The position numbers and the translations under genes were made by a program. The notes beneath the pieces were generated by a model, which made no database searches, was not told the DNA's origin, and saw nothing but the letters and a program-made list of their open reading frames with translations. This document shows, one piece after another, positions 1-64,000 of a stretch of DNA of 64,000 nt. This DNA comes from an uncultured Bacteroidales bacterium. Lineage in GTDB: Bacteria > Bacteroidota > Bacteroidia > Bacteroidales > UBA932. The stretch spans positions 62,001 through 126,000 of the forward strand of contig CAJONC010000006.1 of assembly GCA_905235675.1 (NCBI GenBank), given 5' to 3'. Positions within the stretch are counted from its first letter, which is position 1. Each line of letters begins with the position of its first letter.

Positions 1-729
1 CTATTGAATATTCTTTTCAACATAATCGTCAGTTATTAGCGCCAGGCCGGTCAGAACCAGATTGCTCACGATAAAAAGCGACTGTTTCATCCGCGTGGCA
101 AAATATGCCGCATCCCCGCCTGTAAACACCACGACGTTGTTGGGATGACGGCGTATATAGCCTTCAATTTCAAACATTATGCCCGAAATTACTCCCGCCT
201 CTATCGAGGAGTCCAGGGAATAGCCTTCAGAGGGCACCCTGGAGGGAATGTTCAGCAACGGCAGCGACTTGGAATAGCGGTTGAGCGACTTGAACCTCGT
301 GAGGCATCCGGGGGAGACGTTTCCTCCGCGGTATACACCGTCGCCGTCGATGAAATCGATAGTAAGGGTGGTTCCGAAATCAAACACCGTACAGGCCTTT
401 CCGCGGAACAGATACCTTACCGCGAGCAGCGACGCTGCTCGGTCGTAGGAAAGATGTTCCGGAAGGTCGTAGCGCTGGAGTATGTCCACATGATCCCTGT
501 CGAGTATCATCAGGTGCCTGCACTCCTTCCTCAACGCCTGCTCTTCGTCCGCCGTAAGCGGTTTTGCCGATATTATTCCCATCACGTCCGGTTTTTCCTT
601 CTCGGTAAGCGACAGGATGAACTCCAGCGCCTTTTCCCCCTGGAAACGGAAAGTCTTTCCGAGGGTTGTTCCCTCGGCCCAGGCGGCCTTCAGCGCCGTA
701 TTTCCCACCTCTATCAGCAAATTCGACAT
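1..729 (-). CDS. coaX: Type III pantothenate kinase
   Basis: MSNLLIEVGNTALKAAW N-terminus and DFGTTLTIDFID / GGNVSPG motifs of CoaX. Confidence 0.93.
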   Translation of the reverse strand: MSNLLIEVGNTALKAAWAEGTTLGKTFRFQGEKALEFILSLTEKEKPDVMGIISAKPLTADEEQALRKECRHLMILDRDHVDILQRYDLPEHLSYDRAASLLAVRYLFRGKACTVFDFGTTLTIDFIDGDGVYRGGNVSPGCLTRFKSLNRYSKSLPLLNIPSRVPSEGYSLDSSIEAGVISGIMFEIEGYIRRHPNNVVVFTGGDAAYFATRMKQSLFIVSNLVLTGLALITDDYVEKNIQ

Positions 730-750
730 AAAGCCTGCAAATTTACAAAA

Positions 751-3700
751 TTATCCCAACTTATTCAATAATGAATATGCCGACTGTAACGAATCCACTC
801 CGTGGGCGACTATTTTCAGCTTGGGACCTGTCTGTTTGAGTACGAAAGGAAGGTTTCCGGACGACACCGAGGACAGTATCTTTTCGAAAGTTTTCGATTC
901 GTAGTATCTGGAATGTTCTTCGCCCGTGAAGAAAGCTATACACATCCCGTTCTTTACTATTATCTTCTCAAAACCGAGCTGCATTCCAAGATTGCGCATC
1001 CTGACTACGTCGAAGAGATTCAGCACCTCCTGCGGCAGGCGGCCGAAACGGTCGGTCAGCTGCGAGGAAAGGATTTCGAGTTCCTTCTCGGAACCGAGGG
1101 AATCAAGCTGTTTGTAAATTCTTATCTTTTCGGCGGTTATATCTATGTAAGTATCGGGAATAAGAGCCTCCTGGTCGGTTTCTATAGTGCAGTCCGTAAG
1201 GAAGCGTTCCTTTCCGGCACGGGTTTTCACCCCAGTACCGATTTCTATTCCGAGTTCCTCCATGGCTTCCTCTATCACCTTCTGGTATGTCTCGAATCCC
1301 ATGTCCATTATGAAGCCGCTCTGTTCCGCACCGAGGAGATTTCCCGCGCCGCGTATGTCGAGGTCCTGCATTGCTATATTGAAGCCGCTGCCAAGGTCGG
1401 AGAATTCCTCTATCGCGTGGAGCCTGCGGCGGGCGTCTTCCGTTATCGAGGCGAAAGGAGGCACCACCAGATAACAGAAAGCCTTCCTGTTAGACCTGCC
1501 CACCCTTCCGCGGAGCTGATGCAGGTCGCTGAGGCCTATATTCTGCGCCTGGTTGATTATTATGGTGTTGGCGTTCGGGATGTCGAGGCCGTTTTCTATA
1601 ATGGTGGTACACAGCAGGATATCGTAGTCGCCACGGATAAAACCGAGCATCTTGTCTTCCAGTGTACGGGCGTCCATCTGTCCGTGGGCCAGGCATATTT
1701 TCGCATCCGGAACTATTCTCCGGAGTATGTTTTCTATATGCGGAAGTTCCTCGACCTTGTTATGCAGGAAGAAAACCTGTCCGCCCCTGTTGAGTTCGTA
1801 ATTTATTATGCCCTTAATTTCCGTCTCGTCGAAGAGCATTATCTCCGTATGCACGGGAATGCGGTTAGGCGGAGGAGTGTTAATTATGCTCATGTCCCTC
1901 GCTCCGAGAAGGGAGAACTGGAGGGTACGGGGGATGGGAGTTGCGGTAAGTGTCAGGGTGTCGATATTGGCCTTCATCTGCCGGAGTTTTTCCTTGGCTG
2001 AGACTCCGAACTTCTGTTCTTCATCTATTATCAGCAGTCCGATATCCCTGAATTTGAATCCTTCCCCGAGAATTTTGTGGGTTCCTATAAGTATATCTAT
2101 TTTCCCTTCCTCCAATTCCTTTTTTATCTGGCTTATCTGCTTGGCAGTACGCAGACGACTCACATATTCCACTTTGCACGGGAAGTTTTCAAGTCGGGAG
2201 GAAAAAGTATTATAATGTTGTAAAGCCAATATTGTAGTAGGGACAAGAACCGCAACTTGCTTTCCGTCGGCCACCGCCTTGAAAGCTGCCCTTATCGCTA
2301 TTTCCGTCTTGCCGAATCCTACATCCCCGCAGATAAGCCTGTCCATAGGGCAGTCATCTTCCATATCCCTTTTTACCGATGCTGTGGCAAGTTCCTGGTC
2401 GGGGGTATCCTCGAACATGAAGGAGGATTCAAGTTCATCCTGAAGATAACTGTCCGCGGAGAATGCAAAACCCTTAGTGGCCCTTCTCTTGGCATATAAC
2501 TGAATCAGATCCTTGGCAATATCCTTTACCTTGCTTTTGGCGTTCAGTTTCATGGTCGCCCATGTCTTCGTGCCAAGTTTGTTTATACGGGGCTGTTCAC
2601 CTTCGGAGGAACGGAACAGGGAGAGTTTGTTCAGGGCATGTACGGACACGAACACCACATCCCCGTCGCGGTAGGTAATCTTCACAACCTCCTTTACCCT
2701 TCCTTTATCGTCGTACATTCTCACCAGACCGCCGAAAATCCCGACTCCGTAATCGATATGCACCACATAATCCCCGACATTGAAGGAGTTGAGGTCGTTT
2801 ATTGTCAGCTGTTCGGATTTTTCTACGCTGCGGCGCATCCTGACACGGTGGAAACGGTCGAAAATCTCATGGTCGGAATAGCAGCATATTTTCTCGTCCT
2901 CGTCTGTGAAACCCTTGTGTATACCTGCTCCCTCCACAAAATCTGGCAGTACGCATCCCTCGCTCGTTATTATGGATTTTATCCTGTTCAACTGGGAACT
3001 TTTCTCCCCTATGATATACACTTTGTATCCTGCGTCCGTTTTCCTTCTGATATCTTCCTCCAGGAGATCGAAATTCTTGTTGAATACCGGCTGGGGAGAG
3101 ATATGGAACTTCAGGGCGTTTTCGCCATCGATTCCGAGAGGAATATCGAGGTAAACCTTCCTGAATCTTTCGGTCTTCGAAATGAAATCTTCCTTTTTAT
3201 AAAGGTCGTACGAGTCCATCCACACCACTGAATTGTCCGGAAGCAGGCTGAATACATAATCTCCAGTCTCGTCTTCTTCGCTCAGGCTGCCGCCGGTAAT
3301 GTCGACGGATTCACAGGCCTCCCTCGATATCTGGGTATTGGAGTCGAAAGAATTTATACTCTCCACTTCATCTCCCCAGAAAGATATGCGGTAAGGCTCG
3401 TTGTTGGAATAGGAAAATACGTCCAGCAGGGAACCCCTCACCGCAAATTGGCCTGGTGCGGACACAAAATCCACCCTCTCAAAACCTTTGGTCCCAAGTT
3501 TTTGGATCAGGTCCTCGAAATGAATCTCCATCCCTTTACGGACACTTATTATGGAATTCTCACTTATTCCGCCAGGGGAAATCTTTTCATTTATGGCTTC
3601 AGGATAACTTACTATGAAAACCTGCCCTGCCCTGAATTTTATTATTTCACTCAGGGCGGCCGTCCTCTGGACACTGATTGTAGATTTGTAATTGGATTTT

Positions 3701-3969
3701 TCTATTCCTTTTCCCGACTGGGGAAGGATGAATACCCTGTCGCCGCTTACCAGACTATAAAGGTCGGCCGCACAATATTCTGCAGATTCCCTGTCCGGAA
3801 GTATTATGAAATTTATGGTATCGGGGGCTGCATCGCTGAGTACGAACCACCTGGCGGACAAAAAAAGCCCGCCGCAGAATATTTCTTTTTCTGAAGATGC
3901 TATCCTGCCGCCGAGTTCCGATATCTTTTGCTTACAAATCTGTATAGGCTCTTTTTGAGTTTTCAACAT
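751..3969 (-). CDS. mfd: Transcription-repair coupling factor Mfd
   Basis: 1072 aa; CarD-like RNAP interaction region (GDYVVHIDYGVGIFGGL), helicase motifs GDVGFGKTEIAIRAAF, DEEQKFGV, QLRGRVGRS. Confidence 0.97.
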   Translation of the reverse strand: MLKTQKEPIQICKQKISELGGRIASSEKEIFCGGLFLSARWFVLSDAAPDTINFIILPDRESAEYCAADLYSLVSGDRVFILPQSGKGIEKSNYKSTISVQRTAALSEIIKFRAGQVFIVSYPEAINEKISPGGISENSIISVRKGMEIHFEDLIQKLGTKGFERVDFVSAPGQFAVRGSLLDVFSYSNNEPYRISFWGDEVESINSFDSNTQISREACESVDITGGSLSEEDETGDYVFSLLPDNSVVWMDSYDLYKKEDFISKTERFRKVYLDIPLGIDGENALKFHISPQPVFNKNFDLLEEDIRRKTDAGYKVYIIGEKSSQLNRIKSIITSEGCVLPDFVEGAGIHKGFTDEDEKICCYSDHEIFDRFHRVRMRRSVEKSEQLTINDLNSFNVGDYVVHIDYGVGIFGGLVRMYDDKGRVKEVVKITYRDGDVVFVSVHALNKLSLFRSSEGEQPRINKLGTKTWATMKLNAKSKVKDIAKDLIQLYAKRRATKGFAFSADSYLQDELESSFMFEDTPDQELATASVKRDMEDDCPMDRLICGDVGFGKTEIAIRAAFKAVADGKQVAVLVPTTILALQHYNTFSSRLENFPCKVEYVSRLRTAKQISQIKKELEEGKIDILIGTHKILGEGFKFRDIGLLIIDEEQKFGVSAKEKLRQMKANIDTLTLTATPIPRTLQFSLLGARDMSIINTPPPNRIPVHTEIMLFDETEIKGIINYELNRGGQVFFLHNKVEELPHIENILRRIVPDAKICLAHGQMDARTLEDKMLGFIRGDYDILLCTTIIENGLDIPNANTIIINQAQNIGLSDLHQLRGRVGRSNRKAFCYLVVPPFASITEDARRRLHAIEEFSDLGSGFNIAMQDLDIRGAGNLLGAEQSGFIMDMGFETYQKVIEEAMEELGIEIGTGVKTRAGKERFLTDCTIETDQEALIPDTYIDITAEKIRIYKQLDSLGSEKELEILSSQLTDRFGRLPQEVLNLFDVVRMRNLGMQLGFEKIIVKNGMCIAFFTGEEHSRYYESKTFEKILSSVSSGNLPFVLKQTGPKLKIVAHGVDSLQSAYSLLNKLG

Positions 3970-4226
3970 CAGTGCAAAAAAATCAGTTTATATCCTGTTG
4001 ATAACCCTGTTCATAAACTTTTGATAAGTACTGCACTGTAATGTTCCTGCAGTTTTCAACCTGGACCAAAAAGGAAATCAATAGGGTTTTCAACAGTTTA
4101 AAAATTTATAACAATTTATCAATTAAAGTGTTGTAGAGTTATAAACATTTCAACACTTCAATAAAATAAATCATCTCTTAAATAAAAAGAACTATATTTG
4201 TATATGAAACTTTAAAAACGGGACAG
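3970..4226. promoter_or_regulatory. AT-rich divergent intergenic region with three phased TGTTGATAA-like 9-mers; candidate DnaA-binding/oriC-like or regulatory region
   Basis: TGTTGATAA 3996-4004, TGTTCATAA 4008-4016, TTTTGATAA 4019-4027, followed by a very AT-rich stretch 4090-4200; TATATTTG promoter-like box near 4193-4200. Confidence 0.4.
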
Positions 4227-5246
4227 ATGTCTGATTTCAACCCTCACGATACAAACGAAGGCAAAGATAAGGATTTGGACGGAATAATCCGCCCGCAGGA
4301 GCTTGAAGAATTTACGGGACAGCGCGAAATTGTCTCAAATCTCAAAGTATATATCCAGGCGGCCAAGTTGCGTGGGGAGTCCCTGGACCATACCCTGCTG
4401 CACGGCCCTCCGGGTTTGGGGAAGACTACCCTGGCGCATATCATTGCGAACGAGATGGGGGTGAATATGAAGATTACTTCGGGCCCCGTACTGATGCGTC
4501 CGGGGGATTTGGCCGGCCTGCTCACTTCCCTCGAACCGGGAGACGTGCTGTTCATCGACGAGATTCACCGTCTCCCTCCTGAGGTCGAGGAGTATCTCTA
4601 CTCCGCAATGGAAGATTATGTGATAGATATAATGATAGACAAGGGGCCCGGTGCGAGGTCCGTGCGCATCTCCCTGAATCCTTTCACTCTCGTGGGTGCC
4701 ACCACCCGCAGCGGCCTCCTTACCGCACCTCTCCGCGCCCGCTTTGGAATCAACTGCGCTCTCGAATACTATGATTCCTCCGACCTTGTGAGGATAGTTA
4801 AGCGCAGCGCCTCCATACTTAAAGTGGATATAGATGATGCGGCCGCCACCGAGATAGCCATGCGAAGCCGCGGAACTCCGCGTATCTGCAATGCGCTGCT
4901 GAGAAGGGTGAGGGATTTCGCACAGGTGGAAGGAAGCGGCGTAATTGACTTGCCTATAGCAAAATACGCTCTTGACAAGTTGCATATAGATACTCTCGGT
5001 CTGGATTCCACCGACAACAGGATACTCCGCACAATTATAGAAAAATTCAAGGGAGGTCCCGTAGGTGCCAATACCCTGGCCACTGCAATCAGCGAGGATC
5101 AGGGAACCTATGAAGAAGTGTACGAGCCTTTCCTGATAAAGGAAGGATTCATACTCAGGACACAGCGCGGACGCATCGCCACGGATCTGGCGTACCGTCA
5201 TCTAAAGCTTGACAAGCCGGATAATGGCGACAATACCCTCTTTTAG
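4227..5246 (+). CDS. ruvB: Holliday junction branch migration helicase RuvB
   Basis: [51 protein letters not shown]. Confidence 0.98.
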
Positions 5247-5305
5247 TATTGCTCATCTCGCGAAAAATGAGTAAAATTGCAGACTTTTTTAATCTACGAT
5301 AAAAA

Positions 5306-7252
5306 ATGGCAGATAAACTCAATTCCAAGATTCCTGACGGGCCTTTGGCGGAAAAGTGGACAAAGCGCAAGTCGGAAATTCATCTGGTAAGTCCCAACAA
5401 CAAGCGTAAACTCGAGGTAATAGTGGTCGGTACCGGCCTTGGCGGAGCATCCGCAGCTGCATCTCTCGGAGAACTTGGCTACAATGTCAAGATATTCTGT
5501 ATAAGCGACTCTCCGCGTCGTGCCCACTCCATTGCAGCCCAGGGTGGTATCAATGCCGCAAAGAACTATCAGAACGACAACGATTCCGTCTACAGGCTTT
5601 TCTATGATACGATAAAGGGAGGCGACTATCGTTCCCGCGAGGCGAATGTATTCCGTCTTGCAGAAGTGAGCGCTGCCATTATCGACCAGTGTGTCGCACA
5701 GGGTATTCCTTTCGCACGCGAATATGGCGGATATCTTGCCAACCGTTCTTTCGGCGGTGTGCAGGTCAGCCGTACTTTCTACGCCCGCGGACAAACCGGA
5801 CAGCAGCTGCTTCTGGGTGCGTACGCATCTTTGAACAAGGAAATTGCTGCAGGAACAGTCAAGAGTTATCCCCGTCATGAGATGCTCGACATCGTGGTTA
5901 TCAACGGCGAAGCCAAGGGTATAATTGCCCGCAATCTCGTTACCGGCGAGCTGGAGCGTTTCGGAGCCCATGCAGTGGTGCTGGCTACAGGAGGATATGG
6001 AAATACTTACTTCCTTTCCACCAATGCAATGAACAGCAACGGTTCCGCGGCGATGCAGTGCTACCGCAAGGGATCCTACTTCGCCAATCCCTGCTTTGCC
6101 CAGATTCACCCTACCTGTATCCCCGTTCACGGCGAGCAGCAGTGCAAACTTACCCTAATGAGCGAGAGTCTCCGCAACGACGGACGTATCTGGGTACCCA
6201 AGAAACTGGAAGATGTGGAGAAACTCCGCAAGCACGAAATCAAGGCTTCCCAGATCCCTGAGGAGGACCGCGATTACTATCTCGAGCGCAGGTATCCGGC
6301 CTTCGGCAACCTTGTTCCCCGCGACGTAGCTTCACGTGCCGCCAAGGAGCGCTGCGACGCCGGGTTCGGTGTAAATGAGACCGGTAAGGCCGTGTTCCTT
6401 GATTTCTCCGACGCCATCCGCCGTCTCGGCCATCAGAAAGTCGCCGAAAGGTATGGCAACCTCTTCGAAATGTATGAGAAAATAACAGCTTCTTCCCCTT
6501 GGGAGGAGCCTATGATGATTTATCCCGCCATCCACTATACTATGGGAGGTATCTGGGTAGATTACGATCTCCAGACCACTATTCCTGGCCTGTATGCGAT
6601 AGGCGAAGCCAACTTCTCCGACCATGGTGGAAACCGCCTCGGCGCATCCGCCCTCATGCAGGGACTTGCCGACGGATATTTCGTTATCCCCGTTACCATA
6701 GGAGATTATCTTTCCAAGAAATTCGCAGAGCCCAAGACCGATATAAACGCTCCCGAGTTCACGGTTGCCGAAAGGGGCGTACAGGAACGCATAGACCGTC
6801 TGTTCGCAATCAATGGTACTGAAACCGTGGATTCCATTCATAAGGAACTCGGCCATATCATGTGGGAATATGTCGGCATGGCCCGCGATGAGGAAGGTCT
6901 TAAGAAAGCTATAAAGGAGATAAAGGAACTCCGCGAGCGCTTCTACAAGAATGTGAAGGTTCCCGGAACCCAGTACGAATTCAATCAGGAACTGGAGAAG
7001 GCTCTCCGTCTGGAAGATTTCTTCGATATAGGTGAACTTATGGCTTATGACGCCCTGAACCGCAGGGAATCCTGCGGCGGACATTTCCGTGTGGAAAGCC
7101 AGACGGAGGAAGGTGAAGCCAAGCGTGACGACGCCAACTTCATGTATGTGGCGGCCTGGGAATACAAGGGAGAGGGTGTTGAACCCGAACTTCACAAGGA
7201 AGATCTCAATTATGAGTTTATAGAGGTTAAAACGCGTAACTATAAAGATTAA
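5306..7252 (+). CDS. sdhA: Succinate dehydrogenase/fumarate reductase flavoprotein subunit
   Basis: [23 protein letters not shown]-binding; [27 protein letters not shown]. Confidence 0.95.
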
Positions 7253-7258
7253 GGACGT

Positions 7259-8002
7259 ATGAACTTCAACATTAAAGTATGGCGTCAGCTTAACGCCAAG
7301 ACAAAGGGACATTTCGAAACATATCACATTGAAGATATAGAATCCGATGCTTCTTTTCTGGAGATGCTCGACATCCTTAACGAAAAGTTGATCCGCGAAG
7401 GAATTGACCCCATTTCTTTCGACCATGACTGCCGCGAGGGTATCTGCGGTGCATGTTCCCTCTATATAGACGGCAGGGCTCACGGTCCGGACGACCATGT
7501 GACTACCTGCCAGCTGTTCATGCGTCATTTCAAGGATGGTGCAACCATTACCGTAGAACCCTGGAGGAGTTCTGCATTTCCTGTGATTAAAGACCTTGTG
7601 GTGGACCGCAGGGCTTATGACAAGATTCTCCAGGCAGGTGGTTTCATTACCGTCCGTACTGGTTCCGCACAGGATGCCAACAATATCCTTATCGGTCACG
7701 ATACCGCCGAGGAGAGTATGGATGCTGCCGCCTGCATAGGTTGCGGTGCCTGCGTGGCTACCTGCAAGAATGGTTCTGCAATGCTCTTTGTGGCTGCACG
7801 CGTAAGTTCCCTCGCCCTCCTTCCCCAGGGAAAGGTTGAGGCGAAGAAACGCGCCCGTGCGATGGTTAAGAAGATGGACGAACTCGGATTCGGCAACTGT
7901 ACGAATACGCGTGCATGCGAACTTGAATGCCCCAAGGGTATTTCAGTTTCGCATATAGCCCGTCTTAACCGCGAGTATCTAAAGGCTAAATTCTCCGAGT
8001 AA
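7259..8002 (+). CDS. sdhB: Succinate dehydrogenase/fumarate reductase iron-sulfur subunit
   Basis: [48 protein letters not shown] Fe-S motifs. Confidence 0.95.
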
Positions 8003-9217
8003 TTACCAGAGAAAATTATTGAAGGGGTAACGCCCTGCATGTATCTCCGCCACCATCTTGTAGATGTCGTGGCGGAGTTTTTCTATGTTGGTCCTGTTAA
8101 TAGCAGAAATAAAGATGCAGGGAGTTTTTTCCTGAGCAATCCAGGTGTTTTTGAGTTCATCCAGAGTAAGGTTTATCTTTGTTTTGGGCTCCAGCGAAAA
8201 CTCGTCGTATTCCTGATATTTATAGGCATCTATCTTATTGAAAACCACGTATACAGGCTTGTTTCCGGCACCAATTTCCTTAAGGGTTTTCTCTACAACT
8301 TCCATCTGTTCTTCGAAGTCTGGATGTGAGATATCTACAACATGAATCAGTATATCCGCTTCGCGCACTTCGTCCAGGGTGCTCTTGAATGCTTCTATCA
8401 GCTGGGTAGGGAGTTTTCGGATGAATCCTACCGTATCGCTGAGCAGGAAGGGCACGTTTTCTATGACAACCTTGCGTACTGTGGTATCGAGAGTTGCAAA
8501 CAGTTTGTTTTCGGCAAAAACATCGGATTTGGCAAGCAGGTTCATAAGGGTGCTTTTACCCACGTTTGTATAGCCTACAAGGGCCGCACGGACCAGATTT
8601 CCCCTGTTTCCGCGCTGAGTGGCCATCTGCCTGTCTATCTTGCTCAATTCGTCGTTAAGGCGGCTTATACGCTGTTTTACGATACGCCTGTCGACTTCTA
8701 TCTGGGTTTCGCCCATACCGCCTCTGGTACCCATGCCGCCCCTCTGTCTTTCGAGGTGGGTCCACATTCCTGCAAGCCGTGGAAGCATGTAGTTTAGACG
8801 GGCTATTTCCACCTGTGTTTTTGCATAGGCAGTCTGGGCCCTTTGGGTGAAAATTTCGAGAATGAGGCTTGTCCTGTCTATTACAGCCGCAGATTTGATA
8901 ACTTTTTCAATATTGCGTTGCTGCATTCCGGTCAGTTCATCGTCGAAGATGCAGTAACTTATGTTGTTTTCTTCGCAATACTGTTGTATTTCAGCAAGTT
9001 TACCGCTTCTTATATAGGTTGCCTTGTCGGGTTTGTCCACCCTCTGGATGAACTTTTTATCGCCTTTGGCACCGGCTGTTTCCGCCAGAAATTCGAGTTC
9101 GTCAAGGTATTCCATAACCTTGGATTCTTCATCGTTCTGGCGAATGATTCCTACAAATACGGCTTTCTCTGTTTTTTCAGGGTTGGTCTCGAACATTTTC
9201 TTATTGAAAAAGCCCAT
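8003..9217 (-). CDS. hflX: GTPase HflX
   Basis: ERQRGGMGTRGGMGETQIEVDRR, GYTNVGKSTLMN, DTVGFIRKLP. Confidence 0.95.
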   Translation of the reverse strand: MGFFNKKMFETNPEKTEKAVFVGIIRQNDEESKVMEYLDELEFLAETAGAKGDKKFIQRVDKPDKATYIRSGKLAEIQQYCEENNISYCIFDDELTGMQQRNIEKVIKSAAVIDRTSLILEIFTQRAQTAYAKTQVEIARLNYMLPRLAGMWTHLERQRGGMGTRGGMGETQIEVDRRIVKQRISRLNDELSKIDRQMATQRGNRGNLVRAALVGYTNVGKSTLMNLLAKSDVFAENKLFATLDTTVRKVVIENVPFLLSDTVGFIRKLPTQLIEAFKSTLDEVREADILIHVVDISHPDFEEQMEVVEKTLKEIGAGNKPVYVVFNKIDAYKYQEYDEFSLEPKTKINLTLDELKNTWIAQEKTPCIFISAINRTNIEKLRHDIYKMVAEIHAGRYPFNNFLW

Positions 9218-9236
9218 CCGGTTGGGGACGGGCTTA
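9210..9236 (-). terminator. Putative rho-independent terminator downstream of tonB, overlapping the hflX start
   Basis: On minus strand AAGCCCGTCCCCAACCGGATGGGCTTTTT: stem AGCCC/GGGCT plus T-run. Confidence 0.6.
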
Positions 9237-9262
9237 AACTTTTAAATTTCAACTATTACGAA

Positions 9263-9949
9263 TTAGCGGAGCTGGAAGATAACAGGGAAGGTGTAGGTAA
9301 CCTTCACTGCGCGGTCACGCTGCTTTCCAGGAGTCCACTTAGGGGAACTCTGAACTACGCGAACAGCCTCTTTGTCGAGGGAAGGGTCAACTCCACGTAC
9401 AACCTTGACGTTGGATACGCTTCCGTCGGTTCCCACTACAAACTGCAGGATTACGCGGCCCTGAATACCGTTTTCCTTAGCGATTTCAGGATAATTCAAG
9501 CGCTCGTTCACCCATTTGCTGAAAGCGTTAGGGTCGCCTCCGAGGAATGTAGGCTTTTCTTCCACTATTGCGAAAGGAATGGCCTCTTCTTCGATGACCT
9601 CTTCTTCTACAGTTTCAACATAGTCGATAATATCCACACCGATTTTGGCGTCATCCTCAATGCTGATGATCTTGTCATCAATTTCAAGTTCGTCATCAAT
9701 GATGTCAATCTGGTCGGAAAGAAGAACCTGGGGAGTTTCCGGTGGCGGGGGAGGAGTTTCCTGGGTGATAGGAATCATTTCTTCCTCAATGATCTGGGTT
9801 ACATCTGCCTCGAGAACTTTTTCCTTGCCTTCCTTTGCACTGTACTCGAAAGCACCGTACACAGCGAGCAGGGCAAGCACGAAACCTACCTCTACAAAGA
9901 GAAGTTTCTTGTTCTCCAGACTGGCTTTTTCTGTTTTCTTAACTTCCAT
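9263..9949 (-). CDS. tonB: TonB family energy transducer
   Basis: N-terminal TM, PPPPPETP proline stretch, C-terminal GIQGRVILQFVVGTDGSVSNVKVVRGVDPSLDKEAVRVV. Confidence 0.9.
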   Translation of the reverse strand: MEVKKTEKASLENKKLLFVEVGFVLALLAVYGAFEYSAKEGKEKVLEADVTQIIEEEMIPITQETPPPPPETPQVLLSDQIDIIDDELEIDDKIISIEDDAKIGVDIIDYVETVEEEVIEEEAIPFAIVEEKPTFLGGDPNAFSKWVNERLNYPEIAKENGIQGRVILQFVVGTDGSVSNVKVVRGVDPSLDKEAVRVVQSSPKWTPGKQRDRAVKVTYTFPVIFQLR

Positions 9950-10099
9950 ATCTGTCTTAAATTATCATTCTTATTCTTTCGAATATCCTTTCAATATTCA
10001 TTCCAAAGGTATGAATAATAAATTTGAATATCAAATTTTTATTAAAAATCCTACATCTTAATTATTAGTTGTACCTTTGCAGAATCAATTTTTGCTGTT

Positions 10100-10534
10100 A
10101 TGGTAAGGTATTTTTATGAGGATATCAAGTTTGAATTCAAGAACAAACTTCTGAACAACAGGTGGCTTAAATTCGTTGCAGGAAGCGAGGTATGTACCCT
10201 CGGGGATGTCAACATAATCTTCTGTTCAGACAATTATCTTCTCGATATCAACATGAAGTATCTCCAGCATGATTACTTTACCGACATAATCACTTTCGAC
10301 TACAGGGAAGGGGATGTGCTTTCCGGAGATCTGTTTATCAGCATAGATTCCGTCAGGGACAATGCGGAGTTCTATGGAGTAGAATTCAGCGACGAGTTGA
10401 ACAGGGTGATTGTTCACGGGCTTCTCCATATTATCGGATATGACGACCATACTGAGGATGATCAGAAACAGATGAGGGCAAAGGAAGATTATTATCTTTC
10501 GCTTCGTCCCGTTGTATGCGGAACTTCCAAGTAA
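10100..10534 (+). CDS. ybeY: Endoribonuclease YbeY / rRNA maturation factor
   Basis: [19 protein letters not shown] metal-binding motif. Confidence 0.94.
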
Positions 10535-10542
10535 GTTTGACA

Positions 10543-12411
10543 ATGCAGAACAGGTATGACATTATAGTTGTTGGCGGAGGACATGCCGGTTGTGAGGCTG
10601 CCATGGCTGCCGCAAATCTCGGAAGTTCCGTCCTTTTGCTTAGCATGGACTTTGAAGGTTTTGCGAGAATGAGCTGCAATCCGGCTGTGGGAGGAATTGC
10701 TAAAGGACAGATAGTCAAAGAGATAGATGCTCTTGGAGGATATACCGGCCTGGTTACTGACTCCACTACTTTGCAGTTCCGTATGCTCAATAAAAGCAAG
10801 GGACCGGCCATGTGGAGCCCTCGCGCCCAGTGCGATAAAAGAGAGTTTTCGGCAGTATGGCGTAATTTTCTCGAAACTAATTGTAAATTAGATATTTACA
10901 TTGATTCTGCGGTTTCTTTTCTCTTTGAGAATTCAAAAATCTGCGGAGTTTGTACCAGAACTGGGGCGATTTTTAAGTCTCAAGCCGTTGTTTTGACAGG
11001 CGGAACCTTTCTTGGAGGCAAAATCTTCATAGGCCGCACCCAGTTCGAAGGGGGAAGGATAGGGGAGAAGTCTTCCACCGGAATTACTGAACAACTTGCC
11101 GGGATGGGAATCAGGACAGGAAGAATGAAAACCGGAACCCCTCCGAGAATAGACATTTCATCAGTTGATATTTCTGTTCTTCCAAGGCAGGTAGGGGATG
11201 AGAATCCGGACAGTTTCAGTTTTCTGGATATTCCTTCTTCCGTTCAGTCTTCGGGAAAGCAGATGGATTGTTTCATTCTTCATACCAATCCCAAGGTTCA
11301 TGATATTCTCAGGACAGGTTTTGCCGATTCACCTATGTTTACAGGAATGATTCACGGCAAAGGTCCGAGATATTGTCCGAGCATTGAAGACAAGTTGAGG
11401 GTTTTTCCTGACAATGACGCTCACCAGTTGTTCCTCGAACCTGAGGGGAAGGATACTGCTGAGTATTACCTTCAGGGATTTTCTTCATCCTTGCCTTTAC
11501 AGGTTCAGATTGATGCCTTGCATGCCATCAAGGGATTGGAAAATGTCAAGATATTCAAACCGGCTTATGCTGTCGAATATGATTATTTCGATCCTTCGCA
11601 GCTTGATTATACACTTGAATCCAGGGTAGTGGAAAACCTTTACCTTGCAGGTCAGGTCAACGGTACTACCGGTTATGAAGAAGCTGCCGCACAAGGTCTG
11701 ATGGCAGGTATAAATGCCCATCTGAAGGTTCATGAAAAGGATGCCTTCGTGCTCGGTAGGGATGAGGCCTATATTGGAGTCCTGATAGATGATCTTATTA
11801 CCAAGGGCGTTGATGAGCCTTACAGAATGTTTACTTCACGGGCTGAATACAGGGTTCTTCTGCGTCAGGACAATGCCGATGAAAGGCTTACGGAGAGAAG
11901 TTATAAAATTGGCCTTGCTTCAGAAAAACGTTACGAACTTACTTCTCGCAAGTACGAACAGGTTGCAGCCCTGGAAAAATTTTGTGATACTAACAATATA
12001 ACTGCAAAACAGGCTAATTCTTATCTGGAATCTGTTGGATCTTCTGCTCTCGGGGACTCGAAAAAAATTTCGGAAGTGGCACTTCGTCCGGAAGTAAATC
12101 TTGGAGATTTACTGAAGGTTGTTCCACGTGGAACGCCGGACATTTCTGATTCAAAAGTTGTGGAATCCGTCGAAATTACCCTTAAATATCGCGGTTATAT
12201 TGACAGGGAACAGCGGATGGCAGAGAAACTTCACAGACTTGAAGATTTGAAAATCCCTGAAGATTTTGACTTTGAGAAAGTTTCAGGCCTTACCATAGAA
12301 TGCCGTCAGAAGCTTAAAACTTATGCTCCGAAAACCATAGCTCAAGCTTCGCGCATATCGGGTGTTTCTCCTTCCGATATTTCCGTTTTGCTTGTTTATT
12401 TTGGTAGGTAA
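10543..12411 (+). CDS. mnmG: tRNA uridine-5-carboxymethylaminomethyl modification enzyme MnmG
   Basis: [43 protein letters not shown]; start placed at MQNRYD rather than the ORF-track ATG at 10516. Confidence 0.97.
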
Positions 12412-12420
12412 AACAGTGCT

Positions 12421-13014
12421 TTAAAGCATCTTTAGTGCCGATTTTATTATTTCTTCCACTGAAGAATCCGGCTTTGCCTTCAGAATCTGTTGAATAGCTT
12501 TTTGTACATTGGCTTTGTTGAATCCCAGCAGGACAAGAGCGGTGCTGGCCTCTTCTACAGTTTCGTTGCTTGCTACTGTGAACAGTGCGCTGGAGTCGCT
12601 TCCTCCGCCCTCGACTATTTTATCTTTCAATTCAAGGACAAGCCTTTGTGCCGTTTTAAGTCCTATACCCTTTACGGATTTGATAAGATTGACATTTTCG
12701 GATATTACAGCTTGCCTGAATTCGTCTGCCGATAGTGAGGACAGAACCATCCTCGCGGAAGCAGCACCCATTCCGGAAACACTTGTAATCAGCTGAAACA
12801 AAGCGCGTTCATCTTTATTTGCAAAGCCGTAGGTAACCTCGCTTCCGTCCCTGGTGTTTATCTGAGTCTGTACATATACCCTCGAACTGCCCTTGCCTTC
12901 AAGGAGTGCGTAAGTCTGAAGTGATATCTCAAAGCGGTAGCCGATACCGTTGTTGTCTATCACCACCTGAGTCGGAGTAAGTTCCTCGATTTTTCCGGAA
13001 ATATAATCTGTCAT
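12421..13014 (-). CDS. ruvA: Holliday junction branch migration protein RuvA
   Basis: MTDYISGKIEELTPTQVVIDNNGIGY; GIGLKTAQRLVLELKDK. Confidence 0.95.
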   Translation of the reverse strand: MTDYISGKIEELTPTQVVIDNNGIGYRFEISLQTYALLEGKGSSRVYVQTQINTRDGSEVTYGFANKDERALFQLITSVSGMGAASARMVLSSLSADEFRQAVISENVNLIKSVKGIGLKTAQRLVLELKDKIVEGGGSDSSALFTVASNETVEEASTALVLLGFNKANVQKAIQQILKAKPDSSVEEIIKSALKML

Positions 13015-13071
13015 TGCTTTTTGAATTACTTATCGCAAATGTAGTTAAAAATTGCTAATTTTGCTTGATTT

Positions 13072-14292
13072 ATGAATATTGAAGAAATACGATCCCAGTT
13101 CCCTCAGCTGAAGGAAAGAGTGTACGGCAAATCCCTGGTTTACCTTGACAATGCCGCAACCTCCCTCCGTCCTGTCAGTGTTGTGGAAAAGTGGGATGAA
13201 ATATCGCTGAAATACAATTCAAACCTTCACAGGGCAGTCCATCACACTGCCGTGGTTGCTACTGAGGAATACGAGTCCGCGCGGGAATCTGTCCGCGATT
13301 TTATAGGAGCCGAATCTTCCGATGAGATTGTGTTTACCTCTGGAACAACGCATTCTCTAAATCTTCTGGCGGCCTGCCTCGGAAACAGCCTGAAAGAGGG
13401 CGACGAGATAATAATTTCTGAAAGCGAGCATCATTCGAACATTGTTCCATGGCAACTTCTTTCTGAACGTAAAAATTTAAATATCAAGGTTTTACCTATT
13501 GATGACAACGGAAATTTACGTGTTGATATCCTGCCGTCTCTTCTTACGGAAAAAACCAGAATCTGCTGCGTAGCCCAGATTTCCAATGTTCTCGGAATTA
13601 TAAATCCTGTCGGGGAAATAATCCGTCTCTGTCATGCAAACGGGACTCTTGTAGTCCTTGACGGAGCCCAGGGCATAGTTCACGAAACGACAAATGTCAG
13701 GGACATTGACTGTGATTTCTATGTTTTTTCCGCGCATAAAATGTACGGAGCAAGCGGAGTCGGGGTGCTTTACGGCAAGCGGAACCTTCTTGAAAACATG
13801 CCGCCTTTTATGGGCGGAGGTGAGATGATAGAGAGCGTTTCCTGGACGCACACCACCTATGCTCCCATTCCGAGAAGGTTTGAGGCAGGTACCCAGAACA
13901 TTTCGGGCGTACCGGCGATAAAACCTGCCATTGAAATGGTTAAGATGCTAAGGGATAAGGAAATACAAGATAATTACAATGCCCTTGGCGCTTATGTTTA
14001 TACCGAACTCTCCAGGGAGGAAGGCGTAAGGCTGTTCGGAACGCCGTCCGATCCGTCACAGAAAATTCCCTTGTTTTCGATAGCGGTGGAAGGGGCTCAT
14101 CATGAGGACCTTGCCCTTATTCTCGACAAGATGGGAATAGCCACGAGGTCTGGACGTATGTGTGCGGATCCGCTTATGGACAGGCTTGGTGTCAGCGGCA
14201 TGCTCAGGGCTTCTTTCGCCCCGTACAATACAATGGAAGAAGCTGAATATTTTATCACCTGCCTAAGGAAGGCAATTAAAATGCTCAGGTAA
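13072..14292 (+). CDS. sufS: Cysteine desulfurase SufS
   Basis: YLDNAATSLRP; SAHKMYGASGVGVLYGK; RSGRMCADPLMDRLG. Confidence 0.95.
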   Translation: MNIEEIRSQFPQLKERVYGKSLVYLDNAATSLRPVSVVEKWDEISLKYNSNLHRAVHHTAVVATEEYESARESVRDFIGAESSDEIVFTSGTTHSLNLLAACLGNSLKEGDEIIISESEHHSNIVPWQLLSERKNLNIKVLPIDDNGNLRVDILPSLLTEKTRICCVAQISNVLGIINPVGEIIRLCHANGTLVVLDGAQGIVHETTNVRDIDCDFYVFSAHKMYGASGVGVLYGKRNLLENMPPFMGGGEMIESVSWTHTTYAPIPRRFEAGTQNISGVPAIKPAIEMVKMLRDKEIQDNYNALGAYVYTELSREEGVRLFGTPSDPSQKIPLFSIAVEGAHHEDLALILDKMGIATRSGRMCADPLMDRLGVSGMLRASFAPYNTMEEAEYFITCLRKAIKMLR

Positions 14293-14705
14293 TGGACAGT
14301 CTGGAAGAAGCGAAAAATGCCGTTATCGAAGAGTTTTCGATGTTCGACGAGTGGCTCGACAAATATGAATATCTCATCGACCTTGGCAAAAACCTCGAAG
14401 TGTTCCCCGTGGAACTAAAAACCGACGACAGGCTTATAAAAGGCTGCCAGTCAAGGGTGTGGCTCGATACCGAAGTCAAGAACGGGCGCTTGTTCTTCAG
14501 GGCGGACAGCGACGCCATCATCACCAAAGGAATTATCTCCCTACTTATTTCCGTATACAACGGCCGGACTGCGGAGGAAATCAGCAGCGACAATTTTGAT
14601 TTTATAGAGAAGATAGGACTCAGGGAAAACCTTTCTCCAACGCGGGCGAACGGGCTTGTGTCCATGATACAAACAATACGGCAGGAGGCCGGGAAAAATG
14701 TCTGA
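14292..14705 (+). CDS. sufE: SufE family Fe-S assembly protein
   Basis: KYEYLIDLGKNL, IKGCQSRVWLDTE. Confidence 0.92.
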   Translation: MDSLEEAKNAVIEEFSMFDEWLDKYEYLIDLGKNLEVFPVELKTDDRLIKGCQSRVWLDTEVKNGRLFFRADSDAIITKGIISLLISVYNGRTAEEISSDNFDFIEKIGLRENLSPTRANGLVSMIQTIRQEAGKNV

Positions 14706-15060
14706 ACAGAACAGCGAAATACTTACTCCCGACGACGTGAAGGAACTCGCGCCTCTTTACGATGCGGTAATTCTGGCGCTCAAACAGGTTTACGACCCTG
14801 AAATTCCCGTCAACATCTACGACCTTGGACTTGTCTACGAACTGAATATCAACAAGTCGCACGAGGTTTACATCAAGATGACGTTTACGGCGCCCAACTG
14901 CCCCATGGCGGACGAAGTGATAGGGGAAGTTCAGCACAGCGTGGAACTCACACCGGGAGTGAGCAGGTGTGAAATTGAAATGACGTTCGATCCGGTATGG
15001 GACCGCAGCATGCTCTCGGATGAGGCTCGCATCGCCCTTGGAATGGATCCTGATTTTTAA
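14698..15060 (+). CDS. SufT / MIP18-family (DUF59) Fe-S assembly factor
   Basis: LKQVYDPEIPVNIYDLGLVYELNI; MTFTAPNCPMADEVI. Confidence 0.9.
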   Translation: MSEQNSEILTPDDVKELAPLYDAVILALKQVYDPEIPVNIYDLGLVYELNINKSHEVYIKMTFTAPNCPMADEVIGEVQHSVELTPGVSRCEIEMTFDPVWDRSMLSDEARIALGMDPDF

Positions 15061-15067
15061 CAGAATA

Positions 15068-15493
15068 ATGGCAGACCTTTATCTTGCAATCGGCAGCAAT
15101 ATAGGCGCACGGAAGGCAAACATCATGTCTGCGCTGAGTTTTTTGAACGGATATTTCGGCCGCTACGACGCGCTTTCGGAAATAGTCGAGACCGAGGCGA
15201 TAGGTTTTGAAGGACCGGCGTTCCTGAATTGCGTAGCCCGTTACAATACAAGGAAGCGTCCGGAAACCATTCTGAGCGTCTGCAAGGAGATAGAAAAACG
15301 CATGGGCCGCACCGATAGCCCCCAATATGCTCCGGACGGCAGCCGTATATATCACAACCGCATAGTGGACGTGGATATCCTGCTTTATGGCAAGATAAAA
15401 ATGAACACCCCCGAACTTACCATTCCGCATCCCCAGGTGGAGGAAAGGCCTTTTATCAAACCCTTGCTCGGGCAGGTAATGAAAAATGTTTAA
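15068..15493 (+). CDS. folK: 2-amino-4-hydroxy-6-hydroxymethyldihydropteridine diphosphokinase
   Basis: MADLYLAIGSNIGAR; SRIYHNRIVDVDILLYG; TIPHPQVEERPFIKPLL; start at ATG 15068. Confidence 0.93.
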   Translation: MADLYLAIGSNIGARKANIMSALSFLNGYFGRYDALSEIVETEAIGFEGPAFLNCVARYNTRKRPETILSVCKEIEKRMGRTDSPQYAPDGSRIYHNRIVDVDILLYGKIKMNTPELTIPHPQVEERPFIKPLLGQVMKNV

Positions 15494-15519
15494 ATTTGTA
15501 AAATTAAGATAACAGAGAT

Positions 15520-17058
15520 ATGACACAAGACGAACTTTTCAAGATTCTGGTTGCGCATTGCAAAGAGTATGGTTTCATCTTCCCTTCCAGCGAAATCTAC
15601 GACGGCCTCGGGGCCGTGTACGATTACGGCCAGCTGGGTGTGGAACTCAAGAATAATATCAAGAACTACTGGTGGCTGTCCATGGTGCGTCTTCATGAGA
15701 ATATCGTCGGTATAGACGCTTCCATCTTCATGCATCCCAACACCTGGGTGGCTTCAGGGCACGTGGCCGCATTCAACGACCCGCTCATCGACAACCGCGA
15801 CTCCAAGAAGCGCTACCGTGCAGACGTCCTCATCGAGGATTATCTCGCCAGGATAGAGGAAAAGATAAACAAGGAGGTGGAGAAAGGCCGCAAGCGCTTC
15901 GGCGAAGCCTTTGACGAGGCCAAATTCCGCGAGACCAACCCTAACGTCCTGCGCGAAAAAGCACACTACGAAGAGGTTCACAACCGCTATGTGGCCGCCG
16001 AGCAGGCCAACGACCTCGCTGAATACAAGCAGATCATCCTCGACTGCGGCATAGTCTGCCCTATTTCCGGCACGAAGAACTGGACCGACGTGCGCCAGTT
16101 CAACCTTATGTTCAGCACCCAGTTCGGATCTACCGGAGAAGGCGCCAACACCGTCTATCTCCGTCCCGAGACGGCCCAGGGCATCTTCGTGGACTATATC
16201 AACGTGCAGAAAACCGGCCGCATGAAGGTTCCTTTCGGCATCGCGCAGATTGGCAAGGCCTTCCGCAACGAGGTGGTGGCCCGCCAGTTCATCTTCCGCA
16301 TGCGCGAATTCGAGCAGATGGAAATGGAATTCTTCTGCAAGCCCGGCACCGAGATGGAATGGTTCGAGCAATGGAAGGAATTCCGCATGAAATGGCACAG
16401 GAACCTTGGCATGGGAGATGAAAACTACCGCTTCCACGACCACGAAAAACTCGCGCACTACGCCAACGCCGCAACCGACATAGAGTTCAACTTCCCCTTC
16501 GGATTCAAGGAGCTTGAAGGCATACACAGCCGCACCGACTTCGACCTTGGCAACCATCAGAAACTCTCAGGGAAGAAACTCCAGTACTTCGACAGCGAGA
16601 CGGGCGAAAGCTACGTTCCCTACTGCGTCGAGACCTCCATCGGCGTCGACCGCATGTTCCTCGCGGTGCTCAGCCACGCATACCGCAACGAACAGCTCGA
16701 AAACGGCGAAAGCCGCGTGGTCCTCAGCATCCCCGCCCCCCTCGCGCCCGTCAAGGCCGCCGTCCTGCCCCTCGTGAAGAAGGACGGCCTGCCCGAACTC
16801 GCACAGACGGTCATGAATGAGCTTAAATACGATTTCAACTGCCAGTACGAAGAAAAAGACAGCATAGGCAAGCGTTACCGCCGCCAGGACGCTATCGGAA
16901 CCCCGTTCTGCATCACCGTCGACCATCAGAGTCTCGAAGACAACTGCGTGACCGTGCGCGACCGCGACACCATGACACAGGAGCGCGTGCCCATAGCCGA
17001 ACTCCATTCCATGATAGACAAAAAAGTCTCGCTCAGCAATCTCCTGAAAAATCTTTAA
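15520..17058 (+). CDS. glyS: Glycine--tRNA ligase
   Basis: class II aaRS; YRADVLIEDYL; TVYLRPETAQGIFVDYINVQ; IGKAFRNEV. Confidence 0.96.
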   Translation: MTQDELFKILVAHCKEYGFIFPSSEIYDGLGAVYDYGQLGVELKNNIKNYWWLSMVRLHENIVGIDASIFMHPNTWVASGHVAAFNDPLIDNRDSKKRYRADVLIEDYLARIEEKINKEVEKGRKRFGEAFDEAKFRETNPNVLREKAHYEEVHNRYVAAEQANDLAEYKQIILDCGIVCPISGTKNWTDVRQFNLMFSTQFGSTGEGANTVYLRPETAQGIFVDYINVQKTGRMKVPFGIAQIGKAFRNEVVARQFIFRMREFEQMEMEFFCKPGTEMEWFEQWKEFRMKWHRNLGMGDENYRFHDHEKLAHYANAATDIEFNFPFGFKELEGIHSRTDFDLGNHQKLSGKKLQYFDSETGESYVPYCVETSIGVDRMFLAVLSHAYRNEQLENGESRVVLSIPAPLAPVKAAVLPLVKKDGLPELAQTVMNELKYDFNCQYEEKDSIGKRYRRQDAIGTPFCITVDHQSLEDNCVTVRDRDTMTQERVPIAELHSMIDKKVSLSNLLKNL

Positions 17059-17068
17059 ATCACGGATT

Positions 17069-18037
17069 ATGAGAAAGTTCCATATTCTTCTCCTCGCCCT
17101 TGCGGCCTCGCTTGCGTGCCTGCAGTCCTGTTCGGAAACTCCGGAGCCTCTCAGCAGGGCCGAGCGTATTGCACGTGAAATCCAGGATCCGAATTCGGAT
17201 TACGTGGTGGTAATCTGCCATCGCGGCGACTGGCGAAACTTCCCCGAGAACTCGATACTTGCCATAGAAAATATAATCAAGTTCGGGGCGGACATGATGG
17301 AACTGGATCTCAAGATGACCAAGGACTCTGTCCTGGTGCTATGCCACGACGATTCCGTTATACGTACCACCAATTTCCGCTCCGTTTTCCGTAACGAACC
17401 CGGAAAGAGCGCCCTGGTAAGCGACCTTACCCTCGAAGAAATCCGCCGTTTGAGCCTTAAAAGGGCCCAGGGCGCGATTATAGACACCCTGCGGATGCCA
17501 ACCCTGCGCGAAGCTCTCGAGTGCTGCAAAGGGCGTATCTGCGTGAATGTGGACCAGGGATACGAGTATTACGACCAGGTGCTCGCGCTGACCGAGGAAC
17601 TGGGCGTGACCGACCAGATTCTTATCAAGGGGAAGAAGCCCATCGAAGTGGTTGCTGCCCACGAGGCCAAATATGAGCACAATATGATGTATATGCCCAT
17701 CGTGGACATCCAGCAGCCCAGGGGGATAGAACTTTTCAACTCTTATCTCGAACAGGGCGTGGTGCCGCTTGCCTACGAAGTCTGCTGGCAGCGCGACAAC
17801 GGCGACTTTGAAGAAGCTTGCCGCAAGATTATAGCCCAGGGCTCTAAAGTCTGGGTGAATACGCTCTGGCCGACGCTCTGCGGAGGGCACGGGAATGATG
17901 ACGATGCGGCATATCTGTCCGACGACCCCGGCAAGGTATACGGAAAATATCTCGAAAACGGAGTGTCGATGATTCAGACCGACAGGCCGGAACTTCTTGT
18001 CCGCTGGCTTGAGAAACAGGGCAGGCACACTTTATAG
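17069..18037 (+). CDS. Glycerophosphodiester phosphodiesterase family lipoprotein
   Basis: lipobox LACLQSC; CHRGDWRNFPENSILAIENIIKFGADMMELDLKMTKDSVLVLCHDD. Confidence 0.9.
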   Translation: MRKFHILLLALAASLACLQSCSETPEPLSRAERIAREIQDPNSDYVVVICHRGDWRNFPENSILAIENIIKFGADMMELDLKMTKDSVLVLCHDDSVIRTTNFRSVFRNEPGKSALVSDLTLEEIRRLSLKRAQGAIIDTLRMPTLREALECCKGRICVNVDQGYEYYDQVLALTEELGVTDQILIKGKKPIEVVAAHEAKYEHNMMYMPIVDIQQPRGIELFNSYLEQGVVPLAYEVCWQRDNGDFEEACRKIIAQGSKVWVNTLWPTLCGGHGNDDDAAYLSDDPGKVYGKYLENGVSMIQTDRPELLVRWLEKQGRHTL

Positions 18038-18040
18038 CTT

Positions 18041-19030
18041 ATGGCTGAAAATTTTGCAGATTTAGGAAAAAACGAGGCCCTGCGCCGCCTGTACGAGGGT
18101 TCGCCTTTCGTGCAGGGCGCTCCTGCCGCACATAAGCTGTTCCTTGAAGGAATAGATTTCAACCTTGTATATTTCCCCCTCAAGCACCTCGGGCACAAGG
18201 CTGTGACCGCGGTTACCGGCGAACTGCTTGCACAGATGCAGCACCCCGAAAGCCTTTCCGTGGTGCTCGGCGTAAGCTCCAAGCTGGACTACCCCCAGGT
18301 TGAGGAACTCTGGGGAGGCATTGTCGCCGCGGCTAAGGAATATGGCTACAAGAAGGTGGATTTCGACCTTCAACCTTCGCAGAACGGTCTGTGCATAAGC
18401 CTGGCGGCCTCAGGGCAGAGGCTCAAGCTTACCGAAGTCCGCCGTCCCAAGGCCCACAGCAAGGATCTTCTCTGCGTCAGCGGACGGCTCGGCGCCGCGT
18501 ACCTTGGAATGAGGGTGATGGAGCGGGAGCTCGAGAGATTCAACAAGGGAGAATCCGACCGGAAGGAAATGGAGCAGTACCGGATGCAGGTGGGCGCCTA
18601 TCTCAAGCCCGAACTCGATGCGTCCATAGTAAGCAGGCTCGAGGATGCCGAAATCATACCTTCCGCGGGGGTGCTGATAACCCACGGACTGGCCGATGCG
18701 GTGAAGAGAATTTCAGCCGAAACCGGCCTTGGTGCAAAGGTTTATGCCGACAGGATTCCCTTTGAGGGCAATTCTTTTGAACTGGGGAGAAAACTTGATT
18801 TAGACCCTATCTCTGCCGCCATGAATGGTGGGGAGGACTACCAGCTGCTGTTCTCTGTGCCCATCCTTTACCTCGAAAAATTCCGCCGCGATTTCCAGAC
18901 CTTCGATATAATCGGGCACCTTGCTCAGGAAGATGTTGGCACCGTCCTTGTAACACCGGAGGGAGTCGAACTTCCGCTGCGTGCGCAGGGCTGGAAGGAC
19001 GAAGACGAAAACGATATGGAACAAGAATAA
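18041..19030 (+). CDS. ThiL-like (PurM-fold) protein with degenerate metal-binding motifs
   Basis: LFLEGIDFNLVYFPLKHLGHKAVTAV and MNGGEDYQLLFSV are ThiL-like, but expected GDDAA, TTDM and SD(I/L)xAMG aspartates are absent. Confidence 0.75.
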   Translation: MAENFADLGKNEALRRLYEGSPFVQGAPAAHKLFLEGIDFNLVYFPLKHLGHKAVTAVTGELLAQMQHPESLSVVLGVSSKLDYPQVEELWGGIVAAAKEYGYKKVDFDLQPSQNGLCISLAASGQRLKLTEVRRPKAHSKDLLCVSGRLGAAYLGMRVMERELERFNKGESDRKEMEQYRMQVGAYLKPELDASIVSRLEDAEIIPSAGVLITHGLADAVKRISAETGLGAKVYADRIPFEGNSFELGRKLDLDPISAAMNGGEDYQLLFSVPILYLEKFRRDFQTFDIIGHLAQEDVGTVLVTPEGVELPLRAQGWKDEDENDMEQE

Positions 19031-19035
19031 AAAAG

Positions 19036-19686
19036 ATGAAAAAACTTATTGCAATTATCGCGGCCATGATGCTGGTAGCATCCGCCGCCAACGCCCAGAG
19101 CGGCCTACTCGGAAAGATTCTGGGCGGATCCTCAAGTGAATCTTCCGTCGCCAACGCTGCCGGAAACGTGCTCGAGTCCGTGCTTGGAACAGTCCTCTCG
19201 CAGACGGTCACCATTTCCCTGCCCGGAACCTGGACCTATGCAGGAATCGCTTCGGCCATCGAAACTGAAAACACTCTCACCACCCTCGCCGCAGGCGCCT
19301 ACAAGGAGAATCTTGAAAACAAGCTCGACGGATATCTCCAGAAGATAGGTATCGTTCCCGGCGTAGCCACCATCACCTTCAACTCCGACAACACTTTTGC
19401 CATTGCAACAGGGAAAAAGACCATTGCCACAGGAACTTACACCTATGAGAACAAGGTGATTGACATGAAGTTCGGCAAGGTTTACAACTATCTTACCATG
19501 ACCGGCACCGTCACCGCCTCCACTTCCGGATGCCAGATACTCTTCGATGCCGACAAGTTCCTTGAATTCGCGAAGAAAGCCGTAAAGGTGGTCGGCGCCA
19601 AGTCCTCCAGCTCAACCCTCAGCACCATCGCAGGCCTCACGGAGCAACTTTCCGGCCTGAAGCTCGGGTTTGACATGAAGAAATAG
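19036..19686 (+). CDS. DUF4923-like secreted lipocalin-type protein
   Basis: signal peptide plus GTWTYAGIASAIETENTL and IVPGVATITFNSDNTFAI typical of Bacteroidales DUF4923. Confidence 0.7.
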   Translation: MKKLIAIIAAMMLVASAANAQSGLLGKILGGSSSESSVANAAGNVLESVLGTVLSQTVTISLPGTWTYAGIASAIETENTLTTLAAGAYKENLENKLDGYLQKIGIVPGVATITFNSDNTFAIATGKKTIATGTYTYENKVIDMKFGKVYNYLTMTGTVTASTSGCQILFDADKFLEFAKKAVKVVGAKSSSSTLSTIAGLTEQLSGLKLGFDMKK

Positions 19687-19691
19687 CCTTT

Positions 19692-22600
19692 CTATTTCCC
19701 GATCACATAGGGTATCCCCTGCTTCTCGAAAGCAGCAAGCAGGTCGGAGCAGACGGTGACGGTGAATTTTTTAGAGAACAGCTCAATGTTGTAGCCCGTC
19801 TTTGCATCGCGCAAGCGCACGCAGAGACGGGTTTTTCCGGGGAATTCCTTGATGATGTGCACGAGGTTTTTGCGGAAATTTTCGTTCAGCTGCGCGGAGT
19901 CGATGGTGATGGTAAGTGCCTTTACCAGATTTTCAGACACATTGCCGAGCAGCGAAACATTCTTTATCTTGAAGGAATACGGAGCCTTCTTTCCCTTTGC
20001 AGCATCCTCGGGCTTTACCCTGTAGCGCTCGCCTATCTCCCCCTCGAGGAACAGCTGCTCATGGAGCTTCATGTAGGGCATGAAGGCCTCATAGTCATTG
20101 CCGAACAACGCCAGTTCGTAGGTGCCGCTGTAGTCCTCCAACACTATCCTGCCGCCCGGAGAACCGGTGCGCGTGGAAATCTGCTTGACATCGGTGATGA
20201 TGCCCGCAACGGAGGTCTTCTGCGACTTTCCAAGTTTCTCCTGCTCGTCGATTTTGGACGGGAGATCGGCCAGTTTGCAGTTGGTAAAGGCCTCTATGGC
20301 GAAAGAATATCTGTCGAGAGGATGGGAGGAAAGATACATTCCCACGACCTCTTTTTCCTTCTGCAGAAGGTCGAGGGTGTCTTCTTCGCCGGTAAATACC
20401 GGCATCTCCGGCCTCACCGGCTTCATCTCTTCAACCTCACCGAAGAGGGACGTGGCGCTGTCTATGCTGTCGTTGCGGTAAAGGTCGGCGTATTTCACGA
20501 TTTCATCGATGAAAAGTTCCCCGTTCTTGCAGGGCAGGAAGAACTGCGTGCGCTTGTAGCCGAAGGAATCCATGCATCCGGCATTTACCAGGATTTCGAG
20601 GGCCTTGCGGTTGATTGACATGGATTTGTTCTGCTTCTGCCCGCAGGTAGCCAGGCGTTCCATAAAATCCCACACATCGGCGAAAGGCCCGTTGGCGCTG
20701 CGCTCTTCGATGATGGCGTTCACTATATTCTCGCCGAAACCCTTGAGCCCGCCGAGCCCGAAACGGATGTCCCCTGCCTTGTTTACGCTGAAATCCTTGT
20801 CAGACTCGTTTATATCGGGGATTAGGACCTTTATTCCGCTTTTCTTGCAGTCGGCCATTATCTCCTTCATTTCTTCCATGTTGGAACTCTGCTGGGTCAG
20901 GTTCGACGCCTGGAACTCGCTCGGGAAGTGCGCTTTCAGCCAGGCTGTCTGGTAGCTCACCCATGCATAGCAGGTTGCATGGCTCTTGTTGAAGGCGTAT
21001 TTTGCGAAAGCCTCCCAGTCGCTCCATATCTTTTCGAGGGTGTCCTTCGGGTGGCCGTTCGCCTCCGCGCCCTCCATGAAATCCTTCTTCAGCCCGTCGA
21101 GGATGTCCTTCTTCTTCTTGCCCATGGCCTTGCGGAGCTTGTCCGCCTTGCCCTTGGAGAAGCCCGCCACAGCCTGCGAAATCTGCATTACCTGCTCCTG
21201 ATAGACGGTCACGCCGTAGGTTTCCTGAAGGAAATCCCCCATTTCCGGAAGGTCGTAGGAGATGGCCTCCGCGCCGGTTTTGCGGGCCACGAAGCTGGGG
21301 ATGTAGTCCATGGGCCCCGGACGATAGAGGGCGTTCATAGCGATGAGGTCCTCGAAGCGCTCGGGATGCAGGCGCATCAGCCAGTCGCGCATGCCGCCGG
21401 ATTCAAACTGGAACACGCTCTTGGTGTCGCCGCGCGAATAGAGGTCGAAAGTCGCGGGGTCGTCTATGGGAATATTTTCTATGTCGAAGTCCTTAGGAAG
21501 GGCGTCGGGATTGCGTTTTTTGATAAGTTCAAGGCAACGGGAGATGATGCTCAGGGTTTTGAGTCCGAGGAAGTCCATCTTGAGCATGCCCACATCCTCT
21601 ATCTGTGAGCCCTCGTACTGGCTCACCCAGACTTTCTGGCCGGTGGCCTTGTCTTCTCCCATGGAGATGGGAATGTAGTCGGTTAGGTTTCCGCGTCCGA
21701 TTATCATGGCGCAGGCGTGGATGCCAACCTGCCTCACGCAGCCTTCGAGCCTGAGCGCATATTCCAGCACCTCCCTAATAAGCGGCTCCCCGTTTTCGTA
21801 CTCGTTTTTAAGCTCGGGAACGTATTTGACGCAGTTTGCAAGCGTGGGCTTCATCTCTTTCTCCTCACCTTTTTCCTTCACCACGAAGGCCCTGTCGGGA
21901 ATCATTTTGGTAAGGCGGTTGCTCTCCGCTATGGAGAGATTGCTCACGCGCGCCACGTCCTTCACCGCAAGTTTGGCGGCCATGGTGCCGAAGGTTATCA
22001 CATGGGAGATGTGGTCGGCCCCGTAAAGGTCCTGCACGTACTGAATCACGCGGTAGCGGCCCTCGTCGTCGAAGTCGACGTCGATATCCGGCATGGAGAT
22101 TCGCTCCGGATTGAGGAAACGCTCGAAGAGGAGACCGTACTTGATAGGGTCCAGATTGGTGATTCTAAGGCAGTAAGACACCACGCTTCCGGCTGCGCTG
22201 CCTCGCCCCGGGCCGACCGATATTCCGTTGCGCTTGGCCCAGTTGATAAAATCCTGGACTATGAGGAAGTAGTCGGGGAAGCCCATGTAGGAGATGGTCT
22301 TCAGCTCGAAGTCTATACGCTCGCGCAATTCGGCGTCGGTATCGACACGCTCCCCGTAACGTTCGCGTGCGCCCTCCCAGGTAAGATGGCAGAGAAACGC
22401 CACCGACTTGCAGAACTCGTCGCCGCGGCTGTTGCCTTTCTCGTCATTGCGCCCGCGGTCTATAACATCTTTATAAAGTTCCAGATACCTGTCGATATCC
22501 TTCAGGAATTCGTCGTCTATTTTGAATTTGGGAAGGATGTGTGCGCTGTTGATGTCGTAGCGCTCCACCTTTTCCATCACTTCGAGGGTGTTGCTTATGG

Positions 22601-23411
22601 CCTCCGGATGGTCGGGGAAGAGTTCGAGCATCTCCTCTTCGCCCTTGAGGTACTCCTGCTGGGTATAGTGCAGGCGCTTGGGATCGTCCCACATCGCATT
22701 TGTATTGATGCAGATTAGCCTGTCGTGCGCGGGGCCGTCTTCCTTGTAGATGAAATGTGTGTCGTTTGTGGCGATGACCTTTACCCCGTGCTTTTCCCCC
22801 AGCCCGAAGATGGCCTCGTTCACCTTCAGCTGGTTGCGGTATAAATCAAGCGAAAGCCCCGGGACTTCCGTCTTGTGAAGCATCACCTCCAGATAGTAAT
22901 CCTCACCGAAAAGGCCCTTGTGCCACTCTATGGCCTTGTCCACGGCTTCCATGTCACCCGCAAGAATCCCACGGGGAATCTCCCCCGCGATGCAGGCGGA
23001 TGAACAGATAAGCCCTTCATGGTATTTTTCCACCACCTCATGGCTCACCCTGGGCTTGTCATAGTACATTCCTTCGATATGGCCGGTGGAAACTATCTTC
23101 ATCAGGTTCTTGTACCCCGTATAGTTCTTGGCAAGCAGGATAAGATGATAGTACCCGCGGTGTTCGTTGTCCTTGAGGCGGTGGTCGTAATGGCGGGTAA
23201 CATATACCTCGCAGCCGATTATCGGTTTGACGGACTGATGTTTCTGGCTTACGTCGAAGAATTCCTTCACGCCATACATGTTGCCGTGGTCCGTGATAGC
23301 CAGGCCGGGCATTCCCAGCTCCTCGGCGCGGTCGAAGAGTTTGGCGATATTTGACATTCCATCGAGGATGGAGTATTCGGTATGGACGTGGAGCGGGACG
23401 AAATTCGACAT
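19692..23411 (-). CDS. dnaE: DNA polymerase III subunit alpha
   Basis: MSNFVPLHVHTEYSILDG PHP domain; GPGRGSAAGSVVSYCL; MPDIDVDFDDEGR; start corrected to 23411. Confidence 0.97.
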   Translation of the reverse strand: MSNFVPLHVHTEYSILDGMSNIAKLFDRAEELGMPGLAITDHGNMYGVKEFFDVSQKHQSVKPIIGCEVYVTRHYDHRLKDNEHRGYYHLILLAKNYTGYKNLMKIVSTGHIEGMYYDKPRVSHEVVEKYHEGLICSSACIAGEIPRGILAGDMEAVDKAIEWHKGLFGEDYYLEVMLHKTEVPGLSLDLYRNQLKVNEAIFGLGEKHGVKVIATNDTHFIYKEDGPAHDRLICINTNAMWDDPKRLHYTQQEYLKGEEEMLELFPDHPEAISNTLEVMEKVERYDINSAHILPKFKIDDEFLKDIDRYLELYKDVIDRGRNDEKGNSRGDEFCKSVAFLCHLTWEGARERYGERVDTDAELRERIDFELKTISYMGFPDYFLIVQDFINWAKRNGISVGPGRGSAAGSVVSYCLRITNLDPIKYGLLFERFLNPERISMPDIDVDFDDEGRYRVIQYVQDLYGADHISHVITFGTMAAKLAVKDVARVSNLSIAESNRLTKMIPDRAFVVKEKGEEKEMKPTLANCVKYVPELKNEYENGEPLIREVLEYALRLEGCVRQVGIHACAMIIGRGNLTDYIPISMGEDKATGQKVWVSQYEGSQIEDVGMLKMDFLGLKTLSIISRCLELIKKRNPDALPKDFDIENIPIDDPATFDLYSRGDTKSVFQFESGGMRDWLMRLHPERFEDLIAMNALYRPGPMDYIPSFVARKTGAEAISYDLPEMGDFLQETYGVTVYQEQVMQISQAVAGFSKGKADKLRKAMGKKKKDILDGLKKDFMEGAEANGHPKDTLEKIWSDWEAFAKYAFNKSHATCYAWVSYQTAWLKAHFPSEFQASNLTQQSSNMEEMKEIMADCKKSGIKVLIPDINESDKDFSVNKAGDIRFGLGGLKGFGENIVNAIIEERSANGPFADVWDFMERLATCGQKQNKSMSINRKALEILVNAGCMDSFGYKRTQFFLPCKNGELFIDEIVKYADLYRNDSIDSATSLFGEVEEMKPVRPEMPVFTGEEDTLDLLQKEKEVVGMYLSSHPLDRYSFAIEAFTNCKLADLPSKIDEQEKLGKSQKTSVAGIITDVKQISTRTGSPGGRIVLEDYSGTYELALFGNDYEAFMPYMKLHEQLFLEGEIGERYRVKPEDAAKGKKAPYSFKIKNVSLLGNVSENLVKALTITIDSAQLNENFRKNLVHIIKEFPGKTRLCVRLRDAKTGYNIELFSKKFTVTVCSDLLAAFEKQGIPYVIGK

Positions 23412-23424
23412 AACATACAAATAT

Positions 23425-23458
23425 AAAAAAAGCATCCGACTTGTAAAGCCGGATGCCT
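23425..23458 (-). terminator. Rho-independent terminator downstream of secDF
   Basis: minus strand GCATCCGGCTTTACAAGTCGGATGCTTTTTTT. Confidence 0.8.
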
Positions 23459-23479
23459 CTAAAAGTTTTCAACAGGTGG

Positions 23480-26400
23480 CTATTTCTTCTTTGCCACTGC
23501 CTTCTTGGCGTCAGCCTTCCTGGTGCTGTCGAACATGATAGGAGTACCGATCATGATGGAAGCGTAGGTACCGATGAGGATACCGAGGATGAGGGCGACG
23601 GAAAGTCCGCGTATGCTCTCACCTCCCCAGATTGCGATGGCAATCATAGGAAGCAGGGTGGAAACCGAGGTGTTCACCGTACGGGTGAGGGTTGCGTTGA
23701 GACTCTTGTTCACCGTGCCGGCGAAGTCGTCGTTCGGATGCAGCAGCTTGTTCTCACGTATACGGTCGAAGATAACCACGTTATCGTTGATTGCGTAACC
23801 GATAATCGTAAGGATAGCGGCTATGAACGTCTGGTCGACATCGAGGTTGAACGGCAGGATTCCCGAGAAGAGGGAGAAGAAGCCGATCACGATGATGGCC
23901 GTATGGGCGAGGGATACCACGCCGCCGAGGCCCCAGTTCCAGCCTTTGAAGCGCATTGCGATGTAGGCGAAGATGATAATCAGGGCCAGGATGACGGCAA
24001 TGACTGCGTCGCGCCTGATATCGCTCGCTATCGATGCTCCCACCTTGTCGGAGGAGATGATACCGTTGGCGTTGTCAAGCGTCGATACGAAGTCGCTCTC
24101 GCTGAACGTCTTGTCGGCGAACAGTCCCTTGAGGGCCTGGTAGAGCATGCCTTCGATTTCGGCATCCACGCTCTGCGACTCGTCGTCAATCTTGTAGGAA
24201 GTGGTAATCTTCATCTGGGTGTCGCCGCCGAACTGCTTGACCTCTGCGGAAGACGCCTTCACGTTGTCATCGGCTGCAGCAGCGGCCTCGAACACGTCGT
24301 TGACGGCTGCGCGGACATCTTCAGCAAGTACGGGCTGGTCGAAGCGGACCACATAGGTACGGCCTCCGGTGAAGTCGACGCCATAGGTGAATCCCTTGAT
24401 GCAGATGCTGCCGATGGCGATGAGGATAAGTATGCCGGAGATGGTGTAGGACCACTTGCGGGCGCCCAGGAAGTTGACATGGGTGTTCTTGAGGAAGTTG
24501 CGGGTGGCCTTGTTGTCGAAACTGATGTCCTTGCCCCTGGATGCACGGCTGTCGAATATGAGACGGGTGATGAAGATGGAGGTAAGAACGGAGGTTACGA
24601 TACCGATGATGAGCGTGGTGGCGAAGCCCTTCACGGGGCCGGAACCGAAGAAGAAGAGTACCAGACCGGTGAGGAGGGTGGTGAGCTGGCCGTCGATAAT
24701 TGCCGAATAAGCGTTGGCGTAACCGTCGTGGATAGCCTTGCTCAGGCCCTTGCCGGCCTTCAGCTCTTCCTTCACGCGCTCATATATAATAACGTTCGCA
24801 TCCACAGCCATACCCAGTGTCAACACCAGACCGGCGATACCCGGCAGGGTGAGCACTGCACCGAACGAAGCCAGGGTTCCGAAGAGGAGCACCACGTTGG
24901 TGAGAAGGGCGATGTCGGCCGCGACACCGGCTCTCGAATAGAAGAGAACCATGTACACGAGCACGAGCAGGAAGGCGATGATGAACGAAATCATACCGTC
25001 GCGGATGGACTTGGCACCGAGTGAAGGTCCTACGACCTGCTCCTGGACGATGGTCGCAGGGGCGGGAAGTTTACCGGACTTGAGCACGTTCACAAGGTCG
25101 GTAGCCTCTTCCACGGTGAAGTGGCCGGAAATCTCGGAGCTGCCTCCGGAGATTTCGCTGTTCACTACAGGATAGGAATATACGGTACCGTCGAGAACGA
25201 TTGCAATCTGCTTGCCTATGTTGTCCTTGGTGAGGTGGGCCCACACATTCGCGCCTTCAGCGTTCATGTTCATCGAAACGGTGGGCTCTCCGTTGCTGTG
25301 GTCGTTGTAGGCGACGCGGGCGTCGGTGACTACGCTTCCGTCGAGGGGAGCCTGTCCGTCACGCGAAGAGGCCTTGATGGCGACGAGTTCGTAGATGTTC
25401 TCGGAGTCGCCGACGGGCTTGACGCTCCACATGGGGCGGAATTCCGGAGGGAAGATGGATGCGATCTGGGGCATTGCCAGATAGCGGTTCACCTTAGCGG
25501 TGTCGGCTGCGGTTGCATAACCTATGCAGGCGCCGTTGTTGCCCTGGACTGGCTGGAGGACGGCGTAGAGAGGATAGGCGGCCCTGTAGTCTTCAAGGGC
25601 TTCGTTTTCGCTGTCGCTTGCGAGCTCTTCGGCCACGATATCCTTCTCTGCGGACACTTCCGCTGCGGGAGCCTCTTCCTTCTCTTCCGCCAGGATGCCG
25701 GCGAGAACCTCATTGGCTTCGGCGAGATAAGGAGCGATTTCTCCGTTCTCGAACGTGGTCCAGAATTCGAGGGATGCGGTTCCCTGGAGGAGTTTGCGCA
25801 CGCGCTCAGGCTCCTTCACACCGGGGAGTTCCACCAGAATGCGGCCGCTGTTGCCTATCTTCTGGATGGAAGGCTGGGTGACGCCGAAACGGTCGATACG
25901 GTTGCGGAGAACGTTGAAGGAGTTGGCAACTGCGCTTTCGGCTTCGTTCCTGATGACGTTGAGGACTTCTGCGTTGGTGGACTCGGGCTTGATGCTCTCG
26001 CGCATCTCATAAGTTCCGAAAATCTGGCTCAGGCGGGCGCCGCCGGTGAGTTCTTCCCAGGCTTCGCCGAAGAGGGTGATGAAGTCGGACTGGGAATTGA
26101 CGCTGCGGCTCTTGGCGAGCGACAGGGCCTCAAGGAACTGGGGTTCCTGGCTGTTGCCGGAGAGGGCCTTTACAAGGTCTTCGAGCTGCACCTGCAGCAT
26201 AACGTTCATACCGCCCTTGAGGTCGAGGCCGAGGTTTATCTGCTTGGCGCGGACATCCTTGAACTTATAGCCGAAATAAACTTTCTCAGAGGAAATGGAG
26301 TCGATGTACCATTTTTCCTGCTCTTTCTTGATGGAGTCAAGATAATAAGCCTGATCCTCCTCTGCCACTTTTGCGAATGCAGGGGTGTTCTGTACTGCTA

Positions 26401-26530
26401 CGGCTGCGTTTTCGGCATACTTTTTGGCCTTGTTTTCGTAAACACCCGTAACGAGGGTGAAGGAAAGTTGCCAGAGGCAGGCTATCAGCAGCAGGATGGC
26501 TACAAATCTGATTGCACCTTTACTTTGCAT
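23480..26530 (-). CDS. secDF: Protein translocase SecDF fusion
   Basis: LGLDLKGGMNVMLQV; RNRIDRFGVTQPSIQ; second half YGVDFTGGRTYVVRF and NDNVVIFDRIRE. Confidence 0.96.
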   Translation of the reverse strand: MQSKGAIRFVAILLLIACLWQLSFTLVTGVYENKAKKYAENAAVAVQNTPAFAKVAEEDQAYYLDSIKKEQEKWYIDSISSEKVYFGYKFKDVRAKQINLGLDLKGGMNVMLQVQLEDLVKALSGNSQEPQFLEALSLAKSRSVNSQSDFITLFGEAWEELTGGARLSQIFGTYEMRESIKPESTNAEVLNVIRNEAESAVANSFNVLRNRIDRFGVTQPSIQKIGNSGRILVELPGVKEPERVRKLLQGTASLEFWTTFENGEIAPYLAEANEVLAGILAEEKEEAPAAEVSAEKDIVAEELASDSENEALEDYRAAYPLYAVLQPVQGNNGACIGYATAADTAKVNRYLAMPQIASIFPPEFRPMWSVKPVGDSENIYELVAIKASSRDGQAPLDGSVVTDARVAYNDHSNGEPTVSMNMNAEGANVWAHLTKDNIGKQIAIVLDGTVYSYPVVNSEISGGSSEISGHFTVEEATDLVNVLKSGKLPAPATIVQEQVVGPSLGAKSIRDGMISFIIAFLLVLVYMVLFYSRAGVAADIALLTNVVLLFGTLASFGAVLTLPGIAGLVLTLGMAVDANVIIYERVKEELKAGKGLSKAIHDGYANAYSAIIDGQLTTLLTGLVLFFFGSGPVKGFATTLIIGIVTSVLTSIFITRLIFDSRASRGKDISFDNKATRNFLKNTHVNFLGARKWSYTISGILILIAIGSICIKGFTYGVDFTGGRTYVVRFDQPVLAEDVRAAVNDVFEAAAAADDNVKASSAEVKQFGGDTQMKITTSYKIDDESQSVDAEIEGMLYQALKGLFADKTFSESDFVSTLDNANGIISSDKVGASIASDIRRDAVIAVILALIIIFAYIAMRFKGWNWGLGGVVSLAHTAIIVIGFFSLFSGILPFNLDVDQTFIAAILTIIGYAINDNVVIFDRIRENKLLHPNDDFAGTVNKSLNATLTRTVNTSVSTLLPMIAIAIWGGESIRGLSVALILGILIGTYASIMIGTPIMFDSTRKADAKKAVAKKK

Positions 26531-26624
26531 AACGTTTTATAAGTTTTAAAAATATAATTCAGCAAATTAGCCGACAAATTTACGAGTTATTTCTTAATTT
26601 TGCAATCTGTTTTTGTGCCGAAAT

Positions 26625-27908
26625 ATGCGTGTTGTCCTTAAAATTACAGTGTTTTGCGGGGTATTTGCCTTCGCATCTTCTGAAATTTCAAGGGCTCAGG
26701 CCCTTCCGGACACCCAGGAGGCGTCCGTCTCTTATATGGCACTGGAGCAGGAAGGCGACGCCGCGCTGATGGAATACGACTTTGCAGCGGCCGCCCAGCT
26801 TTACACCGAAGCGCTCCAGAACTGCACCGATTCCCTCGGCACAATCCAGCTCAACGGAAAACTCGCAGGAAGCCGGAATGCAAGGATGATGTCCTCGTAC
26901 AGCACCCGTCCCAAAGTGGTTGCACGCCAGACATTCCACATCAGGGATTTCTTCCTCTATTATCCTCTGCCGGACAGGTCCTGGCGCCCCTGCCCCAACG
27001 TCCTGGATACCCTCGGAGGCAGGCATGCCCCCGCGCTCTATGCACCTGACGGGGCCTCGGAACTCTTCTGGTCGGCCTCCGACACGCTCGGAGTGAGGAA
27101 TATCATGTATTCAAGGAAGGCCGGCGGCAGATACGTGGCTCCCGAAGTCCTTCCCTTCTCCTCCGAAGGGGACGACATCTTCCCCATGGTCAGCGGGAAC
27201 AGGCTTTACTTCGCATCCAACGGCCTCAACGGAGTGGGAGGGTACGATATTTACGTGTGCACCCGCCGCAGCGACGGCTCATGGAGCGTCCCCCGCAACC
27301 TCGGCTTCCCCTATTCCTCCCCGGGCGACGATTATCTTTTCATAAACTCTTCCGACGGACGCTACAGCATATTCGCAAGCAACCGCGACTGCGCTGCGGA
27401 CAGCGTGAGCATATATGTCCTCGAATATGAAATCACCCCTGTCAGCAAGGCCGTGGGCAGCGTGTCCGAACTGCGCGAAATCTGCCGGCTGGAGCCGTCC
27501 AACGACCCGAAGAAGGTGGACAACAAGAGCGCCATGTCATCCTCGACAGTGGCAGATCCCAACACGGCCCTCTACATGCGCAAGGCCGCCGAAGTAAGGG
27601 CGCTGCGCGATACGATCGCCCGCTTCAACAGGGTGCTCGACGACATGCGTGCCACCTACAGCACCCTCAGCGGAGAAGAAAAGGAGAAGCTCGGGGTGAA
27701 AATCGTCGTGATGGAGAACCGCCTTCCCGGCCTTCAGTCCAAACTGGTGGCCGCGAACAAGGAACTCCAGAAGACGGAAATGGACTTCCTGCTGCACGGC
27801 GTTCTGATAGACCGCAGCAAGGTCGAGGCCGAAAGCGACAACGAGGTGGTGGGAGCCGACAAGTCCTACACCTTCACCAGGCGACGGCTTGGCAGCGGCA
27901 ACCTTTAG
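26625..27908 (+). CDS. PD40/WD40-like beta-propeller exported protein
   Basis: signal peptide; FPMVSGNRLYFASNGLNGVGGYDIYVCTRRSDGSWSVPRNLGFPYSS repeat; C-terminal coiled coil. Confidence 0.75.
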   Translation: MRVVLKITVFCGVFAFASSEISRAQALPDTQEASVSYMALEQEGDAALMEYDFAAAAQLYTEALQNCTDSLGTIQLNGKLAGSRNARMMSSYSTRPKVVARQTFHIRDFFLYYPLPDRSWRPCPNVLDTLGGRHAPALYAPDGASELFWSASDTLGVRNIMYSRKAGGRYVAPEVLPFSSEGDDIFPMVSGNRLYFASNGLNGVGGYDIYVCTRRSDGSWSVPRNLGFPYSSPGDDYLFINSSDGRYSIFASNRDCAADSVSIYVLEYEITPVSKAVGSVSELREICRLEPSNDPKKVDNKSAMSSSTVADPNTALYMRKAAEVRALRDTIARFNRVLDDMRATYSTLSGEEKEKLGVKIVVMENRLPGLQSKLVAANKELQKTEMDFLLHGVLIDRSKVEAESDNEVVGADKSYTFTRRRLGSGNL

Positions 27909-29431
27909 AATCCCCGTCCGAATTCCACCCAATACTTCGCTTCGAGTTCCGCCCAGCGGGCGGCTGCGTTGTCGTATACCTTTCTGGTGTATGCGTTCAG
28001 CTCTTCAGCGGAGGCTTTCGCCCCTGGCAGGTCTTCGAATGCGGCGTCCTCAACCTCTTTCAAAGTCCGGTTGAAGCCTTCCTTGGTGCTCTGCCAGCTG
28101 AGCGTCGCAAGTTTGTTGGCTTTGCGGAACTGCCAGACGAAGAGCGAAGGGTCGTATCTGTTCTGCCCGCAGGCCGACATTGCCTCCGGGAGTTCGGTGT
28201 TGCCCGCGAAAATGGGGATGTGCGGGCTCTGGGCAGGGTTGTCTACCGCCAGCCAGCAGATTCCTCCCACGGCGTCCGGCAGCCAGCCGCGAAGCTGGAT
28301 AACCGTGGAATAGGCACACCAGGCAACCGCCACCGTGCGGCGGAAGGTGATGGTGCCGGGGGCAATGGAGTTGATGGTCTTCTGGTAATTGGTGGTGGGC
28401 CAGGGATTGGCGAGGGGGCTGACCTTGCCTTCCATTTTTATATTCGCGGTCATGTCGAAACCTTCCACCCCTTCGTAGGTGGAACGCAGCAGCTGCATTA
28501 CGTCGCGCACGCTGACCGGCTTCTCCGGCTTGACGCTGAAAGGCATCTCGTCATCTTCGTACTTCAGTCCGAGCGATGGCGCCAATTCATTGAGTATCCA
28601 CCATTCCCTCTCGCGGAAATTCTTGCCGGCGCCATAGGCTGCGTGGTAGGCTTTATAGAAGTAAAAGTCGCCCTGGCCGTCCCAGAGGCCGTATTTCAGG
28701 GCCACGGACTCCACGTTGTCGGATGCCATGAAATTCTTCCTGTCGTTGCGGTCGAATCTGCCTATTCTGGGGATATTGGCAGATACCGCCACCTCATCGT
28801 CGGGAACCCTTTGGGCCACCCACACGGCACCTTTCTCCCCCTTCCCCGGGCCGAGAATCTCGAAGAACCAGACCTCTTTCGGGTCGGCCACCGTCAGGCA
28901 TTCCCCTCCATCGATATAACCGTACTGCTCGGCCAGGTCGCCCATCAGTTTCACGGCGTCCCTGGCGTTGTCGCAGCGCTGGAGGGCCAGGCGGCAGAGT
29001 TCTTCAACCAGAAAGATGCCGTTCCCGCTGCGCAGGGTGTCGGGGCCGCTGAAAGTGGTCTCTCCTATTGCCACCTGCTTCTCGTTGAGTGAAGGATAGG
29101 CGGTGTTCAGGTATGCGAAGGTCTTGCGCGCTTCGGGGATCTCGCCTGCGAGGCGTACGCCGGTGGTGTCACCGGGAAATGCGGTGCGGCGGGTCCACTT
29201 ATATACGGGATGCAAGGTTCCTTTTGGATATTTCGCGGCAGGCTCCCGGGTGAGCCAGGTGCGGGATTTGCCGTCGCAGGTGTGCGATGTCATTACGCTG
29301 CCGTCGGCCGATGCCAGGCGCCCTACGGCGATGCTGGTGCAGTCGAGCCGGTCAAATTCATAATCCTGTGCGTAAACCACAGGACAGACTGTGGCAAGAA
29401 TCAGCGCCGCTGTCAATATTAGCCGTTTCAT
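27905..29431 (-). CDS. C69 family dipeptidase
   Basis: DRLDCTSIAVGRLASADGSVMTSHTCDG N-terminal nucleophile region; GECLTVADPKEVWFFEILGPGKG. Confidence 0.92.
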   Translation of the reverse strand: MKRLILTAALILATVCPVVYAQDYEFDRLDCTSIAVGRLASADGSVMTSHTCDGKSRTWLTREPAAKYPKGTLHPVYKWTRRTAFPGDTTGVRLAGEIPEARKTFAYLNTAYPSLNEKQVAIGETTFSGPDTLRSGNGIFLVEELCRLALQRCDNARDAVKLMGDLAEQYGYIDGGECLTVADPKEVWFFEILGPGKGEKGAVWVAQRVPDDEVAVSANIPRIGRFDRNDRKNFMASDNVESVALKYGLWDGQGDFYFYKAYHAAYGAGKNFREREWWILNELAPSLGLKYEDDEMPFSVKPEKPVSVRDVMQLLRSTYEGVEGFDMTANIKMEGKVSPLANPWPTTNYQKTINSIAPGTITFRRTVAVAWCAYSTVIQLRGWLPDAVGGICWLAVDNPAQSPHIPIFAGNTELPEAMSACGQNRYDPSLFVWQFRKANKLATLSWQSTKEGFNRTLKEVEDAAFEDLPGAKASAEELNAYTRKVYDNAAARWAELEAKYWVEFGRGF

Positions 29432-29616
29432 ATAAATACTTGATTTTTTGAATTCAACATTATTTCAGGCTCGTCTATAACTCCTTCAAAGAAATGGCGA
29501 AGCCGCCCGAAGCGGCTTTCAAGGCTGATGGCTTCGCTGCCGGAGCCATTCTCCTGACTGCAAGACTGGACAGTTGCAAAGGCAAGAGGTATAAGAAGGA
29601 GGCGTAAAAATTTCAT
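29428..29616 (-). CDS. Putative small lipoprotein (62 aa), 4-nt ATGA overlap with C69 dipeptidase
   Basis: signal peptide with lipobox-like FATVQSC; no family recognised; contains a nested hairpin. Confidence 0.45.
   Translation of the reverse strand: MKFLRLLLIPLAFATVQSCSQENGSGSEAISLESRFGRLRHFFEGVIDEPEIMLNSKNQVFI
29497..29537. repeat. Nested palindrome inside small lipoprotein ORF
   Basis: GCGAAGCC ... GGCTTCGC with inner GAAGCCGC-CCGAA-GCGGCTTT. Confidence 0.5.
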
Positions 29617-29668
29617 AACGCCAAAGATAATTATTATATTCGTAAGTTTTTATATAATACCACACACA

Positions 29669-31538
29669 ATGACATTAAGCTTCAGGATTGAATACCACAC
29701 CAGGTGGGGCGAAACCCTTGCCCTCGTTTTCCGATGACAAAGTTTACGAAATGTCCTACGCCGCCGACGGCATCTGGACCCTGTATCTTCCCAAGGCTCC
29801 CGCAGCCATGCTCAAGGATTACTTCTACATAGTAATGGAAGACGGCATCTGGACCCGTACGGAGTGGACACATCATCATCGCAACGCGGAAGGGGCCAAA
29901 CGGCTCGATGTAAGCGATTCGTGGATTGACTGCCCCATCCCCGGCTGTCCCTTCCCCCGCGAACACAGCGCGGCGATCTTCGACCAACCTGGCTACAGGG
30001 GCGCCGGAACCGCCATTCCGGTATTCTCCCTCCGCAGCGACGAAGGTTTCGGCGTGGGAGAGTTCCGCGACATTCCCAAGTTTGTGGACTGGATGGAGCG
30101 CACCGGCCAGAGCGTGCTGCAACTCCTTCCCATCAACGACACCACCCGCAAGGGCGAGTGGGGGGATTCCTATCCCTATAGCCCCGTATCGTCCTTCGCC
30201 CTGCATCCCATCTATATCCATCTTCCCGAGGTGGGAGTGAAGGAGGATGCCGCCTACAGGAAGGCGCAAAAAGAACTGAACGCCCTGCCGACAGTGGATT
30301 ATCCGAGGGTTGTCAGGCTGAAAATCAAGTATCTGAAAGAAGCTTACAAAGACCACGGTGCGGCCGACCTCGCCACTTCCGCCTGCAGGAAGTTCGTCAG
30401 GGAGAACGCCTATTGGCTCGATGCTTATTCCGAATTCTGCGCAAAGCGCGACGGTGTCGAGGCGGATTTCTACCGCTGGGTACAATACCATCTCGACAAG
30501 CAGCTTTCCAAGGCTGTCGCCTATGCGCACAGGCACGGAGTCTATCTAAAAGGCGACCTTCCCATCGGAGTGGGCCGCGACAGCGTGGACGCCGCATCCT
30601 TCCCCAATCTTTACAATCTGGATTCCAGCGCCGGAGCACCTCCGGATTTCTTCGCGGCAGACGGCCAGAACTGGGGCTTCCCCACCTACAACTGGGATGA
30701 GATGGAAAAGGACGATTATGCCTGGTGGAAGGCCCGTCTGCGCACCATGTCCAAATACTTCGATGCCTTCCGCATAGACCATATACTCGGCTTCTTCCGC
30801 ATCTGGGAGATACCCCTTCCCCATAAGAGCGGCCTGCTCGGACACTTCAATCCCGCAATGCCCTACAGCCGCGACGAGATAGTTGCCGCCGGCCTTCCCA
30901 TAGTAGGCCTCTTCATCGAAGATCCCCGCCGCGAAGGCTGGTTCCATCCCCTCATCTCTCCTGACACATCCGCGCTTGAGCCCTGGCAGAAAGAGCGCTT
31001 CGATGCCATGTACACCGATTTCTTCTTCCACAGGCACAATGATTTCTGGGCCCGCAATGCAATGAAGAAATTGCCCAAGCTGCTGTCCTGCACCGGGATG
31101 CTTGCCTGCGGCGAAGACCTCGGAATGGTGCCCGACTGCGTGCCGGGGGTGATGGACCATGAGAAGATCCTGAGCCTCGAAATGCAGAGAATGGAGAAAG
31201 GGCGCCCCTGGCCTTACCTCAGCGTAGTGGCAACTTCTTCGCACGACATGAGTTCCATCCGCCTTTGGGACAGCGACGACAAAGAGCCTGAGGTGTGCCG
31301 CCGGATTCTGAAGGAACACCTTGACTCGCTCAGCATGCTGGCTATCTTCCCTCTGCAGGACTGGCTTTCGATGGATGGCTCCCTGCGCCGGCCCAATCCT
31401 GCCGAAGAGCGCATCAACGACCCCGCAGATCCCGACAACAAATGGTGCTGGCGCATGCACCTCACTACCGACAGTCTGCTCGACAGCCCCGCTTTCTGCA
31501 CTCAGGTCGCAACCCTTATCAAAGACAGTAATCGTTAA
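29669..31538 (+). pseudogene. malQ: 4-alpha-glucanotransferase (MalQ), apparently frameshifted near the 5' end
   Basis: ATG at 29669 encodes MTLSFRIEYHTRWGETLALVF then TGA 29735; rest of protein continues in the +1 frame (SDDKVYEMSYAADGIWTLYLP...). Track ORF 29688..31538 uses a TTG in the wrong N-terminal frame. Catalytic body intact by eye. Confidence 0.8.
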
Positions 31539-31550
31539 ACAATTTATCTT

Positions 31551-32173
31551 ATGAAAACATTCAAACAACTCAGACAGGAAGCCCGTGCCGCACTCAAAGG
31601 CAACTGGGGCGAAGCCGTACTGGCGACACTTGTATTAGTCATTGTTGTTTCTGTATTTGAAGTTCCTTCCTTTATGGGTACGACCGCCGCGAAGATTGGC
31701 AGCATGGGCGCAAGCTTGATTGCGATATTTGTTTATTCCCCGTTAGGCGTAGGCTTCAATAACGCTTTCCGCAAACTTTTGCTGGAAGGGAACAACAAAA
31801 TTATCGAAAATTCATTCAGGATTGGGTTTAAAGAGAACTACTGGCGCAGCGTGGGAGGCATGCTGCTCATGTATGTTTTTATTTTCCTGTGGATGCTGCT
31901 TTTAATTGTTCCCGGTATCATAATGAGTTTTGCCTACGCCTTGACTCCGTATATACTTGTCGACAATCCCGAGCTGTCGATTACGGATGCCATCAAGCGC
32001 AGCAAAAAGCTTATGAAGGGCCACAAGTGGGATCTTTTCTGCCTTGAGGCTGGATACTGCTTTCCATCCTCACTCTTGGAGTCGGCCTTCTTTGGCTTGA
32101 GCCTTATTTGATTACGACCATCGCCGGCTTTTATGAGGACATAAAGGCTTCCGCAGAACCCGTCTCCGATTAA
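31551..32173 (+). pseudogene. DUF975-like membrane protein, apparently frameshifted near 32047
   Basis: frame 31551.. gives ...KLMKGHKWDLFCLE then unrelated residues; frame from 32048 gives GWILLSILTLGVGLLWLEPYLITTIAGFYEDIKASAEPVSD*, the expected DUF975 C-terminus. Confidence 0.8.
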
Positions 32174-32207
32174 ACAGTTGTCCGTTTCAGGTAATTTCAG
32201 GAAATAC

Positions 32208-34331
32208 TCAGGACTTCTTATATCTGAACCTCCGGCCGCTAAGGTCTTTGGAGGCGGAGCTTGTGCCGACCTCTATTCTGTATCTGCCGGGCAGGGGGCG
32301 CATGGACTGCTGCTCTTCATCCCACCATTCGAAGGTCTCCTCCGTGAGAGGAATCTCCACCTTCACCTTCTTCCCGGCAGGCACGAAAACCCTCTTGTAG
32401 GCCCTTAGGGTGCGGATTGGCCCCTCGGTATCGGATGGACGGGATAAGTATAGCTGCACCATTTCCTCCCCATCGCGCCTGCCGGTATTCTTCACCGTCA
32501 CCACCGCTTTGCCTTTGCGGACGCGCGGCCTGCCCACTTTGAAAGTGGTATAGCTCTGCCCGTATCCGAAGGCGAAGAGAGGTTCCCCGCCGAAGAACCG
32601 GTAGGTCCTGCCCGTCATAGCATAATCCGAAAAAGGAGGAAGCTGGGAATCATTGCGGTAGAAGGTCAAGGGCAGTTTCCCGGAAGGATTGTAATCGCCG
32701 TAGAGCACGTCGGCGATGGCAAGGCCGCCCATCTGCCCGGGGTACCAGGCCTGGAGAATCGACTCGCAGTTTGCACATTCCGGCTCAAGCGCCATCGCTG
32801 ATCCGCTGAAATTCACGAGGATAATCTTCTTGCCTGCATCGTGTAGTGCGGCAATCAGATTCCTCTGCACCTGCGGGAGTTCGATACTGGTGCGGTCACC
32901 TCCCTCGAACCCTGGGAATCCGCCCGCATCGCCCTGCTCTCCTTCATAGGCGGCGGAAATGCCCGATGCGAAGATGACTGTCTCTATTCCGTCGAGCCCT
33001 GCGAGCACGTCGGCAATCGGCTCGGGAGAAGTAATATGGTCGCAACCTTTAATATATACCACATCTTCCCTGCGGGCTTTCAGGGCACTTAGCAGGGTGA
33101 TGGTTTCTTTTGGAATTGGATTGTAGTTGCCCCACTGCATCGTGGCGTCGTCGGCATTCGGGCCTACCACGGCAATCTTCATGTCGGGCGAAAGCGGAAG
33201 AATTCCGCCCCTGTTCTGCAGCAGCACCATTGACTCCTGCGCCATCTTCAGCGCAAGCGCCTTGTGCCTAGGTCCTTCAACTATTTCTTCCGGAAGACTT
33301 GCCCACGGGTCTATGCCGTCTATTTCGCCCAGACGTATTCGTGCCGCCAGCACCCTCCTGAGGTTACGGTCAAGCTCGGCCTCGTCCAGCAGACCTGCAC
33401 GGACAGCCTCCGGAATGGCCTGGTAGGCATGCCCGCACTCCACGTCCACTCCGTAACGAACCGCCAGTGCCGCCGCTTCCGCCTGGGTTTCGACATATTC
33501 GTGCCGGCCCTTGATATAGAAATCGGCAACGGCCCAGCAGTCGGACACTATCACTCCCTTATATCCCCATTCTCCGCGCAGCAGGGTGTCGATCAGATAA
33601 TCGCTCGCACCGCAGGGCTGCCCTTCGAAACTGTTGTAGGCCGTCATCACCTGCTCCACTCCGGCCTTGGTTACCAGGTCCTTGAATGCGGGGAGATAGG
33701 TTTCGTGCAGATCGCGGCGAGTGGGCCTCGCATCGAAGCGGTGCCTGTCGGGTTCCGGCCCCGAGTGCACGGCATAGTGCTTCGCGCAGGCCATCAGCTT
33801 GCGCACGGGGCTGTCATCCGGCCCCTGCAGGCCGCGTACCACCGCCATGCCCATCTGACCCATCAGATACGGATCCTCCCCGTAGGTCTCCATTCCGCGT
33901 CCCCAGCGGGGATCCCTGAAGATATTGATGTTCGGGGTCCAGAAGGTAAGGCACTGGTAGCGCTCGTGGCTGTCCTCCGCATCGGCAATGCGGTGCTTCA
34001 CGCGGGCTTCGTCGCTCACAGCTGTAAACACTTCATACAGAAGGGAATCGTCGAATGACGCCGCCATCCCTATGGGCATGGGGAAGGTGGTGGCGGGGCC
34101 GTTGCGTCCCACCCCGTGCAGGGCCTCGTTCCACCAGTCGTACTGCTTGATTCCTAAGCGTTCTACCGCGGGGGAAGCGTTCAGGGTGAGGGCTGCCTTC
34201 TCTTCGAGGGTGAGGCGGCTGACAAGGTCTCCGGCCCTTTCTTCGGGCGTTAGAGAGGTGTTTTTATATGCTTGTGCGCAGAGCGCTGTGCAGACGCTTG
34301 CCGCAAATGCGGATAGGAGGATTTTTTTCAT
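32208..34331 (-). CDS. Glycoside hydrolase family 3 (beta-xylosidase/beta-glucosidase-like)
   Basis: NEALHGVGRNGPATTFPMPIGMAASFDD; GVIVSDCWAVADF nucleophile; C-terminal fibronectin-III-like domain. Confidence 0.93.
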   Translation of the reverse strand: MKKILLSAFAASVCTALCAQAYKNTSLTPEERAGDLVSRLTLEEKAALTLNASPAVERLGIKQYDWWNEALHGVGRNGPATTFPMPIGMAASFDDSLLYEVFTAVSDEARVKHRIADAEDSHERYQCLTFWTPNINIFRDPRWGRGMETYGEDPYLMGQMGMAVVRGLQGPDDSPVRKLMACAKHYAVHSGPEPDRHRFDARPTRRDLHETYLPAFKDLVTKAGVEQVMTAYNSFEGQPCGASDYLIDTLLRGEWGYKGVIVSDCWAVADFYIKGRHEYVETQAEAAALAVRYGVDVECGHAYQAIPEAVRAGLLDEAELDRNLRRVLAARIRLGEIDGIDPWASLPEEIVEGPRHKALALKMAQESMVLLQNRGGILPLSPDMKIAVVGPNADDATMQWGNYNPIPKETITLLSALKARREDVVYIKGCDHITSPEPIADVLAGLDGIETVIFASGISAAYEGEQGDAGGFPGFEGGDRTSIELPQVQRNLIAALHDAGKKIILVNFSGSAMALEPECANCESILQAWYPGQMGGLAIADVLYGDYNPSGKLPLTFYRNDSQLPPFSDYAMTGRTYRFFGGEPLFAFGYGQSYTTFKVGRPRVRKGKAVVTVKNTGRRDGEEMVQLYLSRPSDTEGPIRTLRAYKRVFVPAGKKVKVEIPLTEETFEWWDEEQQSMRPLPGRYRIEVGTSSASKDLSGRRFRYKKS

Positions 34332-34405
34332 ATAGTTTCAGCGATATCTCCACAAAGATAACAAATTTTGACTATCTTGCGGGAGCTGCAAATATCGCTT
34401 GAACA

Positions 34406-35803
34406 ATGAAGAAGTTACTCGTTTACGCAATTCTGGCCCAGGTTTGTACTCTTGGCTTCTGCCAGAACAGCGCATGTTATGCGGATGCTTTGGCAGAAGG
34501 ATACTACGCCGGATATTATAAGGATTTGCCCGTCGAACTCTCTGAACCGGACCTGCCGCTTATTCCGGCATATACGGTTTCGCTGTCCGATTTCGGGGGC
34601 GTGGGAGATGGCGTCACCCTTAATACCGAAGCTGCCGTAAAGGCCCTTGAAAAGAAGGGAGGAGGGCATCTCGATGTGCCTGCCGGAATTTGGCTGACGG
34701 GCCCGATAGTGCTTAAAGACAGAATGGATTTACACCTGTCCAAAGGTGCTGTAGTACTGTTTTCTCCCGACCGAAAGCTGTTTCTGAAAGATGGTAGGGT
34801 GCAGCCCGGAATCTCCGCGAGCAAGCGCAGCGACATAGCTGTCACCGGTGATGGCATCATCGACGGAAACGGCGAATGGTGGAGGGCCGTAAAGCGTGGC
34901 AAGGTGAGCGATGTGGAGTGGAAAGAATTCCAGAGAATGGGGGGAACGGAGGCCGACGATGGCAAGTTGTGGTATCCTTTCGGGCTGAAGCATGGCGGGA
35001 ATATAGCCGATGACTTTAAAACCCAGGAGAAGATGAGAACTCACCTCATCCGGCTGACCGACTGCGAGCGTGTGCTGGTGCAGGGAGTTACCATACAGAA
35101 TTCTCCCAAGTTCCATCTCGTGCCCACCCGTTGCCGTCACCTTGTAATTGACGACGTCACTGTCCGTTGCCCCTGGAACGCCCAGAACGGGGACGGAATA
35201 GATATCATGTTCTGTCAGGATGTGCTGATTGTAAACAACAAGGTGGATGTGGGCGATGATGGCATCTGCCTGAAGGCCGGAGGCGGGGCCGAAGCGCTCA
35301 AGTATCCTTCGAACGCGCGGATACTAATTCAGGACAACACCGTTTTTCATGCGCACGGCGGCTTTGTGATAGGGTCGGAGTTCTCAGCAGGGATTCAGAA
35401 CGTGGTGGTGAGACGGAACACCTTCTCCGGCACCGATACGGGGCTTCGTTTCAAGAGCGCGCCCGGGCGCGGAGGCAAGACTTCAAATATTTATATCTCA
35501 GATATTTATATGAGCGATATCCGCGACCAGGCCATAGTCTTTGAAACCTCTTATGTCGATGTTCCGGTGGGGACCGACGGCGTACGCGACAAGGGTCGGA
35601 ACTTTCTTCCCGAGTTCACGGACATCCATATAAGCAACACCATCTGCCGTGACGCCCGGATCGGAATCTCCGCAAAGGGCAACAGACAGATGGTGCACGA
35701 TGTCTCAATCACCGACTGCACGATTTTCTACACCGAAACAGCCTCGGATATCGACGACCCCGCAATGCTTAATTTGTCGGGGATAAGCTTGCTGACGTAT
35801 TAG
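34406..35803 (+). CDS. Glycoside hydrolase family 28 (polygalacturonase-like)
   Basis: DFGGVGDGVTLNTEAAVKALEKKGGGHLDVPAGIWLTGPI; NGDGIDI; GDDGICLKAG; RGGKTSNIYI. Confidence 0.93.
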   Translation: MKKLLVYAILAQVCTLGFCQNSACYADALAEGYYAGYYKDLPVELSEPDLPLIPAYTVSLSDFGGVGDGVTLNTEAAVKALEKKGGGHLDVPAGIWLTGPIVLKDRMDLHLSKGAVVLFSPDRKLFLKDGRVQPGISASKRSDIAVTGDGIIDGNGEWWRAVKRGKVSDVEWKEFQRMGGTEADDGKLWYPFGLKHGGNIADDFKTQEKMRTHLIRLTDCERVLVQGVTIQNSPKFHLVPTRCRHLVIDDVTVRCPWNAQNGDGIDIMFCQDVLIVNNKVDVGDDGICLKAGGGAEALKYPSNARILIQDNTVFHAHGGFVIGSEFSAGIQNVVVRRNTFSGTDTGLRFKSAPGRGGKTSNIYISDIYMSDIRDQAIVFETSYVDVPVGTDGVRDKGRNFLPEFTDIHISNTICRDARIGISAKGNRQMVHDVSITDCTIFYTETASDIDDPAMLNLSGISLLTY

Positions 35804-36129
35804 AGTTCCTCTACCACGGGAGCTTCAGGAGCGTTCTTGGTAACGGATGCAATGCCTTTCTTGAGGGTTTCCTCGGAAGCATACATCTGGCTGCTGCCAA
35901 CTACCTGACCGTTGGATGCCTTGAGGTTGAAGAAAGGCTTGCCGTTCTTGGCAACCTTGACCTCGAACCTTTCGGGAACTACTGCATTCTTGCGAACTGA
36001 TTCAACGCCGTTGAGGCATGCGGTTTTGGTGGTGTAACCCTCGCTGGTGAGGATGACCTGGCCATTGGAGGCCTTGAGGTTGAACTGGAACTCTCCGTTC
36101 TTCCTGGTAGTAATGACGAATTTACCCAT
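35800..36129 (-). CDS. YegP family (DUF1508) tandem-repeat protein
   Basis: two FNLKASNGQV(I/V) repeats. Confidence 0.92.
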   Translation of the reverse strand: MGKFVITTRKNGEFQFNLKASNGQVILTSEGYTTKTACLNGVESVRKNAVVPERFEVKVAKNGKPFFNLKASNGQVVGSSQMYASEETLKKGIASVTKNAPEAPVVEEL

Positions 36130-36187
36130 AATTGAAATTATAAATAGTTTGGTTATAGCCTTATCCTTACAAAAATAGGGAAAAAAT

Positions 36188-36799
36188 TTAATTTTTCCCC
36201 ATTTTATTCAAATATTGAGCATCGTCACCTATTCTTAGTGTTGTTTTTCCGTATTTTCCGGTGATGTGTCCGTTGAGCAGCATTTCCACCACATACACAT
36301 CTACCAGGCCGGAAACGCCTATGGAGTAGTCGATAAATCCGTCTTCATCTTCCGGCCCTCCCCTTGCAAGCAAATCCGCCAGCGACACCTCTTCTTCCTT
36401 GAAACTGCTGCTGTTCTGATACATTGAAAGCCACTCCAGGATACCTTTCCCCCCTCCAAGGTCATCAATTCCTCCTTCCGCGAACAGCTCCAGAAGTGCG
36501 TCCGTATCTTTGGAGTCCATGCTTCCTCTCGGCGTAACTACGTGATAATAATATGCTTCTCCTGTTCCGTCTGCCGAAAGACGATCTATTGTCGCCACTT
36601 CCCCGTCGGGGCGCATGGTTTCATATCTCCCCATGTACTCCGCCTTCCAGTCTTCACACAGTACCGGCTGCCCGTCCACTTCAAACCTGATGGCGTCCAC
36701 ATCTCTCTCCATCGTGCTCTCTTTGGAGCAGGCGGACAGGGCAAATGCAGAAATGAGCAATATGGCGGCAATACGCAGTTTTTTCATATCAGTTCGCAT
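36188..36799 (-). CDS. Hypothetical lipoprotein
   Basis: lipobox FALSACSKES; no family recognised. Confidence 0.6.
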   Translation of the reverse strand: MRTDMKKLRIAAILLISAFALSACSKESTMERDVDAIRFEVDGQPVLCEDWKAEYMGRYETMRPDGEVATIDRLSADGTGEAYYYHVVTPRGSMDSKDTDALLELFAEGGIDDLGGGKGILEWLSMYQNSSSFKEEEVSLADLLARGGPEDEDGFIDYSIGVSGLVDVYVVEMLLNGHITGKYGKTTLRIGDDAQYLNKMGKN

Positions 36800-36853
36800 T
36801 AAGCGGCGAAGTGATAATAAGATGAAGAAACGGCGCTTTTCGTTGCAAAAAAT

Positions 36854-36884
36854 TTTGCACTTTCAAAAAATCCCTTTATATTTG
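36854..36884 (+). promoter_or_regulatory. Bacteroidetes sigma-ABfr-type promoter upstream of tRNA-Gly
   Basis: TTTG 36854-36857, 19-nt spacer, TATATTTG 36877-36884. Confidence 0.7.
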
Positions 36885-37001
36885 CAGTCCCATTTGGGGA
36901 AACGTTCTTTGAAGAATAGCGGAATTGCCGTGCAAGTGCGAGTGGAGAAATTTTTCTTCCGAGCCGCAGCCGGCAATAGCGCAGATTTTCGAAGAAGATT
37001 T

Positions 37002-37074
37002 GCGGAAATAGCTCAGTTGGTAGAGCGCAACCTTGCCAAGGTTGAGGTCGCGGGTCCGAATCCCGTTTTCCGCT
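37002..37074 (+). tRNA. tRNA-Gly(GCC)
   Basis: GCGGAAA/TTTCCGC acceptor, CAACC-TTGCCAA-GGTTG anticodon arm, GGGTCCGAATCCC T arm. Confidence 0.95.
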
Positions 37075-37262
37075 CAACAAATTCAAGCCCGGCACACAGT
37101 GTCGGGCTTTTTTGTTTCCGGGCCCGCCAAAAGCAGGCTTTTGGAAAGGGCCCGACGACAAAAAGCCCCGGGCCGCAAAGCGGCCTGAGCTTGAATCTGT
37201 TGAAAGCCTCTCCCTCTCGGGATAGCGCAAGCAGCCTCCGGCTGCGCCGCGGAATCCCGAAC
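37075..37262. repeat. Cluster of nested inverted repeats downstream of tRNA-Gly
   Basis: CAACAAATTCAAGC / GCTTGAATCTGTTG flanks (one mismatch), internal CCAAAAGC/GCTTTTGG, GGCCGC/GCGGCC, then TCGGGAT(37217)/ATCCCGA(37254) with inner GCAGCC/GGCTGC. Confidence 0.6.
37085..37114 (+). terminator. Terminator-like hairpin after tRNA-Gly
   Basis: AAGCCCG-GCACACAGTGT-CGGGCTT followed by TTTT. Confidence 0.75.
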
Positions 37263-37328
37263 ACCTATTGTTCTGTCAGGTAATTTTCTCGTCTTTATGT
37301 GATTTTCCCCATTTTAATCAACTTATAG

Positions 37329-37360
37329 GTTGATTTATTTAAAATATTTGTTTAGCTTTG
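37329..37360 (+). promoter_or_regulatory. Possible promoter of toxin/antitoxin-like operon
   Basis: GTTG 37329-37332, 20-nt spacer, TAGCTTTG 37353-37360, 17 nt before the ATG. Confidence 0.5.
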
Positions 37361-37376
37361 CAGAAATTAATGAATT

Positions 37377-37925
37377 ATGAGATTTGAAAAGATACTGGAA
37401 AACGGACGGTTATGGGCTGTGATGTATGACGGGGACAGTGAAAATATCCTTGAAAAGACATTCGAGCAATGGAATGATTATGAGTGGTTAAGCGACTTCT
37501 TTTCCAGACATTTTGAAGATCTTACATCCTATTTTCATATTACGGATATAGACAGGGCGGTATTTGATACGGTTGACGATGCAAATGAACTGGAATGTCT
37601 GATATTGGATATTGATCCTGAAGCTAATCTTGATGAATTCTTCCGCCCTTTGGAGAATACGCGTTTGTCAGAAGTGCTGTTGGGGCGGGAAAAGGCAAAG
37701 GGGAGATATCGAACCCATGCATCTTGGCTGCGGTTATATGCTATTAGATTGGAATCTGGCCGATATATCATTACTGGAGGTGCCATTAAATTAACGGCAA
37801 GTATGCAAGAAAGGGAACACACTTTACAAGAGTTGAACAAGTTAAATAAGGTCAGGGACTTCCTGATATCATTAGGGCTATTTGATTATTCAGCATTCGA
37901 AGACTATACTGATGAAAACGATTGA
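37377..37925 (+). CDS. Putative toxin component of a TA-like pair (RelE/Gp49-like C-terminal region suspected)
   Basis: 182 aa; THASWLRLYAIRLESGRYIITGGAIKLT...LNKVRDFLISLG; overlaps downstream XRE gene by 14 nt. Confidence 0.55.
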   Translation: MRFEKILENGRLWAVMYDGDSENILEKTFEQWNDYEWLSDFFSRHFEDLTSYFHITDIDRAVFDTVDDANELECLILDIDPEANLDEFFRPLENTRLSEVLLGREKAKGRYRTHASWLRLYAIRLESGRYIITGGAIKLTASMQEREHTLQELNKLNKVRDFLISLGLFDYSAFEDYTDEND

Positions 37926-38295
37926 CAAGGAACTTTCCGTGCTGCAAAAGCACGAGGTGAAAACCAATTGGCGTGAAAAAGCTCAATGGCGGCAGGAGAA
38001 CCGTCGCTGGCTCCGTTATTCCGGTTATATCGCACTCGCGGTAATCAAACGCTTGAAGGAACTGGATATGAGCCAGAAAGAACTTGCGGAAAAGATGAAC
38101 TGTTCTCCTCAATACATATCAAAAATGCTTAAAGGAAACGAAAACTTAACCTTGGATACTATCTCTAGGTTGGAGGAATGTCTGGATATGGACTTGATAA
38201 AAACAGCATTGTCTGTAGTAGACGGGTATAAAAGTCAAGACCGCCAATATTCTTTCGTTGCAGAGCCCGAAGCCCCGGTTTATGGGAGCCAATAG
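37912..38295 (+). CDS. XRE/Cro-type HTH protein, putative antitoxin
   Basis: LKELDMSQKELAEKMNCSPQYISKMLKGNENLTLDTISRLEECLDM; ATG at 37912 (ATGAAAACGATTGAC) inside the upstream gene end. Confidence 0.8.
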   Translation: MKTIDKELSVLQKHEVKTNWREKAQWRQENRRWLRYSGYIALAVIKRLKELDMSQKELAEKMNCSPQYISKMLKGNENLTLDTISRLEECLDMDLIKTALSVVDGYKSQDRQYSFVAEPEAPVYGSQ

Positions 38296-38318
38296 AAAAA
38301 CTTGGTAATCAACGCCAA

Positions 38319-39761
38319 CTACGCCCCCTTCTTCCCCGGTGCGGCAATCTTCCAGCCGATTATGCCCACGAGAATGGACATGAGGGGAGAAATGATGTTG
38401 AATAGGCAGAAAGGCGCATACGCCAGGGTGGGGACTGACAGAATCGTGGCCTGAGTCATTCCGCAGCTCGACCATGGGCAGAGGGGCGAGGTGACGGTGG
38501 CGGAATCTTCCACGCTGCGGCTAAGCAGCCGCATCTCATATCCTTCCTTTTCGTAATTCTCGCGGAAGATGTTCGAAGTAAGTATTATCGACAGATACTG
38601 GTCGGACACGATTCCGTTCAGCAGTGTTCCCGTAGCTACGGTCGAACCGACCAGGCTGGCGCGCGAACGGGTGAAACGCTTGACAACGCCCGCGATATCC
38701 GCAAGCATCCCGCTGGCCTTCATGCAACCTCCGAAACACATCGCACAGAGGATAAGAAAAACTGTATTGAGCATCCCGAGCATCCCCCGTGAAGTCACGA
38801 GCGCATTCACTTCCGCGTTACCCGTCTCTATCGAAACCGTATTGTAGATGGATTCAACAACTCCGGTGAACAGAATCTTCGCATGGGCTCCGGAACTTGC
38901 GGCAGCGCCGATGCCCGTGACTATATCTCCCTGGAAGATAAGGGCGGCTATGACCGCTGCCAGTACGGACAGGGCGAGAACCATAGGTGCGGCAAGCCTC
39001 TTCCATATCATATAAACTGTCAGCAGCGGAACTATCATCAGCCAGGGCGTCAGGTTGAAACGGGCCTGGAGCACCTCGGAATAGACTCGCATCTGGTCGC
39101 TGTCGGCGCCTCCGTGGGAAAGCCCGAGTATGGTGAAGACCACAAGGGTTATCACGAAGGACGGCACGGTGGTGTAAAGCATGTAACGGATGTGCTCGAA
39201 CAGGCCTACTCCGTTAAGGGACGATGCCAGTACCGTGGTGTCCGACAGCGGAGATATCTTGTCTCCGAAATATGCCCCAGAGATTATGGCGCCGGCGGTC
39301 ATCGCTTCGCTGAATCCTTCCGCCTTCCCGATTCCGAGCAGCGCCACGCCCACAGTTGCGATGGTGGTCCATGAGGATCCGGTCATTACGGATACTATCG
39401 CGCAAAGTACGCAGGCGGTGAGCAGAAACACCTTGGGACTGATAATTTTGAGGCCGTAGTAAATGAATGCCGGAACGATTCCGCTCATTGTCCAGGTGCC
39501 GGAGATGGCGCCGATAAGCAGCAGAATCAGAATCGCCGAAGCCACGTCACCGACGTTGGCTTTGATTGCATCTTCGAAAGCCCGCCAGGGAACTTTATAA
39601 AGCAGGATGCCCAGTACCGCGCAAACCAGCGCAGCAAACAGCAGTGTTACCTGCGACGGTCCAAGAATGGAATCCGCGCCGAAAATGGAGATGTCGACAG
39701 CCAGGATCCCGATTAGGACCAGGATGGGAATCAGCGAAACAAGTACCCGTTTTTTACTCAT
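38319..39761 (-). CDS. nhaC: Na+/H+ antiporter NhaC family
   Basis: multi-TM; MTGSSWTTIATVGVALLGIG; AGAIISGAYFGDKISPLSDTTVLASS. Confidence 0.92.
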   Translation of the reverse strand: MSKKRVLVSLIPILVLIGILAVDISIFGADSILGPSQVTLLFAALVCAVLGILLYKVPWRAFEDAIKANVGDVASAILILLLIGAISGTWTMSGIVPAFIYYGLKIISPKVFLLTACVLCAIVSVMTGSSWTTIATVGVALLGIGKAEGFSEAMTAGAIISGAYFGDKISPLSDTTVLASSLNGVGLFEHIRYMLYTTVPSFVITLVVFTILGLSHGGADSDQMRVYSEVLQARFNLTPWLMIVPLLTVYMIWKRLAAPMVLALSVLAAVIAALIFQGDIVTGIGAAASSGAHAKILFTGVVESIYNTVSIETGNAEVNALVTSRGMLGMLNTVFLILCAMCFGGCMKASGMLADIAGVVKRFTRSRASLVGSTVATGTLLNGIVSDQYLSIILTSNIFRENYEKEGYEMRLLSRSVEDSATVTSPLCPWSSCGMTQATILSVPTLAYAPFCLFNIISPLMSILVGIIGWKIAAPGKKGA

Positions 39762-39773
39762 AAAAGTAATTTT

Positions 39774-41231
39774 CTATCTCCGCACCACCGCTTTCCAGGT
39801 GAAGGCGCAGTATGCGAGCAGCATCAGGGTGCCGAGGCCCATCAGGGGCCAGGGGCCTAGACCCGTGCGGCCGAGAGCGTCGTACGCCAGCCAGATTACG
39901 CCGGTGAGGGCAGCAAAGACGCCCATAGAGCGCATGTCGTAGCGTATGGGGTATTTCTTCTGCCCCACGAAATAGCTGAACACCATAGCGGAGCCGTATC
40001 CGGCGAAGCCTCCCCATGCGCAGGCCATATATCCCCAGCGGGGGATGCCGAGCACTATCACGAGCACCATCACCGCCGCTCCGGTAGCGCTCATCACCGC
40101 ACCCCAGAGCGTCCGGTCGCTGAGTTTGTACCAGAACGACAGATTGAAGTAGATGCCCATGAATATCTCGGCCAGCATCACTATGGGCACCACTTTCAGG
40201 CCCACCCTGTAACTCGCACCGATAAAGTGCTGAAGTATAGGCATATAGATAATTACGGCGAGGAAGGCCAGCAGGGTGAAGATTACGAAGTATTTCATCC
40301 CGTCAGACAGGGTTTCTGGGCTGTTCCTGTCGCGGCTGCCGTTGAAGACTATAGGCTCGTAGGCATAGCGGAAAGCCTGGGTGAGCAGGGCCATAATCAT
40401 CGCTATCTTGGCGCACGCCCCGTAGATTCCAAGTTCTATCATCCCCTCCTCTCCGGGCTTCACTATGGGATAGAGTATCTGCGAAGCCACCTGGTTGAAT
40501 ACTCCCACGAGGCTCAGAATCAGCAGGGGCCAGCTATACGACAGCAGGCGCTTCGCAAGTTTGCCGTCGAAACCGTATCCGAGGCCCTTTATCTCGTTCG
40601 CGAAGCCGAAATTTACCATCGCGGTGCAGAAGAGGTTGATGAAGAATATCAGCCCCACGCCGCCGTCGAAGCGGGCGTAGAATTCTGCGAGTGCGGGATG
40701 GGTGCCGAAGTATTTGGGCAGTATCCAGAAGGCGACGAGGTTCAGCAGCACGTTGGGGATGATGAAGCAGAACTTGAGCGTCATGAATTTCAGCGGGCGG
40801 TTCTGCTGCCTCAGACGGCTGAACATTATGGCCTGGAAAGCATCCATGGCGACGATGGCAGCCATGCAGGCGATGTATTCGGGGTGCGCGGCATATCCCA
40901 TTGCGGAGCTGATGGGCTGCAGGAATACTAACACAACCGCGAGAAATCCGAGTGCCACGCCTCCTACCATCCTGAGTATGGACCCGTACACCAGCCTGGG
41001 GTCCTCCCCGTCCTTGTTTGAGAAGCGGAAGAGGGTGGTTTCCATGCCGAAGGTGAGCAGGGCGAGCAGCAGCGCAGTATAGCCGTAGAGATTGTTAACG
41101 ATGCCGTACCCGCCGGTGCTGGCGTCGATGAAGGTGGTATAGAGAGGGACGAGCAGATAGTTGAGAAATCTCCCCACTATGCTGCTCAGGCCGTAGATGG
41201 CGGTATCCTTCGCGAGGGATTTAAGGTTCAT
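39774..41231 (-). CDS. Oligosaccharide flippase / polysaccharide biosynthesis protein (MATE/Wzx-like)
   Basis: MNLKSLAKDTAIYGLSSIVGRFLNYLLVPLYTTFI, ~14 TM. Confidence 0.9.
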   Translation of the reverse strand: MNLKSLAKDTAIYGLSSIVGRFLNYLLVPLYTTFIDASTGGYGIVNNLYGYTALLLALLTFGMETTLFRFSNKDGEDPRLVYGSILRMVGGVALGFLAVVLVFLQPISSAMGYAAHPEYIACMAAIVAMDAFQAIMFSRLRQQNRPLKFMTLKFCFIIPNVLLNLVAFWILPKYFGTHPALAEFYARFDGGVGLIFFINLFCTAMVNFGFANEIKGLGYGFDGKLAKRLLSYSWPLLILSLVGVFNQVASQILYPIVKPGEEGMIELGIYGACAKIAMIMALLTQAFRYAYEPIVFNGSRDRNSPETLSDGMKYFVIFTLLAFLAVIIYMPILQHFIGASYRVGLKVVPIVMLAEIFMGIYFNLSFWYKLSDRTLWGAVMSATGAAVMVLVIVLGIPRWGYMACAWGGFAGYGSAMVFSYFVGQKKYPIRYDMRSMGVFAALTGVIWLAYDALGRTGLGPWPLMGLGTLMLLAYCAFTWKAVVRR

Positions 41232-41284
41232 GCCGGCAAAGTCAAGATTTAATGATTTGCAAAAATAATTATATTTGCGTTAAT

Positions 41285-41968
41285 ATGAAGAAAATTATCA
41301 TCACCGCCATCGGCGTTGCAGTGCTGGCGCTCATGGCTGTTTCCTGCGGGAACAAAAACAAGAAGTCTGCCGAAGCCGAAGCGGAAGCCGAGGCACAGGA
41401 GCAGGCTGCGGAACAAGTCAAACAAGATTCAATCAAAGTGGAAAAGAAATTCTCTGAACTGGCCGAAGAACCCATCTTCGACATCGTGACCAATTATGGC
41501 ACAATCAAGGTTAAACTTTATGCCGACACTCCGAAGCACCGCGAGAACTTCGCGAAGCTCGCCCTCGGCGGATTCTACGACGGAACCCTCTTCCATCGCG
41601 TAATCAACGGTTTCATGATCCAGGGCGGCGACCCTCTCACCAAGGACCCTGCGAATGCAGACCTCTTCGGCACCGGCGGTCCCGGGTACACCGTTCCCGC
41701 AGAGTTCGTCCCTGCGCATCGCCACAAGAAAGGCGCGCTTGCCGCGGCCCGTCGCGGAGATGCCGCAAATCCCCTGAAGGAGTCGTCCGGCTCACAGTTC
41801 TACATTGTGCAGAACGAGCAGACCTGCGCTCAGCTTGACGGGCAGTACACCGTGTTCGGCGAAACCGTCGAAGGCTTCGAAATCATCGACAAAATTGCGG
41901 CCGTAGAGACCGACCGCCGCGACAGGCCCGTCGCACAGGTAAAAATTATAAATATTAAAGCCGAATAG
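41285..41968 (+). CDS. Cyclophilin-type peptidyl-prolyl isomerase lipoprotein
   Basis: lipobox LMAVSCGNK; FHRVINGFMIQGGDP; SSGSQFYIVQ; start corrected to MKKIIITAIG. Confidence 0.94.
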   Translation: MKKIIITAIGVAVLALMAVSCGNKNKKSAEAEAEAEAQEQAAEQVKQDSIKVEKKFSELAEEPIFDIVTNYGTIKVKLYADTPKHRENFAKLALGGFYDGTLFHRVINGFMIQGGDPLTKDPANADLFGTGGPGYTVPAEFVPAHRHKKGALAAARRGDAANPLKESSGSQFYIVQNEQTCAQLDGQYTVFGETVEGFEIIDKIAAVETDRRDRPVAQVKIINIKAE

Positions 41969-42084
41969 ACAATTCGAATGGCACGATATTCGTAATAAAG
42001 TACCATCGAATAGTTTTTTCATAGGTTAAATTTTAGGTTAGAATTTGGTCGCCGCTTGCAGGGATGCACGCGGCGACTGTCTTG

Positions 42085-42828
42085 TTATTCCCCCCAGATT
42101 CTTTTCACTTCCCTGTAGCTTTCGAGATTGCCTATGTCGTAGCGGCGGCCGGGCATTTCGTAGGCGTGCACTTTCGTCCTGCCGCTGAGCCAGGCGATGA
42201 AGCTGCCGGGAGCGTCCACGTTGCAGCCTGAAGCGATGGCTTCGGCCACCTTGGGCACATCTTCCTTTACTATATAGTAGAAAGGAGGGCAGCACCAGTG
42301 CGATTTGGGTTCCGCTGGCTTCTCTTCCATAGAGAGAATCAGTCCGTCGGCATCCACTTCCGCAACGCCCGTTTTGTGCAGTTTTTCGGTATCCGGCTCA
42401 TAGAAGCGCATCACGCAGGAAGTGCCTTTCCCCCGGGCATAGTCGAGGAAACCGGACAGGCTGAAACTCAGCAGGTTGTCGCCTGCAATCACAAGAAGGT
42501 CGTCGTCGGTTCCGCAGGAATCTATGCCGAGCTGGATGTCCCTCACCGCACCGAGACGGGTTTCGTTGGTGAAAGTGCCGTCGTCAATAACCTTGATTCG
42601 GGAGTCCCCTGCCGCCCACTCTTCGAAAATGGGAGCGAACTTGGCGTTGGAAACAGTGATGAATTGCTCTGCCAAGGGGGTTCCGTCCGGCCCGTTGACG
42701 CTGCTGATATCTTCAATCAGCCAGTCGAGAATGGGCTTGCCGCCCACTTCCAGCAGGGGTTTGGGGAAGTTTTCGGTAAGAGGATAGAGGCGGGTGGCGT
42801 AACCCGCGGCGAGAATAATGCATTTCAT
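42085..42828 (-). CDS. Sugar-phosphate nucleotidyltransferase
   Basis: [45 protein letters not shown]. Confidence 0.92.
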
Positions 42829-42831
42829 GGC

Positions 42832-44004
42832 TCAGAATGTTACTCCGTCGGCGCTTTCGCAGATGAAAACGTCGTATTTGCCTTCCATTTCGGGATAGGC
42901 CTCCAGATATTGGCGGCTTACCTGATCGGAAATCTGATCCTCGTATGCGGGGTCAATCAGCGCCATGCAGCAGCCCTTGAATCCGGCTCCGCTGAAGCGC
43001 CCGCCATATATACCCTCGGTCTTTGTCATAATGTCATAGAGCTTTATCTGCTCCGGAGCCCCGCTTTCCCAGTTATGGATACTGCTCCAGCCGGACTCGA
43101 AGGAGATGCGTCCGTACTCTTCGATATCTCCCCTCCTCCAGGCTTCCGCGGCCTTCTCCACGCGGTCGAACTCGGTGTACCAGTGCTCGCAGCGCCTTGC
43201 CCATGGCACGGGCAGCCTGTCCCTGTACTGCTCATAAACCTCGCGAGGCACGTCGCGGGCCATCGCATCCTTGAATTTCCCGTACTCCATGCCTGCGAAA
43301 GCCTGCAGGGCATAAACCCCCGAACGGAGTTCATCCACCCGCATATTGTATTTCGACCCTGCAAGACTGTGCTCCAGTCCGGAGAAGAAAATCGCTATCT
43401 TCCATGGCTTCATGCCCTCGGGACAGGGGATCAGTTCGTAACTGTCGTCGCGGGTGTCGAGATAGAGCAGCCTGTTCTTTTTGCTCAGCACCTCGCAGCT
43501 CTGGTCGAGCTTGCCTATGGACACGCCCACGTAATTCTTTTCCGCATCGTATGCCGTATCGATAATCTCCTGAGCCTCAAGCGATATGCCGTTCACCGAG
43601 CACAGGGCCTGAATGAACGCGATTGTTACTGCCGCCGAAGAGGACAGGCCTCCGATCGGAAGCGACCCTTCTATAACCCCGCACACGCCCACCTTGAGGC
43701 GGTGGTTCTTTTCGAGGGCGAGGGTGGCGCCGCGGAGGTAGTCCGCCCAGTCGTCCACCTTCCTTTCGGGGACGGATTCAACATGCCACTGGGCCCTCTT
43801 GGGGAATTGCAGCGAGGTCATTTCCACCACGCCGTTAAGTTTGGGAGCATACGCTATATGTATGCCTTTGTCGATTGCGAGGCCGGTTATCTTGCCGAGA
43901 TTATGGTCGGAATGCGCCCCTACGGGACAAATCCTGTAAGGGGAAAATGCGACATTTTCGGGGCTGCGGCCGTAAATTTCGTAAAATCGTTCTTCGCAGA
44001 GCAT
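42832..44004 (-). CDS. GHMP kinase, galactokinase/galacturonokinase-like
   Basis: FSPYRICPVGAHSDHNLGKITGLAIDKG; GSLPIGGLSSSAAVTIAF; GGRFSGAGFKGCCMALI. Confidence 0.9.
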   Translation of the reverse strand: MLCEERFYEIYGRSPENVAFSPYRICPVGAHSDHNLGKITGLAIDKGIHIAYAPKLNGVVEMTSLQFPKRAQWHVESVPERKVDDWADYLRGATLALEKNHRLKVGVCGVIEGSLPIGGLSSSAAVTIAFIQALCSVNGISLEAQEIIDTAYDAEKNYVGVSIGKLDQSCEVLSKKNRLLYLDTRDDSYELIPCPEGMKPWKIAIFFSGLEHSLAGSKYNMRVDELRSGVYALQAFAGMEYGKFKDAMARDVPREVYEQYRDRLPVPWARRCEHWYTEFDRVEKAAEAWRRGDIEEYGRISFESGWSSIHNWESGAPEQIKLYDIMTKTEGIYGGRFSGAGFKGCCMALIDPAYEDQISDQVSRQYLEAYPEMEGKYDVFICESADGVTF

Positions 44005-44015
44005 ATTGTTTGGTT

Positions 44016-44480
44016 TTATTCGTCAATCCTGAATTTTGTCTCAAGGGCGGCCGCCACCCTTACAAGGTCCTTCGATGGTCCTTCGATGGTGAAGCCGGAA
44101 ATGGTGCGGGTAAAAGTGAGCCTGTCCTCGAACATGCGTGTAAGCCTGCTTGCTGGCGAGGAAAGCCGGAATACGGGATTGTCCCCGTCTTCGCTTACAA
44201 GAATGTATCCCCTCTGGTGCATAAGTTCCACAAGCTCGTCCCTGATTTCGGAATAAGCCCCGGGGATTATTACCTGGCGCTTGCCGAAGCCTAGGTAGGG
44301 ATAAATGGCGGCGAATACCGCCAGGATGCCGGCAATCTTCCAGAGCGAGTCGGCTCCGTCCTTGAAAATTTCGTCAAGGGAAGACCCTACCACCCCGAAA
44401 AGCGACAGCAGGACAAGGATTATTGTCAGTATTATGCCCAGATAGGCAAAGTATTTGATGGAACGTACTATGTATTTCAT
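44016..44480 (-). CDS. Hypothetical membrane protein (2 TM)
   Basis: two hydrophobic helices then soluble domain; immediately upstream of the GHMP kinase on the same strand. Confidence 0.6.
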   Translation of the reverse strand: MKYIVRSIKYFAYLGIILTIILVLLSLFGVVGSSLDEIFKDGADSLWKIAGILAVFAAIYPYLGFGKRQVIIPGAYSEIRDELVELMHQRGYILVSEDGDNPVFRLSSPASRLTRMFEDRLTFTRTISGFTIEGPSKDLVRVAAALETKFRIDE

Positions 44481-44529
44481 TCTGCGAATTTACTGAAAAT
44501 TCATTACTTTTGCACAAACTTCAATTTAT

Positions 44530-45447
44530 ATGGAAAAAGAAGACCCTTTGATGAGACTTGAACGCGAAGAGCGCGAACGCAAGGAACGCGGCGGCAGCCT
44601 GAAGGCCGTAATGTGGGTGCTGGCGGCTGTTGCGCTGGCCCTTGTAGCCGCCCTGGCGTATGTTTGGTCAAGCAAGACGAGCCTGGTTAAAGACCTCGAA
44701 ATCGACAAGCAGCAGCTCACGGAGCAGATTGTGAGCCTGCAGGGAGACTATGAGGCCCTCTCCAGCGACTATGATTCCGTCAACTCCCAGCTCGACTCTT
44801 CCCGCGAGGAGGTCGCCCAGCTGGTGGAGCGCATCAAGAATACCGAGGCCACCAACCGTGCCAAGATGCGCCAGTACGAAAAGGAACTGGGTACGCTCCG
44901 CAGCATCATGCGCGGATATGTCAAGCAGATAGATTCCCTCAACACCCTCAACAAGCAGCTTACCGTGCAGGCGGCCAATGCCCGCCGAGAGGCTGCCGAG
45001 GCGGGACGCAAGAACGCCGAACTTGCGGAGCAGGTCAGCGCCCTTACCGACAAGGTGGCGGTGGGTTCGGTGCTCAAGGCCCGCAATCTTTCGCTCGTGG
45101 CCTATGCCTCGAACGGCAAGGTTACCGACCGCAGCAGCCGTACCGCCCAGATGGTGATGAATCTCACGCTTTCCGAGAACGAACTGGCTCCCACGGGCCC
45201 CGTGCGCATCTTCCTGCGCGTGAAGGATCCGGACGGAAATCTGCTTCTCGACGGCACCGGTGCCACTTTCACCCTTGGTTCCGACATGGTCCCCGCGACA
45301 GCTTCGCGTGAAATAGACTTCAACGGCAAGGATGTCGAGGTGAGCATCTACATCAACGATACCGGAGCTTTCGTGAAGGGAATCTACACCGCCGAAGCCT
45401 ATACCGTACAGGGCAGGCTCGGTCAGGCCGAGGCCCTGCTGAGGTAA
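44530..45447 (+). CDS. Hypothetical membrane-anchored coiled-coil protein
   Basis: single TM then long coiled coil and C-terminal beta domain; no family recognised. Confidence 0.6.
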   Translation: MEKEDPLMRLEREERERKERGGSLKAVMWVLAAVALALVAALAYVWSSKTSLVKDLEIDKQQLTEQIVSLQGDYEALSSDYDSVNSQLDSSREEVAQLVERIKNTEATNRAKMRQYEKELGTLRSIMRGYVKQIDSLNTLNKQLTVQAANARREAAEAGRKNAELAEQVSALTDKVAVGSVLKARNLSLVAYASNGKVTDRSSRTAQMVMNLTLSENELAPTGPVRIFLRVKDPDGNLLLDGTGATFTLGSDMVPATASREIDFNGKDVEVSIYINDTGAFVKGIYTAEAYTVQGRLGQAEALLR

Positions 45448-46622
45448 TGGTATACCTGCACGTCCCTTTCTGCAGGAGTTTCTGCACCTACTGCGATTTC
45501 TATTCGGAGATTGCCTGCAAGGGGAGGGATGCCGCCGCGATTGACCGCTGGACGGAAGAAGTCTGTACGGAGGCGCTGTCCCGCAGGAAGGAGATAGGGC
45601 AGACGCTCGACCTCAATACGCTTTACATAGGAGGAGGTACGCCCAGCGTGCTTCCTCTTTCCGTTTTGCGTAGGGTGGTGGAGTGCCTGGAGGAGATTAC
45701 GGGCGCGGGGCCGCGTTCGGGGAGGAGATATGAGGAGTTTACGATGGAGGTGAATCCGGAGGATATAGTGGAGAAGGGAGATGAGTATGTGCGGGGTCTT
45801 CTGGATTTGGGGGTGACGCGGTTCAGTATGGGGGTGCAGTCGCTCGACGATGGCATTCTCCGCTGGATGAACCGCCGCCACGATGCCGCCGATGCCCGCA
45901 AGGCTTTTGATATTCTGCGTAGTGCGCGGCGGAGCAATCCCTCGCCGACCGCTTCGCTTCGCTCCGCCCCTCCCAGCAAAGCTGGGTCCCTCCCTCTAAG
46001 CCGAGGGTGGCGTAGGTCTTGCGAGGGATTCTCCGCCGGCGCTATAAGTGTAGATATAATAACCGGCGTTCCGGGGATGACGGAAAGGATTTTGGCGGAG
46101 ACTGTCGATGAGATTATTTCATGGCATCCTGAACACATATCTTCATATCAGTTGAGTGTCGAGGAGGGCAGCGCCCTCGCGAAAATGATAGACGGGGGCA
46201 TCGCCGCCGAACTCGACGAAGAACAGTGCCGCGCGCAATACGAACTTGTCTGTACCAGGCTCGCCGCCGCAGGATACCATCATTACGAGATATCCAACTG
46301 GGCCCTGCCGGGTCACGAAGCAGTTCACAACTCCGCCTACTGGACCCGCCATCCTTACGTCGGTCTCGGCCCCGGAGCCCATTCGCTGATATTCCGGAAG
46401 CCTGACGGTACCCCCGCAAAAGACGGGGAAATACAGTGCCGCAGCTGGAACGCCGAAGCCCTTGAAAACTGGAGAAATGACGAGGATGGCTCAGGAAGCG
46501 AAATCCTCACCCCCGAGCAGATTCGCGAGGAAGAAATAATGCTTCTCGCCCGCACCGCCGCCGGCCCCATCCCCGAAAAAGACTGGTTCGTCGCCGACGA
46601 TATAATAGCTTCGATGATTTAA
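45447..46622 (+). CDS. hemW: HemW-type radical SAM protein carrying an internal ~40 aa insertion
   Basis: VPFCRSFCTYCDFYS (CxxxCxxC); YIGGGTPSVLP; FSMGVQSLDD; VDIITGVPGMTERI. Confidence 0.9.
   Translation: MVYLHVPFCRSFCTYCDFYSEIACKGRDAAAIDRWTEEVCTEALSRRKEIGQTLDLNTLYIGGGTPSVLPLSVLRRVVECLEEITGAGPRSGRRYEEFTMEVNPEDIVEKGDEYVRGLLDLGVTRFSMGVQSLDDGILRWMNRRHDAADARKAFDILRSARRSNPSPTASLRSAPPSKAGSLPLSRGWRRSCEGFSAGAISVDIITGVPGMTERILAETVDEIISWHPEHISSYQLSVEEGSALAKMIDGGIAAELDEEQCRAQYELVCTRLAAAGYHHYEISNWALPGHEAVHNSAYWTRHPYVGLGPGAHSLIFRKPDGTPAKDGEIQCRSWNAEALENWRNDEDGSGSEILTPEQIREEEIMLLARTAAGPIPEKDWFVADDIIASMI
45928..46037. repeat. Palindromic insertion element inside hemW
   Basis: outer arms GGCGGAG-c-AATCCCTCGC / GCGAGGGATT-CTCCGCC; inner hairpins CCCAGC-AAA-GCTGGG and CCCTC-taagcc-GAGGG. 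Confidence 0.75.
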
Positions 46623-46676
46623 GGACCGCCATTGTGTCCCTGAATTTGTTATCTTTGCACGCAAAAGCGCAACAAT

Positions 46677-48614
46677 ATGATTTGCACCTCGATACAGAAC
46701 AAAACTTACGACGAAATCCTCGCCCTGCTGGACGACCCGTGGATAGAGATGGCGGAAATCCGCCTGGACCGCTGCAAACTGAGCGACAAGGAAATAGAAG
46801 ATCTGTTCAGCGACACCGAAACTCCGCTGATTGCCACCTGCCGCATCGCGGAAGCCGGTGCAAAGACAGCGGAGGAAAAACTCGGCATCGCCATTCGTTC
46901 GGGGGCCCGTTTCGCCGACCTCGAACTTGAGGCGGACGTGGCGTTCAGCAAGCGATTCAGGACTCTCTGCGAAGAGTGCGGAACAGAAATAATCCGTTCC
47001 TTCCACGACTTCGAGGGCACTCCGGACGCGGAATACCTGCAGCAGGTTGCCGCCCGCTGCTACCGCTACGGGGCGGACATCGCTAAAGTGGTTACCATGT
47101 GCAAATCGGAAGCGGATGCAAAACTGATAGAAGATCTCTACTCTGTTGTTGAGGATCCCACCAGGCTCGTCGCATTCGGGATGGGTTCAGAAGGCCGTCA
47201 GACACGGATTGAATGTCTCCGGAAAGGCGCCCCGTTCAGCTACGCAGCCCTCTCCGACGCTGAAGCCGCCGCCCCAGGGCAGATCGACTATGTCACCATG
47301 CACAGGGAGGTGTACGGCAATTTCCGCGGATTCTTCCGCAACGACCTCCGTATGCCAGCATCCAAGAGTTTCGCACAGCGGGCGATAGTCGCTGCAGCCC
47401 TCGCGGACGGAAGGAGCCATCTGCGCGGGTATTCCCCTTGCGAAGACAGCGAGTCCGCCATCGCCGCAGTCCAGGCCCTCGGAGCCAAGGTCAGCCGCGA
47501 CGGCAGCACCCTCACAATCGACGGAATAGGCGGAGCACATACGAATCTTGAAACCCTGCATACCGGCGAATCGGGGCTGCTCACCCGCCTGATGATACCC
47601 CTGATGGCCGGCATCAACGACTGCCCTGTCACCATAACCGGCGAAAAAACCCTCACCAAACGGCCCCTGAAAGGCGTCAGCGACATCATGGCCTCATTCG
47701 GGGTGATAGTCCGCGAAAACACCGTCCCCCTCCGCATCGAAGGTCAGCTCATCCCCGGTGTGGCGGAAGTGTCCGGCAAAGACGGCTCGCAGCTGATTTC
47801 CGGCCTGCTGACCGCCCTGCCCCTCGCGGAGCAGCAGTCAACCCTTCTGGTTACCGAGCCCAAGAGCATCCCCTATATGTTCATAACCTGCGACGTGCTC
47901 AAGCATTTCGGCATCAGGATATCTTCCGAAATGGAAGGTGACGAACGGATGCTGGCGGAGCAGGACTGGACCGGCTGCACGGGCATTACCTTCAAGATCA
48001 AGGGCGGGCAGCGCTACAAGGCCGCCGACTTCAATATAGAAGGCGACTGGAGCAGCGCGGCGAACTTCCTCGTCGCGGGCGCTGTCTACGGGAATGCGCA
48101 GGTGAGCGGGCTGGACACCGGCAGCCTGCAGGCCGATCTCGCGATAGCCGACATTCTCGTACAGGCAGGTGCGGTGGTTTCCGAGTTGGAAGGCGATGTA
48201 TGCGTAAGCAAGGCCCCGTTGGAAGCCTTCGAAGCCGACCTCAACAACGCCCCTGATATTTTCCCTATAGTTTCCATTCTGGCGGCATTCTGTGCAGGGA
48301 AGAGTGTGATTTCCGGTGCTAACCGCCTTGTGGGGAAAGAGAGCAACAGGGCAGAGGCGATAGTCGAGATGCTTACTCAGATGGGTGTTCCCGCTACCGT
48401 CGAGGGGGATAATCTCACGGTGGAAGGGGAAACCCTCAGCTTCCGCCTTCTGAACGGGCATCTTCTGAAGGGAGGGAAGTACACTTCGCGCTCCGACCAT
48501 CGTATGGCGATGGCCCTGAAAATAGCTTCTTTCGCAGCAGACGGCCCCATAGAAATAGACGACGAAGCCTGCGTGGCAAAGTCTTTCCCTGAATTCTGGG
48601 AAATGTTTGACTAA
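46677..48614 (+). CDS. Bifunctional type I 3-dehydroquinate dehydratase / EPSP synthase fusion
   Basis: N-term MAEIRLD, RSFHDFEGTP, DIAKVVTM (AroD); C-term MPASKSFAQRA, GESGLLTRLMIPL, SNRAEAIVEML, DHRMAMALKIAS (AroA). Confidence 0.92.
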   Translation: MICTSIQNKTYDEILALLDDPWIEMAEIRLDRCKLSDKEIEDLFSDTETPLIATCRIAEAGAKTAEEKLGIAIRSGARFADLELEADVAFSKRFRTLCEECGTEIIRSFHDFEGTPDAEYLQQVAARCYRYGADIAKVVTMCKSEADAKLIEDLYSVVEDPTRLVAFGMGSEGRQTRIECLRKGAPFSYAALSDAEAAAPGQIDYVTMHREVYGNFRGFFRNDLRMPASKSFAQRAIVAAALADGRSHLRGYSPCEDSESAIAAVQALGAKVSRDGSTLTIDGIGGAHTNLETLHTGESGLLTRLMIPLMAGINDCPVTITGEKTLTKRPLKGVSDIMASFGVIVRENTVPLRIEGQLIPGVAEVSGKDGSQLISGLLTALPLAEQQSTLLVTEPKSIPYMFITCDVLKHFGIRISSEMEGDERMLAEQDWTGCTGITFKIKGGQRYKAADFNIEGDWSSAANFLVAGAVYGNAQVSGLDTGSLQADLAIADILVQAGAVVSELEGDVCVSKAPLEAFEADLNNAPDIFPIVSILAAFCAGKSVISGANRLVGKESNRAEAIVEMLTQMGVPATVEGDNLTVEGETLSFRLLNGHLLKGGKYTSRSDHRMAMALKIASFAADGPIEIDDEACVAKSFPEFWEMFD

Positions 48615-48639
48615 CTCCGGTGCATTTTTTAAGATAATT

Positions 48640-48670
48640 TTTGTATTTTAACAAAAGAATTGTACCTTTG
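48640..48670 (+). promoter_or_regulatory. Bacteroidetes-type promoter upstream of tRNA-Gln
   Basis: TTTG 48640-48643, 19-nt spacer, TACCTTTG 48663-48670. Confidence 0.75.
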
Positions 48671-48696
48671 CAGTCCGTTTTGTACGGCGCCAATAT

Positions 48697-48767
48697 TGAG
48701 ATGTGGTGTAATGGTAGCACTACAGATTCTGGCTCTGTCAGTGAGGGTTCGAATCCTTCCATCTCAA
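48697..48767 (+). tRNA. tRNA-Gln(CTG)
   Basis: TGAGATG/CATCTCA acceptor; ACAGA-TTCTGGC-TCTGT anticodon arm. Confidence 0.93.
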
Positions 48768-48769
48768 CA

Positions 48770-48798
48770 AAAATCAGCTTCGCGCTGATTTTATTTTT
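48770..48798 (+). terminator. Hairpin plus T-rich tract between tRNA-Gln and the CAT tRNA
   Basis: AAAATCAGC-TTCGC-GCTGATTTTATTTTT. Confidence 0.65.
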
Positions 48799-48812
48799 GA
48801 AATATCAATGAT

Positions 48813-48886
48813 GGCGGGGTAGCTCAGCTGGTTAGAGCGTCGGATTCATAATCCGGAGGTCGTGGGATCATGCCCCACTCCCGCTA
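48813..48886 (+). tRNA. tRNA with CAT anticodon (Met or Ile2)
   Basis: GGCGGGG acceptor, CGGAT-TCATAAT-CCG anticodon region, T arm GTGGG-ATCATGC-CCCAC. Confidence 0.85.
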
Positions 48887-48923
48887 CAAACACCGAACAA
48901 TATCGATATTCTATATATATTCC

Positions 48924-48958
48924 CGTCACTGTTCCCAGTGATGGTTTTTTTATTTTTG
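48924..48958 (+). terminator. Terminator after the CAT tRNA
   Basis: GTCACTG-TTCC-CAGTGATGG followed by TTTTTTT. Confidence 0.7.
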
Positions 48959-49013
48959 ACAGAGTGATGAAAAACACCTATATTCGCAGTCGGTTGCGCA
49001 AATTTGCAGCAAA

Positions 49014-50285
49014 TTGAAAAGATTTATCTCCATACTCGCATTCCTGGTACTGTCGGGCAGCCTTCTGGCCGGCACTCCCGACACGGCGGCACAGCGCAAG
49101 GCCAAGGCACTGGACGGCCCCGGAGGCATCTTCGAGGCCTGCAACTGGGGGATACTTGCGGTGAACGCCAAAGGCGACACCATCGCAAAGCTCAACCACA
49201 AACGGAGGATGGTGCCCGCGAGCAACATGAAACTCATCACCACGGGTGCGGCCCTGCTTAAACTCGGAGGAGGCTATACTTTCAGGACCAGAATCGCCAC
49301 CGACGGCGAAATCCGCGACAGCGTACTCTTCGGGAACCTCTACATAATAGGCGAAGGCGACCCCATGCTGGGAGAGCTGTTCAGCTATCTCCCCAAACCG
49401 GACAGGACCTTCGAACAGTGGGGAAAGATAATCTCGGATGCCGGAATCAAACGCATCGGCGGCGCGATTGTGGGAGACGGAACCCACTTTGCAGAAGAGC
49501 CTTACCACGAAGACTGGACCCGGGAAGACTTCGAGTCCAAAGACGGAGTGATGCCCTCCGGACTCTGCTGGAGGGGAAGGATGGATGACAGCATCCCCGA
49601 CGGGCCCCTCGCTGCCGCAATACACTTCGATGAATGGCTGCAAAGCCACGGCGTCACCGTACTTGGCATGCCCTGCGCCGGTTCCATCCCCGAAGAATAC
49701 CTCACGGAACTTGGCAGAACCTTCTCGCCACCCCTGCGCAGCATAGTCTCGATTACGAACCACCGCAGCGACAACTACTCCGCCGAACTCCTGCTCAGGG
49801 AACTCAGCCTGCAGACCACAGGCTACGACGACTACAAGCACGCCATTCCCGCCCTTCACAACGCCCTCTCACCCCTCGGCCTGGCCTCCGAAAGCCGGAA
49901 AATGCACTTTGTCGACGGCAGCGGCCTCTCCCGCAAGAACTACATCTCCCCTGATTTCATGGTGAAATACCTCCGTGCAATGGCCAGGACAGGAGTCTAT
50001 ACCGACTTCCACAACTCCCTTCCCAACCCCGGACGGGCCGACGGCACGCTCAAGCCGCGCCTTCCCGAAGCCGGCCCCGCCACGAAGAACCGCATCTTCA
50101 TGAAGAGCGGCAGCATGAACGGAATCTACTGCTTCAGCGGCTACATCGACGCTCCCTCGGGGAAAGCCCGGGAGACCGTGATTTTCAGCGTGATGGTCAA
50201 TAATTACGTAGGGCCCACGAACGATATGCTCAGGGCCCTCGATGAAGTTATTGCGATTCTTGCGGATTACAACGCCTCGATGTAG
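49014..50285 (+). CDS. dacB: D-alanyl-D-alanine carboxypeptidase/endopeptidase (PBP4 family)
   Basis: RMVPASNMKLITTGAALLKLG (SxxK), SDNYSAELLLREL (SxN), MKSGSMNG (KSG); TTG start. Confidence 0.92.
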   Translation: MKRFISILAFLVLSGSLLAGTPDTAAQRKAKALDGPGGIFEACNWGILAVNAKGDTIAKLNHKRRMVPASNMKLITTGAALLKLGGGYTFRTRIATDGEIRDSVLFGNLYIIGEGDPMLGELFSYLPKPDRTFEQWGKIISDAGIKRIGGAIVGDGTHFAEEPYHEDWTREDFESKDGVMPSGLCWRGRMDDSIPDGPLAAAIHFDEWLQSHGVTVLGMPCAGSIPEEYLTELGRTFSPPLRSIVSITNHRSDNYSAELLLRELSLQTTGYDDYKHAIPALHNALSPLGLASESRKMHFVDGSGLSRKNYISPDFMVKYLRAMARTGVYTDFHNSLPNPGRADGTLKPRLPEAGPATKNRIFMKSGSMNGIYCFSGYIDAPSGKARETVIFSVMVNNYVGPTNDMLRALDEVIAILADYNASM

Positions 50286-51352
50286 GCTTTCATCTCGTCA
50301 AGCTTTCCTTCCGCACTCTTGAACAGCGCCCACTGGTTGAGAGTGCGGTCCCAGTTGTGCCCGGGATACTTTATCTTGTAGTAGGTGTCGCCGTTGATGT
50401 AGTCGGCGAAGAAGCGGACGCACTGCATGTAGGGGAAAAGACAGGCCGCGAAGGGCAGCATTTCCTTCTCCAGAGCTGTCAGGAAGACCTTGGCGGATTC
50501 GATGTAACCTTTGCTGAAAGCCTTGAAAATCTCCATGTTGAAGCCCACTTTCGAGGTGTCGGGATCGTCTTCCGCAGTAAAGTTGGCCGCGGTGCGGAGG
50601 AAGTCGCCGAAGTCGGAAAACACGAAGCTCGGCATCACCGTGTCGAGGTCGATCACGCAGAGCACGTTGCCTTCCTTGTCGAACATCATGTTGTTCACCT
50701 TGGTGTCGCAGTGGCAGATGCGTTTGGGGAGTTTCCCTTCGCGGAAGAGGCGCTCCGCCTTTGTCATTTCTTCCTCGTATTCAAAGATTTCCTCCACGAG
50801 GGCTTTTACCCTGGGGTCCGCCATCCTTCCGGCTTTGTCGGCGGCGACGGCCTCGCGCAGCTGGCGGGCGCGCAGTTCCATGTTGTGGAAGTCGGGGATG
50901 GTCTCGCCGAGGGTGTCAGGGATGTCGGCGAGCATCGCTTCGAAGTTGCCGAAGGCCTTGCCGGCGTAATATGAGTATTCGGGGGTGACGGCCTCGTAGG
51001 TGATGGCGTCGGGGATGAAGAGGGAGATGCGCCAGAAGGTCTCGCCGTCGGTCCAGTATGTCTTGGCTGAATCTTTCAACGGCATGAATTCCAGTACTTT
51101 GCGCCTGATGTCGGGATTTCCTTCCAGTTTGGTGCGGATATGGCGGGTAACGGCTTCGATATTGTGCTGGAGCAGTTCCACGTCCTGGAATATGGCATTG
51201 TTTATGCGTTGGAGCACATAGGCGTCGGGCCCGTCGGTACTCACCTTGAAGGTGTCGTTGATTAGTCCGTTGCCGAGGGGTTTGACTTCTGTGATTTTTC
51301 CGCTGATTGCGAATTTGCCGGCGATTTCGGCGAGTTCCTGTTGAGTTTTCAT
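50267..51352 (-). CDS. Phosphotransferase-family sugar kinase (N-acetylhexosamine 1-kinase-like)
   Basis: PLGNGLINDTFKV; ICHCDTKVNNMMF; CVIDLDTVMPSFVFSDFGDFLRT; start placed at MKTQQELAEIAG. Confidence 0.85.
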   Translation of the reverse strand: MKTQQELAEIAGKFAISGKITEVKPLGNGLINDTFKVSTDGPDAYVLQRINNAIFQDVELLQHNIEAVTRHIRTKLEGNPDIRRKVLEFMPLKDSAKTYWTDGETFWRISLFIPDAITYEAVTPEYSYYAGKAFGNFEAMLADIPDTLGETIPDFHNMELRARQLREAVAADKAGRMADPRVKALVEEIFEYEEEMTKAERLFREGKLPKRICHCDTKVNNMMFDKEGNVLCVIDLDTVMPSFVFSDFGDFLRTAANFTAEDDPDTSKVGFNMEIFKAFSKGYIESAKVFLTALEKEMLPFAACLFPYMQCVRFFADYINGDTYYKIKYPGHNWDRTLNQWALFKSAEGKLDEMKAYIEAL

Positions 51353-51422
51353 TGCAGTTCGTGTTATCGGACTACGAAGATAACAATTTTTAGTATATTT
51401 GCGTAATATTAACTGTTTGTAT

Positions 51423-52409
51423 ATGAAGAAGTTGTTGATAATCAGCATATTGACTGCCGGAATGTTTCTCGGGACGGCGGCCTGTGCGCAGACGCAGGAA
51501 ACCGGAGGGCAGTGGGCCGTGGTGAACGTGAGCGACCTTATCATGCGCTCCAAACCGTCCTACACCAGTGCGGGCGAAAGCCAGACGCGCATGGGTACGC
51601 TTGTGGAAGTGCTTGACCATCAGGGCTATTGGGTGAAGATAAAATCTCCGGAGCCTTACGAGGGATGGGTGAACGAACTTACCGTCAGCACCGCGAATCC
51701 CAAGGCCTTCCTCGGCTCGAAGAGGATAATCCTCTGCAAGAATGCCAATTTGAAAGTATATGCCGACAGGGACACCCGCAGTGCCGTAATCCGGACGATG
51801 ATAATGGGCAATATGGTGGAGCTTGCCAATGAGGACGGAGTGCTTCGCAGGCTGAGCTGGAACAAGGTAAGGCTGGCGGACGGGCAGACCGGCTGGATTC
51901 AGGGCAATTTCGGGGCTCTTGAGGTGCTGGACGAGTGGGCGGCAAAGGAGAAGGCGGAAGATGGAGACGGAAAGATTAAAGATATCATCGCCACCGCGAA
52001 GGATTTTCTCGGATGCCCTTATCTCTGGGCCGGAATGTCCCCCGGGCATTTCGACTGCAGCGGCCTTACCGGATTCTGCTATTTCATGAACGGAATCCTG
52101 CTTCCCCGCGACGCCTCCCAGCAGATAAAATGCGGAGTCGAGGTATCCTTCGAAGACATGCAGGCGGGAGATCTGGTCTTTTTCGGAGATACTTCCGTCG
52201 GCCACGTGGCCCTCTGCATAGGAAACCATAAGATTATCCACTCATCCCAACTGGTCCGCATCAATTCCCTGCTGCAGGGCGAACCGGACTACTACAGCCG
52301 CAACATCCTCGGCATCCGCCGCATCATAGGCCACATCGGCGAAGGATCCGACGGCTACGCCCCCTCCTGGCTCGCCGACAGCCCCGCATATTTTCTGCAA
52401 ACCAAATAA
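51423..52409 (+). CDS. NlpC/P60 family peptidase with SH3 domains
   Basis: DFLGCPYLWAGMSPGHFDCSGLTGFCY; GHVALCIGNHKIIHSS. Confidence 0.92.
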   Translation: MKKLLIISILTAGMFLGTAACAQTQETGGQWAVVNVSDLIMRSKPSYTSAGESQTRMGTLVEVLDHQGYWVKIKSPEPYEGWVNELTVSTANPKAFLGSKRIILCKNANLKVYADRDTRSAVIRTMIMGNMVELANEDGVLRRLSWNKVRLADGQTGWIQGNFGALEVLDEWAAKEKAEDGDGKIKDIIATAKDFLGCPYLWAGMSPGHFDCSGLTGFCYFMNGILLPRDASQQIKCGVEVSFEDMQAGDLVFFGDTSVGHVALCIGNHKIIHSSQLVRINSLLQGEPDYYSRNILGIRRIIGHIGEGSDGYAPSWLADSPAYFLQTK

Positions 52410-52449
52410 TTTTGTATATTTGTCCCGCTAAAACGCAAAACTTATCAAT

Positions 52450-52947
52450 ATGAATCTCAGAGACATCAAGAAAGACATCGACTACGTTCTCAGCGCGTTC
52501 ATCGAGGACTGCGCGCTTTGTGTGGCCGTCAATCCCAACGCCGACGAAAGCGCTGTTTCCGACCTTATGGATGACGCCATCGACCTCTACAACGAACTTC
52601 GCGACAAGGTTGTTGCAAAGGTGGACGGCCCCAAAAAGGCTTACTACAACGATCTCCGCAAGGAAATCCTTGAACGTACCGACGCTCTCTATACCAAACT
52701 GAGCGAGGCTGTTGCCAACGGCAATAAAGCCAAGGAAGAGAAGCCTGCAGAGAAGAAGGCTCCCGCGAAGAAAGCCCCTGCAAAGAAGGCCGAAGAAAAG
52801 CCCGCGGAGGAGGAGAAGCCCGTAAAGAAGGCTCCTGCTGCCAAGAAAACTACGGCCAAGAAGGCTGAAGAGACCGGCGAGAAGAAGGCCCCTGCAAAAA
52901 AGGCTCCCGCCAAGAAGACGACAGCCAAAAAAGAAGTAGCCGAATAA
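52450..52947 (+). CDS. Histone H1-like Lys/Ala/Pro-rich protein
   Basis: acidic helical N-terminal domain then KKAPAKKAPAKKAEEKPAEEEKPVKKAPAAKK tail. Confidence 0.8.
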   Translation: MNLRDIKKDIDYVLSAFIEDCALCVAVNPNADESAVSDLMDDAIDLYNELRDKVVAKVDGPKKAYYNDLRKEILERTDALYTKLSEAVANGNKAKEEKPAEKKAPAKKAPAKKAEEKPAEEEKPVKKAPAAKKTTAKKAEETGEKKAPAKKAPAKKTTAKKEVAE

Positions 52948-52953
52948 TCCGGC

Positions 52954-53466
52954 TTACAACTCGCTTACTATTTCGCTTAGAGGTTTGCGGTCCAGGTGTT
53001 TGACACTTGCCCTGCAATCCTCTGCTTTATATCCTATTGCGAGCAGCACCTGCACCTCATATCCGGCCATTTCGGGGAATGCCGCGTAGAGGTCGGTGGG
53101 CTCATAAGCCCCTATCCAGGTGCATCCCAGCCCGAGGTCTTCGGCCTCCAGCATAATATGTGCGGCCTGGATTATCGAGTCCATTTCGGCCTTGTTCTTG
53201 CCGTCGCTCGGACGTACCCAGCCTTTCTCGTTGTCGAATCCCACAGCGAACACCAGCGGGGCGCCGTAGGTGCAGGGGGTGACGGCGCGGACCTTCTCCA
53301 GGGCCTCTGCGCTGCGAATCACCCAGATATGCCAGGGCTGGAAATTCTTTGCGGAAGGGGACACGCGGCCGGCTTCCAAAAGCTTGTCGACAAGTTCCTG
53401 TTCCACAGGCCTGTCGCTGTATTTACGCGTGGTGTAACGGTTTTTTGCAAGTTGAAGGAATTCCAT
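52954..53466 (-). CDS. Nitroreductase family protein
   Basis: RYTTRKYSDRPVEQELVDKLLEAGRVSPSAKNFQPWHIWVI. Confidence 0.93.
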   Translation of the reverse strand: MEFLQLAKNRYTTRKYSDRPVEQELVDKLLEAGRVSPSAKNFQPWHIWVIRSAEALEKVRAVTPCTYGAPLVFAVGFDNEKGWVRPSDGKNKAEMDSIIQAAHIMLEAEDLGLGCTWIGAYEPTDLYAAFPEMAGYEVQVLLAIGYKAEDCRASVKHLDRKPLSEIVSEL

Positions 53467-53467
53467 A

Positions 53468-53953
53468 TCATTCAGAGATTACAGTTACTACAGCCCATGC
53501 CTCGCATCCTTCCCCGCGGCCCACGAAGCCGAGCTTTTCGGTGGTGGTCGCTTTCACGCTGACCGCGTCGATGCCGAGGCCGAGAATCGGTGCGAGTGTC
53601 CGGCGCATGGTGTCGATGTGGGGACGGAGTTTCGGTGCCTGGAGGGCGATGGTGATATCCACATTGCCGGGGTGCCAGCCTTTCTCCGCGAGCATATCCA
53701 CGACTTTTCGCAGCAGGTCTTTGCTGTCGGCGCCCTTCCATTCGGGGGAGCTGTCGGGGAAATGAAGGCCTATGTCGCCGAGGGCCGCGGCTCCGAGGAG
53801 GGCGTCGCACAGTGCGTGAATCGCCACATCCCCGTCGGAATGCGCCACGAATCCCCTTTCACTTGGAATCTGCACGCCTCCAAGCCACATGGGCAGCCCG
53901 TCGGCCATTGCATGAACGTCGTATCCTTGTCCGATTCTTGTCTGCATATCCAC
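53468..53953 (-). CDS. ispF: 2-C-methyl-D-erythritol 2,4-cyclodiphosphate synthase
   Basis: [42 protein letters not shown]. Confidence 0.97.
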
Positions 53954-53986
53954 AAAATTAACACAATTTTCTTATTTTTGTAATCT

Positions 53987-54283
53987 ATGGCCAAATTCAG
54001 TTTTTTCGGCGATAACGAGCACAGGGTGTTCGATTACAAGCCAATGTATTACGATAAAGCTGCGGAGGAACGCAAGCGTATGTTCGGCGCCGTGGACGGC
54101 AGCCAGGACCAGAAGAAGGAAGAATACGTTCCCGGCAGCTACATACGCGGGGCTTTCCGCGACGGAGCCTATCAGAAAACCCGCAACAAGATGAAGAAGG
54201 TGCATACTTTCATTGGGATTGTCACCTTGCTGCTGATTGTAGTGGTGCTGTATTACATAGCCCGGTTCTACTCACTGCTGTAA
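53987..54283 (+). CDS. Small membrane protein of unknown function upstream of mutL
   Basis: 98 aa, one C-terminal TM, ends 1 nt overlapping the mutL start. Confidence 0.7.
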   Translation: MAKFSFFGDNEHRVFDYKPMYYDKAAEERKRMFGAVDGSQDQKKEEYVPGSYIRGAFRDGAYQKTRNKMKKVHTFIGIVTLLLIVVVLYYIARFYSLL

Positions 54284-56085
54284 TGGGGAAGCTGAAGGTT
54301 CTTCCGGCGAGTATTGCCAACATGATTGCCGCGGGGGAGGTCGTTGGACGTCCCGCCTCCGTGGTAAAGGAACTTATGGAGAACGCCATAGATGCAGGGG
54401 CTTCGCAGATAGACGTGATAGTGAAGGATGCCGGACGGACATCTATCCAGGTGATAGATGACGGCTGCGGGATGAGTCCGGCCGACGCCGTTCTCTGTTT
54501 CGAGCGCCACGCCACTTCCAAGATATCCGAAGCAGCGGATCTCCAGCATATTACAAGTTACGGATTCAGGGGGGAAGCCCTCGCTTCCATCGCCGCGGTT
54601 GCGGAAGTCACACTCAAGACGCGCAGGGCCTCCGACGACACCGGCACACAGGTAAGCATCACCGATCCCGCCGCCGTCAGGACCTCCTCGGTAGCGGCTC
54701 CCGCCGGTAGCAATTTCCTCGTCCGCAATCTATTCTACAACACTCCGGCAAGGCGCAAGTTCCTGAAGTCCGACACCGTGGAGCTCAAGCACATAGTGGA
54801 AGAGTTCACGCGCGTGGCGATAACCAGGCCTGAAATTGCCTTCTCGCTGAATTCCAACGGTCGCGACATTTATCGCCTCCGCAAGGCGAAATCATTGAAA
54901 TTCAGGGTGCTCGACCTGATGGGTACCAATGTGGCGGGCGATCTTGTCGACCTCAGTGCCGACACTTCAATCGTCCGCGTAAGCGGCTTCCTCGCAAAGC
55001 CCGACTCGGCCCGCAAGACGGTGGGCAACCAGTTCTTCTTCGTGAACGGAAGGTACTTCCGCAGCGCTTATCTGCACAAGGCTGTGATGAACGCCTATGC
55101 GGAATACGTTCCAGAAGGATATACGCCGTCTTACTTCATCTGGCTCGAGGTCGACCCCGGAAGCGTGGACGTGAACATCCATCCCACCAAGGCCGAAGTC
55201 AAGTTCGAGGAAGACTCCGTCATCTTCCAGACCATCTTCGCCTGCGTCAAGGAAACTCTCGGAAGGAATGCCTTCGGCGAGGGGATAGACTTCGACACGG
55301 AGGGCCGCGTGGAGATGCCGCAGATGGGCAGCAACTTCGAAGAGTACAAAGGGCCCGCAAACAGGCCGGAGCCGGTTCTCGACAGCGGCTACGACCCCTT
55401 CGAAAGCATCGCCAATCCTTCCTTCGAGACGGAAATACACACAGGGGAATCTTCCTACACTTATCCGGTAGAGCGGTCACAGAACTATGGAATGCTCTTC
55501 GAAGAGAACCAGGCTGCCCAGGCCAAAGCACTGATAGTCAAGGATAAATACATCCTGTCACCGTCTTCATCCGGCCTGATGATAGTCAGCATACGCCGCG
55601 CATGGGAGCGCATCATCTACGAACGCAGCCTCAAGGCCCTCTCGAAGAATGCTCCCGTCACGCAGACGGCCCTCTTCCCCGTACAGGTGCAGGTGGGCGC
55701 CTCGGCGTGCCTGCTCTTCGAGGAACACGCATCGGAACTCTCGGCCATGGGCTTCGACATCTCCCCTTTCGGGACGGATACCGTGGTGGTGAACGGGGTG
55801 CCCGAAGGCTGGACCTGCGAACCAGGGAAGGTGGACGGGATGGTTCAGGATCTCACCCTCATTCTTTCCGAGGACAATGCCGGACTGCCGGAACTCGTGA
55901 ACAGTTCCCTTGCCTCGAAGATGGCAACCCTCGGCAGCATCAACGCGCAGGTTCCGCGCAACGCCCTTGAAGCCAAACAGTTGATAGATACGCTGTTCGC
56001 CTGTGACAACGCCGACCTTACGGCCTCGGGACACAGGATAATTTCCATATTGCCAATCGACGAAATAGATAAAAAATTCCATTGA
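54283..56085 (+). CDS. mutL: DNA mismatch repair protein MutL
   Basis: IANMIAAGEVVGRPASVVKELMENAIDAGA; DDGCGM; GFRGEALASI; FVNGRYFRS. Confidence 0.97.
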   Translation: MGKLKVLPASIANMIAAGEVVGRPASVVKELMENAIDAGASQIDVIVKDAGRTSIQVIDDGCGMSPADAVLCFERHATSKISEAADLQHITSYGFRGEALASIAAVAEVTLKTRRASDDTGTQVSITDPAAVRTSSVAAPAGSNFLVRNLFYNTPARRKFLKSDTVELKHIVEEFTRVAITRPEIAFSLNSNGRDIYRLRKAKSLKFRVLDLMGTNVAGDLVDLSADTSIVRVSGFLAKPDSARKTVGNQFFFVNGRYFRSAYLHKAVMNAYAEYVPEGYTPSYFIWLEVDPGSVDVNIHPTKAEVKFEEDSVIFQTIFACVKETLGRNAFGEGIDFDTEGRVEMPQMGSNFEEYKGPANRPEPVLDSGYDPFESIANPSFETEIHTGESSYTYPVERSQNYGMLFEENQAAQAKALIVKDKYILSPSSSGLMIVSIRRAWERIIYERSLKALSKNAPVTQTALFPVQVQVGASACLLFEEHASELSAMGFDISPFGTDTVVVNGVPEGWTCEPGKVDGMVQDLTLILSEDNAGLPELVNSSLASKMATLGSINAQVPRNALEAKQLIDTLFACDNADLTASGHRIISILPIDEIDKKFH

Positions 56086-56086
56086 A

Positions 56087-56737
56087 ATGCCATATAACCA
56101 GGGTACATTGAAGCAGAGCAGTCCTGCGACCTACAATCTTATCGTAGTAAATGTCATTTTCTATGTCGCCACGCTGATAAACGAGACGTTCATGGTGAAG
56201 ACCTTCGGACTCTGGCACCCGGCCGTCCCTTACTTCAAATTCTGGCAGCCGGTCAGCTATATGTTCATGCACGGAGGGTTCTGGCACATATTCTTCAATA
56301 TGTACTCGTTATGGATTTTCGGCATGGCGGTGGAGAGGATAACGGGTTCCAGGCGTTTCCTGATACTTTATTTCCTGGCAGGACTCGGCGCGGCTGCGGC
56401 CCAGCTCGGAGTGCAGACCTTCACCCATTCATATTTCCCCACCGTGGGTGCCTCAGGAAGCATTTATGGCATAATCGTCGCGTTTGCGATGCTCTTCCCC
56501 GAAGCAAAACTCACCCTGCTGTTCCCTCCCATTACGCTGTCAGCCAAATGGATGGCAATCATCTTCATCGGCATCGAACTCTTCACGGGCGTGACGGGCA
56601 CCGATCAGGGGGTGGCGCATTTCGCCCATCTCGGAGGCGCCCTGATAGGATGGCTGCTGATACTCTGGTGGTACCGCAGGCCCGGGCGCAACAAACGCAA
56701 CAAATACGACAATCATTACATCCACTATGACTATTGA
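56087..56737 (+). CDS. Rhomboid family intramembrane serine protease
   Basis: MFMHGGFWHIFFNMYSLWIFG; GASGSIYG; HLGGALIGWL. Confidence 0.94.
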   Translation: MPYNQGTLKQSSPATYNLIVVNVIFYVATLINETFMVKTFGLWHPAVPYFKFWQPVSYMFMHGGFWHIFFNMYSLWIFGMAVERITGSRRFLILYFLAGLGAAAAQLGVQTFTHSYFPTVGASGSIYGIIVAFAMLFPEAKLTLLFPPITLSAKWMAIIFIGIELFTGVTGTDQGVAHFAHLGGALIGWLLILWWYRRPGRNKRNKYDNHYIHYDY

Positions 56738-57296
56738 TACTGCGATTTCTTCCGCCCTCGAAGTGCTGCGTGGCGGAGGTGTGATTCTTTATCCTACCGA
56801 TACGGTCTGGGGTATAGGCTGCGACGCCACCAACGAGGCTGCCGTGGCGCGGGTGTTCGAGATAAAGCGCCGCAGCGAGGCAAAGTCGCTGGTGCTGCTT
56901 GCATCGGACCTCGACATGGTGGCAAAATACATACGCGAGATACCTTCGATTGCAATCGATCTCGTTGAAGTGAACGACGCCCCGATGACTATAATCTACC
57001 CGGGGGCACAGTATCTGGCGCCCAATGTGGTGGCGGAAGACGGTTCTGTGGGCATACGCATCCCCATGAACGACTTCTGCGTGCAGTTGGTGCGCAAACT
57101 CCGCAAGCCGCTGGTGTCCACTTCGGCGAATATTTCCGGAGAGCCTACCCCTTCGTGCTTTGCGGAGATTTCTCCCGAGATTGTCTCGGCCGTCGACTAT
57201 GTGGTGCCTGCCGCTTTGGAACGCGAGTCCACAGGACGGGCTTCGCAGATAATCAAGCTCGGGCTTCGCGGCGAGGTTGAAATAATACGTCCGTAG
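56727..57296 (+). CDS. Sua5/YciO/TsaC family threonylcarbamoyl-AMP synthase
   Basis: GGVILYPTDTVWGIGCDATNEAAVARVFEIKRR; STSANISGEPTP. Confidence 0.93.
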   Translation: MTIDTAISSALEVLRGGGVILYPTDTVWGIGCDATNEAAVARVFEIKRRSEAKSLVLLASDLDMVAKYIREIPSIAIDLVEVNDAPMTIIYPGAQYLAPNVVAEDGSVGIRIPMNDFCVQLVRKLRKPLVSTSANISGEPTPSCFAEISPEIVSAVDYVVPAALERESTGRASQIIKLGLRGEVEIIRP

Positions 57297-58118
57297 ATGG
57301 AGTTGTTCTACGCCCATAAGGTTTCCGACGGCATCGTGTATCTGGACGCAGAGGAAAGCGCCCATTGCGTACGCGTGCTGCGCCACCGTGCGGGGGACGT
57401 AATTTCGGTGACAGACGGAAGCGGATCTCTGCTGTGCTGCGAGATTCTGGACGCATCGCCGAAGGAAGTCTCGGCCAGGGTGGTTTCGGAGCAGGCCGGA
57501 TGGGGTGCACACCCGTATTTTCTCCGGATGGCTGTCTGCCCCACTAAGAATATCGACCGCTTTGAGTGGTTCGTAGAAAAGGCCGTGGAGTTGGGTGTAG
57601 ATGAGATTGTTCCGCTTATAGGAGATCATTCCGAAAGGCGCAGCGTGCGTACCGACCGCCTGCAGCGCATTGCGGTTTCAGCCGCAAAGCAGAGCCTGAA
57701 AGCGGCAGTGCCGCAGATTGCCGAACCGATTTCGGTGAAGGATTTTGTAGTACAGGTCGGCAGAGTGGCTGCCGTGCCCAAGCCGGCGGAGTGCCAATCC
57801 GTATGCCCCGACTTTCGGCTTATAGCATATTGTTCCGATGATGTCGCGCCCCGCGGGTCCATCGTGGACGCGCTGGCGGCAGCGGGCGATGGCGTTTCAG
57901 CGGACGGGGAGGAGAAAGTTGCGGTGGTAACGATATTGATCGGTCCTGAAGGCGATTTTTCGCAGGATGAAGTTCGCGCGGCACTTGACGCCGGCTTCAT
58001 CCCCGTGCACCTCGGTCCCAGCCGTCTCCGCACTGAAACTGCCGCCATCACCGCTGTAGAAGCCGTTTATCTGAACCTCGGCATCAGCGCTTCCCCCTAT
58101 GACAGTTCCCGGAAATAA
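57297..58118 (+). CDS. rsmE: 16S rRNA (uracil-1498-N3)-methyltransferase
   Basis: ESAHCVRVLRHRAGD; ILIGPEGDFSQDEV; VHLGPSRLRTETAAI. Confidence 0.93.
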   Translation: MELFYAHKVSDGIVYLDAEESAHCVRVLRHRAGDVISVTDGSGSLLCCEILDASPKEVSARVVSEQAGWGAHPYFLRMAVCPTKNIDRFEWFVEKAVELGVDEIVPLIGDHSERRSVRTDRLQRIAVSAAKQSLKAAVPQIAEPISVKDFVVQVGRVAAVPKPAECQSVCPDFRLIAYCSDDVAPRGSIVDALAAAGDGVSADGEEKVAVVTILIGPEGDFSQDEVRAALDAGFIPVHLGPSRLRTETAAITAVEAVYLNLGISASPYDSSRK

Positions 58119-58136
58119 CCCACTTTAGGTAATCAC

Positions 58137-59276
58137 ATGAACTTCAATAATTTCCGCAGCACGCTCCCTGCCTTGTTTTTCACGGTTCTGCTTGTAGTTC
58201 TTTCTGCATGCACACAAAGCAGATACGCCCGGTTCGGGGGTTACGCGCAAGGGGGAACCTGGGGAGTAAAAGCGAATCTGGCGGGAGTCAAGGTGAAGCC
58301 TGCAGAAATCCAAAAACATATCGAAAATATTCTGTATGAGATAGATACGACTCTTTCAGGATATAACAAGGCCTCGCAACTCAGCCGCTTCAACAATGGG
58401 GTGGAGGTGGCATTAAGCCAGATGTTCAATGAAGTTCTGGATGCGGCTTACGGTTTCTGGAAGGAGACGGACGGAGCCTTGGACTGCGCCGCAGGGCCGC
58501 TTTTCGATATCTGGGGATTCGGTTTCAAAACAGATTCCCTCCCTTCCGACGAACTGGTCCGCCGGACCCTTGCCTCCTGCGGGATGAAGTTGCTGGATTC
58601 TTCTGAATTATCGCGGCCTGTCCTGCTCCGTTCCCTCGACCCCCTCCCTGAAGGGCCCCTCCCCCTACCCGGGGGTGGCAGGTACTCGGGAAACGGACAG
58701 GACAAGGCCGAAGAGCATAAAGCAGACTGTGCTATCCAACTGAATTTCAATGCAATAGCCCAAGGATACAGCTGCGACAAAGTGGCGGAATATCTGTATG
58801 GTATCGGAGTGAAGGATATGCTGGTGGATATAGGAGAGATTTATTGCGACGGACTTAATCCGCAGGGGAAGCCGTGGAGAGTGGGAGTGGACAGGCCGAA
58901 GGACGGGAACAACAGCCCCGGAGCCGACCTTGACGGAATTTGGGAATCGGACGGCGGTCCGCATGGAATCGTTACTTCCGGAAATTATCGCAAATACTAT
59001 ATAAAGGACGGGGTGAAATATTCCCACACAATCGACCCTCGTACCGGTTGGCCTGTTCAACATAATCTATTGAGCGCCACCATTATAGCACCTATTGCGA
59101 TGGAGGCCGATGCTTATGCCACCTACTGCATGGTGATTGGTTTCGAGGCCGCGAAAGAATTCATAGAGAGCCGACCGGACATAGAAGGATATCTGATTTG
59201 CTCCGCTTCTTCGCCATCCGCCACGGACAACGGGATGGTGGAATGGGCCAGCGCCGGCTTCAATCTTGTAAAATAA
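58137..59276 (+). CDS. apbE: FAD:protein FMN transferase (ApbE family) lipoprotein with internal palindromic insertion
   Basis: YAQGGTWGVKANL; LNFNAIAQGYSCDKVAEYL; YSHTIDPRTGWPVQHNLLSATII. Confidence 0.92.
   Translation: MNFNNFRSTLPALFFTVLLVVLSACTQSRYARFGGYAQGGTWGVKANLAGVKVKPAEIQKHIENILYEIDTTLSGYNKASQLSRFNNGVEVALSQMFNEVLDAAYGFWKETDGALDCAAGPLFDIWGFGFKTDSLPSDELVRRTLASCGMKLLDSSELSRPVLLRSLDPLPEGPLPLPGGGRYSGNGQDKAEEHKADCAIQLNFNAIAQGYSCDKVAEYLYGIGVKDMLVDIGEIYCDGLNPQGKPWRVGVDRPKDGNNSPGADLDGIWESDGGPHGIVTSGNYRKYYIKDGVKYSHTIDPRTGWPVQHNLLSATIIAPIAMEADAYATYCMVIGFEAAKEFIESRPDIEGYLICSASSPSATDNGMVEWASAGFNLVK
58614..58710. repeat. Palindromic insertion element inside apbE, related to the hemW element
   Basis: imperfect arms CGGCCTGTCCTGCTCCGTTCCC / GGGAAACGGACAGGACAAGGCCG; inner CCCTCCCTGAAGGGCCCCTCCCCCTACCCGGGGGTGGC. 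Confidence 0.7.
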
Positions 59277-59278
59277 AA

Positions 59279-59312
59279 GAAATCCGGCTCAATCGGGCCG
59301 GATTCCTTTTTA
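59279..59312 (+). terminator. Terminator after apbE
   Basis: AATCCGGCTCAATCGGGCCGGATT followed by CCTTTTT. Confidence 0.8.
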
Positions 59313-59329
59313 TGATGACTGCTCTATAA

Positions 59330-59533
59330 TCAGGGGATATATTCCAGGATATCCCCCGGCTGGCAGTCGAGCTCCCTGCAAAGGGCTTCCAGCGTGGAGA
59401 GGCGTATGGCCTTCGCCTTGCCTGTCTTGAGGATTGAAAGGTTGGACGGCGTGATTCCGATGCGTTCCGCCAGCTCGCCGGAACTCATTTTCCGGCGGGC
59501 CAGCATCACGTCAATGTTAATCATTATCGCCAT
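59330..59533 (-). CDS. Small XRE-family HTH regulator
   Basis: MINIDVMLARRKMSSGELAERIGITPSNLSILKTGKAKAIRLSTLEALCRELDCQPGDILEY. Confidence 0.93.
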   Translation of the reverse strand: MAIMINIDVMLARRKMSSGELAERIGITPSNLSILKTGKAKAIRLSTLEALCRELDCQPGDILEYIP

Positions 59534-59535
59534 GG

Positions 59536-60897
59536 CTATTTCTCCTCGGCAGAAACTTGTTCTTCAGGTTTTGCATCCTTCTTCAGATAGTCGGGAAGCT
59601 CCATTCCCGCCATCTTGAAGAGGTCGTTAAGCGGAGGTACGCTCTGCATCATACCCGAAATGAAGTTTGCGGTGGCAGTCTTTCCGTTCACGGAAGATCC
59701 TCCGTCCCAGACGGTTACCTTGTCGATATTCTTCACGGCTTCCACCTGAGTCTGCACGAGCTCGGGGAGCTTGTCGGCTATCATCATCATAACCGCCTTC
59801 TGGGCATCGCCTTCGGCTGCGTTCACCAGGCTCTTGAAACCGTCTGCCTGCTTGGTGAGAACCTCCAGCACACCGCGTGCCTGGGCATCCATCTTGGCAT
59901 AGATTGCATCGGCCTCACCCTTTGCCTTGCGGCGTATCTGCTCGGCCTCGGCCTCGGCCTCGATGATTGCCTTCTCCTTCTCGATCTGGGCAGCCACCAC
60001 CACGTTTGCCTGCTGTGTGGCCTTTTCGCGCTCGGCACGGGCAAGTTCGGCGTCGCGCTCGCTCTGGTAGGCCTCTTCGAGGGCCTTTGCGGCCTGCACC
60101 TTCTCGGCGGCAACTGCGATACGGTCGGCCTCTGCGGTCTTCTGGCGGCGGAGGGCGTCGGAATTCGCAATTTCGATCTTGGCATTGTTCTCACCCTTCA
60201 CGGCGTCCGCATCGGCGGCGGCGACGTTCACGCGGGTATCCTTGTCGGCCATCGCCTTTCCGGTTTCACCATAACGGTTCTGCTCGGCGACGCTCTTCTT
60301 CGCATCGTTGATGGCCTTTGCGGCGGCTTCCTTTCCGAGAGCCTCGATGTAGCCGGATTCGTCGCGGATATCGGTTACGTTCACGTTAATGAGCTTCAGG
60401 CCTATCTTGCGGAGCTCGGCCTCGACATTTGCGGAGACGCTTGCGAGGAACTTGTCGCGGTCGGCGTTGATTTCCTCGATGTCCATGGTGGCAATCACAA
60501 GACGCAGCTGACCGAAGAGGATATCGGTGGCGATGCTCTGTATGCTGTCGGTGCTGAGACCGAGGAGCCTTTCGGCGGCGTTAGTCATTACATCGGCCTC
60601 GGTGCTGATACCCACGGTGAAGCGGCAGGGCACGTCCACGCGTATGTTCTGCTTGGAAAGGGCGTTCTGCAGGTTGCACTCAATGCTGATGGGCTTGAGG
60701 TCGAGATAGGCGAAATCCTGGAAAACGGGCCAGATGAAAGCGGCTCCGCCGTGGATGCACTTTGCGGAGGAGCGGCGGCCGGTTTTACCGTAGATGACAA
60801 GAATCTTGTCGGAAGGGCAGCGGCGATAGCGCCTGAGGATGGCCGAAATCGTAATGAAGATGACGGCGACTACAATTAGGATTACGTAGATTTCCAT
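59536..60897 (-). CDS. Flotillin / SPFH domain protein
   Basis: DKILVIYGKTGRRSSAKCIHGGAAFIWPVFQDFAYLDLKPI; long AEAEAEQIRRKAKGEADAI coiled coil. Confidence 0.93.
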   Translation of the reverse strand: MEIYVILIVVAVIFITISAILRRYRRCPSDKILVIYGKTGRRSSAKCIHGGAAFIWPVFQDFAYLDLKPISIECNLQNALSKQNIRVDVPCRFTVGISTEADVMTNAAERLLGLSTDSIQSIATDILFGQLRLVIATMDIEEINADRDKFLASVSANVEAELRKIGLKLINVNVTDIRDESGYIEALGKEAAAKAINDAKKSVAEQNRYGETGKAMADKDTRVNVAAADADAVKGENNAKIEIANSDALRRQKTAEADRIAVAAEKVQAAKALEEAYQSERDAELARAEREKATQQANVVVAAQIEKEKAIIEAEAEAEQIRRKAKGEADAIYAKMDAQARGVLEVLTKQADGFKSLVNAAEGDAQKAVMMMIADKLPELVQTQVEAVKNIDKVTVWDGGSSVNGKTATANFISGMMQSVPPLNDLFKMAGMELPDYLKKDAKPEEQVSAEEK

Positions 60898-60901
60898 ATT
60901 A

Positions 60902-61495
60902 TTATACTATTAATGAATTCAATTCTTCTACAAGGAGGGTGCTTTCGTTGATTACCTCCACAACCTTGATGGGGGTGTCGGTCTTTATGGTGTCGCCGTC
61001 GGTAAGTGCCTGATACTCACGCACCGACTCGTTTATGGTTATCTGCACCTTGCCTTCGCCGGAACGTTCGCCGGGAATGGTAAGATAAACCCTTCCGGTG
61101 CAGCCCACTGCCTGCTTGTAAACGTCGATCGTTCCACTCTGCTGCATTTTGGCGAGCAGTTTGAAAAGATACATTACAATCGCCACCAGGGCCATGCCGA
61201 CCAGTACCGAAATAAGAATCAGTACGGCCTTCGATTCCACGCTGTCCTTCAGCAGGATGGCAGTCCATCCGAAGCCGAGGATGAAGTTGATGAAGTTGCG
61301 GAAGGTGTAAAGGTTGATGCCTCCGCCGAGGTCTCCGCCCATATCAGTGGCGTCCATGTCGAAATCGGTCGCGGTATCGGCGTCCGCCCCTATGAAGGTC
61401 ATGATACTTTGGATAATGAAGACAAGAGTTGCCGAAAGGGTAACTCCCCACAGGATTTTGCTCAACACGCTGAGTGATGCCCACCAGACAGTCAT
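60902..61495 (-). CDS. NfeD-like membrane protein with C-terminal OB-like domain
   Basis: TM helices then GCTGRVYLTIPGERSGEGKVQITINESVREYQALTDG. Confidence 0.8.
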   Translation of the reverse strand: MTVWWASLSVLSKILWGVTLSATLVFIIQSIMTFIGADADTATDFDMDATDMGGDLGGGINLYTFRNFINFILGFGWTAILLKDSVESKAVLILISVLVGMALVAIVMYLFKLLAKMQQSGTIDVYKQAVGCTGRVYLTIPGERSGEGKVQITINESVREYQALTDGDTIKTDTPIKVVEVINESTLLVEELNSLIV

Positions 61496-61690
61496 ATACT
61501 TGAATAGTTTTAAAAAAATTGCAGTTTGTTGTTTTCTGCAAATATATAAAAATTTATTGAATTGCAATAATTTTTTGAAAAAATTCAAAAATTAATTGCC
61601 GTAAGAGTCAAAATTGTATCTCAATAGATTCGGTCAATTCCGCGTGAATTAGCGGACAACAATGAAGTATTTATTTAATTCATTATCTTT

Positions 61691-62833
61691 GTGTGTATGT
61701 GGAAGAAGTTTTTATCATTGTTGCTTGGCGCGGCAGTTCTTTGCGCCGTGGCTTTCCCTGCTTTTTCGGAAAGCGATTCGCGGAGGCCCAACCTCCACTG
61801 GGCGGATTTTTCCACGCGGACCGCAAATCAGGTGGTGATAGCGGCGGGCACGCCGGAGCTTTACAACGGACATCCGACCACAGTCCTCTTCGATGACGGA
61901 AAAACGATTTTCTGCACCTGGTCGAAAGGCCATGGCGGCGAGGCGGCCTTCATGAGCTTCAGCCATGACGGCGGAAAAACCTGGCACAACAGGCCCGCCC
62001 CTCCGCAGTGGAAGGGCCTTGTAAACTGCCCGAGCGCCTATCTGCTTACAGACAAGCAGGGCAAACAGCGCCTATTTGTGTTCGCCCAATATGAAGACGG
62101 GAATGCCAACAGGGACATGGCCTATTCCTGCAGCGAAGACGGCGGGAAGACATGGAGCGAAGTGCACAGGCTCGGAAAGCCCTGCATAATGGCCTTTACC
62201 AGCATAGTCAGGCTGAAAAATGGCGACTACCTCGGGATGTATCACCGCGGCAACAGCGACAGGGACAGGAGTCCGCTTAAACTGTGGCAGGCAGTTTCGC
62301 ATGACGGCGGCCTGAGTTGGGACGAATCGCGCATGGTAGGGGAAGTCAATGGGCTTTCTCCCTGCGAGCCATGCGTTTTCTACAAGCCGGACGGCAAAGT
62401 GCTGGTGTGCCTTGCGAGGGAGAATCAGCGCAAAGGCCGTTCGCTGATGATGTTCTCGCACGATGAGGGACAGACCTGGACGCCCATGAGGGAAACCCCC
62501 TGGGGGCTTACGGGTGACCGGCATGTGGCGAGATATCTTCCCGACGGAAGGATAATTGCAGTTTTCAGGGACATGGCTCCGAACAGTTCCACCAAAGGGC
62601 ATTTCGTCGCCTGGGTGGGGACTTATGACGATATCGGGGACGACCGTTCCGGCCAGTACAGAGTGAAACTCCTGCACAATTATGCGGGGGTGGACTGTGG
62701 ATATCCAGGGCTGGAGATTCTTCCGGACGGCACAATCGTGGCTACCACCTATGTTAAATATCATCCGGGCGAAGCCAGGCACTCGGTGGTGTGCGTAAGG
62801 TTCACCATTGGCGACCTGGACCGGCTGTTCTGA
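61691..62833 (+). CDS. Exported sialidase-superfamily (BNR repeat) protein
   Basis: signal peptide; four Asp boxes SHDGGKTW, SEDGGKTW, SHDGGLSW, SHDEGQTW. Confidence 0.9.
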   Translation: MCMWKKFLSLLLGAAVLCAVAFPAFSESDSRRPNLHWADFSTRTANQVVIAAGTPELYNGHPTTVLFDDGKTIFCTWSKGHGGEAAFMSFSHDGGKTWHNRPAPPQWKGLVNCPSAYLLTDKQGKQRLFVFAQYEDGNANRDMAYSCSEDGGKTWSEVHRLGKPCIMAFTSIVRLKNGDYLGMYHRGNSDRDRSPLKLWQAVSHDGGLSWDESRMVGEVNGLSPCEPCVFYKPDGKVLVCLARENQRKGRSLMMFSHDEGQTWTPMRETPWGLTGDRHVARYLPDGRIIAVFRDMAPNSSTKGHFVAWVGTYDDIGDDRSGQYRVKLLHNYAGVDCGYPGLEILPDGTIVATTYVKYHPGEARHSVVCVRFTIGDLDRLF

Positions 62834-62839
62834 TTTCCG

Positions 62840-64000
62840 CTACCGCAGTATATCGTTCAGCACGCTGGAGGCGGCAAGCCTTGCGCCTTCGCCGGCACCC
62901 TGGATGAGCAGGGGGTAGGGATGGAAGGTGCTGCGGATGATGATGGCGTTCTCGGTGCCGGTGATTCGGTAGGCGGGATGGTTTTCATCAACCAGGCGCA
63001 GCCCGATGACGGCTTTGTAGCCGTGGGGGCCGCGGGAATCCTTCTCAAGCGACGCCACGAAACGCTGGTGGCATCCCTTCTCGTCCGCTTCGGCCTCCCT
63101 TGCCTTGAACATGGGCTCGGCCTCTTCCAGTTTGCGGTAGAACTCTTCGAGAGGAATTCCGAAGAACTCGTCTCCCACCACGGGGCGGATTTCCACATCT
63201 TCCTCTTCCAATGGCACTCCCGCTTCGCGCGCGAGGATCAGCAGCTTGCGCAGGGCCTCCTTTCCGCTGAGATCCACCCTCGGATCGGGCTCCGTCAGTC
63301 CCTCCTCCTGCGCCTTGCGCACAATCTGGGCAAAGCTGGCGGGAGAGTAGTCGTAGGAGGAAAGGATCTCGTTCAGGGTGCAGCTTACAACGGCCTCGAT
63401 GGAAATAATCTCGTCGCTGGAATTCGCTCCTGCGGCAATGCTCTCGAGTATGGGCAGGGCGGATCCGACGGTGGTTTCGTAACGGAGGAACACCCCGTTC
63501 TCCCTTGCCGCCGCCTGCATCGCGGCAAAATCCACATAGGGCACGGAAAGAGCCCTGCGATTGGAACTTACTATGTTGAGCCCTTCCCGAAGCAGGCCTT
63601 CGTATTCGCGGTAGATTTCTTTGCTGTCGGTCACGTCCACGAAGATGCTTCCGCGCGGAGCGTTTTCGCGCACGGCCTTGAAAAATGCCCCGTCGGCGGC
63701 GGAGAGGCTGCCCTCCTGCCCGTCGATGGTGTAGTTTCTGCTGTCGGACATTCCTGCGATATGCAGGGTTTTTCCGGCGCGCCTGGCTACGGTTTCGGCG
63801 GATTCTTCAATCAGCTTCACCAGTGCGGTTCCCACTGCGCCCTTGCCTGCAATGTATATATTAAGGGTTGTGGACGGGGCGCTTTCGAAGAACTCCCTGT
63901 GGATGGCCCTCAGGGCCTCGTTCGCCACGGCAAGCCGGACGCATGCATAGACGTTGGTGCCGTCGGAAGAGATGGAAAGAGTCTTGATTCCTGCCTTCCG
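62840..64000 (-). CDS. thrA: Bifunctional aspartate kinase/homoserine dehydrogenase, C-terminal part, runs off window
   Basis: homoserine dehydrogenase motifs IAGKGAVGTALVKLI, VSSNRRALSVPY; frame continues upstream as RKAGIKTLSISSDGTNVYACVRLAVANEALRAIHREFF to the window edge. Confidence 0.9.
   Translation of the reverse strand, partial: RKAGIKTLSISSDGTNVYACVRLAVANEALRAIHREFFESAPSTTLNIYIAGKGAVGTALVKLIEESAETVARRAGKTLHIAGMSDSRNYTIDGQEGSLSAADGAFFKAVRENAPRGSIFVDVTDSKEIYREYEGLLREGLNIVSSNRRALSVPYVDFAAMQAAARENGVFLRYETTVGSALPILESIAAGANSSDEIISIEAVVSCTLNEILSSYDYSPASFAQIVRKAQEEGLTEPDPRVDLSGKEALRKLLILAREAGVPLEEEDVEIRPVVGDEFFGIPLEEFYRKLEEAEPMFKAREAEADEKGCHQRFVASLEKDSRGPHGYKAVIGLRLVDENHPAYRITGTENAIIIRSTFHPYPLLIQGAGEGARLAASSVLNDILR

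Follow-up and report, generated by a model that had tools for sequence, protein, structure and literature searches.

A palindromic segment in hemW of a Bacteroidales bacterium is very probably a copy of a non-autonomous mobile element with a copy-specific stem

Protein-coding palindromes are known mainly from Rickettsia and Wolbachia, and their mode of movement is unsettled. Within the 64,000-nucleotide window (the whole stretch of DNA that was analysed), hemW contains a palindromic segment that an earlier note had read as an in-frame protein-coding palindrome, resembling the RPEs of Rickettsia and not expected in Bacteroidota. We asked what this segment is and how it came to lie within a conserved gene. 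The features of the locus are the following.

45447 to 46622, plus strand: hemW, radical SAM heme chaperone, the host gene (TIGR00539 hemN_rel, PF04055; 391 aa)
45920 to 45945, plus strand: left arm of the palindrome, TAGTGCGCGGCGGAGCAATCCCTCGC (inverted repeats, fold-back alignment)
45921 to 46034, plus strand: codons of the ~38 inserted residues, SARRSNPSPTASLRSAPPSKAGSLPLSRGWRRSCEGFS (protein alignment with HemW of relatives; AlphaFold2)
45946 to 46020, plus strand: conserved family core, variant with CTCTAAGCCGAGGGTGGCGTAGGTCTT (~15 core copies in the source genome; variant also in hemW of G123, L098)
45972 to 45986, plus strand: inner hairpin CCCAGC-AAA-GCTGGG (fold predictions, inverted-repeat search)
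45992 to 45996 and 46003 to 46007, plus strand: second inner stem, CCCTC / GAGGG (centroid structures)
46021 to 46044, plus strand: right arm, GCGAGGGATTCTCCGCCGGCGCTA, complementary to the left arm (inverted repeats, fold-back alignment)

The exact inverted sub-arms at hemW are AATCCCTCGC, which pairs with GCGAGGGATT, and CGGCGGAG, which pairs with CTCCGCCG. With one-base gaps allowed, TAGTGCGCGGCGGAGCAATCCCTCGC pairs with GCGAGGGATTCTCCGCCGGCGCTA. The inverted repeat said to bound the segment is present, but the 17 bp given for it is too short, the arms at 45920-45945 and 46021-46044 being slightly longer. Both of the inner hairpins described (CCCAGC-aaa-GCTGGG and CCCTC / GAGGG) were found. 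Folded as RNA, the hemW palindrome reached -75.2 kcal/mol, compared with -52.1 +/- 3.8 for shuffled sequences (z = -6.0); folded as DNA, it gave z = -5.8. Because none of 200 shuffled sequences folded as well, we conclude that the palindrome is not due to chance.

The hemW frame passes through the palindrome without a stop. Its product matches PF04055 and the TIGR00539 hemN_rel profile (9e-53), the latter match being broken into two stretches at residue 158. Alignment with HemW from ~28 relatives agreed with the description of the insert as about 40 residues rich in Arg, Ser and Pro (we count ~38), at a place where homologues are normally contiguous: most pass directly from helix to strand, the helix end ...FRILR being followed almost at once by (x)SVDLI, and the four exceptions (L098, L101, L106, and L121) carry inserts in the same loop. 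NocN, the closest homologue found in the PDB, has ~9 residues at this loop, compared with ~44 in HemW. An AlphaFold2 model of HemW built with 27 aligned HemW sequences (pTM, 0.83) placed insert residues 169-192, with pLDDT < 50, between a helix at 147-163 and a strand at 199-206. The insert peptide is predicted to be a disordered loop between these two elements. At the orthologous site in hemW of G123 (L098) lies the same rare core variant as in the source hemW copy. HemW of G145 (L101) and of G195 (L121) have different in-frame inserts at the same loop, GGGGGTTC... and STPYEPPRPDCLSDFSPEKSRPGRRSEERMN, respectively, which suggests that a second family of protein-coding repeats may exist and that this loop may be a hotspot for insertion. 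A second HemW insertion hotspot, near the C-terminus between the RSWN and LSxEE motifs, has inserts in L118/L261, L103, and L126.

The core at hemW is one of ~15 copies in the source genome (G000), with a shared sequence of ~75 bp, ~ACCGTCTCGCTTCGCTCGACCCCTCCCAGCGGAGCTGGGCCCCTCCCTCTTAACGTGCCGAGGGTGGCAGTGGTTTC. A search of relatives found the core in 21 of 36 other genomes sampled from the same genus (up to 31 candidate copies per genome) but in none of the 24 genomes of other families that this sample included. Across a wider sample of Bacteroidales (~290 genomes), it occurred in three genomes outside the genus, one from the same family and two from other families; two of the three had long, well-paired, copy-specific arms, and the third had weakly paired arms. 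Among the loci listed for named genomes, those matching the exact core pattern were all from Bacteroidales/Bacteroidia MAGs, mostly from ruminant guts, and this one pattern had no match in viral contigs. A literature search limited to papers outside subscription found no Bacteroidales counterpart of the element. We conclude that the family is common throughout the genus and rare in the remaining Bacteroidales. To judge from its size and habitat, the genus is probably Candidatus Cryptobacteroides. One copy (L430) has a further palindromic segment of ~53 bp nested within its core.

The arms were compared within and between copies. In all 75 copies sampled, the left and right arms were complementary (mean local score, 47; sd, 8), whereas arms from different copies had a mean score of 14 (sd, 3; maximum, 40). 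The within-copy score exceeded the 95th percentile of between-copy scores in 75 of 75 cases. At 24 stem positions in 41 equal-arm copies, 93% of pairs were Watson-Crick, compared with 43% when right arms were shuffled between copies (maximum of 51% in 500 shuffles), and most stem positions showed all four pair types across copies. We conclude that a 20- to 30-bp stem, private to each copy, around a common ~75-bp core is a new and unusual trait of this family. Arm sequence is not entirely random: at different loci in G121/G174, sister copies that belong to one subfamily share a CAAGGCAGAACTGCCCCCTGCAAAC-like inner arm sequence.

Empty sites were sought by a concatenated flank search in 400 genomes of the genus. 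At the occupied locus L323, ...GGAAAGTAGGTT is followed by CTGGGAGG...core...CCTCCCAG and then by AACCTACCAGCC; its relative L386 is empty and reads GGAAAGTAGGTTTACCAGCC, so that the insertion junction is GGAAAGTAGGTT^TACCAGCC. Other occupied loci with empty counterparts include L312, L340, L336, L334, L290, and L337. At ~10 loci, with some twenty empty sites, the core and both inner (20-nt) arms were absent. Since the empty sites of relatives have neither the core nor either arm, we conclude that complete hairpins insert. No fixed target motif was established from these comparisons. For RluD, the loop was readable in 26 of 30 genus members and has 15-19 native residues (about 17), typically HLGISQGPDAEDERMGV; RluD of G000, G398, G353, and G123 has 55-68 residues there, with native-like residues on both flanks. 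G174 and G121, which are 94% identical, were tried as an empty-site pair and dropped, the sites being too rearranged for a clean reading. The L340 locus of a relative also contains a match to the SAM-II riboswitch at positions 3755-3814 (RF01726, 59 bits).

Thirteen of the 15 copies in the source genome lie inside long host frames, and every one of these frames is open. Family searches identified the hosts as hemW, fmt, rluD, uvrA, polA, and the genes for RNase R, a PDH-type E2, DsbD, a RecB-like helicase, a NapH-like ferredoxin protein, and a RhaD-like aldolase/dehydrogenase; two further hosts, a glycoside hydrolase and a helix-hairpin-helix-like protein, were assigned by visual inspection alone. 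Every in-gene copy seen keeps the frame and encodes a peptide rich in Pro, Ser, Arg and Gly within a loop or linker. Among copies with a tabulated frame, those with a consensus core use one reading frame per orientation: plus-oriented copies read ...TPPSGAGPLPLxVPRVA..., and minus-oriented copies read ...ATLGTLRGRGPAPLGG... or near variants. The hemW copy, which has the variant core, is in another frame. The inserts of UvrA and PolA are unaligned to PDB homologues, that of PolA lying between the 5'-3' exonuclease domain and the remainder of the protein. Genus-wide, 39 of 74 copies fell within ORFs of 150 aa or longer, compared with 85% of random positions of equal size, indicating that the element is tolerated by genes yet depleted within them. 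In the RecB-like helicase of the source genome (L050, ~3008-3148), the core is split by an extra segment, TCGAAAGGTTGGAATTACGGGGCCCCCGAAAATTGC..., with the frame kept. In rluD of G353 (L188), the insert is unlike that of the sister species G398 and contains an in-frame tandem duplication of part of its own sequence.

The multicopy core, the 13 of 15 copies in open frames and the insertion of whole palindromes at empty sites support the reading of the hemW segment as an in-frame, RPE-like protein-coding palindrome. It is very probably one member of a non-autonomous, REP/RPE-like family of mobile palindromes in a Bacteroidales gut genus. RPEs are multicopy palindromes of 100-150 bp, inserted into housekeeping genes without breaking the frame (described by Ogata et al. 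2000, according to PMC3767692 and PMC10969869); the same papers place RPE-encoded residues at solvent-exposed sites. RPE orthologues share sites, and whether this reflects hotspots or common origin is debated, according to passages of PMC3767692 that also cite the protein-coding palindromes of Wolbachia (WPE). The element likewise is a multicopy 100- to 150-bp palindrome in frame in conserved genes, and its peptide is predicted to lie at disordered or interdomain sites (HemW model loop 169-192; PolA interdomain stretch); the likeness to RPEs was drawn from function and description. The element differs in belonging to another phylum, in having a copy-specific outer stem with the inner core alone conserved, and in the varying orientation of the core at orthologous sites. 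WPEs, compared by description, are also protein-coding palindromes but of another phylum.

A palindrome of this kind in Bacteroidota is not wholly unexpected, since REPs occur in Bacteroidetes and REPs inside genes occur in several phyla (PMC3733652). Among the GTAG- and CGTC-tagged REPs, the CGTC group has members in Bacteroidetes, some REPs are intragenic, and CGTC REPs occur without an adjacent transposase (PMC3733652). Reported REP hosts are uvrA and genes for DNA polymerase I, UvrD/Rep helicase, recBCD, and tRNA pseudouridine synthase (PMC3733652), a list that the hosts here (uvrA, polA, RecB-like helicase, rluD) resemble. This overlap with unrelated REPs raises the question of why enzymes acting on nucleic acids are favoured as hosts or tolerate insertion. 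The element here is palindromic and intragenic, as REPs are, but is 110-150 bp long with a 20- to 30-bp copy-specific stem. The CGTC REP unit (20-40 bp, with a CGTC tag, an 8- to 9-bp stem starting with A/T pairs, and a CCA tail [PMC3733652]) was not seen in the element by inspection.

The element might be moved, as some REPs are, by a RAYT (tyrosine transposase). A search for PF01797 in 61 genomes found RAYT-like ORFs, mostly of ~290-370 aa, in G000 and most of the sampled genomes of the genus, as this explanation would have it. However, none of the 19 PF01797-like loci read, which are not an exhaustive survey, contained a core-like motif; several of these genes directly precede their own, different palindromes; core-free genomes also carry Y1 transposase-like genes; and G014, which has 11 core copies, had no match, the genome being 70% complete. 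We consider mobilisation by a RAYT unlikely. The tyrosine transposase-like genes at L446, L450, L453, and L445, each with its own short repeated palindromes directly after it, apparently represent a separate RAYT/REP system in the genus.

MITEs have terminal repeats that are conserved within a family and usually target duplications. On this reading, the element would be a DNA transposon that has lost internal sequence but has conserved terminal inverted repeats and target duplications. Its small size, non-autonomous nature and inverted repeats would fit, as would the absence of any gene within it. We find this rather improbable, however, given that the terminal arms are not conserved among copies (score of 14 between copies versus 47 within) and that no target-site duplication was evident in the empty-site comparisons, made with relatives that are only ~70-85% identical.

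The arms might instead be host sequence, had insertion of the core produced an inverted duplication of the target flank by snap-back copying. Such an origin would agree with their copy-specific nature, with an outer arm GC content equal to that of the flank (0.56 for both; core, 0.68) and correlated with it (rho, 0.41; p, 0.0002), and with the outermost ~4-7 bp of the arms at rluD, L340, and L323, which match the native flank in inverted orientation. Neither 20-nt inner arm, however, is in the empty sites of ~10 loci, and the G121/G174 sister copies have inner arm sequence in common at different loci. We rejected a target origin for the inner ~20 bp on the basis of the empty sites; a flank copy could account for no more than the outermost 4-7 bp. 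As an account of the arms, target duplication is very unlikely.

We also considered that the element might be removed rather than translated, as an intron-like sequence or a hairpin bypassed by ribosomes. A very stable hairpin is indeed predicted in the mRNA. However, all 13 in-gene copies of the source genome have no stop, and consensus-core copies use a single frame per orientation; open frames would be needless if the element were removed. The Rfam covariance models also gave no match to the element. Removal is highly improbable. Misassembly, or a variable native loop whose palindrome is accidental, has next to no likelihood even in a draft genome of 71 contigs, given the fold z of -6 and the same core in many independent MAGs, also at orthologous positions; a chimera at hemW is excluded by the orthologous copy in another MAG (L098) and by the repeated orthologous copies in other genes.

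Orthologous copies of the mobile palindrome were compared for changes in arms and core. L323 and its orthologue L430 have identical arms, though their flanks differ by several per cent, and L284 orthologues have uncompensated changes in a single arm. On a short timescale, arms are inherited, with no homogenisation seen at L284. The folP copies of G398, G402, and G353 have arms that differ at several positions, each still self-paired, and the hemW copies of G000 and G123, with their rare core variant in common, have outer arms that are different yet self-complementary. Over longer times, both arms of a copy change together. The core has opposite orientations between orthologous sites in rluD, PDH E2, RNase R, rhaD-like, fmt, and folP. 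In folP and rluD, the opposite cores lie between homologous arms (scores up to 37, higher than almost any non-orthologous pair), whereas at the other such sites the arms are not homologous; in-place inversion and re-insertion at hotspots may thus both occur. Many copies are inherited vertically.

We tentatively propose, as something short of an even chance, that each round of propagation resynthesises one arm on the other, giving each new insertion an altered but perfectly symmetrical 20- to 30-bp stem. In the main reading itself, an enzyme acting in trans would recognise the core and the hairpin, not the stem sequence, and propagation would pass through a single-stranded DNA or RNA hairpin intermediate. 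The stem would drift freely among copies, its symmetry being kept by copying of one arm from the other, that is, by template switching in the hairpin, during propagation or replication; recombination or switching between arms would flip the core. The copy in hemW is probably a tolerated passenger sequence, translated as a harmless Pro/Ser/Arg/Gly-rich loop. The alternative to arm renewal is ordinary drift together with template-switch correction or selection on the stem. If the stem does rewrite itself, its sequence would be free to vary without loss of transposition, and the arms would permit the core to flip in place. With many copies across a genus that has hundreds of sequenced species, the family offers empty and orthologous sites, sister subfamilies and cores of flipped orientation. 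Comparing these could dissect how the hairpin inserts, how its stem may be renewed, and how core enzymes (PolA, UvrA, RNase R, and HemW) tolerate it.

Among relatives, L226, compared with L184, has an apparent partly deleted copy, and dsbD of G195 (L230) contains a short palindrome with no core that is perhaps a remnant.

Follow-up and report, generated by a model that had tools for sequence, protein, structure and literature searches.

The imperfect palindromes carried in frame by apbE and hemW belong to a dispersed family of elements, with 27 copies in this 2.2 Mb genome (covariance model, E ≤ 0.01), two of which lie in the window, the 64,000-nucleotide stretch of DNA that we analysed, which spans positions 62001-126000 of contig C6 of genome G000. 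The outer arms of the elements vary between loci and remain Watson-Crick complementary inside each, the core changes orientation against its flanks from species to species, nearly the whole palindrome is absent from empty-site orthologues, and many host proteins tolerate the element in frame within loops. We read the family, with a probability of ~0.62, as a mobile palindromic element of Bacteroidales that is short and apparently non-autonomous, and the arms of which would be maintained by template switching.

Within the 379-codon apbE frame, the palindrome encodes RPVLLRSLDPLPEGPLPLPGGGRYSGNGQDKAEEHKA immediately ahead of LNFNAIAQGYS, and the apbE loop is 71 aa long here, where most relatives have 23-37 aa. 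The imperfection of the arms hides them from an ungapped repeat finder run with a 9-base seed, but when scored with gaps they lie above the 99% level of swapped arms. The covariance model, whose training set includes the apbE core and excludes the hemW core, returned E-values of 3.0e-10 for the apbE copy and 3.6e-12 for the hemW copy.

The first-pass annotation, made from sequence alone, had described the apbE palindrome, likened its core to that of the hemW element and suggested a dispersed family tolerated in coding DNA. The palindrome, its reading frame and its coordinates held when the sequence was re-read, and the likeness of the two cores proved to be beyond chance in pattern controls and with the covariance model. 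The proposed family is supported by the 27 copies from the genome-wide profile scan that the annotation had called for, no fewer than 14 of which sit in frame within identified genes, and the empty-site comparison that it also called for yielded insert-free orthologues. One correction concerns the two copies in the window, which are of different subtypes: the apbE element is type A, with the first hairpin missing and a CCCCC:GGGGG stem, while the hemW element is type B-like, with the first hairpin present and a CCCTC:GAGGG stem. The annotation missed that the arms are locus-specific and co-vary, that the core flips between species, and that several conserved loops are repeated targets.

Table 1. 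Positions of the two elements in the window, with the apbE host gene and the parts of the apbE copy.
Feature	Position	Strand	Remarks
apbE host gene, FAD:protein FMN transferase	58137..59276	+	NF007774 and PF02424 matches
Palindromic insertion element in apbE, subtype A, in frame, ~95 bp	58615..58709	+	
Left outer arm in apbE, GGCCTGTCCTGCTCCGTTCCC	58615..58635	+	Pairs with 58688-58709; locus-specific, absent from other copies
Right outer arm in apbE, GGGAAACGGACAGGACAAGGCC	58688..58709	+	Pairs with 58615-58635; locus-specific, absent from other copies
Inner hairpin hp2, CCC-TGAA-GGG	58646..58655	+	Across the family, length varies and pairs co-vary
Inner hairpin S1, CCCCC-TACCC-GGGGG	58661..58675	+	CCCNC:GNGGG covariation across subtypes: T-A, A-T, G-C, C-G
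Palindromic insertion element in hemW, type B-like, in frame	45924..46042	+	HemW of L137 lacks the insert

A dispersed family with locus-specific arms

The covariance model was built from 24 cores of several subtypes, and the training copies match it by construction. Scanning the 2.2 Mb genome for CCCTCCC-N2..14-GGGN-CCCTCCC gave 15 matches vs none for the backward pattern, and a narrower version of the pattern matched once in the window and in none of 100 shuffles. An ungapped palindrome scan of ~1.2 Mb, window included, listed 29 entries, one of which is a run of N; most of the other 28 resemble the family, 16 of them holding the core by pattern and a few more as judged by eye. Outside this genome, a pattern scan of 84,980 genomes found at least 114 matching stretches, and all 114 are titled as Bacteroidales, Bacteroidia or genera of that order, namely Coprenecus and Alistipes. 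Seventeen of the 61 genomes around this one matched, all within the same genus. There was one match among viral contigs and none in the plasmids searched, and the family therefore looks chromosomal.

Each unit is 97-125 bp long and consists of a core of stacked small hairpins, CCCCTCCC-hp2-GGG-CCCNC..GNGGGTGGCA, enclosed in an outer stem of 22-28 bp. The outer arms (~22-28 bp) are different at every locus and ~95% paired within a locus: the median score of an arm against its own partner is 22.5 vs 6.5 against swapped ones, with 144 of 151 copies above the 99% level, and aligning 54 copies shows both-sided changes at 26 outer-stem pairs, in several to many sequences. Three copies (L005, L006, and L007) have identical 47-bp cores and differ in their outer arms, and among ten type A paralogues with 86% identical cores, arm likeness is 0.50 vs 0.46 for shuffled arms. 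The right arms show a weak consensus of GGTTTC, purines, a variable part and pyrimidines, and end ~24 nt past GGCA. Inside the core, covariation is seen in hp1 and hp2, between the loop dinucleotide and the bases after GGCA, and in CCCNC:GNGGG across subtypes. An H-type pseudoknot formed by S1 and a TGCC:GGCA helix was considered and set aside; both helices are supported, but the single linking base seems too short, and the two helices may be alternatives. As separate observations, four copies (L057, L081, L140, and L013) hold a further small palindromic unit, approximately ACCCC-palindrome-GGGGACCCCG, nested in hp2, and the L156 copy is flanked by an 18-bp direct repeat, GGACCAGGGCCCGTCCGT.

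Empty sites, host loops and shared sites

The empty-site comparisons were made at ~70-88% identity, and the ends of the inserts are imprecise. For uvrA, several relatives are ~117 nt shorter (99-123 in all but one) and the palindrome is 124; the rluD empty site is 117 nt shorter with a palindrome of 125; apbE is ~102 nt longer than the 37-aa orthologues with a palindrome of 97; hemW, for which there is a single empty orthologue, differs by 105 vs a palindrome of 125; and L042 and L209 differ by 84 nt. In the empty orthologues of L242 and L243, the inner part of both arms is missing. The insert thus comprises nearly the whole unit, and simple copying of the target does not account for the arms. 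A TA target duplication is possible in L042/L209, and the other sites are unclear at this level of identity.

At least 14 of the 27 copies in this genome lie within one long open frame of an identified gene, the hosts being a RhaD-like aldolase/dehydrogenase, a family 95 glycosidase, a helix-hairpin-helix protein, fmt, rluD, uvrA, hemW, polA, apbE, dsbD, rnr, a dihydrolipoyl acyltransferase, a 4Fe-4S protein and a UvrD-like helicase. Core enzymes (uvrA, polA, rluD, and rnr) each gain ~30-40 residues per in-frame insertion. Over all collected copies, 53 of 151 are in frame by a strict rule and 59 by a looser one; such counts select for open frames and give no measure of the rate of gene-breaking insertion. 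Certain loops were hit repeatedly. The rluD loop of related species carries several different elements in both orientations, the apbE loop of L042 has a second element in the opposite orientation, that of L208 (G069) has a different palindrome, CAGCCCGGCAAT...ATTGCCGGGCTG, and one loop of RNase R carries insertions in three species. We also observed that the rluD loop is hypervariable (L264-L268, L272), holding several different palindromic insertions and one tandem duplication.

At the 13 sites with a copy in at least two species, 67 both-sided and 56 one-sided arm changes were counted (summed over species pairs). Species pairs with flanks at ≥94% have one-sided changes only, as expected if mutation comes first and copying later. 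At six of the 13 sites, the core is inverted with the arms in place. Independent insertion at one loop could account for some of the inverted pairs, and the site shared by L168 and L114 is highly diverged, so that independent insertion is possible there too. Template switching that homogenises arms and inverts the spacer is on record both for yeast genes (PMC8604942) and for RNA genes (PMC8794818), and the hallmarks of such quasipalindromes, compensatory arm changes plus spacer inversion at orthologous sites, are seen here.

Upkeep of the arms and rival explanations

From the mismatch and pairing patterns, we infer that arm complementarity is more plausibly upheld at the DNA level than by RNA selection. 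Watson-Crick pairs fill 3505 of the 3681 arm cells, with G-T in 28 and A-C in 54, whereas terminator-like hairpins of the same genome, with G-T scored as a mismatch, have 53 G-T vs 37 A-C, a modest contrast. Were the stem preserved as a single-strand RNA product, G-T should outnumber A-C; the arms have no G-T excess, and DNA-level upkeep is therefore favoured.

In the mechanism we propose, the whole hairpin unit would enter via an unidentified activity, after which template switching between the arms would copy mutations from arm to arm and occasionally invert the core; these steps are inferred from sequence patterns and have not been seen directly. Within a genome, the cores may be kept alike by gene conversion or by recent spread. 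The main puzzle is that similar cores have unrelated arms, which implies either fast arm renewal with core homogenisation or new arms at insertion. As paralogue arms are hardly more alike than shuffled ones, the arms must renew quickly or at insertion, and drift plus correction alone may be too slow. A bolder reading is also conceivable, in which terminal repeats are not inherited, each insertion makes new complementary arms, and the mechanism reads structure rather than end sequence.

A search with the Y1 family model yielded no mobilising enzyme for the element. It detects a single Y1 transposase-like gene in the genome, which was set aside as a candidate mobiliser since its flanking hairpin differs from the element. 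We also looked for left or right halves standing alone at the borders of a larger element; only internally disrupted or truncated copies (L128, L145, and L160) came up, and no gene-carrying version. Separately, the Y1 transposase-like (RAYT-like) gene at L032:1377-2322 (G000 contig C31) has on both sides a hairpin with CGTCTGGTACATTTGCACCAGACG, and solo hairpins resembling it occur at L314:716-761 and L309:5243-5288 (different loop).

Among the rival explanations, one holds that the stem is kept by RNA selection, as a terminator, regulatory RNA or ribozyme that is incidentally mobile. The strong covariation of the outer stem, the covariation of the loop dinucleotide with the two bases following GGCA, and the many copies outside a long open frame speak for it. 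Against it, the arms show no wobble preference, pairing is nearly equal inside genes (93.8% in in-frame copies, 95.1% in the others), the core orientation flips, and Rfam models matched only weakly, below their gathering scores. We consider this explanation unlikely, and caution that strong covariation by itself is no proof of a functional RNA.

We initially favoured a second explanation, that the arms are an inverted target duplication, made when a nicked target end, once elongated through the element, folds back on itself and uses ~25 nt of its own flank as a template. In its support, L005, L006, and L007 combine identical cores with wholly different, well-paired arms, the uvrA left arm can be aligned to native VAEDS codons, and the outer 10 nt of the L242 right arm (CCTCGGAGAA) are native. 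However, it predicts a shortfall of the palindrome minus one arm, 96-99 for uvrA, rluD and hemW, whereas the shortfall is that of a near-whole palindrome (uvrA 117/124, rluD 117/125, L042/L209 84), and the L242, L243 and L042 empty sites lack the inner 13-15 nt of the arms. The hemW shortfall (105) is compatible with both whole-unit insertion and target duplication. With the empty-site lengths counting against it, this explanation too appears improbable.

That the core alone moves, landing in the loops of pre-existing palindromes, is very doubtful: short imperfect palindromes do lie at the insertion point in two empty sites (CTCCGGCAGGAG in L245 and GGCTGTACGGCC in L209), but none of the empty sites examined holds a palindrome as long as the arms. 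That C/G-rich palindromes merely resemble each other by chance, for which only the high G+C of the core could be cited, is virtually ruled out by the 27 model matches and by the reversed-pattern and shuffle controls (15 vs 0 and 1 vs 0/100).

Comparison with known systems

With regard to upkeep, our preferred reading, template switching between the arms, resembles quasipalindrome correction as described in the two studies cited above, in that arms are homogenised and the spacer is inverted; unlike there, it would act here on a whole mobile family and not on scattered chance palindromes. With its many copies, and with sites at which different species carry the element in opposite orientations, the family suits a direct test of how long palindromes are kept perfect over evolution, by strand-symmetric replication correction or by RNA selection.

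With regard to mobility, mobile GC-rich hairpin DNA is known from organelles as mitochondrial GC clusters and repetitive hairpin elements, but these belong to organelle genomes and the comparison is by analogy only. REP/REPIN sequences with their RAYT are likewise dispersed hairpin-forming DNA, but the RAYT-like gene here has its own unrelated hairpin and is not flanked by the element (only Y1-model genes were considered). The closest known kind, as judged without sequence comparison to the Rickettsia palindromic elements (RPE), is that of RPE and MITEs, except that conserved terminal repeats are missing. MITEs (RU-1/2/3, ERIC, BOX, and others) are similarly short, dispersed, apparently non-autonomous and sometimes intragenic, whereas the present element has no terminal inverted repeats conserved between copies (only the weak consensus, with the ten type A paralogues as the comparison), no clear target-site duplication and no cognate transposase among the genes searched for (Y1 family only). 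In-frame palindromic insertions are best known from Rickettsia. RPE are palindromic units of ~150 bp that lie in frame in many unrelated protein genes (PMC10969869; PMC6649704), and in-frame insertion into many unrelated genes is seen here as well; the family described here differs from them in its Bacteroidales host, in its conserved core with locus-specific arms and in the inversion of the core at shared sites.
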